Source: a virus
IMG/VR virus record: IMGVR_UViG_3300048837_000406
Location: 1 to 28,243 of that record
DNA: 28,243 nucleotides
Reading direction: 5' to 3' (one strand)
The translations under genes were made by a program, and so were the position numbers. The notes below the pieces were generated by a model. That model made no database searches and was not told the origin of the DNA. It saw nothing but the letters and a program-made list of their open reading frames with translations. Shown here in pieces: positions 1 to 28,243 of the stretch (within the stretch, counting starts at the first letter, position 1; the number at the start of each line of letters is the position of its first letter).

Positions 1-404
1 GCATGGACGACGGCACCTACCGCGACATGCTGTGGGTGATCGCCCGTGTGCGCTCGGCGGCGGATCTCGACTTCGCCGGCCGGAAGAGCGTGCTCGATCA
101 CCTGTCCAGCCGGGGGGCGAAGATCGGAAACGGCCGCCCGGCGCGACAGAACGAGTGGGCCTTCATCGACCGCGCGCTGGCGGACTGCCAGCCGATGCTG
201 CGCAAGATCTGCGTGCTGAGCCGCGAGCTGGGCATCGAGCGCGGCAAGCAGAAACGCTACGTCGAGGGCATCGCCCGCCAGATGACCGGCATCGAGCACG
301 GCGGCGCCGTCATGAAGCCGCTGGAGCTGTGCAGCTACACCGAACTGTGGCGCATCACGGCGGCACTCAATAAGCACCTGCAGCGGCGGGAGGGGAAGGC
401 GTGA
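1..404 (+). CDS. gemA: GemA-like regulatory protein (Mu gp16 family), 5' truncated by window
   Basis: The 133 visible residues match the DUF1018/GemA family of Mu-like phages. The stretch DDGTYRDMLWVIARVRSAAD is the usual family core, followed by basic helices and a C-terminal helix typical of the family. Mu GemA is a modulator of host gene expression and DNA topology encoded in the early/middle region. Mu GemA is longer (about 170 residues), and the family normally has some 15-20 residues before this core, including a lysine-rich helix. The first in-window ATG is therefore probably internal and the true start lies left of position 1. The stop overlaps the next gene's GTG by GTGA. The family call is firm, the molecular function is not. 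Confidence 0.85.
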   Translation, partial: MDDGTYRDMLWVIARVRSAADLDFAGRKSVLDHLSSRGAKIGNGRPARQNEWAFIDRALADCQPMLRKICVLSRELGIERGKQKRYVEGIARQMTGIEHGGAVMKPLELCSYTELWRITAALNKHLQRREGKA

Positions 405-634
405 GTGGCCACGCCATGCTCGCCTTCGCCTTCCTCGCAGGCGCCGGCTTCGGCGCGGTGATCGCCTGGGCCTGGTTCGAGCGCTACGGCCGGCCGCGCG
501 AGATCGAGATCAAGGTCGACAAGGCCATGCTATCGCAGCTCAACGAGGCGCTGGTCATGGCCTGGCTCGATTCGCGCGGCCTGGTGTGGATGCCGAAGGG
601 CGTCGACTTCAAACCGAAGGTGCCGAAAGCATGA
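401..634 (+). CDS. Small membrane protein between gemA and mor
   Basis: A 77-residue protein that starts at a GTG overlapping the gemA stop. Residues about 6-25 form one hydrophobic segment rich in Ala, Gly and Phe (AMLAFAFLAGAGFGAVIAWA), followed by a charged cytoplasmic-type tail of about 50 residues. Small single-pass proteins of this kind are common between gemA and mor in Mu-like phages. I recognise no domain with a known function. Its stop overlaps the mor start by ATGA, which argues for translational coupling with the regulator. Confidence 0.7.
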   Translation: MSGHAMLAFAFLAGAGFGAVIAWAWFERYGRPREIEIKVDKAMLSQLNEALVMAWLDSRGLVWMPKGVDFKPKVPKA

Positions 635-1098
635 TGCACCCGCTCACGCCGGATGACATCGAGATCGTCGGTCATCTGCTGCCGCCGTCCGCGCACGTGC
701 TCATCAAGCATTTGGGCGTGGCGCCGGCGCTCGCGCTGCTCAACACCTGGCCCGGCGTGCAGTTCCAGATGCCGCGCCGCCCGGATGCGAATCCTGCCGG
801 CGCGAAAAAATGGAAGTTCATCGCCTCGATCATGGGGGAGGAGGCGACCGGCAAGCTTGCCGCTTACGCAGGCGGCGACGTGCTTGAGATTCCTATGTGC
901 CGCGCGGCGCGCGACGAGTTGCGTCACCGCACCATCCGGGCCGAGTTCGATGCGCTCACCCTCGTGGAAGGCATCAGCAAGTCGCAGGCCGTGCAGATCC
1001 TCGGTCTCAAGTACGGCCTGGTATGGCGTCAGATGGAAAAAATAATCGATCGCCCCGACGCCGCAGCTCCGGCTGCGGTGCAGGAGAGCCTGTTCTGA
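631..1098 (+). CDS. mor: Mor-family transcription activator (middle/late operon regulator)
   Basis: A 155-residue protein of the Mor/C family, which activates phage middle or late promoters as a dimer. The N-terminal half (LTPDDIEIVGHLLPPSAHVL) and the central helices resemble the Mor dimerisation region. Residues roughly 110-140 (EGISKSQAVQILGLKYGLVW) form the predicted helix-turn-helix. The ATG at 631 was chosen over an in-frame ATG at 586 because it gives the ATGA overlap with the preceding gene and begins where the family homology begins. In Mu two paralogues exist, Mor and C, with C immediately before lys. Here a single Mor-type gene occupies that position, so it is the natural candidate to act on the repeated elements at 1133, 9658 and 16218. 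That last point is inference. Confidence 0.88.
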   Translation: MMHPLTPDDIEIVGHLLPPSAHVLIKHLGVAPALALLNTWPGVQFQMPRRPDANPAGAKKWKFIASIMGEEATGKLAAYAGGDVLEIPMCRAARDELRHRTIRAEFDALTLVEGISKSQAVQILGLKYGLVWRQMEKIIDRPDAAAPAAVQESLF

Positions 1099-1132
1099 TA
1101 TATTTCACGCGCCCCGATTGATCCGGCGGCGA

Positions 1133-1187
1133 CCCCCGACCCGCTTCCCCCTGCGACATCCGTAGCGCGCGCGCGAAACTCGCGCGC
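1133..1187 (+). promoter_or_regulatory. Repeated late-control element, copy A (before lysis genes)
   Basis: A 20-bp C-rich box, CCCCCGACCCGCTTCCCCCT, lies at 1133-1152. A 16-nt gap follows, then a perfect dyad with 8-bp arms and a 3-nt centre (GCGCGCGA / TCGCGCGC, 1169-1176 and 1180-1187). The dyad ends directly before the endolysin ATG, and there is no Shine-Dalgarno sequence. Near-identical copies occur at 9658 and 16218. The position corresponds to Mu Plys, so a late promoter or operator is the leading interpretation. No conventional sigma-70 -10 box is visible. Confidence 0.6.
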
Positions 1188-1745
1188 ATGGCCTACGCAC
1201 CGTCCTACGCCGCCCGCGCTCCCGCGCCCGTCACAGACGGGCGCAAAGTCGACCTGATCGTCGTTCATTGTTCGGCCACACCGAATGGCCGCTGGGTGTC
1301 CACGCTCGACATCGATCACTGGCATGCCGAGCGCGGCTTTAAGCGCCAGGGCGAGTGGCGCGCGCGGCAGAATGCGCAGCTCGGCAGCATCGGCTACCAC
1401 TTCGTCATCTACACGAACGGCGCCATCGCCACCGGCCGCCACCTGGCCGAGGTTGGCGCGCATGTGGCCGGCCACAACCGGAACTCCATCGGCATCTGCA
1501 CGGTGGGGACAGATAAATTCTCCCTTGCTCAGTGGAGCGCGCTCGCCGCGCTGGTCGCGCAGCTGCAAAAGGAATTCCCCGGCGCGCGCGTGACCGGGCA
1601 CCGCAACCTTTCCCCGGATGCCGACGGCGACGGCACGGTCGAGCCTCGTGAGTGGACGAAAACCTGCCCAGGCTTCGATGTCGAAGCCTGGGTGCGCGCC
1701 GGCATGGTGCCGCCGGCGGCGCACGTGCTGGAGGCCGGGTCGTGA
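1188..1745 (+). CDS. Endolysin, T7-lysozyme-type N-acetylmuramoyl-L-alanine amidase
   Basis: A 185-residue zinc amidase that would cleave the MurNAc-L-Ala bond of peptidoglycan at lysis. Zinc ligands are visible: His27 in VVHCSAT, His138 in GHRNLSPD and Cys160 in TKTCPGF. Lys158 sits two residues before the cysteine, as catalytic Lys128/Cys130 do in T7 lysozyme, and Tyr70 in GYHFVI matches the T7 catalytic tyrosine. No signal peptide or cell-wall-binding domain is seen, so export would depend on a holin. It is the first gene after repeated element A, in the position of Mu lys, although Mu itself uses a different lysis enzyme. The ATG abuts the dyad with no clear ribosome binding site. The stop overlaps the next GTG start. 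Confidence 0.92.
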   Translation: MAYAPSYAARAPAPVTDGRKVDLIVVHCSATPNGRWVSTLDIDHWHAERGFKRQGEWRARQNAQLGSIGYHFVIYTNGAIATGRHLAEVGAHVAGHNRNSIGICTVGTDKFSLAQWSALAALVAQLQKEFPGARVTGHRNLSPDADGDGTVEPREWTKTCPGFDVEAWVRAGMVPPAAHVLEAGS

Positions 1746-1936
1746 AAAAACCCTGGTGGAAATCGAAAGTGCTCTGGTTTAACGCGGTGGTGTCCGCCCT
1801 GGCCGCGCTTGAAGCCGGCGCCAACCTGATCCAGCCGTATGTGCCCGGCAACATCTACGCCTGGGGCCTCCTCCTGCTGATCGTCGGCAATGCCGTCCTG
1901 CGCGTCGTCACCGTCGAGGGGCTCAATCTCAAATGA
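1742..1936 (+). CDS. Putative holin or holin-like membrane protein
   Basis: A 64-residue protein starting at a GTG that overlaps the endolysin stop (GTGA). A basic N-terminus (VKKPWWKSK) is followed by two hydrophobic stretches, at roughly residues 10-22 and 34-52, separated by a turn containing GANLIQPYVPGN. Size, charge pattern and position directly after the amidase fit a small phage holin that permeabilises the inner membrane. I cannot assign a holin family, so the function rests mainly on context. A longer in-frame reading from 1652 would run through the endolysin gene and is rejected. The stop overlaps the next gene by ATGA. Confidence 0.65.
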   Translation: MKKPWWKSKVLWFNAVVSALAALEAGANLIQPYVPGNIYAWGLLLLIVGNAVLRVVTVEGLNLK

Positions 1937-2508
1937 AGCGGGCGACGGCCATCGTCCTCGTCTGCGCCGTCGTCGTCCTGGCCGCCGTCACGGCGGTTGG
2001 CCTTGCCTGGTGGCTGCGTCCCGACGCGGCCGTCGAGACGCCCGCGCCGGCCGCAACGCAGGCCGACGGCAGCCTGGTGCTGGCGCGCGCGCCGGACGCG
2101 AAAGCAACGCCGAAACAGGCGGTGCCGAAAGGCGCCCGCGTCGAGCGCGTGATGGCGGTGGACGTGAAGCCCGCCGGCGGCGGGCTCAAGCCGGGCGCGG
2201 ACTCGCTGCGCGTCGACATGACCCTGGTGCGCCTGCCGGACAAGACCCGCCGCGTCGTCGCCAGCTCGCCCGATGGCGAGGTGGTCGGCGGGATCGACAT
2301 CCCGGTCGAGCCGGCCGCGCCCGAGCCCGAGCCGAAGAAGTGGGCGGCCGGCGTCTCCTGGTCTCCCACGCACCGAACGGCCGGCATCTGGATCGAGCGC
2401 GATATCTGGCGCGTGCGCGTCGGCGCCGAGCTGGCGCAGGTGCGCCCGCTCGGCCTGTACGGCGGCGCCGATGCCGAACTGCGCGTACGGGCGGGATGGA
2501 CATTCTGA
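1933..2508 (+). CDS. Membrane-anchored protein of the lysis cassette, unknown function
   Basis: A 191-residue protein with an N-terminal signal anchor (residues about 5-28, ATAIVLVCAVVVLAAVTAVG) and then an Ala/Pro-rich linker. A probable periplasmic domain ends in alternating beta-strand-like residues (GIWIERDIWRVRVGAELAQV ... RVRAGWTF). In Mu this position holds genes thought to include spanin-type functions. No Rz-like coiled coil is evident, and no lipobox-bearing Rz1 was found in the overlapping frames I could inspect. It may be an unrelated spanin analogue or an accessory lysis protein. I do not recognise a named family. Confidence 0.55.
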   Translation: MKRATAIVLVCAVVVLAAVTAVGLAWWLRPDAAVETPAPAATQADGSLVLARAPDAKATPKQAVPKGARVERVMAVDVKPAGGGLKPGADSLRVDMTLVRLPDKTRRVVASSPDGEVVGGIDIPVEPAAPEPEPKKWAAGVSWSPTHRTAGIWIERDIWRVRVGAELAQVRPLGLYGGADAELRVRAGWTF

Positions 2509-2735
2509 TGGATGTATTCGACCGCGCCACCGAGCGCGAAGAGCAGCTGCGCGAGGCCGCGTTAAAAGCCCAGGAGCGGCGCGCCGGGTTAACGGGCAAG
2601 ACCTGGCGGGATTCTGCCGAGGAATGCCGGGTGTGCGGCGCCGGCATTCCGCTGAAGCGGCGCCGCGCCGTGCCGGGCGTGCAGACCTGCGTCGATTGTC
2701 AAACCGATTTGGAGCGGGCCGCGAGCCCCGGATAG
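2508..2735 (+). CDS. TraR/DksA-type C4 zinc finger protein
   Basis: A 75-residue protein with an N-terminal amphipathic helix (DRATEREEQLREAALKAQER). A four-cysteine finger follows with Cys40-x2-Cys43 and Cys61-x2-Cys64, containing the family signature GIPLKRRRAVPGVQTC. DksA/TraR proteins insert a coiled coil into the RNA polymerase secondary channel and modulate initiation. This is a short TraR-like version and is common in P2-like and Mu-like phages. The ATG at 2508 overlaps the previous stop as TGATG; an alternative in-frame ATG at 2496 would add four residues. A role in host or phage transcription is likely but not shown. Confidence 0.85.
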   Translation: MDVFDRATEREEQLREAALKAQERRAGLTGKTWRDSAEECRVCGAGIPLKRRRAVPGVQTCVDCQTDLERAASPG

Positions 2736-2741
2736 GAGAGC

Positions 2742-3071
2742 ATGGACCTCGAAGTCGTCAAGACCTGGCTGACCGTCATCAACATGATCGGCACCTTCGG
2801 CATCGGCGTGTGGCTGTACCTGGAGAAACGCAGCGACAAGACCAATCTGCGCATCGACGTTGTCGAAGCCTCGTTGAAAGTCCACGGCGAGCAGCTCGCG
2901 CACCTGGAGGCGAAGGCCGATGGGGCGCCGACGCACGACGATCTTTCCGAGCTGCACGAAAAGGTCAACAAGGTCGGCGAGGGGGTTAAGGAGCTGACCG
3001 GGGAATTCAAGGGGGTCCGAAACCTACTGAACACTATCCACCAGCACCTGCTCAACGGAGGCAAGCCGTGA
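2742..3071 (+). CDS. DUF2730 family membrane protein (Mu gp25-like)
   Basis: A 109-residue protein with one N-terminal membrane helix (residues about 8-27, TWLTVINMIGTFGIGVWLYL) and a long predicted coiled coil behind it (repeated Leu/Val heptads, residues 35-100). This layout and position before the terminase genes are typical of DUF2730 proteins, Mu gp25 and relatives. The role is unknown. The membrane anchor and coiled coil suggest oligomerisation at the inner membrane. A GGAG-type ribosome binding site (TAGGAGAGC) precedes the ATG. The stop overlaps the next GTG. Confidence 0.75.
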   Translation: MDLEVVKTWLTVINMIGTFGIGVWLYLEKRSDKTNLRIDVVEASLKVHGEQLAHLEAKADGAPTHDDLSELHEKVNKVGEGVKELTGEFKGVRNLLNTIHQHLLNGGKP

Positions 3072-3364
3072 GCTACGCGCAGAGCGTCGAATCCGCCCGG
3101 CGGCTGACCATCCTGCTCGCCTTGTTTTTCGCGCCCGGCTACACGATGGCGCGCGCCGCGCTGCGCGTTCAGGTTGAGCTGACCGGCTACCTGGTTAGCT
3201 CAGATCGTCTCGCCACGGACCTGGCCTGGCTGGCCGAACAGGGGCTCGTCGAGGCGCTGGAGCTCGACGCCGTGCGCCTCACCGACCGCGGCGCCGACGT
3301 GGCCACCGGCAGGACGCAGACTCCCGGCGTGCGCAGGCCGGGTCCGGGAGAGGCGTCGATTTAA
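3068..3364 (+). CDS. Mu gp26-like winged-helix small protein
   Basis: A 98-residue protein from a GTG that overlaps the previous stop. The pattern of helices and a closing wing (APGYTMARAALRVQVE, then DRLATDLAWLAEQGLVEALE, then AVRLTDRGADVATG) looks like a winged helix-turn-helix with the usual LTdRG wing motif. It resembles the small ArsR-like proteins annotated as the VpaChn25_0724 family in Mu-like phages. DNA binding is plausible. A role in terminase function or transcription cannot be separated from sequence. The C-terminal 15 residues are low-complexity. Confidence 0.7.
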   Translation: MSYAQSVESARRLTILLALFFAPGYTMARAALRVQVELTGYLVSSDRLATDLAWLAEQGLVEALELDAVRLTDRGADVATGRTQTPGVRRPGPGEASI

Positions 3365-3378
3365 CCGCAGGAGGATGT

Positions 3379-3615
3379 ATGGAAAACCAGCACCAGCACA
3401 TCAAGGGCTACCGCGATCTCTTTCAAGATGAGATCGCGCTGATGAACGAGATCAAGAACAAGGCGGCCGAAGTCGGCGCACTGATCGAGGCGCTGGAGAC
3501 AGCCGCAAAGGATCGCGGCCTGCTCGACGGCCGGTGGATCGCCATCGGCAAAACCGACCTGCAAAAAGGTTTCATGGCCCTGGTGCGCGCAGTGGCGCGC
3601 CCTGAGAGTTTCTAG
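3379..3615 (+). CDS. acb2: Acb2-like cyclic-nucleotide sponge (anti-CBASS)
   Basis: A 78-residue all-helical protein that matches the Acb2/Tad1 hairpin pattern: HIKGYRDLFQDEIALMNEIK, a second helix around GALIEALE, and the C-terminal block WIAIGKTDLQKGFMALVRAV. Phage Acb2 proteins form hexamers that bind the cyclic di- and trinucleotide signals of CBASS immunity, preventing effector activation. Tyr11 and Lys26, which I recall as nucleotide-contacting residues in characterised Acb2, fall at exactly these positions. The gene has a strong ribosome binding site (GCAGGAGGATGT). It sits between the gp26-like gene and the small terminase, so it would be expressed with the late genes or as part of the lysis operon. 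Binding specificity cannot be read from sequence. Confidence 0.85.
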   Translation: MENQHQHIKGYRDLFQDEIALMNEIKNKAAEVGALIEALETAAKDRGLLDGRWIAIGKTDLQKGFMALVRAVARPESF

Positions 3616-3620
3616 CGATC

Positions 3621-4127
3621 ATGGCCCACGGCGAAGACATTCGCCGCGCCGTGCGCGCGGCTTTCATCTTCCAGCAGCTCACGCTGGAGGTGTCGGCGCA
3701 GAGATCCGGCGTGCCGCTCGCCACCGCGCGCCGATGGAAGCGCGATGCGCTCGACGCCGGCGACGACTGGGACAAGGCGCGCGCCGCGCAGATGATCGCC
3801 GGCGGCGGCATCGAGGACGTGGTGCGCCAGACCCTCGCCGTGGTGGTGCAGCAGGTGCAGTCTACCGTCGATGCCATCCAGGCATCGCCCGACATGCCGC
3901 CGGCCGAAAAGGTCAAGGCGCTCGCCAGCCTCGCCGACGCCTACAACAAGCTGATGGCGGCGAGCCGCCGCCTGATGCCGGAGACGGATCGGCTCGCAGT
4001 GGCCACCGATGTGGTGCGCCGCCTCGGCGAGTTCGTGCGCTCGAGACATCCGCGCCACGTCGCCGCCTTCGCGGAAATCCTGGAGCCGTTCGCCGACGAG
4101 TTGGCGCGAACCTATGGCGGCCAGTAA
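3621..4127 (+). CDS. DUF1804 protein, probable small terminase subunit (Mu gp27-like)
   Basis: A 168-residue protein with an N-terminal helix-turn-helix (residues about 8-38: DIRRAVRAAFIFQQLTLEVS, then TARRWKRDALDAG) and a mainly helical remainder. It belongs to the DUF1804 family found immediately before the large terminase of Mu-like phages. The HTH and location fit a DNA-recognising small terminase that marks the packaging site near the phage left end. Mu packages headful from pac, and the same is expected here. The last 14 bases overlap the start of the large subunit. Confidence 0.8.
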   Translation: MAHGEDIRRAVRAAFIFQQLTLEVSAQRSGVPLATARRWKRDALDAGDDWDKARAAQMIAGGGIEDVVRQTLAVVVQQVQSTVDAIQASPDMPPAEKVKALASLADAYNKLMAASRRLMPETDRLAVATDVVRRLGEFVRSRHPRHVAAFAEILEPFADELARTYGGQ

Positions 4128-5742
4128 GACCTCACGCCGGGCATTCCTCGACGAGGTTGCGCGCTATGCCGGCGAGTTCCGCCAGATCATCGAGGCGGAA
4201 GTCTCCGGCTTCGACCCCGACCCGGCGGCATCGCATCAACGGCGGGAGCGCGCCTGGCGCGACTTCGAATTCTTCGCACGCACCTACTTCCCGCACTATG
4301 TAAAGAAGGCGAACAGCCGGCTTCACGACTATCTATACAGGCGGCTGCCGGAGATCGCCGACAGCGACAAGAGCGAGACCGACGCCATCGCCGCGCCGCG
4401 CGGCGAAGCCAAGTCCACCATCACCTCGCAGCTCTTCGTCATCTGGTGCGTGGTGACCGAGCGCAAGTGGTATCCCATGATCGGCATGGACGCCTTCGAC
4501 CAGGCGGCCATCATGCTTGAGGCGATCAAGGCCGAGCTGGAGGGCAACCCGCGCCTGGCGATGGACTTCCCGGAGTCCTGTGGCGGCGCCGGCCGCGTCT
4601 GGCAGGCCGGCGTGATCGTCACCCGCAACGATCGCAAGATCGAGGCCGTCGGCAGCGGCAAGCGCATCCGGGGCCGCCGGCATGGCCCGCATCGCCCCGA
4701 CCTGTTCGTCGGCGACGATCTGGAAAACGACGAGAACGTGCGCACGCCGGAGCAGCGCGACAAGCTCCAGTCGTGGATCACGAAGGCGGTATTGAAACTG
4801 GGCGGCGCCGGCGAGAAGTTCGACGGCATCATCATCGGCACCATCCTGCACTACGACTCCGTTCTGGCCCGTCTGCTCAAGAACCCGATGTGGCGCTCGG
4901 CGAAATTCAAGGCCGTGATGCGCTGGCCGGACCGCATGGATCTGTGGGACCAATGGGAGAGCGTGCTACTCGGCCTCGGCGAGGCGGCGGCCGACGTTGT
5001 CTACGCCAAGCGGCAAACCGAGATGGACGCGGGCGCCGAGGTCTCCTGGCCTGCCGGCCGCCCGCTCGTGGCGCTGATGAAGCTCCGCGCCCGCGACGGC
5101 CACGCCGCCTTCGACTCCGAGCTGCAGAACGACCCGCTCTCCGACGACGACGCCCCGTTCGCCAAGGTCATCACTTTTTGGGTGGACCGACTGGCCAGCT
5201 GGGTTTTCTTCGGCGCCTGCGACCCTTCGCTGGGCAAGGCCGGCGCCAGCCGGGACCCATCGGCATTGCTGGTGGGCGGCTTCAACCGGGAAACAGGCAT
5301 CCTCGATGTCGTCGAGGCGCTGATCCGCAAGCGCCTGCCCGACCGCATCATCGAGGACATCATCGCCCTGCAGGTCGAATACCGCTGCCTGTTGTGGGTC
5401 ATCGAGTCCGTACAGTTTCAGGAGTTCCTGCGCACCGAACTCGTCAAGCGCTCGGCGGCGCGCGGCATCCCCGTCCCCGCACGCGCCGTGACGCCTCACG
5501 CCGACAAGCTGCTGCGCATCGAGAGCCTGCAGCCCCATATGGCGAATGGCCTCATCCGCCTGCATGCGAGCCAGAGCACGCTGATCGATCAGTTGCGCCA
5601 TTTCCCGAAGGCCGATCACGACGACGGCCCGGATGCCCTGCACATGCTGTGGATGGCGGCCATATCCGGCGCCGGATCGATCCCCACCACCACTTCCCGC
5701 CCGCGCCGCGCCGGCGCCGGCGGCATTGCGTCGAGGTACTGA
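4114..5742 (+). CDS. Terminase large subunit (Mu gp28-like)
   Basis: A 542-residue packaging motor. The ATPase domain shows a Walker A-like APRGEAKST at residues 94-102 and a Walker B-like DLFVGDD at about 196-202. The C-terminal RNase H-like nuclease shows acidic positions in ACDPSLG (Asp370) and DHDDGPDAL (about 501-509). It translocates DNA into the prohead and cuts after a headful. The ATG at 4114 lies within the small subunit's end (14-nt overlap) and begins MAASKTSRR. The reading frame is open further upstream, but that part is antisense-like to real coding and is discarded. Confidence 0.93.
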   Translation: MAASKTSRRAFLDEVARYAGEFRQIIEAEVSGFDPDPAASHQRRERAWRDFEFFARTYFPHYVKKANSRLHDYLYRRLPEIADSDKSETDAIAAPRGEAKSTITSQLFVIWCVVTERKWYPMIGMDAFDQAAIMLEAIKAELEGNPRLAMDFPESCGGAGRVWQAGVIVTRNDRKIEAVGSGKRIRGRRHGPHRPDLFVGDDLENDENVRTPEQRDKLQSWITKAVLKLGGAGEKFDGIIIGTILHYDSVLARLLKNPMWRSAKFKAVMRWPDRMDLWDQWESVLLGLGEAAADVVYAKRQTEMDAGAEVSWPAGRPLVALMKLRARDGHAAFDSELQNDPLSDDDAPFAKVITFWVDRLASWVFFGACDPSLGKAGASRDPSALLVGGFNRETGILDVVEALIRKRLPDRIIEDIIALQVEYRCLLWVIESVQFQEFLRTELVKRSAARGIPVPARAVTPHADKLLRIESLQPHMANGLIRLHASQSTLIDQLRHFPKADHDDGPDALHMLWMAAISGAGSIPTTTSRPRRAGAGGIASRY

Positions 5743-5743
5743 C

Positions 5744-7243
5744 ATGACCACCAAAGGCATCTGGATCAGCGACCGCCAGTTCATCCGCTTCGCCGAGCCG
5801 CGCGTGAAGCTCACCGACCAGATCGCCACGCGCGATCGCTCCATCGATTACATGGGGCTCAACCTGGTCCTGACGAACCCCGACCCCATCCTCAAGGCGC
5901 GCGGCGAGGACATCCGCATCTACCGGGATCTGCGCTCCGACGCCCACGTCGGCGGCTGCGTGCGCCGGCGCAAGAGCGCCGTCAAGGCGCTGGAGTCCGG
6001 CCTCGACCGCGCCAAGGCCAAAAGCCGCGTCGCCAAGAACATCGAGTCCATCCTCGCCGATCTCGACATGGACCGCATCGTCGGCGAGATCCTCGAAGCC
6101 GTGCTCTACGGCTATCAGCCGATGGAGATCACCTGGGCGCGCGCCGGCGGCCTGGTGGTGCCGGCCAACGTCGAGTCGAAGCCGCCGGAATGGTTCTGCT
6201 TCGACACCGACAACCGGCTGCGCTTCAAGACGCGCAGCCGGCCGATGGAGGGCGAGGAGGTTCCGCCGAGGAAGTTCCTGCTGCCGCGCCAGGAGCCCAC
6301 CTACGCCAACCCCTACGGCTTCCCGGATCTCTCGATGTGCTTCTGGCCGCTCGTCTTCAAGAAAGGCGGCGTCAAGTTCTGGATCGGCTTCGCCGAGAAA
6401 TACGGCACGCCCTGGGCAATCGGCAAGGTGCCGCGCGGCACGGGGCAGGGCGAAATGGATGCGCTCGCCGACCGGCTCGACGCCATGATCCAGGACGCCG
6501 TCGCCGTCATCCCCGACGACGGCTCGGTCGAGATCATCGAGGCCGCCGGCAAGTCGGCCAGCGCCGACCTCTACGAGAGCCTGGTCATGTACTGCCGCTC
6601 GGAAGTCAGCATCGCGCTCACCGGCACCAACCAGACGGTGGAGGCCGACGTCAACCGCGCATCGAGCGCTTCCGGCCTGGAAGTGGCCGAGGATATCCGC
6701 GACGGCGACGCCGGCATCGTCGAAGCCGCCATCAACCAGCTCATCCGCTGGGTCGTCGAGATCAACTGGGGCGGCGCCGAGGTCCCCGTGTGGGAGATGT
6801 GGGACCAGAAGGCGCTCGACCAACTGCGCGCCGCGCGCGACAAGTCCGTCTCCGAATCGGGCGCGCGCCTGACCAATGCCTACTGGATACGCGCCTACGA
6901 CTTCCAGGAAGGCGACCTCGCCGACCCCGCCCCCGGGCCCCCCTTTGAAAAAGGGGGGCCGGGGGAGATTTCTCCCGCCTTCGCCGACCCTGCGCCGCCC
7001 GCCACCTACACCGACCGCGCCGCCGACACCCTCGGCCGCACCGCCGCGCCGGCCTGGGAAGCCATCCTTGGCCAGGTGCGCGGCATGGTGGCCGAGGCCA
7101 AAAGCCTGCGCGAGCTGGCCGACGCCATCCAGGCCGCCTTCGCCGACCTCGACACCGCCGAACTCACCCGCGTCATGCAGCTCGCCTTCACTGCCGCCGA
7201 GCTGGCCGGCATGAGCGACGTGCGCGACGAGTCGGCGGCGTGA
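5744..7243 (+). CDS. Portal protein, DUF935 family (Mu gp29-like)
   Basis: A 499-residue portal protein. The N-terminus (MTTKGIWISDRQFIRF) and the conserved blocks RSDAHVGGCVRRRKSAVKAL, LYGYQPMEITW and the central GYQPMEI-to-RPMEG segment are typical of DUF935. Portal dodecamers form the DNA gate and nucleate head assembly. Between residues about 395 and 411 an unusual Gly/Pro-rich insert (PGPPFEKGGPGE) is encoded by a strong palindrome described separately. It falls between the portal core and the C-terminal helices, where an insertion should be tolerated. The ATG lies just after the terminase stop. Confidence 0.9.
   Translation: MTTKGIWISDRQFIRFAEPRVKLTDQIATRDRSIDYMGLNLVLTNPDPILKARGEDIRIYRDLRSDAHVGGCVRRRKSAVKALESGLDRAKAKSRVAKNIESILADLDMDRIVGEILEAVLYGYQPMEITWARAGGLVVPANVESKPPEWFCFDTDNRLRFKTRSRPMEGEEVPPRKFLLPRQEPTYANPYGFPDLSMCFWPLVFKKGGVKFWIGFAEKYGTPWAIGKVPRGTGQGEMDALADRLDAMIQDAVAVIPDDGSVEIIEAAGKSASADLYESLVMYCRSEVSIALTGTNQTVEADVNRASSASGLEVAEDIRDGDAGIVEAAINQLIRWVVEINWGGAEVPVWEMWDQKALDQLRAARDKSVSESGARLTNAYWIRAYDFQEGDLADPAPGPPFEKGGPGEISPAFADPAPPATYTDRAADTLGRTAAPAWEAILGQVRGMVAEAKSLRELADAIQAAFADLDTAELTRVMQLAFTAAELAGMSDVRDESAA
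6930..6976. repeat. Palindromic repeat inside the portal gene
   Basis: A stem of GGCCCCCCTTT (6936-6946) and AAAGGGGGGCC (6950-6960) around a GAA loop, extended by CCCCC/GGGGG on the outside with one bulged G. A second perfect hairpin follows at 6963-6976 (GGGAGA-TT-TCTCCC). The whole is in frame and adds a peptide like PPFEKGGPGE. It resembles short C/G-run palindromes that I recall as scattered in many environmental bacterial genomes. I cannot confirm other copies from this window. Confidence 0.75.
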
Positions 7244-7244
7244 C

Positions 7245-7454
7245 ATGGCATCGAAGCGCGCCATCCGCCGCAAGGCGTGCACCGGCAAGCGCCGCTACGC
7301 CAGCCAGGCCGATGCCTGCCGCGCCATTTCGCAGCTCACACGGGCGCGCGGCTGGCAGGGGCTGCTGGTGGCCTACCGCTGTAAATTCTGCGGCGGCTTC
7401 CATTTCGGCCACCCGCCGGCGCACGTGAGGAAGGCCATCCGTGCCGCTGCTTGA
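7245..7454 (+). CDS. Small basic zinc-binding protein between portal and gpF
   Basis: A 69-residue basic protein (ASKRAIRRKACTGKRRYASQ). A Cys-x2-Cys pair lies at CKFCGGFH, followed by two nearby histidines (FHFGH), and Cys12 could act as a further ligand. This arrangement suggests a zinc ribbon-like nucleic acid-binding protein. Similar tiny proteins occur in phages as hypothetical proteins; no function is established that I know of. It starts one base after the portal stop (TGACATGG) and overlaps the GTG start of the following head gene by 14 nt, so it is translationally embedded in the head operon. Confidence 0.7.
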   Translation: MASKRAIRRKACTGKRRYASQADACRAISQLTRARGWQGLLVAYRCKFCGGFHFGHPPAHVRKAIRAAA

Positions 7455-8238
7455 CATCGCGCCGGACGGCCAGGCCGTCATCAGCGCCCGACTGCCGTTC
7501 CAGGAGCAGATCGACTTCTTCCGCCGCAAGCTCGGCCTGCCCAGCGACCGCTGGGACGACATCCAGCGCGCCGCCCACGACCGCGGCTTCATCGTCGCCG
7601 GCGCCCAGAAGGCCGACCTGCTGCAGGACATGAAGGACGCCGTCGATCGCGCCATTGCCGACGGAACCACCCTGGAGCGCTTCCGCGAAGACTTCGAGGA
7701 GATCGTCGGCCGCCACGGCTGGCACGGCTGGACCGGCGAGGATTCCGAGGCCGGCCGCGCCTGGCGCACCCGCACCATCTACCTGACCAACCTCGCCACG
7801 TCCTACGCCGCCGGCCGGCTCAAGCAGCTGCGCGACCCGGACCTCAAGCGCCTGCGCCCCTACTGGATGTACAAGCATTCGGATTCCGTGCTGCACCCGC
7901 GCCCGCTGCACGTCTCCTGGAACGGCCTCACGCTGCCGGCCGACCACAAATGGTTCAGGGCGCACTATCCGCCCAACGGCTGGGGCTGCCAGTGTCGCGT
8001 CGTCGCCGTCAGCCGCGCCCAGGCCGAACGCATGGGCGGCCGCATCGTCGAAGAAGCCCCGGATGACGGAGAGGACCCGAAGACAGGTCTGCCCGCCGGC
8101 ATCGACAAGGGCTTCGACTACATGCCCGGCGACCGCGCCGACAGCAGCCTGGCGGATCTCGTGCGGGAAAAGCTCGTCCGCCTGACGCCGCAGATCCGCG
8201 CCGCGCTCGCCGACTACGCCGCGCGGGTGCTCAAATGA
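7441..8238 (+). CDS. Minor head protein, Mu gpF / SPP1 gp7 family
   Basis: A 265-residue head morphogenesis protein that starts at GTG 7441. The C-terminal half carries the family signature: ATSYAAGRLKQL, then YWMYKHSDSV, HVSWNGLTLPADHKWF and HYPPNGWGCQCRVVAV. In SPP1 gp7 and Mu F, this protein associates with the portal and is present in a few copies per head, with roles in DNA ejection and assembly. The family signature with conserved His and Cys residues is intact. It overlaps the zinc-binding gene upstream and the G-like gene downstream (ATGA). Confidence 0.9.
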   Translation: MPLLDIAPDGQAVISARLPFQEQIDFFRRKLGLPSDRWDDIQRAAHDRGFIVAGAQKADLLQDMKDAVDRAIADGTTLERFREDFEEIVGRHGWHGWTGEDSEAGRAWRTRTIYLTNLATSYAAGRLKQLRDPDLKRLRPYWMYKHSDSVLHPRPLHVSWNGLTLPADHKWFRAHYPPNGWGCQCRVVAVSRAQAERMGGRIVEEAPDDGEDPKTGLPAGIDKGFDYMPGDRADSSLADLVREKLVRLTPQIRAALADYAARVLK

Positions 8239-8756
8239 ACGAGCCGCTCTCGATCCGCATCGACGACGCCGATCTGCAGGCCGCGCTCAATCTCCTGATC
8301 CAGCGCTCCGGCCGACTGCGGCCGGCCCTGGTCGCGATCGGCGAGAACCTGGCCGAGTCGACAAGGCGCCGCTTCGAGACCTCGACCGGGCCGGACGGCC
8401 GCCGCTGGGCGCCCAACAGCCGAGTCACCATCGAGCGCTTCCTCGATCGCCCCGGCGCCTACAGCAAGAAAACCGGCAAAATCTCCGCCAAGGGAGCCAC
8501 CCTGGCGACGGGCAAGAAGCCCCTGGTCGGTCGCACGCGCCTGCTCGGCAACCAGATCGTCTGGCAGGCAGGCGGTACGTCCGTGGCCATCGGCTCCAAT
8601 CGGATCCAGGCCGGCGTGCAGCAGTTCGGCGCCGCCGCCCGCCAGTTCGGCAAGGCCCCCTGGGGCGCCATCCCAGCCCGCCCGTTCCTGGGCATTTCGA
8701 CCCAGGACAAGGCCGACATTCTGGAAACGGTTGCGGATTGGCTGGCTGGCGGCTGA
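8235..8756 (+). CDS. Virion morphogenesis protein (Mu gpG-like)
   Basis: A 173-residue protein of the phage virion morphogenesis family (Mu G, P2 S type). Recognisable blocks are FETSTGPDGRRWAPNS near residues 46-61, LVGRTRLLGNQIVWQ around residue 95-110, and the C-terminal ARPFLGIS motif. Family members act at head-tail joining or tail completion. The gene ends the first head operon: its stop is followed at once by a terminator-like hairpin and a cargo gene, not by the protease gene as in Mu. Confidence 0.88.
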   Translation: MNEPLSIRIDDADLQAALNLLIQRSGRLRPALVAIGENLAESTRRRFETSTGPDGRRWAPNSRVTIERFLDRPGAYSKKTGKISAKGATLATGKKPLVGRTRLLGNQIVWQAGGTSVAIGSNRIQAGVQQFGAAARQFGKAPWGAIPARPFLGISTQDKADILETVADWLAGG

Positions 8757-8760
8757 AAAC

Positions 8761-8795
8761 ACCGGCCGCTTAAAACGGCCTGTGGGCGGTTTTTT
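8761..8795 (+). terminator. Rho-independent terminator-like hairpin after gpG-like gene
   Basis: Four bases after the gpG-like stop, GGCCG (8764-8768) can pair with CGGCC (8776-8780). Alternatively ACCGgCC (8761-8767) can pair with GGCGGT (8785-8790). A run of six T follows at 8790-8795. The stem plus U-tract predicts at least partial termination of the head operon before the moron. Confidence 0.6.
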
Positions 8796-8949
8796 CGGGC
8801 GACTGGCTACCCACGCCCATCCGGCAGGCCGATACCTCCGTTAAACCCCCGTTAAAAACGGCCGTAGCGGCATTGCGAATCCCGGTTGTCTGGCCGGAAT
8901 GCGGGGTTTGACATTGTCAAGCCGGTTTTGGGCGTGTAATGTCCGGCCG
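8796..8949 (+). promoter_or_regulatory. Moron upstream region with palindromes and weak promoter-like boxes
   Basis: This non-coding stretch is richer in A and T than its surroundings. It holds two CCGTTAAA repeats, the second forming CCGTT-AAA-AACGG, and a 13-bp palindrome TTGACA-T-TGTCAA at 8908-8920. The right arm TTGTCA (8914-8919) is 17 bp from TAATGT (8937-8942), a weak -35/-10 pair. TTGACA itself is 21 bp from TGTAAT, which is too far. The palindrome overlying the -35 looks like an operator. If the boxes are real, the transcript would start within a few bases of the ATG at 8950. Confidence 0.45.
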
Positions 8950-9657
8950 ATGAGCGACTGGCTTGATCGGCTGAAATGGGGCCTGCCTGCGGTTCTTGCC
9001 GTGGCCGGCCTGCTTTTTGCCGGAAACTGGTATCTGGAAGGTCGCGCCGAGGCAAAGCTGGCAGAAAGCGTAGCGCGCGAAGCGACCGAGCGCCTGAGCG
9101 ATGCGATCGGTTATTTCTCGGAAGACAAGGGGATCACCCAAAGCGATTTGATTGTCAAGGCGGCCGGGCATGCCACCGAGGTGGGCAAGCTAAGGCTGCG
9201 CGTCAAGTTGGCCGGGGTGGCTCGTAATGAAGCGCGCATGCTGGCCGTGACAAACTATCTCGATGCTGCCGAGACCGCCCTGCGCGAGGCACAAAACCTG
9301 TTGCGTCGCCGCGTCGCTTTCAATGCGGCCATCGCCGGCGCAAATCGTATGGTGAAGGGCGCGGAGCGGTCCGTGGGAGTCATGGAGGCGGAACGCGCCA
9401 GTATCGCCTCTGGTCGCGGTGGTGACGCCGCCTACGTCTCCGCGCTCGGCGCTTCCGGCGCCGCATCGATCCAGACCGGCATCGCGGACAACCTGGTCGC
9501 CGAGGCCAGGGCGGCGCGGGCCGCGCTCGACCAGGCGGCGAGCGATTACAATGCCGCCATGAGCCGCGTTGCCGAGCGGGCCGCGTCTGCTGCGGCCTAC
9601 GTGCCGCAGGATGCCTTGCTGATGCCGAATCAGCTCGGCAAGACCTCTCTCCGCTAA
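8950..9657 (+). CDS. Membrane-anchored helical protein, probable moron (unknown function)
   Basis: A 235-residue protein from the ATG at 8950 (MSDWLDRLKWGLPAVLAVAG). The upstream in-frame ATG at 8899 is rejected because it would place the palindromic promoter-like DNA inside the gene. A single membrane helix at about residues 11-27 is followed by some 200 residues of Ala/Glu/Arg-rich predicted helix and coiled coil (for example EAKLAESVAREATERLSDAI and DNLVAEARAARAALDQAASD), probably periplasmic. There are no cysteines. It sits between the G-like and protease genes, which are adjacent in Mu, with its own terminator and promoter-like region upstream. That is moron architecture, suggesting expression from the prophage. 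Superinfection exclusion or envelope alteration are possibilities only; I recognise no family. Confidence 0.7.
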   Translation: MSDWLDRLKWGLPAVLAVAGLLFAGNWYLEGRAEAKLAESVAREATERLSDAIGYFSEDKGITQSDLIVKAAGHATEVGKLRLRVKLAGVARNEARMLAVTNYLDAAETALREAQNLLRRRVAFNAAIAGANRMVKGAERSVGVMEAERASIASGRGGDAAYVSALGASGAASIQTGIADNLVAEARAARAALDQAASDYNAAMSRVAERAASAAAYVPQDALLMPNQLGKTSLR

Positions 9658-9712
9658 CCCCCGAACCGCTTCCCCCTCACCGATTCCGCGCGCGCCCGGC
9701 AGCATGCCGGGC
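9658..9712 (+). promoter_or_regulatory. Repeated late-control element, copy B (before protease/head genes)
   Basis: The box CCCCCGAACCGCTTCCCCCT lies at 9658-9677, beginning on the base after the moron stop codon. A 16-nt gap containing GATTCC follows, then a perfect dyad GCCCGGCA-gca-TGCCGGGC (9694-9712) ending directly before ATG 9713. Box, gap length, dyad dimensions and distance to ATG are identical to copy A, although the arm sequences differ. The position corresponds to Mu PI. Confidence 0.6.
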
Positions 9713-10822
9713 ATGAGCGATCCCAAACCGATTCAGATCTTCCGGCCCGGTCGGCATGTCGCCATGTCCGGCGATGTGCTCGACTTCACCGAAGCCGATC
9801 TCGCCGCCAGTGCCGCCGCCTACGACCCCGCCAAGCATGAGGCGCCCATCGTCGTCGGCCATCCGAAGCTCGACGCTCCTGCCTACGGCTGGGTGAAGTC
9901 GGTTGCCTACTCCAGCGCTCCCGGCGGCCTGGAAGCCGCCCCCCACCAGGTCGAGCCCGCCTTCGCCGAAATGGTCGCCGCCGGCCGCTTCAAAAAGGTC
10001 TCGGCCAGCTTCTTCTCGCCGACCTCGCCGCAGAACCCCGTCCCCGGCGTGTGGTATCTGCGCCACGTCGGCTTCCTCGGCGCCACGCCGCCGGCCGTGA
10101 AGGGGCTGCGCGCCCCCGATTTCGCCGAGGGCGGGGAGGGCGTCGTCGAGTTCGCCGACTGGGCGGCGCAGCAGAACGCCGGCCTGTGGCGGCGCATGCG
10201 CGATTTCCTCATCGCCCAGTTCGGCCTGGAGAAGGCCGACACCGTCATCCCCGACTACTCCATCGGCACGCTCGAAGACGCCGCCCGCACCGAGGCTGTG
10301 CCGATGTCCGCTTTTTCCGAACCACCCCCCAAGGAGGCCGTAGTGACCCCTGAACAGAAAGCCGCGCTGGAGGCCGAGAACGCCCAGCTCAAGCAGCAAA
10401 TCGCCGACAGCGCCGCCCGCGACAAGGCGTCCGCCGCCGCCGCACGCCACGCCGAGCATGCCTCCTTCGCCGAGGCGCAAGTGACCGCCGGCCGCCTCAC
10501 CCCCGCCCAGCGCGACGTGGCCGTGGCCGCGCTCGACGCCCTGAGCGAAGCCCCGGTCGAGTTCGGCGAGGGCGACGCCAAAAAGCCGCTCACCGAAGCC
10601 TTCAAGGAATTCCTCGCCGCGCTGCCCAAGCAGGTCGAGTTCGGCGAAGTGGCCGGCAAGGGCAGCGCCGGCGCCGGCGCCGCCACAGCCGAGTTCGCCG
10701 CCCCGGCGGGCTTCAGCATCGACGGCGATGCCGCCGCGCTGCACCGCAAGGCGCTGGCGCACCAGGCGCAGCACAAGACCGACTACCTGACGGCCGTCAA
10801 GGCCGTCTCCACCCACAGCTAA
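9713..10822 (+). CDS. Capsid maturation protease with C-terminal scaffold (Mu gpI-like)
   Basis: A 369-residue Mu-I-type protease/scaffold. The N-terminal domain shows the family blocks AAAYDPAKHEAPIVVGHPK and FKKVSASFF around residues 30-110, with His and Ser positions (GHP; SASF) where the family has its catalytic residues. The C-terminal third is an Ala/Glu/Lys-rich helical scaffold (LEAENAQLKQQIADSAARDK onward). I prefer the ATG at 9713 over ATG 9704, which lies in the centre of the dyad and would break the spacing shared with copy A. No Shine-Dalgarno is visible at either. The scaffold part is probably also made separately from an internal start. Confidence 0.88.
   Translation: MSDPKPIQIFRPGRHVAMSGDVLDFTEADLAASAAAYDPAKHEAPIVVGHPKLDAPAYGWVKSVAYSSAPGGLEAAPHQVEPAFAEMVAAGRFKKVSASFFSPTSPQNPVPGVWYLRHVGFLGATPPAVKGLRAPDFAEGGEGVVEFADWAAQQNAGLWRRMRDFLIAQFGLEKADTVIPDYSIGTLEDAARTEAVPMSAFSEPPPKEAVVTPEQKAALEAENAQLKQQIADSAARDKASAAAARHAEHASFAEAQVTAGRLTPAQRDVAVAALDALSEAPVEFGEGDAKKPLTEAFKEFLAALPKQVEFGEVAGKGSAGAGAATAEFAAPAGFSIDGDAAALHRKALAHQAQHKTDYLTAVKAVSTHS
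10343..10822 (+). CDS. Nested in-frame scaffold protein (Mu gpZ-like)
   Basis: Within the protease gene, a near-perfect Shine-Dalgarno AAGGAGG (10331-10337) stands five bases before an in-frame GTG at 10343. This start gives a 159-residue protein beginning VTPEQKAALEAENAQLKQQI, exactly where the scaffold-type coiled coil starts. In Mu (I/Z) and lambda (C/Nu3) the scaffold is likewise the C-terminal part of the protease gene made from an internal start. The ribosome site in the middle of a gene whose own start has none is strong support. It would fill the prohead core and be degraded by the full-length protease. Confidence 0.7.
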   Translation: MTPEQKAALEAENAQLKQQIADSAARDKASAAAARHAEHASFAEAQVTAGRLTPAQRDVAVAALDALSEAPVEFGEGDAKKPLTEAFKEFLAALPKQVEFGEVAGKGSAGAGAATAEFAAPAGFSIDGDAAALHRKALAHQAQHKTDYLTAVKAVSTHS

Positions 10823-10832
10823 GGAGCCGCTC

Positions 10833-11177
10833 ATGCAGCAGTCCGTCCCCGTTCTCGCCCTTACCGCCGTTGCCGCCGGCACCATCGCGGCCAACCGCTT
10901 CGTCACCCCGGCCGGCGCGCAAGCCGGCGCCGACGCCAACACGCTCGGCGTCTGCCGCCAGGCCGCCGTCGCCACCGACAAGGTCACCGTCGATGTGCTC
11001 GGAACGGCCATCGTCGAGGCCGGCGCCGCCGTCTCCGCCGGCGCCACGGTGAAGTCGGACGCCTCCGGCCGCGCCATCACCTGGGCCAGTTCGGGCGCCA
11101 AGGTCGGCATCGCTCTGGAAGCCGCCACGGCCGCCGGGCAGATGATCGAAGTGCTGCTCATCCCCAACGCCGCTTAA
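10833..11177 (+). CDS. DUF2190 head decoration-like protein
   Basis: A 114-residue, Ala/Gly/Val-rich beta protein with the DUF2190 pattern: an N-terminal strand QSVPVLALTAVAAGTIAANR, the middle block GADANTLGVCRQAA, and the end block GIALEAATAAGQMIEVLLIP. Members are small capsid-associated proteins next to the major capsid gene and are thought to decorate or stabilise the shell. It has a good ribosome site (AAGGAGCCGCTC) and lies between the protease and the capsid gene. Confidence 0.8.
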   Translation: MQQSVPVLALTAVAAGTIAANRFVTPAGAQAGADANTLGVCRQAAVATDKVTVDVLGTAIVEAGAAVSAGATVKSDASGRAITWASSGAKVGIALEAATAAGQMIEVLLIPNAA

Positions 11178-11208
11178 GCGCCGCCCCCTTCGTCACCAGG
11201 AGATTTCA

Positions 11209-12273
11209 ATGAAACTGTCCCGCCAGCATCTCTTCATGGCCATCGCCATGTTCGCGCTAGTCATCGCTTCCGCGCTCGGCTACATCGGCCCGCTCGGCCC
11301 CGAGCACCTGCTCGTCGGCGCCATCGGCATGACGCAAATGACCAACGCCCAGGCGCGCGTGATCGACCCGATCCTCACCACCGTCGCCCAGGGCTACCAG
11401 AACAGCGAACTCATCTTCCCCGTGCTCTTCCCGGTCGTGCCGGTGGATCAGCGCGGCGGCAAGATCATCCAGTTCAATCGCGAGGACTTCCGCCTCTACA
11501 ACACCGCCCGCGCGCCGGGCGCCGCCACCAAGCGCGTGCAGTTCGGCTACAGCGGTGCGGCTTACGCCCTGGCGCAGTTCTCCCTCGAAGGCCAGGTGCC
11601 CTTCGAGCATATGCAGGAAGCCAGCGCCGTTCCGGGCATCGACATGGGCCGCGTCGCGGTGATGAAGACGCAGAACATCATCCAGCTCGCCAACGAGGTG
11701 GCCGCCGCTACCATCGCCACCACCGCCGCCAGCTACCAGGCGGCAAACAAGACCACGCTCTCCGGCACCAGCCAGTGGTCGGACCAGACCTCCGGCGTTT
11801 CCAATCCGTCGAAGGACATCCAGACCGCCATCGAGGCCGTGCGCGCCGCCGTCGGCAAGCGCCCGAATACCGTGGTGCTGGGGCCGAAGGTCTGGGCGGC
11901 GCTGAAGACCCACCCGCTCATCATCGACCGCATCAAGTACACCGGCCGCGACTCGGTCACGCTCGACATGCTCGCCACGCTGTGGGATGTCAAGCGCGTG
12001 GCGGTCGGCGACGCGATCTACGAGGACGCCTCCGGCGTGCTGCAGGATGTGTGGGGCAAGTACGTCGTGGTGGCCTTCACCGAACTGGGCGGCCTGCAGG
12101 ATGCCGGCCTGCCGAGCTACGGCTACACCTACCGCCTGCGCGGCTTCCCGATCGTCGAGACGCCGTATCAGGATCGCAACGCGAAGTCGTGGATCTACCC
12201 GGTCACCGACGAGCTGCAGCCGGTGGCTGCCGCCATCAACGCCGGCTACCTCATCAGCGCGGCGGTGGCGTAA
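11209..12273 (+). CDS. Major capsid protein with hydrophobic N-terminal segment
   Basis: A 354-residue capsid protein located after protease, scaffold and decoration genes, with the best ribosome site of the head operon (AGGAGATTTCA). From about residue 45 (TNAQARVIDPILTTVAQGYQ) it resembles the coat proteins of B3/D3112-type transposable phages, including SELIFPVLFPVVPV and the C-terminal GYTYRLRGFPIVETPY. The first 40 residues are unusual: a basic start and a membrane-like helix (HLFMAIAMFALVIASALGYI). This segment is probably removed by the phage protease during maturation. Calling it a signal peptide would be misleading for a capsid protein. Confidence 0.85.
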   Translation: MKLSRQHLFMAIAMFALVIASALGYIGPLGPEHLLVGAIGMTQMTNAQARVIDPILTTVAQGYQNSELIFPVLFPVVPVDQRGGKIIQFNREDFRLYNTARAPGAATKRVQFGYSGAAYALAQFSLEGQVPFEHMQEASAVPGIDMGRVAVMKTQNIIQLANEVAAATIATTAASYQAANKTTLSGTSQWSDQTSGVSNPSKDIQTAIEAVRAAVGKRPNTVVLGPKVWAALKTHPLIIDRIKYTGRDSVTLDMLATLWDVKRVAVGDAIYEDASGVLQDVWGKYVVVAFTELGGLQDAGLPSYGYTYRLRGFPIVETPYQDRNAKSWIYPVTDELQPVAAAINAGYLISAAVA

Positions 12274-12275
12274 TC

Positions 12276-12524
12276 ATGACCAAGGCGAAATCCGTCAAGA
12301 ACGTCGCGCCTGCCGCGGTCAAGAACGTCGCGCCTGCCGCGGTCGAGAACGTCGCGCCTGCCGCGGTCGAGCGCGTCGCGCCGGCCGCGGTCGATCGCGT
12401 CGCCCTGGTCGCCGTCGAGCCGATCCGCATCGACGGCGTGGATGTGCAGCCGGGCGAGTCCTTCGAGGCCGCGCCCGGCGACGCCGACAGCCTGGTGGCC
12501 GCCGGCGCTGCCAAGAACGAGTAA
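12276..12524 (+). CDS. Small repeat-bearing protein downstream of capsid gene (Mu gp35 position)
   Basis: An 82-residue protein in two parts. The N-terminal half is five near-identical octapeptides of the type KNVAPAAV or ERVAPAAV, encoded by a 24-bp tandem repeat. The C-terminal half (IRIDGVDVQPGESFEAAPGD, then SLVAAGAAKNE) looks like the small domain found in the gp35-position proteins of Mu-like phages. The repeat could form an extended or helical stalk. The function is unknown, probably a minor structural or head-associated role. It starts two bases after the capsid stop. Confidence 0.65.
   Translation: MTKAKSVKNVAPAAVKNVAPAAVENVAPAAVERVAPAAVDRVALVAVEPIRIDGVDVQPGESFEAAPGDADSLVAAGAAKNE
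12294..12413 (+). repeat. Five-copy 24-bp tandem repeat
   Basis: Units begin at 12294, 12318, 12342, 12366 and 12390 with a GTC codon. The first three are almost identical (core AACGTCGCGCCTGCCGCG) and the last two diverge progressively. The period is a multiple of three, so copy-number change would alter the protein without frameshift. Confidence 0.9.
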
Positions 12525-12527
12525 GCA

Positions 12528-12944
12528 ATGGCCTACGCCACGGTCGCCGACCTGGTGGCGGAATTCGGTGAGCGCGAGGTGATCGAGCTCACCGATCGTT
12601 TCGAGCCGCCGATCGGCGTCATCGACCAGGCCGTCGCCCAGGGCGCGCTCGACCGCGCCGGCGCCGTCATCGACGGCTATCTCGCCGGCCGCTACGCCCT
12701 GCCGCTCGCCGCCGTGCCGCCGCTGCTGAACGGCATCGCCCGCGATCTGGCCCGGCACGCCCTCTACACCTCGGCCATGCCCGATGTGGTGCAGGCGCGC
12801 TACGACGCCGCCATGAAGAGCCTCAGGGCGATCGGCGACGGCCTCATGGCGCTGCCCCTACCGCCGGCCGGCAGCCCGGCCCAGGGCCTCGGCGGCAGCG
12901 CCGTGCGCAGCCGCGACAAGAACGCGGATTTCGAGAGCTACTGA
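12528..12944 (+). CDS. DUF1320 head-tail adaptor (Mu gp36-like)
   Basis: A 138-residue helical protein with the DUF1320 hallmark N-terminus (MAYATVADLVAEFGEREVIE), the central IDGYLAGRYALPL and the helix LLNGIARDLARHALY. Members are head-completion or connector proteins that bind under the portal and bridge to the tail. The end, with KNADFESY, is typical. It overlaps the next gene by TGATG. Confidence 0.88.
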   Translation: MAYATVADLVAEFGEREVIELTDRFEPPIGVIDQAVAQGALDRAGAVIDGYLAGRYALPLAAVPPLLNGIARDLARHALYTSAMPDVVQARYDAAMKSLRAIGDGLMALPLPPAGSPAQGLGGSAVRSRDKNADFESY

Positions 12945-13381
12945 TGTTCCACGAGATCGAAGCCGCCCTCGTCGAGCGCGTCAAGGCGCTAGTGCCGGAA
13001 GTCGGCACGCGCGTCGTCTCGCTTGGTGATCTCATGGAAGCCAAGGAGAAGCCCGCCACGCCGGCGCTCGCCGTCGCCTATGACGGCTACCGGGTCGTCG
13101 ACGGCGCCGGCGCCGACGGCCTGCTCGAGTCGCGCTGGCTCGTCGCCGTGGCTGTCTCAACCGCCCGCCAGCGCGATGCCGCCGGCACCGTGCGCAAATC
13201 CGCCCTGGCCATCGCCGCCGCGCTGCTGGAAGGCCTGGTCGGCTGGCGCCCGGCCGCCGGCTGCACGCCCTTCAAGGCGGCCGACCCCGGCGGCCCGCTG
13301 TGGGACCGCGAGCGCGGCCTCTACCTGCTGCCGGTCGCCGTCACCACACGCGGCGCCTTCTCCGGCGTCGAGGATCTCTGA
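12944..13381 (+). CDS. DUF1834 tail terminator-like protein (Mu gp37-like)
   Basis: A 145-residue protein of the gp37/DUF1834 type. Features are an N-terminal helix (FHEIEAALVERVKALVPE), a strand-rich middle and C-terminal strands (LYLLPVAVTTRGAF). These proteins cap the tail tube and join it to the head connector. In Mu the tail sheath genes follow soon after. Here a fibre module follows instead, and the tail tube gene is nearly 3 kb away. Confidence 0.8.
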   Translation: MFHEIEAALVERVKALVPEVGTRVVSLGDLMEAKEKPATPALAVAYDGYRVVDGAGADGLLESRWLVAVAVSTARQRDAAGTVRKSALAIAAALLEGLVGWRPAAGCTPFKAADPGGPLWDRERGLYLLPVAVTTRGAFSGVEDL

Positions 13382-13390
13382 GGAGCAGCC

Positions 13391-13732
13391 GTGGCGTTAA
13401 GTCAGGCGAGGATTTACCGGGGCGACACCTGGGAGCGCGAATGGCGCCTCACCGACCCGAACGGCGCCCCGATCGACCTGACGGGCGCCTCCGCCCGCCT
13501 GCAAGTGCGCGACGCCGCCGGCAGCTTGGTGGCGGAGGCCTCGACCGTCGACGGCCGGCTGACGCTCGGCGGATCCGCCGGCACCGCCGTCATGGTCATG
13601 CCGTACTCCGCCACGGCAATCGCGCCAGGCAGCTACCGCTTCGATTTCGAGATCACCTACGCCGGCGGGCGGCGGCATACCTATGAACAAAACGTCCTGA
13701 TCGTCCTGGAGGACATGGCGCGTGACACATGA
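13391..13732 (+). CDS. Ig-like/BppU-type small tail-fibre-module protein
   Basis: A 113-residue beta-rich protein from a GTG with an AGGAGCAGCC ribosome site. The pattern RIYRGDTWEREWRLTDPNGA, PIDLTGASARLQVR and YRFDFEITYAGGRRHTY recurs in phage proteins next to fibre genes and resembles the N-terminal domain of baseplate upper proteins. It probably connects or assembles fibres. Eleven bases of its end overlap the next gene. Confidence 0.65.
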   Translation: MALSQARIYRGDTWEREWRLTDPNGAPIDLTGASARLQVRDAAGSLVAEASTVDGRLTLGGSAGTAVMVMPYSATAIAPGSYRFDFEITYAGGRRHTYEQNVLIVLEDMARDT

Positions 13733-14036
13733 AATCCTCGTCGTCCACGAGACCGAAGTCGAGCACGTCACCGTCGCGTCGCCCGAGCCGGTCGAAGTCG
13801 TCGCCGGCTTTCAGGGTCCGCCCGGCATCCCCGGCAGCGCCGGCGCCGGCTACGTGCATTCCCAGGCATCCGCCGAGGCCGAGTGGATCGTCAACCATAA
13901 CCTCGGCGTGCGCCCGGCCGTCGCCGTCATCGACATCGGCGGCAACGAGCTCGACGCCGCCGTGCAGCACATGAGCCTGAACCAGCTCCGCATTTATTTC
14001 ACCGCCCCTACCGCCGGCTTCGCCCGGTTGACCTGA
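13722..14036 (+). CDS. Fibre-module protein with short collagen-like stretch
   Basis: A 104-residue protein from a GTG inside the previous gene. Residues about 29-40 are a Gly-x-x stretch (GFQGPPGIPGSAGAGY). A small beta domain follows with the motif WIVNHNLGVRPAVAVIDIGG and the end IYFTAPTAGFARLT. The latter is a common C-terminal module of phage fibre proteins. It may be a trimeric fibre segment. No enzymatic motif is present. Confidence 0.65.
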   Translation: MTHEILVVHETEVEHVTVASPEPVEVVAGFQGPPGIPGSAGAGYVHSQASAEAEWIVNHNLGVRPAVAVIDIGGNELDAAVQHMSLNQLRIYFTAPTAGFARLT

Positions 14037-14049
14037 GAGGACTGCCCCC

Positions 14050-14841
14050 ATGAGCCGCAAACAACTTTCCGACCTCGACTTCGGCAGCGTCGCCCGCATC
14101 CGCAACCTGCCCACGCCGGTAGCCTCCGACGAGCCGGTGCGCCTCGCCGACCTCAACAGCGCCATCGAGGGCGTGGCGTGGAAGGATTCCTGCCGCGTCG
14201 CCTCGCAGGTCAACGTTACGCTGTCGTCGCCGGGCGCGACCATCGACGGCATCACGCTGACGGCAAACGACCGCGTGCTCGTCAAGGCGCAGACCACCAC
14301 CGGCGAGAACGGCATCTACATCTGGAACGGCGCGGCGACGCCGATGACCCGCGCCCCCGACTGCTCGACCTCGGACGAGCTCGAAGCGGCCGTAACGGTC
14401 GTTGAGGAGGGTACCAACGCCGGCACGTCGTGGCGGCAGACCAGCGTGAATTTCACGCTCGATTCCGGCGCGGTGGCATGGACGCAGTTCGGCACTGGCG
14501 CTGGTTCGGCCTCGGAAACTTCCGCCGGCATCGCCGAGCTTGCTACGCAGTCCGAGACGGATGCCGGCACGGACGATGCGCGGATCGTGACGCCGCTCAA
14601 GCTGGCGACGTGGAGCGGCAGGACGAAGCGCGCGCAGGGCACCATCGGCGACGGCAGCGCCACGCAGATCGACGTGACGCACAACTTCAACACCCGGGAC
14701 ATCATCGTTCAGGTGTACCAGAACAGCGGCAGCTACGAACAGGTCAGCTGCGACGTGAGCCTGCCGAACGTCAACACCGCAAGACTCAACTTCGCCTCCG
14801 CCCCGGCCAGCAACGCTTATCGCGTCGTTGTGATGGCGTAA
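14050..14841 (+). CDS. Tail fibre protein
   Basis: A 263-residue protein with several fibre hallmarks. The N-terminal VRLADLNSAIEGVAWKDSCR block and the repeat-like TLTANDRVLVKAQTTTGENG with NGIYIWNGAA are widely seen in phage fibres. In the middle, GIAELATQSETDAGTDDARI followed by IVTPLKL is the classic fibre phage repeat. The C-terminal beta domain (QIDVTHNFNTRDIIVQVYQN ... YRVVVMA) resembles that of the preceding small protein. It probably forms a trimeric fibre reaching to a receptor. Confidence 0.85.
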   Translation: MSRKQLSDLDFGSVARIRNLPTPVASDEPVRLADLNSAIEGVAWKDSCRVASQVNVTLSSPGATIDGITLTANDRVLVKAQTTTGENGIYIWNGAATPMTRAPDCSTSDELEAAVTVVEEGTNAGTSWRQTSVNFTLDSGAVAWTQFGTGAGSASETSAGIAELATQSETDAGTDDARIVTPLKLATWSGRTKRAQGTIGDGSATQIDVTHNFNTRDIIVQVYQNSGSYEQVSCDVSLPNVNTARLNFASAPASNAYRVVVMA

Positions 14842-14844
14842 GCG

Positions 14845-15189
14845 ATGCGCGATCTTTCGACCCGCCGTCACGAGGCTGCGGTTTTGGAGCAGTCGTCCGC
14901 CATCACTGCGGCCGACATAGATGTGACCAAAGCCAGCGTCTTTACCAAGACAGTCAGCTCACCAATCACGTTCACTGTCAGCAATGTCCCCGCGAGCGGC
15001 GTTGTGGCGAGTTTTTTGCTTAGCCTGACGAACGGTGGTGCCGCAGCGATAACGTGGTGGAGCGGGGTGAAGTGGCCCGGCGGCGCTGCCCCCGCCCTGA
15101 CGGCAAGCGGCCGGGACGTGCTCGGCTTCTTCACCCACGATGGCGGCACGACGTGGACGGGTCTCGTGCTCGGCAAGGATGTGAAGTGA
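14845..15189 (+). CDS. Small fibre-tip domain protein
   Basis: A 114-residue beta-rich protein. Its second half, TWWSGVKWPGGAAPALTASG followed by DVLGFFTHDGGTTWTG, is a recurrent phage fibre-tip module, often C-terminal to longer fibres. Here it is a separate gene whose stop overlaps the next start (GTGA). Base composition is lower in GC than in the head genes from here to about 16200. This suggests the fibre-tip genes were exchanged as a block. Confidence 0.7.
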   Translation: MRDLSTRRHEAAVLEQSSAITAADIDVTKASVFTKTVSSPITFTVSNVPASGVVASFLLSLTNGGAAAITWWSGVKWPGGAAPALTASGRDVLGFFTHDGGTTWTGLVLGKDVK

Positions 15190-15926
15190 TCCGCGATCTG
15201 ATTTTGGCGGCAGCGGGCGTTCCGGCGGCGGGTGCCGTCGTTTTCGGCGCGCTAGGCACGCTCTCCGAGTCAACTGCCACCACGACACCATCTTATCCGT
15301 CAGGAATCACTGCTGCCTCGGCGCTTTTTTGCTTTCAGGTATTTGCGAATACAGGAAATGCAGTACCCGACGCACCAAGCGGATGGACACAAGTCGGCTC
15401 ATACACTGGAGGCGGCGGTTCCTACGGCATCTCCAACGACATAGGGCCGCGTGGTGTCGTTGTGTTCAGGAAGGATACCGTCACCGGCGGGGAATCCGGA
15501 ACGGTGTCCTTCGGCTATGTTGGGACTGGGTCATACAGCAGCGTCATCGCGCGCTTTGAGGTTACACCGGGATTCTCGGTCTCCGCGCAGTGGACCGCAG
15601 GCAGCGACGACACGCGAGGCACCAGTTGGTCTGTGACGGGTGCGGGCGCGCTGACCTATCACGTCGATGATCTGCTCTGTGTATTCACGGCCCAAAACAC
15701 GGATACCGCGACGCAATCGTCACAAAGCGTCAGTGCTTCCGGCATCACCTTTGGCGCTAGGACGAATAGGCAAAGCTACGCCGCAGTGTCTGGCCGCGAC
15801 CACCGTAGCGTCATCGACACCATCCCCGTCACGAGCGCAGGCTCGGCGACGCCGACATGGAGCCACACCAATAGTGCCTCAGCAAGCGGCGCTACCGGAT
15901 TCCTCCTCTTGTCCGCCACGCCATGA
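15186..15926 (+). CDS. Fibre-module beta-sandwich protein, candidate receptor-binding protein
   Basis: A 246-residue Ser/Thr/Gly-rich protein from a GTG overlapping the previous stop. After IRDLILAAAG it shows a beta-sandwich pattern known from many phage-encoded surface proteins: FANTGNAVPDAPSGWTQVGS, then GVVVFRKDTVTGGESGTVSF, and a C-terminal SASGATGFLLLSATP. Composition and position suggest a receptor-binding or decoration protein. It is lower in GC than the flanking assembly genes. No enzymatic motif is evident. Confidence 0.65.
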   Translation: MIRDLILAAAGVPAAGAVVFGALGTLSESTATTTPSYPSGITAASALFCFQVFANTGNAVPDAPSGWTQVGSYTGGGGSYGISNDIGPRGVVVFRKDTVTGGESGTVSFGYVGTGSYSSVIARFEVTPGFSVSAQWTAGSDDTRGTSWSVTGAGALTYHVDDLLCVFTAQNTDTATQSSQSVSASGITFGARTNRQSYAAVSGRDHRSVIDTIPVTSAGSATPTWSHTNSASASGATGFLLLSATP

Positions 15927-16210
15927 TGCGCAGCGCCCTGCTTATCGCCACATTACTGCTTTCGGCATGCACTACAACGCATGAGCTGCCGATCGTCAAA
16001 ACATTCAACGCTCGTACCGTGGAGGTTACGTGGATTCGCTCATCGGCGCCCTGTGGTGGCGCGCAGGGCTGCGCGAAATTCGGACAAGGCGACCGCAACG
16101 CCTGCACCGTATGGTCGCCGGAGCCGACCGATTGGGGCGACGAGGGCGCGTTGCAGATTCTCGGGCACGAAATGATTCACTGTTTTTACGGGGCCGGGCA
16201 TGACGGCTGA
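15923..16210 (+). CDS. Lipoprotein with HExxH motif (putative metallopeptidase-like cargo)
   Basis: A 95-residue protein with a short signal peptide and a lipobox LSAC at residues 13-16, so it should be lipidated at Cys16. Near the C-terminus it carries His82-Glu-Met-Ile-His86, followed by His93-Asp94 (HEMIHCFYGAGHD), a zinc-metallopeptidase-type site. The third ligand is one residue further away than in the metzincin pattern HExxHxxGxxH. Its small size leaves little room for a full peptidase fold, so it may be a degenerate or specialised form. It overlaps the fibre gene (ATGA) and ends exactly where repeated element C begins. Confidence 0.65.
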   Translation: MMRSALLIATLLLSACTTTHELPIVKTFNARTVEVTWIRSSAPCGGAQGCAKFGQGDRNACTVWSPEPTDWGDEGALQILGHEMIHCFYGAGHDG

Positions 16211-16273
16211 CCCCCGACCCCCGACCCGGTTCCCCCTGCTGCCATTCCCCGCGCGCGCGTAGGCTGGGCGCGC
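16211..16273 (+). promoter_or_regulatory. Repeated late-control element, copy C (before tail genes)
   Basis: CCCCCGACCCGGTTCCCCCT lies at 16218-16237, preceded by an extra partial CCCCCGA at 16211. A 17-nt gap containing CATTCC follows, then an imperfect dyad at 16255-16273 (six of eight positions pair, one as G-T). Unlike copies A and B, the gene starts about 38 bp further on with a proper AGGAGA ribosome site. The position corresponds to the Mu promoter that starts the tail genes. Confidence 0.55.
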
Positions 16274-16311
16274 TGATCACCTCATCTTACTGACCTGACA
16301 GGAGACACGAC

Positions 16312-17046
16312 ATGGCCACGCTTAGCTATATCGGCAAGGGCAGCATCTACATCGCCAAGGCCGGCGATCCGCTCATGCGCATCGGCAACACCTCCAAGCT
16401 CGACTTCGCCGTCGAGGAGGAGAAGAAGGAGCTGATGGACTACGAGAACCCCGGCGGCGGCGTCGCCGACTCGGTGACGCGCGTCAAGAGCGTCAAGCTC
16501 TCCCTCACGGTGCACAAGCTCTCTGCCGAGAACCTGGCGCTGGCGCTGCGCGGCGCTTCCGCCGTGGTCGCCGGCGGCGCCGTGACGGACGAGTCGCACG
16601 CCAACGTGCAGGCCGGCGGCCTGGTGGTCTTCGACAAGACGCCGGACACCTCCATCGCCTACGTCGTCACCAACTCCGGCGCCACCGTCACCTATACGGA
16701 AGGCACGGATTACATCAAGCGCCGCGCCGGCCTGGAAATTCCCGCCGGCTCGACCATCGCCGACGACTCCACCATCCTGGTCGATTACACCGCGCTCGCC
16801 GCCGTCAAGGTCGAGGCGCTGACCAACGTCGGCGAGGAAGTGGCCTTGGTGTTCGACGGCATCAACGAGGCCAACGGCAAGCCCATGCTGGTCGAGGCCT
16901 TCCGCGTCAAGCCCGGCGCGGCGAAGGGCTGGAGCCTGATCGGCGACGACTTCGCGGCCCTGGAGATCGAGGCCGACGTGCTCAAGGACGAGACGATCAC
17001 CGGCACCGGCCTGTCGCAGTACTTCAAGGCGCGGATGGCGAGCTAA
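16312..17046 (+). CDS. Major tail tube protein
   Basis: A 244-residue protein and the first gene after element C, with a strong ribosome site (GACAGGAGACACGAC). The start (MATLSYIGKGSIYIAKAGDP) and the strand-rich body with LSQYFKARMAS at the end fit a siphophage tail tube subunit. A central block around IAYVVTNSGATVTYTEGTDY looks like an added Ig-like insertion. The following chaperone and tape measure genes support this assignment. There is no sheath gene beside it, unlike Mu. Confidence 0.82.
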   Translation: MATLSYIGKGSIYIAKAGDPLMRIGNTSKLDFAVEEEKKELMDYENPGGGVADSVTRVKSVKLSLTVHKLSAENLALALRGASAVVAGGAVTDESHANVQAGGLVVFDKTPDTSIAYVVTNSGATVTYTEGTDYIKRRAGLEIPAGSTIADDSTILVDYTALAAVKVEALTNVGEEVALVFDGINEANGKPMLVEAFRVKPGAAKGWSLIGDDFAALEIEADVLKDETITGTGLSQYFKARMAS

Positions 17047-17049
17047 GAG

Positions 17050-17373
17050 ATGAGGGTCGTTAAAACCATCGCCGCGCTGGGGCGCGATGTAACGCTGAAG
17101 GAACTCACCGTCGGCGAGATCCGCGCCTGGATGGCCGACTTCGGCGGCAATGCCGGCGCCGGCGATGTGGTGGACGTGGCGCTCTTCGAGGACGCCACGC
17201 TCGACGACTTGCTCATGATGAGCGACCTCACCGCCGCCGAGATCGCGGCCGCCACGCCTTCCGAGCTGGCGGCCGTGAAGGACGCCGCGAAGGAGGCCAA
17301 CAGGGATTTTTTTTCTCTGCGCGGGCGGCTGGCGAAGCTGGGGGAAGCGGTCCTTCGCGAGACGCCGGCCTGA
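17050..17373 (+). CDS. Tail assembly chaperone, short form (lambda gpG-like)
   Basis: A 107-residue acidic protein placed between the tail tube and tape measure genes, the universal position of tail assembly chaperones. Recognisable parts are KELTVGEIRAWMADFGG and DDLLMMSDLTAAEIAAATPS. This is the product of normal decoding, ending at TGA 17371-17373. A run of eight T at 17307 allows a -1 shift giving a longer form. The chaperone coats the tape measure protein before the tube assembles. Confidence 0.82.
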   Translation: MRVVKTIAALGRDVTLKELTVGEIRAWMADFGGNAGAGDVVDVALFEDATLDDLLMMSDLTAAEIAAATPSELAAVKDAAKEANRDFFSLRGRLAKLGEAVLRETPA

Positions 17374-17480
17374 GCGCGCTGGAGCGCTGCGCGCTCGCCC
17401 TGGTGGAGCGCGGCCACGTGCAGGTGTGGGACTACCCCTGGCGCGTCTTCCAGGCGGCGCTCAGCGCCGCAAAAGGCTGA
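17050..17480 (+). CDS. Tail assembly chaperone, -1 frameshift fusion (lambda gpGT-like)
   Basis: If ribosomes slip by -1 at T TTT TTT (17307-17313), translation leaves the short form after DFF. It continues in the other frame for 55 codons to TGA 17478-17480, giving about 143 residues. The extension contains SALERCALALVERGHVQVWD followed by YPWRVFQAAL, a motif I recognise from the T part or second chaperone of siphophages (leucine-rich helix, GH, then YPW-F). No good independent start codon precedes this segment, which supports a fusion. The G/GT ratio set by such shifts is important for tail assembly in lambda. Confidence 0.7.
17307..17314 (+). other. Slippery T8 sequence for programmed -1 frameshift
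   Basis: Eight consecutive T follow GGGA. In the gene's frame the codons are GAT TTT TTT TCT, so the heptamer T TTT TTT is correctly phased for tandem -1 slippage. It lies near the end of the short chaperone gene, where G/GT frameshift sites occur in other phages. Confidence 0.7.
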
Positions 17481-17598
17481 CGGCGAGGTCGAGGACAAGC
17501 AGGCTGCCCAGTGCGGCCGGCAGCCACAGCCCCCCCCCGGCTGGCAGGGCGAACAGGGAAAGCAGGAACAGGGCGGGAAGCAGGTAAGCGTCTCTCAC
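17461..17598 (-). CDS. Possible 45-residue hydrophobic protein on the minus strand (doubtful)
   Basis: Between the chaperone and tape measure genes the minus strand reads GTG to TGA as a 45-residue hydrophobic peptide (for example YLLPALFLLSLFALPAGGG and LGSLLVLDLAVSLLRR), with two membrane-like stretches and a basic end. No ribosome site is visible, and its end overlaps the chaperone fusion on the other strand. The + strand here has no recognised gene from 17481 to 17624. It could be a chance opening in GC-rich DNA. Confidence 0.2.
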   Translation of the reverse strand: MRDAYLLPALFLLSLFALPAGGGLWLPAALGSLLVLDLAVSLLRR

Positions 17599-17624
17599 AG
17601 GCGGGCAGATGTTGGTCGATCCCT

Positions 17625-20009
17625 ATGGCTGATCTCAAGGTTTCCGTAATCATAGAACTTCTCGGCGGCAAGGCCAAGGCCGGCGTCGAGCAGTTCCGCC
17701 GCGACTTTGCCGCCGCCCAGGAGGCGGCGCGCGGCGAGATCGGCAAGACCAACCGCTCGATGCGCGAGGGCGTCGAGTCCATCAGCAGCCAGCTCGGCCG
17801 CCTGGAGAAGTTCGCCGCCGGTTACGTCACCATCTGGAAGGGCATCGATGTGGCGAAGCAGCTGGTCGCCCAGGCCGACGCCATGAAGAATCTGGAGGGC
17901 CGACTCAAGCTCGCCACGGAAGGCGCGGCCAGCTTCCGCGTCGCCATGCAGGACGTGCGCCGCATCGCCGACGCCACCGGCCAGGGCCTGCAGCCCATCT
18001 CGACGCTGTACGGCCGCCTGGCCACCAGCCTCAAGGCGCTCGGCGGCAGCCAGCGCCAGACGGCGGAGATCTCCGAAGTCGTCGCCCTCTCGATGAAAGT
18101 GTCGGGCGCGTCGGCCTCGGAATCCTCGGCCGCCATCCTGCAGCTCTCCCAGGCCTTCGCCTCCGGCACCCTGCGCGGCGACGAGTTCAATTCCGTCAAC
18201 GAGAACGCGCCGCGCCTCATGAAGGCGCTCGCCGACGGCATCGGCGTGCCCGTCGGCGCGCTGAGACAGATGGCTGCGGATGGCGAGATCACCGCCGACG
18301 TTATGGCGCGCGCGCTACCCAAGGCGCTGGCCAAGCTGCGCGAGGAAGCCGCGCAGCTGCCGCCAACCGTCGAGCAGGCCGCGCAGCGCCTGAAGAACGC
18401 CTTCGCGGAGGTGGTGGCGGCGTGGGACAAGCAAAACAACGCCACCGGCAAGATCGCCGCCGCCCTCGACGGCCTGGCGAAGAACATGGGCACGGCAACC
18501 ACGGCGGCCGCCCTGCTGGCGAACGCCGGGCTGCTGTTGATCGGCTACCGTGCCCTGGCCGCCGCCAGCGCCGTCAAAACGCTGGCCGGCGCACTGACCC
18601 TGATTGGCGCCGGCGCGTCCATCGGCGCCGACCTGATGGAGCGCTTCCTGCGCGCCACCACGAATCTCGATGAGATCGACGCGACACACGAATCGCTCAA
18701 GCGCCAGGTCGAAGTCCACAAAGAGTTCAACAAGGTCATCGAGCAGGCCAACCAGGCCGGCCTGCCGGAGCTGGCGGAGAAGCTGCGCCAGGTCAAGCGC
18801 GCGGCGCTGGAAAACCCGAAAGCCGATCTCGACCGCACGCTGACGGATGTGCAGGGCTACGCCAACGAGGTGATCGCCAAGCACCGCGCGCTGTCCGCGG
18901 AAAAGCAGAAGCTCTGGGATCTGTCCGCCAAGCGCGCCGCCTATTACGCCGGCCGCGAAACGCTGACCGCGCAGGAGGCGGTCGACAGGCAGATCGCCCA
19001 GGTGCAGCGCCTCGCCCAGGCGAAGAAGCAGGAGCTGGACAAGGCCGTTGCCGACCTCGATCGATACCGCAAGGCGGCGGAAAGCGCCTATAGCCGCGCC
19101 GCCGACATCCAGATCGGCACGGCCGACCGCATCCGCGAGCTTCGCCGCCGCGACATGAGCGAGGCGCAGCAGCAGGCCGACATCGCCGCCCAGGCGCAGG
19201 AGAAGATCGCCGCGGCGCAGCGCCTGCTCGCCGAGGCGCAAGCCGCCGCCGCGCGCGGCGACGCCGGTGCCGCCGAGAAGGCCGCCGCCGGCGCCGAGAA
19301 ATTCGCCCAGGCGGCAGAGAGCATCGGCGCCGGCCTGAAGGACACGGGCGCGGCCATCGGCATCGTCGAGCAGGCCGGAAAGGTCGCGGCGGATGCCGCC
19401 ACCGCCGTCGGCCAGGCCAACGAGCGCGCGGCCGCCGGTGCCGAGAGGTCGGTCGCCAGCCTCAAGGCCGAGCTGGCCAAGCTCACCGCCGACCTCGACG
19501 CGCTGGAGAAAAAGAAGCGCCTCATCAAGATCGAGGCGGAGATCGAGCAGGCCTCTGCCAACATCGCCCGCATCCGCGCCGAGTTGGACACGCTGCAGGA
19601 CAAGACCATCACGATCACCACCGTCCACCGCACGGTCGAAGAGCGCGCGGCCGGCGGCCCGGTGGGGATCCCCGGTTTCGCCGCCGGCGGCAAGCTGCCC
19701 GGCTACGGCGGCGGCGACCGCATCCCCGCCATGCTGGAAGCCGGCGAGTTCATCCTGCGCAAGGAGGCCGTGCGCCACTGGGGTCTGGATAAGATCTTCG
19801 CCCTGAACTCCCTGCGCCTGCCGCGCTTCGCCACCGGCGGGCTGGTGCTGCCGGCCGCGGGCGGCAGCGCAGCGGGCGCTTTGCCGCAGGGCGCGGAGGA
19901 GATGACCATCAGGCTGCAGATCGGCGACCGCACGCATCGCGTGCGCTCCTCGCGCGAGGAGGCGATGGCGCTGGCGCAGTCGCTGCGGGAACTGTCGAGG
20001 GCGGCATGA
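17625..20009 (+). CDS. Tail tape measure protein
   Basis: A 794-residue protein whose length sets the tail length. The N-terminus MADLKVSVIIELLGGKAKAG starts a typical phage minor tail/tape measure domain, with LYGRLATSLKALGGSQRQTA and GDEFNSVNENAPRLMKALAD as the TIGR02675-type core (residues about 110-210). A hydrophobic pair of helices follows at about residues 290-335. Then comes a long Ala/Glu/Lys-rich coiled coil, and a C-terminal Gly-rich part (GFAAGGKLPGYGGGDRIPAM, then LEAGEFILRKEAV) seen in many tape measures. The ATG at 17625 is chosen because homology begins there. The upstream GTG at 17511 would add a low-complexity basic stretch. A mini-ORF (MLVDPYG) starting at 17609 overlaps the start and might couple translation. 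Confidence 0.9.
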   Translation: MADLKVSVIIELLGGKAKAGVEQFRRDFAAAQEAARGEIGKTNRSMREGVESISSQLGRLEKFAAGYVTIWKGIDVAKQLVAQADAMKNLEGRLKLATEGAASFRVAMQDVRRIADATGQGLQPISTLYGRLATSLKALGGSQRQTAEISEVVALSMKVSGASASESSAAILQLSQAFASGTLRGDEFNSVNENAPRLMKALADGIGVPVGALRQMAADGEITADVMARALPKALAKLREEAAQLPPTVEQAAQRLKNAFAEVVAAWDKQNNATGKIAAALDGLAKNMGTATTAAALLANAGLLLIGYRALAAASAVKTLAGALTLIGAGASIGADLMERFLRATTNLDEIDATHESLKRQVEVHKEFNKVIEQANQAGLPELAEKLRQVKRAALENPKADLDRTLTDVQGYANEVIAKHRALSAEKQKLWDLSAKRAAYYAGRETLTAQEAVDRQIAQVQRLAQAKKQELDKAVADLDRYRKAAESAYSRAADIQIGTADRIRELRRRDMSEAQQQADIAAQAQEKIAAAQRLLAEAQAAAARGDAGAAEKAAAGAEKFAQAAESIGAGLKDTGAAIGIVEQAGKVAADAATAVGQANERAAAGAERSVASLKAELAKLTADLDALEKKKRLIKIEAEIEQASANIARIRAELDTLQDKTITITTVHRTVEERAAGGPVGIPGFAAGGKLPGYGGGDRIPAMLEAGEFILRKEAVRHWGLDKIFALNSLRLPRFATGGLVLPAAGGSAAGALPQGAEEMTIRLQIGDRTHRVRSSREEAMALAQSLRELSRAA

Positions 20010-22168
20010 ACAAATCCGCCGTCCCCATCAAGTTCTACGAATGCCCCTGGCTGACCTTCGACGAGGCGATCGATCCGTGCGACAAGCCGCTCTACGACTG
20101 GCTGGTGTCCATCGCGCCGCGCCGCCCGGCATGGACGCCGCAGCGCGTGAAGGAAATCGAAATATATTCAGACGTGATGCAGGCGATTGTCGATGAGCAT
20201 GCGCGCTGCGAGGCGGGCAAATTCGCCCCGCCCGCCCCGGCGCCGGCCGGCGTGTCGATCGCCGTCTCCGCGCGACTGGACAGCGGCGGCGGCAGCGGGG
20301 GTGAAGCGGAAGAAGGCCTGCGCTCGTCCGTGACGGTGGATTTTTCTCCGCCGCCGCCCGGCTGCGGCTCGATCCCCTTCCACATACTCAACGTCCCGGC
20401 GGTCGGCGGCAGCTACCACCCGGAGAACACGGTGTTCGAGGAGGTCTCGACGACGACACCGCCGAAGAACGGCACCGGCAATTTCGCCAATGCTGTCGTG
20501 TTCGATCTCGTCAATGCCTCTACCGAGTGGCGCAAGCACATTCACCAGGTCTTCACCACCGGCACCTGGCGGCTGCGCAGCCCGAAAGTATTCGCGCATT
20601 ACGCCGAGTGGTCGCCGGCAGGAGACCCGGAGCCTTCCGCCGAACTCCTCGCGCGCGGCGAGGCCTTCGACGGCAGTCGGCTGGTGTTCGACATGCCGGA
20701 CTTCCCCGGCATGGGCAACCCGCGCTGGCTGGTGATTCACCGCTACAGGCACCAGCAGAGCGGGCGCTACTTCTACCTGTCGGAGTGGATGACGCAAGCC
20801 ACGATCCAGAGCGCAACGTGGCCGACAGCGCCCTATGGGCGCGGGTTTCAGGGCGTCGTCGCATGGAGCGATTTCGAAGCGCCAGACGACGGCGATCCGG
20901 CCTTCTTCGACCCGGAAGGCACATGGGTGCGCCAGTCCGGCGTGCTCGACTTCGCCATGACCGGCGTGCAAGTGCTGACGAAGTACTCCGGCGCGCTATG
21001 CGAGGAGACGTTCCGCACGATCAGCCCCCTGAGCTTCCCCGACATGATGGCGGCGGCGTTTCTCTCGCAGGAGGCGTATTGGGAGGAGGAGGTCGAGGTT
21101 CGCACGATCCGGCAGTACAAGGCGTGCTATCGCATTGTCTCCGTCACAGGTGTTGCGTGCATCGCGTATGTGCTCAAGATTAAATTGCTCAATCAGTTCA
21201 ACTTCCCGGCCTGCGTGATTGCGAGGTTGCCGTTCGGGTATGGCGCGAAGGGGCCGCAAAATCAGCCGATCTCATACACGACCGTTGTCGCAGTTAGGAA
21301 CTTGTCAGCCAACTCAGAGAGCGGCGAGATCGAAATTATTATCCCCTCTAACTACGCATGGGCAATCGAGGAGAGCTACTACACGATCCAGTCCGTCATT
21401 GATGATGCCGCCAATAATGCAGATGGCGCTATAGCGGATCACGGCTTCATCTGCAATCACGGGCAGTACGCAGACGGCGCGTACATATCGGCAATAAAAA
21501 GCACAGTCAACGCCTCATCCGCCACCGCAACTCAAAAGGCTGTGATGCACGCCTTCTATTCACAAGGGGGCGTGCGCCATTGGACGAGCGGCGCAATTAC
21601 CGAGAGCGATCTGTCAGCCATCGTGTTCAGCTATGCAATGGAAGCCGTCCCGCTTGCTTCGCCGAACATAGCCGGGGGGTTCGGGGCTGATTTTTTGCTC
21701 TCGTACGACCTAGAGGATTATGCGGGCAATTTGCAGCATTACACGTATTCGTTCTGGAATAGCCTGTCTCAGGCCGAGGCTGTCGCAATGTATGGCCGGG
21801 TAATCACGGTAAGCGCAGCCGCCGCGCAGCGGACCACTAGCAACGGGTATCAGGGCGGGATTATTTTTACTTCGTGGTCCGGTGGAGATTCAGGAGGGTT
21901 GGCGCAGTACCTATTGGCCGACCTGCAGGCCTCAATGAGCACGGACCCGTACTACCAGCATTTGTTTTCCGTGGCGCTGAACGTCGAGTGGACAATCACG
22001 ATATACCCGGCGGTCAGCTTCGCTAACAGCGGGCCTCATTACGCGGCCAGCGACTACCCGGGCGGTACTGGGGAGCTACCCGCCGTGCAGTCACCGTTCG
22101 GCGGCTCTTACGGCCTATTTGTGACAGACAGCTTCAACGAAAACGCAATACAACTTGTGGCGATTTAG
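20006..22168 (+). CDS. Large unrecognised tail-region protein of mixed composition
   Basis: A 720-residue protein that overlaps the tape measure stop by ATGA. The first 70 residues (VPIKFYECPWLTFDEAIDPC) are compact and of normal phage composition. A Pro/Gly linker follows around residues 72-105. The remainder is rich in aromatic, Ser and Asn residues and predicted beta. From about 21120 to the end the DNA is visibly poorer in GC (about half, against roughly two thirds nearby) with different codon choice, which suggests replacement of the C-terminal part by transfer. There is no signal peptide. One hydrophobic patch (IVSVTGVACIAYVLKIKLL) sits near residue 380. Position after the tape measure suggests a tail-tip or host-contact protein. 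I recognise no domain. Confidence 0.7.
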   Translation: MNKSAVPIKFYECPWLTFDEAIDPCDKPLYDWLVSIAPRRPAWTPQRVKEIEIYSDVMQAIVDEHARCEAGKFAPPAPAPAGVSIAVSARLDSGGGSGGEAEEGLRSSVTVDFSPPPPGCGSIPFHILNVPAVGGSYHPENTVFEEVSTTTPPKNGTGNFANAVVFDLVNASTEWRKHIHQVFTTGTWRLRSPKVFAHYAEWSPAGDPEPSAELLARGEAFDGSRLVFDMPDFPGMGNPRWLVIHRYRHQQSGRYFYLSEWMTQATIQSATWPTAPYGRGFQGVVAWSDFEAPDDGDPAFFDPEGTWVRQSGVLDFAMTGVQVLTKYSGALCEETFRTISPLSFPDMMAAAFLSQEAYWEEEVEVRTIRQYKACYRIVSVTGVACIAYVLKIKLLNQFNFPACVIARLPFGYGAKGPQNQPISYTTVVAVRNLSANSESGEIEIIIPSNYAWAIEESYYTIQSVIDDAANNADGAIADHGFICNHGQYADGAYISAIKSTVNASSATATQKAVMHAFYSQGGVRHWTSGAITESDLSAIVFSYAMEAVPLASPNIAGGFGADFLLSYDLEDYAGNLQHYTYSFWNSLSQAEAVAMYGRVITVSAAAAQRTTSNGYQGGIIFTSWSGGDSGGLAQYLLADLQASMSTDPYYQHLFSVALNVEWTITIYPAVSFANSGPHYAASDYPGGTGELPAVQSPFGGSYGLFVTDSFNENAIQLVAI

Positions 22169-22174
22169 GCTTAA

Positions 22175-22558
22175 ATGGCTACTCAACTCGACGCTGTTCA
22201 GCTCCCCGCCAGCCTGATCTGGTCAGACGAGCATTCCGCCCAGGCCGTGGCGCAGGCGGCGCGGCGCACGCTCGACGGCTCGCTGCTGGTGTTCTATGCC
22301 GGCCTGGCAAAGGGCCGCAGCATCACGCTCGAATCGCGCGACGATTCGGGCTGGCTCAGCAAAACGCAGGTCGACGCCCTGCGCCTGCTCGCCGACAGCC
22401 CCGGCGGCGTCTACACGCTGACGCTGCGCGGCAACACCTACCAGGTGATGTTCCGCCACCACGAGCCGCCCGCCTTCGAGGCGTCGCCGCTGTTCCCCTT
22501 CACCGATCCGCAGGCGGGCGACTACTACCTCGCCCGCCTGCGGCTCATGACCGTATGA
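22175..22558 (+). CDS. Conserved small tail-tip protein
   Basis: A 127-residue protein of the kind found after the tape measure gene in transposable siphophages, with the block LVFYAGLAKGRSITLESRDD and GWLSKTQVDALRLLADSPGG. It has mixed alpha/beta composition and no membrane helix. It is probably part of the distal tail or baseplate ring. The DNA returns to high GC here, marking the end of the low-GC stretch in the previous gene. Confidence 0.6.
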   Translation: MATQLDAVQLPASLIWSDEHSAQAVAQAARRTLDGSLLVFYAGLAKGRSITLESRDDSGWLSKTQVDALRLLADSPGGVYTLTLRGNTYQVMFRHHEPPAFEASPLFPFTDPQAGDYYLARLRLMTV

Positions 22559-22567
22559 GAGGACCGC

Positions 22568-23581
22568 ATGCCCATACTCGACACTGAAATCGTCTGGCGT
22601 CCCGGCCAGCTCGTCTCCGACAGCACGCCCGCACAAAACGGCGGCCGCATGGCGGCGTCGCAGGCCGTCTCCGGCGTCAAGAACAACCTGCTGCCGGATG
22701 TCACCGCCTCGGAGCGCGCCGCCGGCGCGACGAAGTGGCGCAAGGCCTTCGTGCATGTGGCCAGCGCCGTCGATGCCGCACTCCTGAACGTGCGGCTGTT
22801 CCTCGACGCGCTCTCGCCGGGCGATGACTTCATTACTTTCCACGCCGGCACGCAGACGGACACCGAAGACCAGGTGACGGCGCGCGGCTACGGCATCGGC
22901 ACGCTCAACGTCGCCGCCGGTGCCGGCGCGGAGAGCATCCAGGTGCTGTGCGAGAACCTCGCCGCCTACACCGCGCTCGAGCCGTTCCGCGTCGGCGACA
23001 CGGTGCGTATTTCCGACCGTCCGAGCCTCGGCGGCGCCGGCAACGAGGAATGGAAAACGCTCACCGGCGTGACCTACGGCGGCAGCTACGCCACGCTGGC
23101 CTTCGCCGGCTCGCCGCTCGCCAACGCCTACGGCACGGCCGGCACGCTGGTGAGCAGCGTCATGGAGCTCGCCAGCGTTGCGGCGGCCTTCTCCGGCTGG
23201 AGCGAGACTTCGGCCGCCGGCACCTACGCCGAGGGCGCGGCGGGCAACGTGGTGGTGCACAACAAGGGCGCCATCCAGCAGATATGGACACTCACCTTCA
23301 CCAGCCCGACCGCATTCACGGCGAGCGGCGATACCGTCGGCGCGCTGGCGGCGGGCGCCATCGGCGCCGACTATGCGCCGCTGAACCCCGCCACCGGCAC
23401 GCCGTATTTCACGATCAAGGCGGCGGGATGGGGCGGCACATGGGCGATCAACGACACGGTTTCATTCACCGCCGCCCCGGCGGCGGTGCCGCTCTGGTAT
23501 CGCCGCCAGGTGCCCGCAGGCGCCAACAGCATGGCCAATAACTACGCCTCGCTGGCGTTGCACGGGGAGAGCGCGTCATGA
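22568..23581 (+). CDS. Tail structural protein, unknown detailed role
   Basis: A 337-residue protein beginning MPILDTEIVWRPGQLVSDST. It is Ala/Gly/Thr-rich and predicted beta throughout, with no catalytic motif. The central part (FRVGDTVRISDRPSLGGAGN, then EEWKTLTGVTYGGSY) resembles structural domains of tail-tip proteins in B3/D3112-like phages. The end (WYRRQVPAGANSMANNYASL) looks conserved. It overlaps the next gene by ATGA, so it is coupled to the tail-tip block. Confidence 0.6.
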   Translation: MPILDTEIVWRPGQLVSDSTPAQNGGRMAASQAVSGVKNNLLPDVTASERAAGATKWRKAFVHVASAVDAALLNVRLFLDALSPGDDFITFHAGTQTDTEDQVTARGYGIGTLNVAAGAGAESIQVLCENLAAYTALEPFRVGDTVRISDRPSLGGAGNEEWKTLTGVTYGGSYATLAFAGSPLANAYGTAGTLVSSVMELASVAAAFSGWSETSAAGTYAEGAAGNVVVHNKGAIQQIWTLTFTSPTAFTASGDTVGALAAGAIGADYAPLNPATGTPYFTIKAAGWGGTWAINDTVSFTAAPAAVPLWYRRQVPAGANSMANNYASLALHGESAS

Positions 23582-24450
23582 GCAGGATCGGCATCTACAA
23601 GAACTATTCGGAGGGCTCCGCGCCGAGCGACCTGACGGCGCTGTTCGGCTTGTTAAAGACGATGATCGTCGATGCGGGGTTTAACGTCATCACCAACACC
23701 GCCAGCCGCATCGAGTTCATGCCGGCCGGGACGACGCCGGCGGCCGACACCGGCGACGACACGCCGCACTGGACGCTCTACCTGAACGGCACCACGGAGA
23801 TCCGCGCCGCCGCCCTGCACGGCCTGGCGTGGGACGACGCCGGCGTGAGAACCGGCTCGCCGGCGACGGCGATCGCGGCCAGCCCGCAGTTCTGGGACCC
23901 GGTCGACGAGGCGTGGTACGACTCGCGGCTGCAGATATGGGCCGCCGCCGACGCGCGCGAGGGATGGTTCTGGATCGTCTCGATGGTGTGGGAGGCCGAC
24001 GACAGCCAGGAAGTTTACGACGTCTACCAGGCGGTCACCGCCGGCACGAAGGCGCGCCGCCTGGCGGCCGACCTCACCGGCGACAACATGGCCCGCTACG
24101 GCCTGTTCACCGCCGCCGGGACTTACCTTCCGGCCTACGCCCGGGACAACGCCGGCGCGCTGGCCGTGCCCTCGCTCGGCTGGTGGTCGCCGCTGTGCGC
24201 CAACGGCAACGGCGTCAAGCGCCGCGCTGCCTCCGGCCTGGCGCAGCTCGTCGCGCCCTGCTATCCGCTGGTGGCCACCCCGGCGCTCACCGCCTCGCTC
24301 TCCGGCGAGCTGGAGAGCGTGATGATCGCGACGGACGGCTACGCTCAGCACGGCGACGCGATTCCGGGCTGGCGCACTTACCGGGCGGACATCAGCCCGC
24401 AGAAAGCGCCGCTGGCGCTGCCGGCGCCGGCAACCTTCGCCACGGTGTAA
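23578..24450 (+). CDS. Tail-tip region protein, unknown function
   Basis: A 290-residue protein (RIGIYKNYSEGSAPSDLTAL start) with many Trp and Tyr residues, for example WDPVDEAWYDSRLQIWAAAD and WFWIVSMVWEADDSQEVYDV, suggesting a beta-rich fold. It has no signal peptide, membrane helix or enzyme motif I can name. It is located within the tail-tip operon between two structural genes and translationally coupled to the previous one. It is likely a virion component, but only context supports this. Confidence 0.55.
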   Translation: MSRIGIYKNYSEGSAPSDLTALFGLLKTMIVDAGFNVITNTASRIEFMPAGTTPAADTGDDTPHWTLYLNGTTEIRAAALHGLAWDDAGVRTGSPATAIAASPQFWDPVDEAWYDSRLQIWAAADAREGWFWIVSMVWEADDSQEVYDVYQAVTAGTKARRLAADLTGDNMARYGLFTAAGTYLPAYARDNAGALAVPSLGWWSPLCANGNGVKRRAASGLAQLVAPCYPLVATPALTASLSGELESVMIATDGYAQHGDAIPGWRTYRADISPQKAPLALPAPATFATV

Positions 24451-24453
24451 GGC

Positions 24454-25788
24454 ATGCATATCGCGCTGTCGCTGTCGCTGATTCGCGCCGAGTCCGGCGT
24501 CGATCCTACGCTGCGCGTCAGCCACCAGGCGGCCTATGGCGACACGCTGGTCGCCGCACGCCATCAGGCGCCCTACGCCGTCCGTTTCGCGGTTGCACAC
24601 GCCGCGCCGTACCGGATTCTGCGCGACCACGCCGCCCGCTTCGACGCCGCCTATGCCCTGAGCGAAACGGACCCGGTGCGCAGCGCCATGAAGGCGGGAT
24701 ATTCCCTGCTGCCCGCGCAGGCGGTGTATTCGGCCGCGATCGTGCCGGAGCTGACGCACGGCGGCCGCGTCGTCCGCCTCGATGAGGAGACGACGCTCAC
24801 GCTCAGCTGCGACGAAGACAGCCCGGTGTGGATCGCCACCATCGGCATCGCCGAACTGGCCGACTTCGCCGCCATGCGCATCGGCGACGCGCTCACGCTC
24901 GCGCTGGCCGGCGAAACGTTTGCGCTGGTTGTCGACGGCAAGACGCTGAGCCGCGGGTCGGCCGTGTCGCGCCGCTGCGACATCACCGCGTCCAGCCCGC
25001 TCGCGCTGCTCGACAAGCCGTTCGCGGCGGATATCAGCTTCCAGGCGACGGCGCCGACCCTGGCCAGGACAGCCGTCGAGGCGTTCATTGGCATGGTGGA
25101 TTGGCGCCTGCCGGCGTGGGTCGTCCCGGCCGCTGCGCTGACCTTCGACGGTGTGACGCCGCTCAGGGCCGCGCGCGCCATCGTCGAGGCGATCGGCGGC
25201 TTGGTCGAGAGCGATCCCGATGGAACGGTCATCTGCCGCCCACGCCACCCCGTCGGCGTGCCGCAGTACGGCACGGCGGCGGTGGCCCACCAGTTCTTCG
25301 ACAACGATGTGCTGGAATCGTCCGAACGCATCGCGCCGGTGCGCGGCTTCAACCGCGTGACCGTGGCTAACGAGCAGACCGGCGCCTCGGGCGCATCCGG
25401 CTCGCCCGACGCGCTGGAATACGTCGGCGACGACAGCATCAGCGGCACGGTCCGCGCCTATCCGAACCCGGCCAGGCCGGTGAGCCTGGTGCACACCGGC
25501 AACCCCGCCACGACCATCGCGCCGCAGGGCACGATCACCCGTAGCGAGACCGAGCTGGCCGAGTTCGTTTCCGGGCGCGCCAGGGTGCGCTATCCGGTTG
25601 CCGCTATCGTCAGCAGCGACTGGCAGGCGACCGATCTTGGCGAAGTGACGGCGGAGGGTGCCGAGCTCAAGTCCGCCGTCGAAGGCTACAGCCTGCTGCG
25701 GATTACCTACGAAGTGTCCACGGTCAACTGGGCGGTCGGGCTCGACACGCCGGACGAAGAAGTGCAGTTCGTGCTCATGGACGCCTGA
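24454..25788 (+). CDS. Baseplate hub-like tail protein with N-terminal degenerate repeats
   Basis: A 444-residue protein. Residues about 22-65 contain a degenerate repeat with spaced aromatic residues (VSHQAAY, ARHQAPY, AHAAPY, HAARFDAAY) before a conventional alpha/beta body. The central part (TARTAVEAF-like helix, FDGVTPLRAARAIVEAIGGL) and later strands (RGFNRVTVANEQTG, RYPVAAIVSS) look like the hub or tail-hub proteins of siphophages, which sit at the tip of the tail tube. Size and location before three small genes support this. It overlaps the next gene at the A of TGATG. Confidence 0.6.
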   Translation: MHIALSLSLIRAESGVDPTLRVSHQAAYGDTLVAARHQAPYAVRFAVAHAAPYRILRDHAARFDAAYALSETDPVRSAMKAGYSLLPAQAVYSAAIVPELTHGGRVVRLDEETTLTLSCDEDSPVWIATIGIAELADFAAMRIGDALTLALAGETFALVVDGKTLSRGSAVSRRCDITASSPLALLDKPFAADISFQATAPTLARTAVEAFIGMVDWRLPAWVVPAAALTFDGVTPLRAARAIVEAIGGLVESDPDGTVICRPRHPVGVPQYGTAAVAHQFFDNDVLESSERIAPVRGFNRVTVANEQTGASGASGSPDALEYVGDDSISGTVRAYPNPARPVSLVHTGNPATTIAPQGTITRSETELAEFVSGRARVRYPVAAIVSSDWQATDLGEVTAEGAELKSAVEGYSLLRITYEVSTVNWAVGLDTPDEEVQFVLMDA

Positions 25789-26300
25789 TGTCGGACAACG
25801 CCACCATCGTTGTGCATTTCGGCGTCGCGCCGGGTGGCGCCGGCGGCGGCCACCTTTCCGCCGAGGTCGACAGCCGCCCGGGCGGGCTCAACGGCGGCCA
25901 GGTCAGCTTCACGCCCGGCCAGGACGTCTACATCCTGGTCTATCGCACCGCCAATGTCGCCATTACCGGCGTCGCCGCCTCGGCCGGCACGATCTCGGCG
26001 CAGGGCACCGTCTCGGTGACCATCGAGGAGGATCTGCAGTTCGAGGACAGTCGCCAGGCGAACCTGCAGAGGCCTGTCGCCGGCTCGGCGCTCGCCTCCG
26101 TCGAATGGTTCGGCGAGAATCTCGGCGCGCTGACGGTACAGGCCGACAAGCTCACCGTGCAGGCGGCGGCGCAGGGCGTGGCCGTCTGTCGGGCAACCTA
26201 TGCCGCCGTGGCCGACGTGTACAAGCTGCAATCGCCCGCCAGCATCAACGGCCGCACCGATTTCCCGATTCTCGTGCTGGTGAAGGGGGTGGCGTCGTGA
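25788..26300 (+). CDS. Small tail-tip beta protein
   Basis: A 170-residue protein with alternating Val/Ala/Thr strands (ATIVVHFGVAPGGAGGGHLS, GTISAQGTVSVTIEEDLQFE) and no catalytic motif. Overlaps at both ends (TGATG with the hub gene, GTGA with the next) show that it is part of the same translational block. It is probably a minor virion protein. I do not recognise a named family. Confidence 0.55.
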   Translation: MSDNATIVVHFGVAPGGAGGGHLSAEVDSRPGGLNGGQVSFTPGQDVYILVYRTANVAITGVAASAGTISAQGTVSVTIEEDLQFEDSRQANLQRPVAGSALASVEWFGENLGALTVQADKLTVQAAAQGVAVCRATYAAVADVYKLQSPASINGRTDFPILVLVKGVAS

Positions 26301-26596
26301 TCGTCGAGGTCTACCGCGACGCCGGAGACCGCGCCGGCAGCCCCATCGTCGAGCCGCTGCTCTCTGACGACGCCCTGATCCATCGCGGGCGCGCCGAAAT
26401 GGACGCCAACGCCCACGAGATCAACCGCGTCACCCTCTCCATCGCCTGGCGTCCCGGCATCCGCCTGGGGCAGCTGATCGAGGCCAGCGACCCGGCCAAC
26501 GCCGTGCCCTGGCGCGGCAAGGTGGCCGGCGTGTCCATCAGCGTCAAGGGCGTCGTCGTCGAGCACGCCATAGACATCGAGGTGCCGCTCGCATGA
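26297..26596 (+). CDS. Small tail-tip protein
   Basis: A 99-residue protein from a GTG overlapping the previous stop, starting VIVEVYRDAGDRAGSPIVEP. The middle, AHEINRVTLSIAWRPGIRLG, followed by QLIEASDPANAVPWRGKVAG and VEHAIDIEVPL, resembles a beta-barrel (OB-like) segment of tail-hub proteins that in other phages may be fused to the hub. It may be a separate hub subunit. The function is inferred from context. Confidence 0.6.
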   Translation: MIVEVYRDAGDRAGSPIVEPLLSDDALIHRGRAEMDANAHEINRVTLSIAWRPGIRLGQLIEASDPANAVPWRGKVAGVSISVKGVVVEHAIDIEVPLA

Positions 26597-26811
26597 GCTT
26601 CGCCGTCAATGAGGTCTCGCGGCTGCTGGCGGCCGAGCGAGCGCGGCTCGGCGTGGTGGTTGGTTTTTCCGGCACCCTCGCCATCGTCGCCACCGCGCGC
26701 GGCGCCGTGCTTGCGCGACCCGCCGGCACCGTGGCCAAGGGCAACCGCGTCATCGTCCGCGACGGCTGGGTTGAGCCGGCACCCGTGGCAAGCGTGACGT
26801 ACCAGGTGTGA
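26593..26811 (+). CDS. Small conserved tail-operon protein
   Basis: A 72-residue protein, last of the tail operon, overlapping the previous gene by ATGA. After the start helix (NEVSRLLAAERARLGVVVGF) come short strands (GTLAIVATARGAVLARPAGT, KGNRVIVRDGWVEP). This pattern of a small barrel resembles short proteins at the end of tail operons in transposable siphophages. Its exact role is unknown. A long hairpin-rich gap follows its stop. Confidence 0.6.
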   Translation: MSFAVNEVSRLLAAERARLGVVVGFSGTLAIVATARGAVLARPAGTVAKGNRVIVRDGWVEPAPVASVTYQV

Positions 26812-26945
26812 AAAGAGACGGCGCGACCGGACAGGGTGGTGGAACACCCAGCCCGACCGCCATCGGCAGATAGAGCCTGCGTCAGGCCAAGGCGCCGCCA
26901 CCGTGCACACGGCGGGCCAAGCCTACCACGCAAAGGCAACAGGAC
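26812..26945 (+). ncRNA. Hairpin-rich leader before com (candidate structured RNA)
   Basis: This 134-nt non-coding stretch can form several successive hairpins. GGGTG/CACCC (26834-26849) is enclosed by CGG/CCG and GGCG/CGCC. A perfect GCCTG-CGT-CAGGC lies at 26875-26887. A long stem at 26891-26918 has the apex CCGT-GCAC-ACGG and about ten pairs with two bulges. A small GCCT/AGGC hairpin (26921-26937) stands just before the TTG start of com. The stems are separated by short A-rich linkers. It does not match a riboswitch or ribozyme core that I know. It may be a cis-regulatory leader of the com-methyltransferase genes or a processed phage RNA. Confidence 0.4.
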
Positions 26946-27131
26946 TTGGAAGAGATCAGATGCGGTAACTGCAACAGAAAACTGGCCGAGGCGGATTACC
27001 GCCGCCTGGCCATCAAGTGCCCCCGCTGTGGGGTACTAAACGTGATGAAGGCCAAGAGCCTCACACCCGAGCGCCGTCGAGCGTCACTCCGAAAGGAAAC
27101 GCACGATGGCAACTCGAAAAAAGCTCCTTAA
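26946..27131 (+). CDS. com: Com-like zinc finger translational regulator
   Basis: A 61-residue protein with a TTG start. The first residues (EEIRCGNCNRKLAEAD) and the second pair in IKCPRCGVLNVM align with Mu Com, which begins at the same point, so the TTG is well supported. The zinc ligands are Cys6, Cys9, Cys25 and Cys28. Mu Com binds the leader of mom mRNA and opens its ribosome site, coupling Com to expression of a DNA-modification gene. Here the last 26 bases overlap the methyltransferase start, the same gene relationship as com-mom. The C-terminal tail is basic and variable. Regulation of the downstream gene is likely but unproven. Confidence 0.88.
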   Translation: MEEIRCGNCNRKLAEADYRRLAIKCPRCGVLNVMKAKSLTPERRRASLRKETHDGNSKKAP

Positions 27132-27861
27132 CAATTCGGACCATTTAACGGTCGGCGGCGCCGATCTCCACCTGGGCGACGCCTTGGCGGTGCTGCCGAC
27201 CCTGACCGGCCCCTTCAACGCCGTCATCACCGACCCGCCCTACAGCTCTGGTGGCCAGTCGAAGGGCGACCGGGCGCGATCCACCGGCCAGAAATACCTG
27301 AACTCCGGCGCGACGAAATATCCCGACTTCCTGGGCGACACCAAGGATCAGCGCTCCTACCTGCACTGGAGCGCCCTCTGGATGGCCCTGTGCCACGCCA
27401 GGATGGCCGACGGCGGCCTGATCGCCGTCTTCTCGGACTGGCGGCAGCTTCCGGTCACCACGGACGCCCTGCAGGCCGCCGGCTTCATCTGGCGTGGCAT
27501 CGCCGTCTGGGACAAAACCGGCGGCGCCCGGCCCTACAAGGGCGGCTTCCGCAGCCAGTGCGAGTACATCGCCTGGGGCTCCAAGGGCAGCCTGGCCGGC
27601 GATCGCTACAACCCCGGCCTGTTCCGCGTCCCGCCCACCGCCGGCGGCAAGTTCCACCAGGTAGGCAAGCCCGAAGCCCTCATGGCCGACCTGGTCGCCG
27701 CCGCCGACGGCCACATCCTCGATCCCTTCATGGGCTCCGGCACCACCGGCCTGGCGGCCCTGAAGCAGGGCAAACGCTTCACCGGCATCGAGATCAGCGG
27801 GCACTACTTCGACGTGGCGGTGGAGCGGATGAGACTCAAAAAAGGCAAGTCACCGGCCTGA
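27106..27861 (+). CDS. DNA amino-methyltransferase (N6-adenine or N4-cytosine) in the mom position
   Basis: A 251-residue methyltransferase with DPPY at residues 43-46 (catalytic motif IV) and DPFMGSGTTG at 206-215 (AdoMet-binding motif I). Motif IV preceding motif I gives the beta-class order. The DPPY sequence is more typical of adenine-N6 enzymes. There is no companion endonuclease, so it is a solitary phage enzyme that would modify phage DNA against host restriction. In Haemophilus Mu-like prophages, adenine methyltransferases of relaxed specificity replace mom in the same place, downstream of com, so relaxed specificity is a reasonable guess. AAAGGAAA before the ATG could serve as ribosome site. 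Confidence 0.88.
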   Translation: MATRKKLLNNSDHLTVGGADLHLGDALAVLPTLTGPFNAVITDPPYSSGGQSKGDRARSTGQKYLNSGATKYPDFLGDTKDQRSYLHWSALWMALCHARMADGGLIAVFSDWRQLPVTTDALQAAGFIWRGIAVWDKTGGARPYKGGFRSQCEYIAWGSKGSLAGDRYNPGLFRVPPTAGGKFHQVGKPEALMADLVAAADGHILDPFMGSGTTGLAALKQGKRFTGIEISGHYFDVAVERMRLKKGKSPA

Positions 27862-27888
27862 AGCGGTGAAGTTTAATAGGAGCAATCA

Positions 27889-28086
27889 ATGACCAAGAGA
27901 GTACGCATTGAGAATGCCGACACCGGGAGCTTCAAGGTGTTGGTGCAAGTGTGGGACAAGGGCTACCCGGAAGGCGAGCCAGACAAGCTGGCGCAGGAAA
28001 TCACCCTCAGCAATCCCTGCGACATGACTGGCCAGGACGTATACCTGACCAGCACCCGCTACCTGGTAATCAAGGAGGCCCCGTAA
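27889..28086 (+). CDS. Small conserved hypothetical protein at the phage right end
   Basis: A 65-residue, mostly beta protein (KRVRIENADTGSFKVLVQVW, then GQDVYLTSTRYLVIKEAP) with a clear ribosome site (TAGGAGCAATCA). There are no cysteine clusters or membrane segments. It is the last gene before the putative phage end, where Mu-like phages carry accessory functions. I do not recognise a family; charge and size would allow a small inhibitor or modifier. Confidence 0.6.
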   Translation: MTKRVRIENADTGSFKVLVQVWDKGYPEGEPDKLAQEITLSNPCDMTGQDVYLTSTRYLVIKEAP

Positions 28087-28095
28087 AGTAGGCCG

Positions 28096-28136
28096 AAGGC
28101 CCGGAAATGGTGGTTAAAATGCCTGTTCCGGGCCTT
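28096..28136. terminator. Long perfect inverted repeat after the last phage gene
   Basis: AAGGCCCGGAA (28096-28106) and TTCCGGGCCTT (28126-28136) form a perfect 11-bp stem around a 19-nt loop. No long T run follows, so factor-independent termination is uncertain. Placement ten bases after the final stop codon still favours a terminator. Confidence 0.5.
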
Positions 28137-28140
28137 GAAG

Positions 28141-28190
28141 TCAGTGCCAAATGAAGCGCACATTAGTGCCAAATGGCGCGGCGCGTTACA
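28141..28190 (+). repeat. Putative phage right end with 22-bp-phased transposase-site repeats
   Basis: AGTGCCAAATG occurs at 28143-28153 and again at 28165-28175, exactly 22 bp apart. That is the spacing of adjacent MuA binding sites R2 and R1 at the Mu right end. Shortly after the second copy the sequence reads GTTACA (CA at 28189-28190), and a further CA lies at 28191-28192. Either fits the CA-3' terminus of Mu-type elements. The boundary is therefore placed at about 28190-28192. The left end is outside the window, so the terminal match and target duplication cannot be checked. Confidence 0.55.
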
Positions 28191-28205
28191 CAAAGCCAGA
28201 AAGGA

Positions 28206-28231
28206 AACGGCCCTCCGAGTGGAGGGCCGTT
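28206..28231 (-). terminator. Terminator-like hairpin in presumed host flank
   Basis: AACGGCCCTCC (28206-28216) pairs perfectly with GGAGGGCCGTT (28221-28231) around GAGT. Read on the minus strand the stem is followed by TTCCTTTC, so it best fits the end of a host gene transcribed leftwards from beyond the window. Confidence 0.55.
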
Positions 28232-28243
28232 CCAGAAGAATTT

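What the first reader, a model, noticed from the sequence alone, without database searches (positions are those of the whole stretch)
8757..9657. Moron with its own terminator and operator-like palindrome between head genes
The G-like and protease genes are neighbours in Mu. Here a membrane-anchored, cysteine-free helical protein of unknown family is inserted. A stem plus T6 terminator lies before it and a TTGACA-T-TGTCAA palindrome lies over a weak promoter. Element B starts one base after its stop. This is the signature of prophage-expressed cargo, and so a candidate new exclusion or envelope function.
Basis: partly seen in the sequence, partly recalled or inferred. Interest (0 to 1): 0.7.

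Follow-up and report, generated by a model that had tools for sequence, protein, structure and literature searches.

The report
Prophage cargo gene between head genes
A Mu-like phage carries an extra gene for a probably membrane-anchored protein, with its own promoter, in the slot between two head genes where Pseudomonas relatives keep anti-CRISPR genes, so it is probably cargo used while the phage lies dormant; its exact job, perhaps blocking other phages, is not shown.

Summary
The moron reading is largely supported, with corrections. A 235-aa, cysteine-free, helix-rich ORF (8950-9657) lies between Mu G-like and I-like head genes. Homologues (76-81%) occur only in three closely related IMG/VR contigs, in the same slot, under purifying selection (dN/dS 0.17-0.20). 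In 36 of 45 Mu-like phages compared the slot is short (19-324 bp); in the others it holds unrelated genes, including a superinfection-immunity (PF14373) protein. In phage JBD30 it holds AcrF1/Aca1: this is the known anti-CRISPR locus. 'Element B' is one of three late-promoter boxes per phage (before the amidase, protease I and tail genes), each exactly 22 nt from a -10-like hexamer: probably Plys, PI and PP under the Mor-family activator. The cargo gene has no such box. It has a conserved TTGTCA-17-TAATGT promoter ending 7-8 nt before the start codon, so an activator-independent, probably leaderless transcript is predicted. Corrections: the terminator precedes the gene and belongs to the G unit; the palindrome is not conserved in the homologues. 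It reflects a -35 shared with a divergent promoter, which in relatives drives an sRNA-Xcc1-like RNA. Function is unproven; phage exclusion at the inner membrane is the best guess.

The parts
586..1098 (+). Mor-family activator gene, candidate late activator (C/Mor-like)
   Evidence: PF08765 Mor 7.3e-10; lies just upstream of the first late box
1132..1187 (+). putative Plys: box ACCCCCGACCCGCTTCCCCCT, 22 nt, -10-like GAAACT, 7 nt, ATG of amidase (1188)
8235..8756 (+). Mu G-like virion morphogenesis / tail completion gene (left neighbour)
   Evidence: PF05069 7.8e-23, phrog_26
8757..8796 (+). terminator-like hairpin plus T6, end of the G transcription unit (possibly bidirectional)
   Evidence: GC-rich hairpins at the same place after G in L002 and L003
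8836..8864 (-). tandem TTTTTAACGGGGGTTTAACGG motif, recurrent in G|I slots of Mu-like phages (function unknown)
   Evidence: 9-17 fold enrichment of TTTAACG words in slots
8908..8920 (.). palindrome TTGACATTGTCAA; right arm is the conserved -35, left arm not conserved in the homologous loci
8914..8942 (+). cargo promoter: -35 TTGTCA (8914-8919), 17 nt, -10 TAATGT (8937-8942), 7 nt before ATG
   Evidence: invariant in W, L002, L003; no late box nearby
8950..9657 (+). cargo (moron) gene, 235 aa, predicted N-terminal membrane anchor and long helices
9657..9712 (+). putative PI ('Element B'): box ACCCCCGAACCGCTTCCCCCT, 22 nt, -10-like CAGCAT (9700-9705), 7 nt, ATG of I
9713..10822 (+). Mu I-like head maturation protease/scaffold (right neighbour)
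   Evidence: phrog_976 1e-129
16217..16265 (+). putative PP: third late box, 22 nt, -10-like TAGGCT, before tail gene 16312

Best explanation
ORF 8950-9657 is cargo (a moron) in the G|I slot of a Mu-like phage, the homologue of the anti-CRISPR locus of Pseudomonas Mu-like phages. The slot is a boundary between two late transcription units: the lys-to-G unit ends at the hairpin after G, and the I unit starts at an activator-dependent promoter (PI) whose box begins at the cargo stop codon. The cargo gene has its own ordinary sigma-70-type promoter without that box, so it should be transcribed without the late activator, i.e. in the lysogen, as a leaderless mRNA starting at or near its ATG. The product is predicted to be held in the inner membrane by residues 11-29, with a helical domain of about 200 residues in the periplasm. 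It most likely acts there to protect the lysogen, best guess by blocking DNA entry of other phages. Shown by sequence: slot, patchy distribution, conserved promoter, three late boxes, purifying selection. Inferred: lysogenic expression, leaderless start, topology, exclusion function (about 0.35 on its own).
For: Same slot in all homologues; neighbours G and I adjacent elsewhere. Slot is short (19-324 bp) in 36 of 45 phages and holds unrelated genes in the rest. JBD30 has AcrF1+Aca1 there; literature: between protease/scaffold and gpG homologues, expressed from the prophage (PMC4704812); RGP G (PMC4378225). L025 has a PF14373 Imm_superinfect protein there, 1.3e-15, behind a promoter block sharing GATTCT...GTTGTCAAGTGAGC with L002. 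Promoter TTGTCA-17-TAATGT-7/8-start invariant in three phages while upstream DNA is diverged; the pattern occurs once in the window and 0.0 times on average in simulated sequence. Late boxes: three each in the window, G005 and G006, two in the fragment G007, none in the reversed-pattern control; each exactly 22 nt before the -10-like hexamer. Mu's late promoters are lys, I, P and mom, with the activator site upstream of -35 (PMC4461284). dN/dS 0.17-0.20; GC3 0.75-0.82 against 0.88-0.92 for F, G and I.
Against: No transcript data. TAATGT matches TATAAT at 3 of 6 positions only, and the generic promoter scan did not list it. Gene and slot have no tested function in this phage. Hydropathy of the anchor is borderline. 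AlphaFold confidence is low (pLDDT 57), with no significant fold match. No terminator after the gene was found, so read-through into the I unit is expected.
Confidence: 0.65

Rival explanations
1. Counter-defence cargo (anti-CRISPR or anti-restriction) acting during infection, as in the same slot of P. aeruginosa Mu-like phages.
For: Identical genomic slot with AcrF1/Aca1 in JBD30 and the literature; own promoter.
Against: No aca/HTH gene in the window or the L002/L003 slots; the protein has a likely membrane anchor and is 235 aa, unlike the small soluble anti-CRISPRs known to me; no PADLOC or Pfam hit.
Confidence: 0.15
2. Accessory virion or lysis protein of this phage clade, expressed late by read-through from the lys-G unit.
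For: Lies among head genes on the late strand; conserved about as well as G among the three phages (76-81% against 73-75%); terminator statistics modest.
Against: Own conserved promoter without the late box; absent from other Mu-like phages; extra unrelated genes on the opposite strand between it and G in L002/L003.
Confidence: 0.2
3. Envelope-modifying or other lysogenic-conversion protein that benefits the host without excluding phages.
For: Probable membrane anchor, cargo architecture, purifying selection.
Against: No enzymatic family; long helices with a conserved Gly/Ala/Ser-rich stretch (residues 158-177) suggest binding rather than catalysis.
Confidence: 0.2

Closest known systems
Anti-CRISPR locus (AcrF1/Aca1 etc.) between G and I of P. 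aeruginosa Mu-like phages (JBD30; RGP G)
   Same: Same slot, independent promoter, variable cargo, flanked by the same head genes
   Different: No aca regulator, unrelated larger and probably membrane-anchored protein, promoter at the start codon
Membrane-associated superinfection exclusion proteins (HK97 gp15 moron; Imm family PF14373; from memory TP-J34 Ltp and Tuc2009 Sie2009)
   Same: Prophage cargo, likely inner-membrane anchor; a PF14373 protein occupies the same slot in L025
   Different: No family match to PF14373; the others were not compared by sequence here; function untested
Mu late promoters Plys, PI, PP (activator C)
   Same: Three boxes at the lys, I and tail positions, activator box just upstream of the -35 region, one Mor-family gene
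   Different: Box sequence ACCCCCGANCCNNNTCCCCCT (not compared with the Mu C site); two of the three predicted leaderless

Membership tests
moron (autonomous phage cargo gene) | inserted between genes that are adjacent in relatives | tested here: met
moron (autonomous phage cargo gene) | own promoter | tested here: met
   conserved TTGTCA-17-TAATGT in three phages; activity not tested
moron (autonomous phage cargo gene) | own terminator after the gene | tested here: not met
   only an upstream hairpin found; none listed just after 9657. 'Moron' is therefore used in the loose sense of a separately transcribed inserted cargo gene
moron (autonomous phage cargo gene) | expression from the prophage | not testable with these tools
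   needs RNA-seq of a lysogen
anti-CRISPR operon | aca HTH gene next to the cargo | tested here: not met
   no second ORF in the window slot; none HTH-like in L002/L003
anti-CRISPR operon | location between G and I homologues | tested here: met
   (JBD30) and window annotation
PF14373 superinfection immunity protein | profile match | tested here: not met
   no Pfam match at E<=1
Mu-type late promoter (Element B) | repeated activator box upstream of lys, I and P units | tested here: met
   binding by the Mor-family protein not tested

The most novel reading that the evidence does not exclude
In this phage clade the G|I slot is a swappable cassette site with a shared divergent promoter block: one side drives an sRNA-Xcc1-like RNA and small genes, the other drives phage-exclusion proteins, of which the 235-aa protein is a new inner-membrane exclusion family made from a leaderless mRNA in the lysogen.
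Probability: 0.25. Interest if true: 0.65.

Novelty: new member of a known kind. Interest (0 to 1): 0.45.

Why it matters
It extends the best-known anti-CRISPR slot of transposable phages to environmental phages whose relatives lie mainly in betaproteobacterial genomes, shows that the slot holds unrelated cargo (including a superinfection-immunity protein) between two late promoters, and gives a simple sequence rule (no late box, good -35, -10 at the start codon) for picking out genes likely to be expressed from the silent prophage.

Tried and rejected
Palindrome as operator: left arm not kept in L002/L003, and 27 such palindromes occur in the window. Terminator as the gene's own: it is upstream. 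An upstream in-frame start (8899): in L002 the equivalent ATG frame hits TAG and is shifted by one base, so the conserved block is promoter, not coding. Homology searches that found nothing: phages tblastn, genome contigs with the cargo alignment, PDB, Pfam, PHROGs, NCBIfam, PADLOC. 798 searched genomes gave only partial matches of 22-25 bits, which I did not follow. AlphaFold model too weak for fold search. Cargo as mimic of the tape measure protein: no similarity. Scan of viral contigs with the 14-mer GTTGTCAAGTGAGC: 70 hits, too short to mean anything.

Full report
What the window is. The window is an IMG/VR virus record of 28,243 bases, a Mu-like phage fragment: Mor-family gene, amidase, portal (Portal_Mu), F-like, G-like, protease I and tail genes. 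The cargo ORF 8950-9657 encodes 235 aa without cysteine. Pfam, NCBIfam and PADLOC list no match for it, and PHROGs nothing better than E 0.19.

Homologues. Only three IMG/VR contigs encode relatives: L002 (76%), L003 and L004 (81%), with L003 and L004 nearly identical. tblastn of 50,697 phage records gave none. A scan of genome contigs gave none, and 798 genomes of related bacteria gave only partial matches of 22-25 bits. All homologues sit between G and I. dN/dS is 0.17-0.20, so the protein is maintained; GC3 is 0.75-0.82 against 0.88-0.92 in F, G and I.

The slot. I aligned G and I profiles to all fetched loci. In 45 distinct phages with both genes found in order, the gap is 19-324 bp in 36 and 533-2216 bp in 9. 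The long ones hold non-homologous genes: DUF4145 (L008, 1.2e-12), Rha (L053, 1.8e-18), and in L025 (a Sterolibacterium MAG) a Bro-N-like gene, an HNH-like gene (both below their cut-offs) and a PF14373 superinfection immunity protein (1.3e-15); the ORFs in L034, L040 and L069 have no family. In JBD30 the slot holds AcrF1 and Aca1. The literature places the anti-CRISPR genes between the protease/scaffold and gpG homologues as an independent module expressed from the prophage (PMC4704812) and names the region RGP G (PMC4378225). The slot is therefore a known cargo site. Mu's central gyrase site also maps near genes G and I (PMC10052514).

Element B and the late promoters. The sequence starting at the cargo stop codon recurs three times in the window: before the amidase (1132), before I (9657) and before the tail gene at 16312 (16217). 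Contigs G005 and G006 also carry three copies each and the fragment G007 two, with no hits to the reversed control pattern; where the flanking genes were checked they are the same amidase, I and tail genes. In all nine copies inspected the box ACCCCCGANCCNNNTCCCCCT (G005 P differs at two positions) is followed after exactly 22 nt by GAAACT (lys), CAGCAT (I) or TAGGCT/TAGTCT (P). At lys and I the ATG follows 7 nt later (8 in G005 I). [quoted passage not shown] I infer Plys, PI and PP, activated by the Mor-family protein.

The cargo promoter. Between the slot's diverged DNA and the start codon, TTGTCA-17 nt-TAATGT is identical in the three phages, with the start codon (ATG or GTG) 7-8 nt after the -10. 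A start-codon-linked pattern of this kind occurs once in the window and averaged 0.0 in simulated sequence. There is no late box. I infer a transcript that does not need the late activator and begins at or near the start codon. The promoter is inferred from conservation; no transcript was measured.

The palindrome and terminator. TTGACATTGTCAA is present, but L002 and L003 have ATGGCG in place of the left arm; L025 has TTGACG. In L002 and L003 the reverse complement of the conserved -35 region, TTGACA, is the -35 of a divergent promoter TTGACA-17-CAGAAT. That promoter leads to an RNA matching Rfam sRNA-Xcc1 (42.2 and 48.8 bits; 53.6 in L025, above the cut-off of 53; 6 of 23 pairs with compensatory changes) and then to small genes. 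The window has lost or never had this arm. So the symmetry is best explained by back-to-back promoters, not by an operator. The hairpin plus T6 directly follows G, as GC-rich hairpins do in L002 and L003; it probably ends the G unit and insulates the cargo. No terminator was listed just after the cargo.

The protein. Residues 11-29 are the best membrane segment (hydropathy 1.52). AlphaFold gives long helices at low confidence (pLDDT 57); no fold match is significant. Residues 158-177 (Gly/Ala/Ser-rich) are fully conserved in the three phages. By analogy with membrane-anchored exclusion proteins, and because a superinfection immunity protein uses the same slot in L025, I rate phage exclusion as the most likely function at about 0.35, with envelope change, counter-defence and a virion or lysis role as rivals.

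Noticed in passing
L002:5773-5858 (-), L003:5766-5851 (-), L025:8840-8925 (-): sRNA-Xcc1-like RNA (RF02221; 42.2, 48.8 and 53.6 bits, cut-off 53) in the G|I slot behind a divergent promoter and followed by small minus-strand genes; in Xanthomonas this RNA travels with symE in integron cassettes (PMC12444791).
   Followed up: partly
window 8836-8864 (-); slots of L002, L003, L008, L020, L028, L045, L047: Tandem TTTTTAACGNNNGTTTAACG-type motif enriched 9-17 fold in G|I slots (two of the counts, in L002 and L003, lie inside the cargo gene). Could mark the central gyrase site of Mu-like phages; untested.
   Followed up: partly
window 1132, 9657, 16217: Three copies of a late-promoter box with a fixed 22-nt spacing to a -10-like hexamer; amidase and protease I appear to start 7 nt after the -10, so may be leaderless.
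   Followed up: yes
L025:9093-9560: Superinfection immunity domain (PF14373) plus zinc ribbon in the same slot of a Sterolibacterium prophage.
   Followed up: partly
window 12294-12413: Five 24-bp in-frame repeats (VKNVAPAA-type) in the small ORF after the major capsid gene.
   Followed up: no
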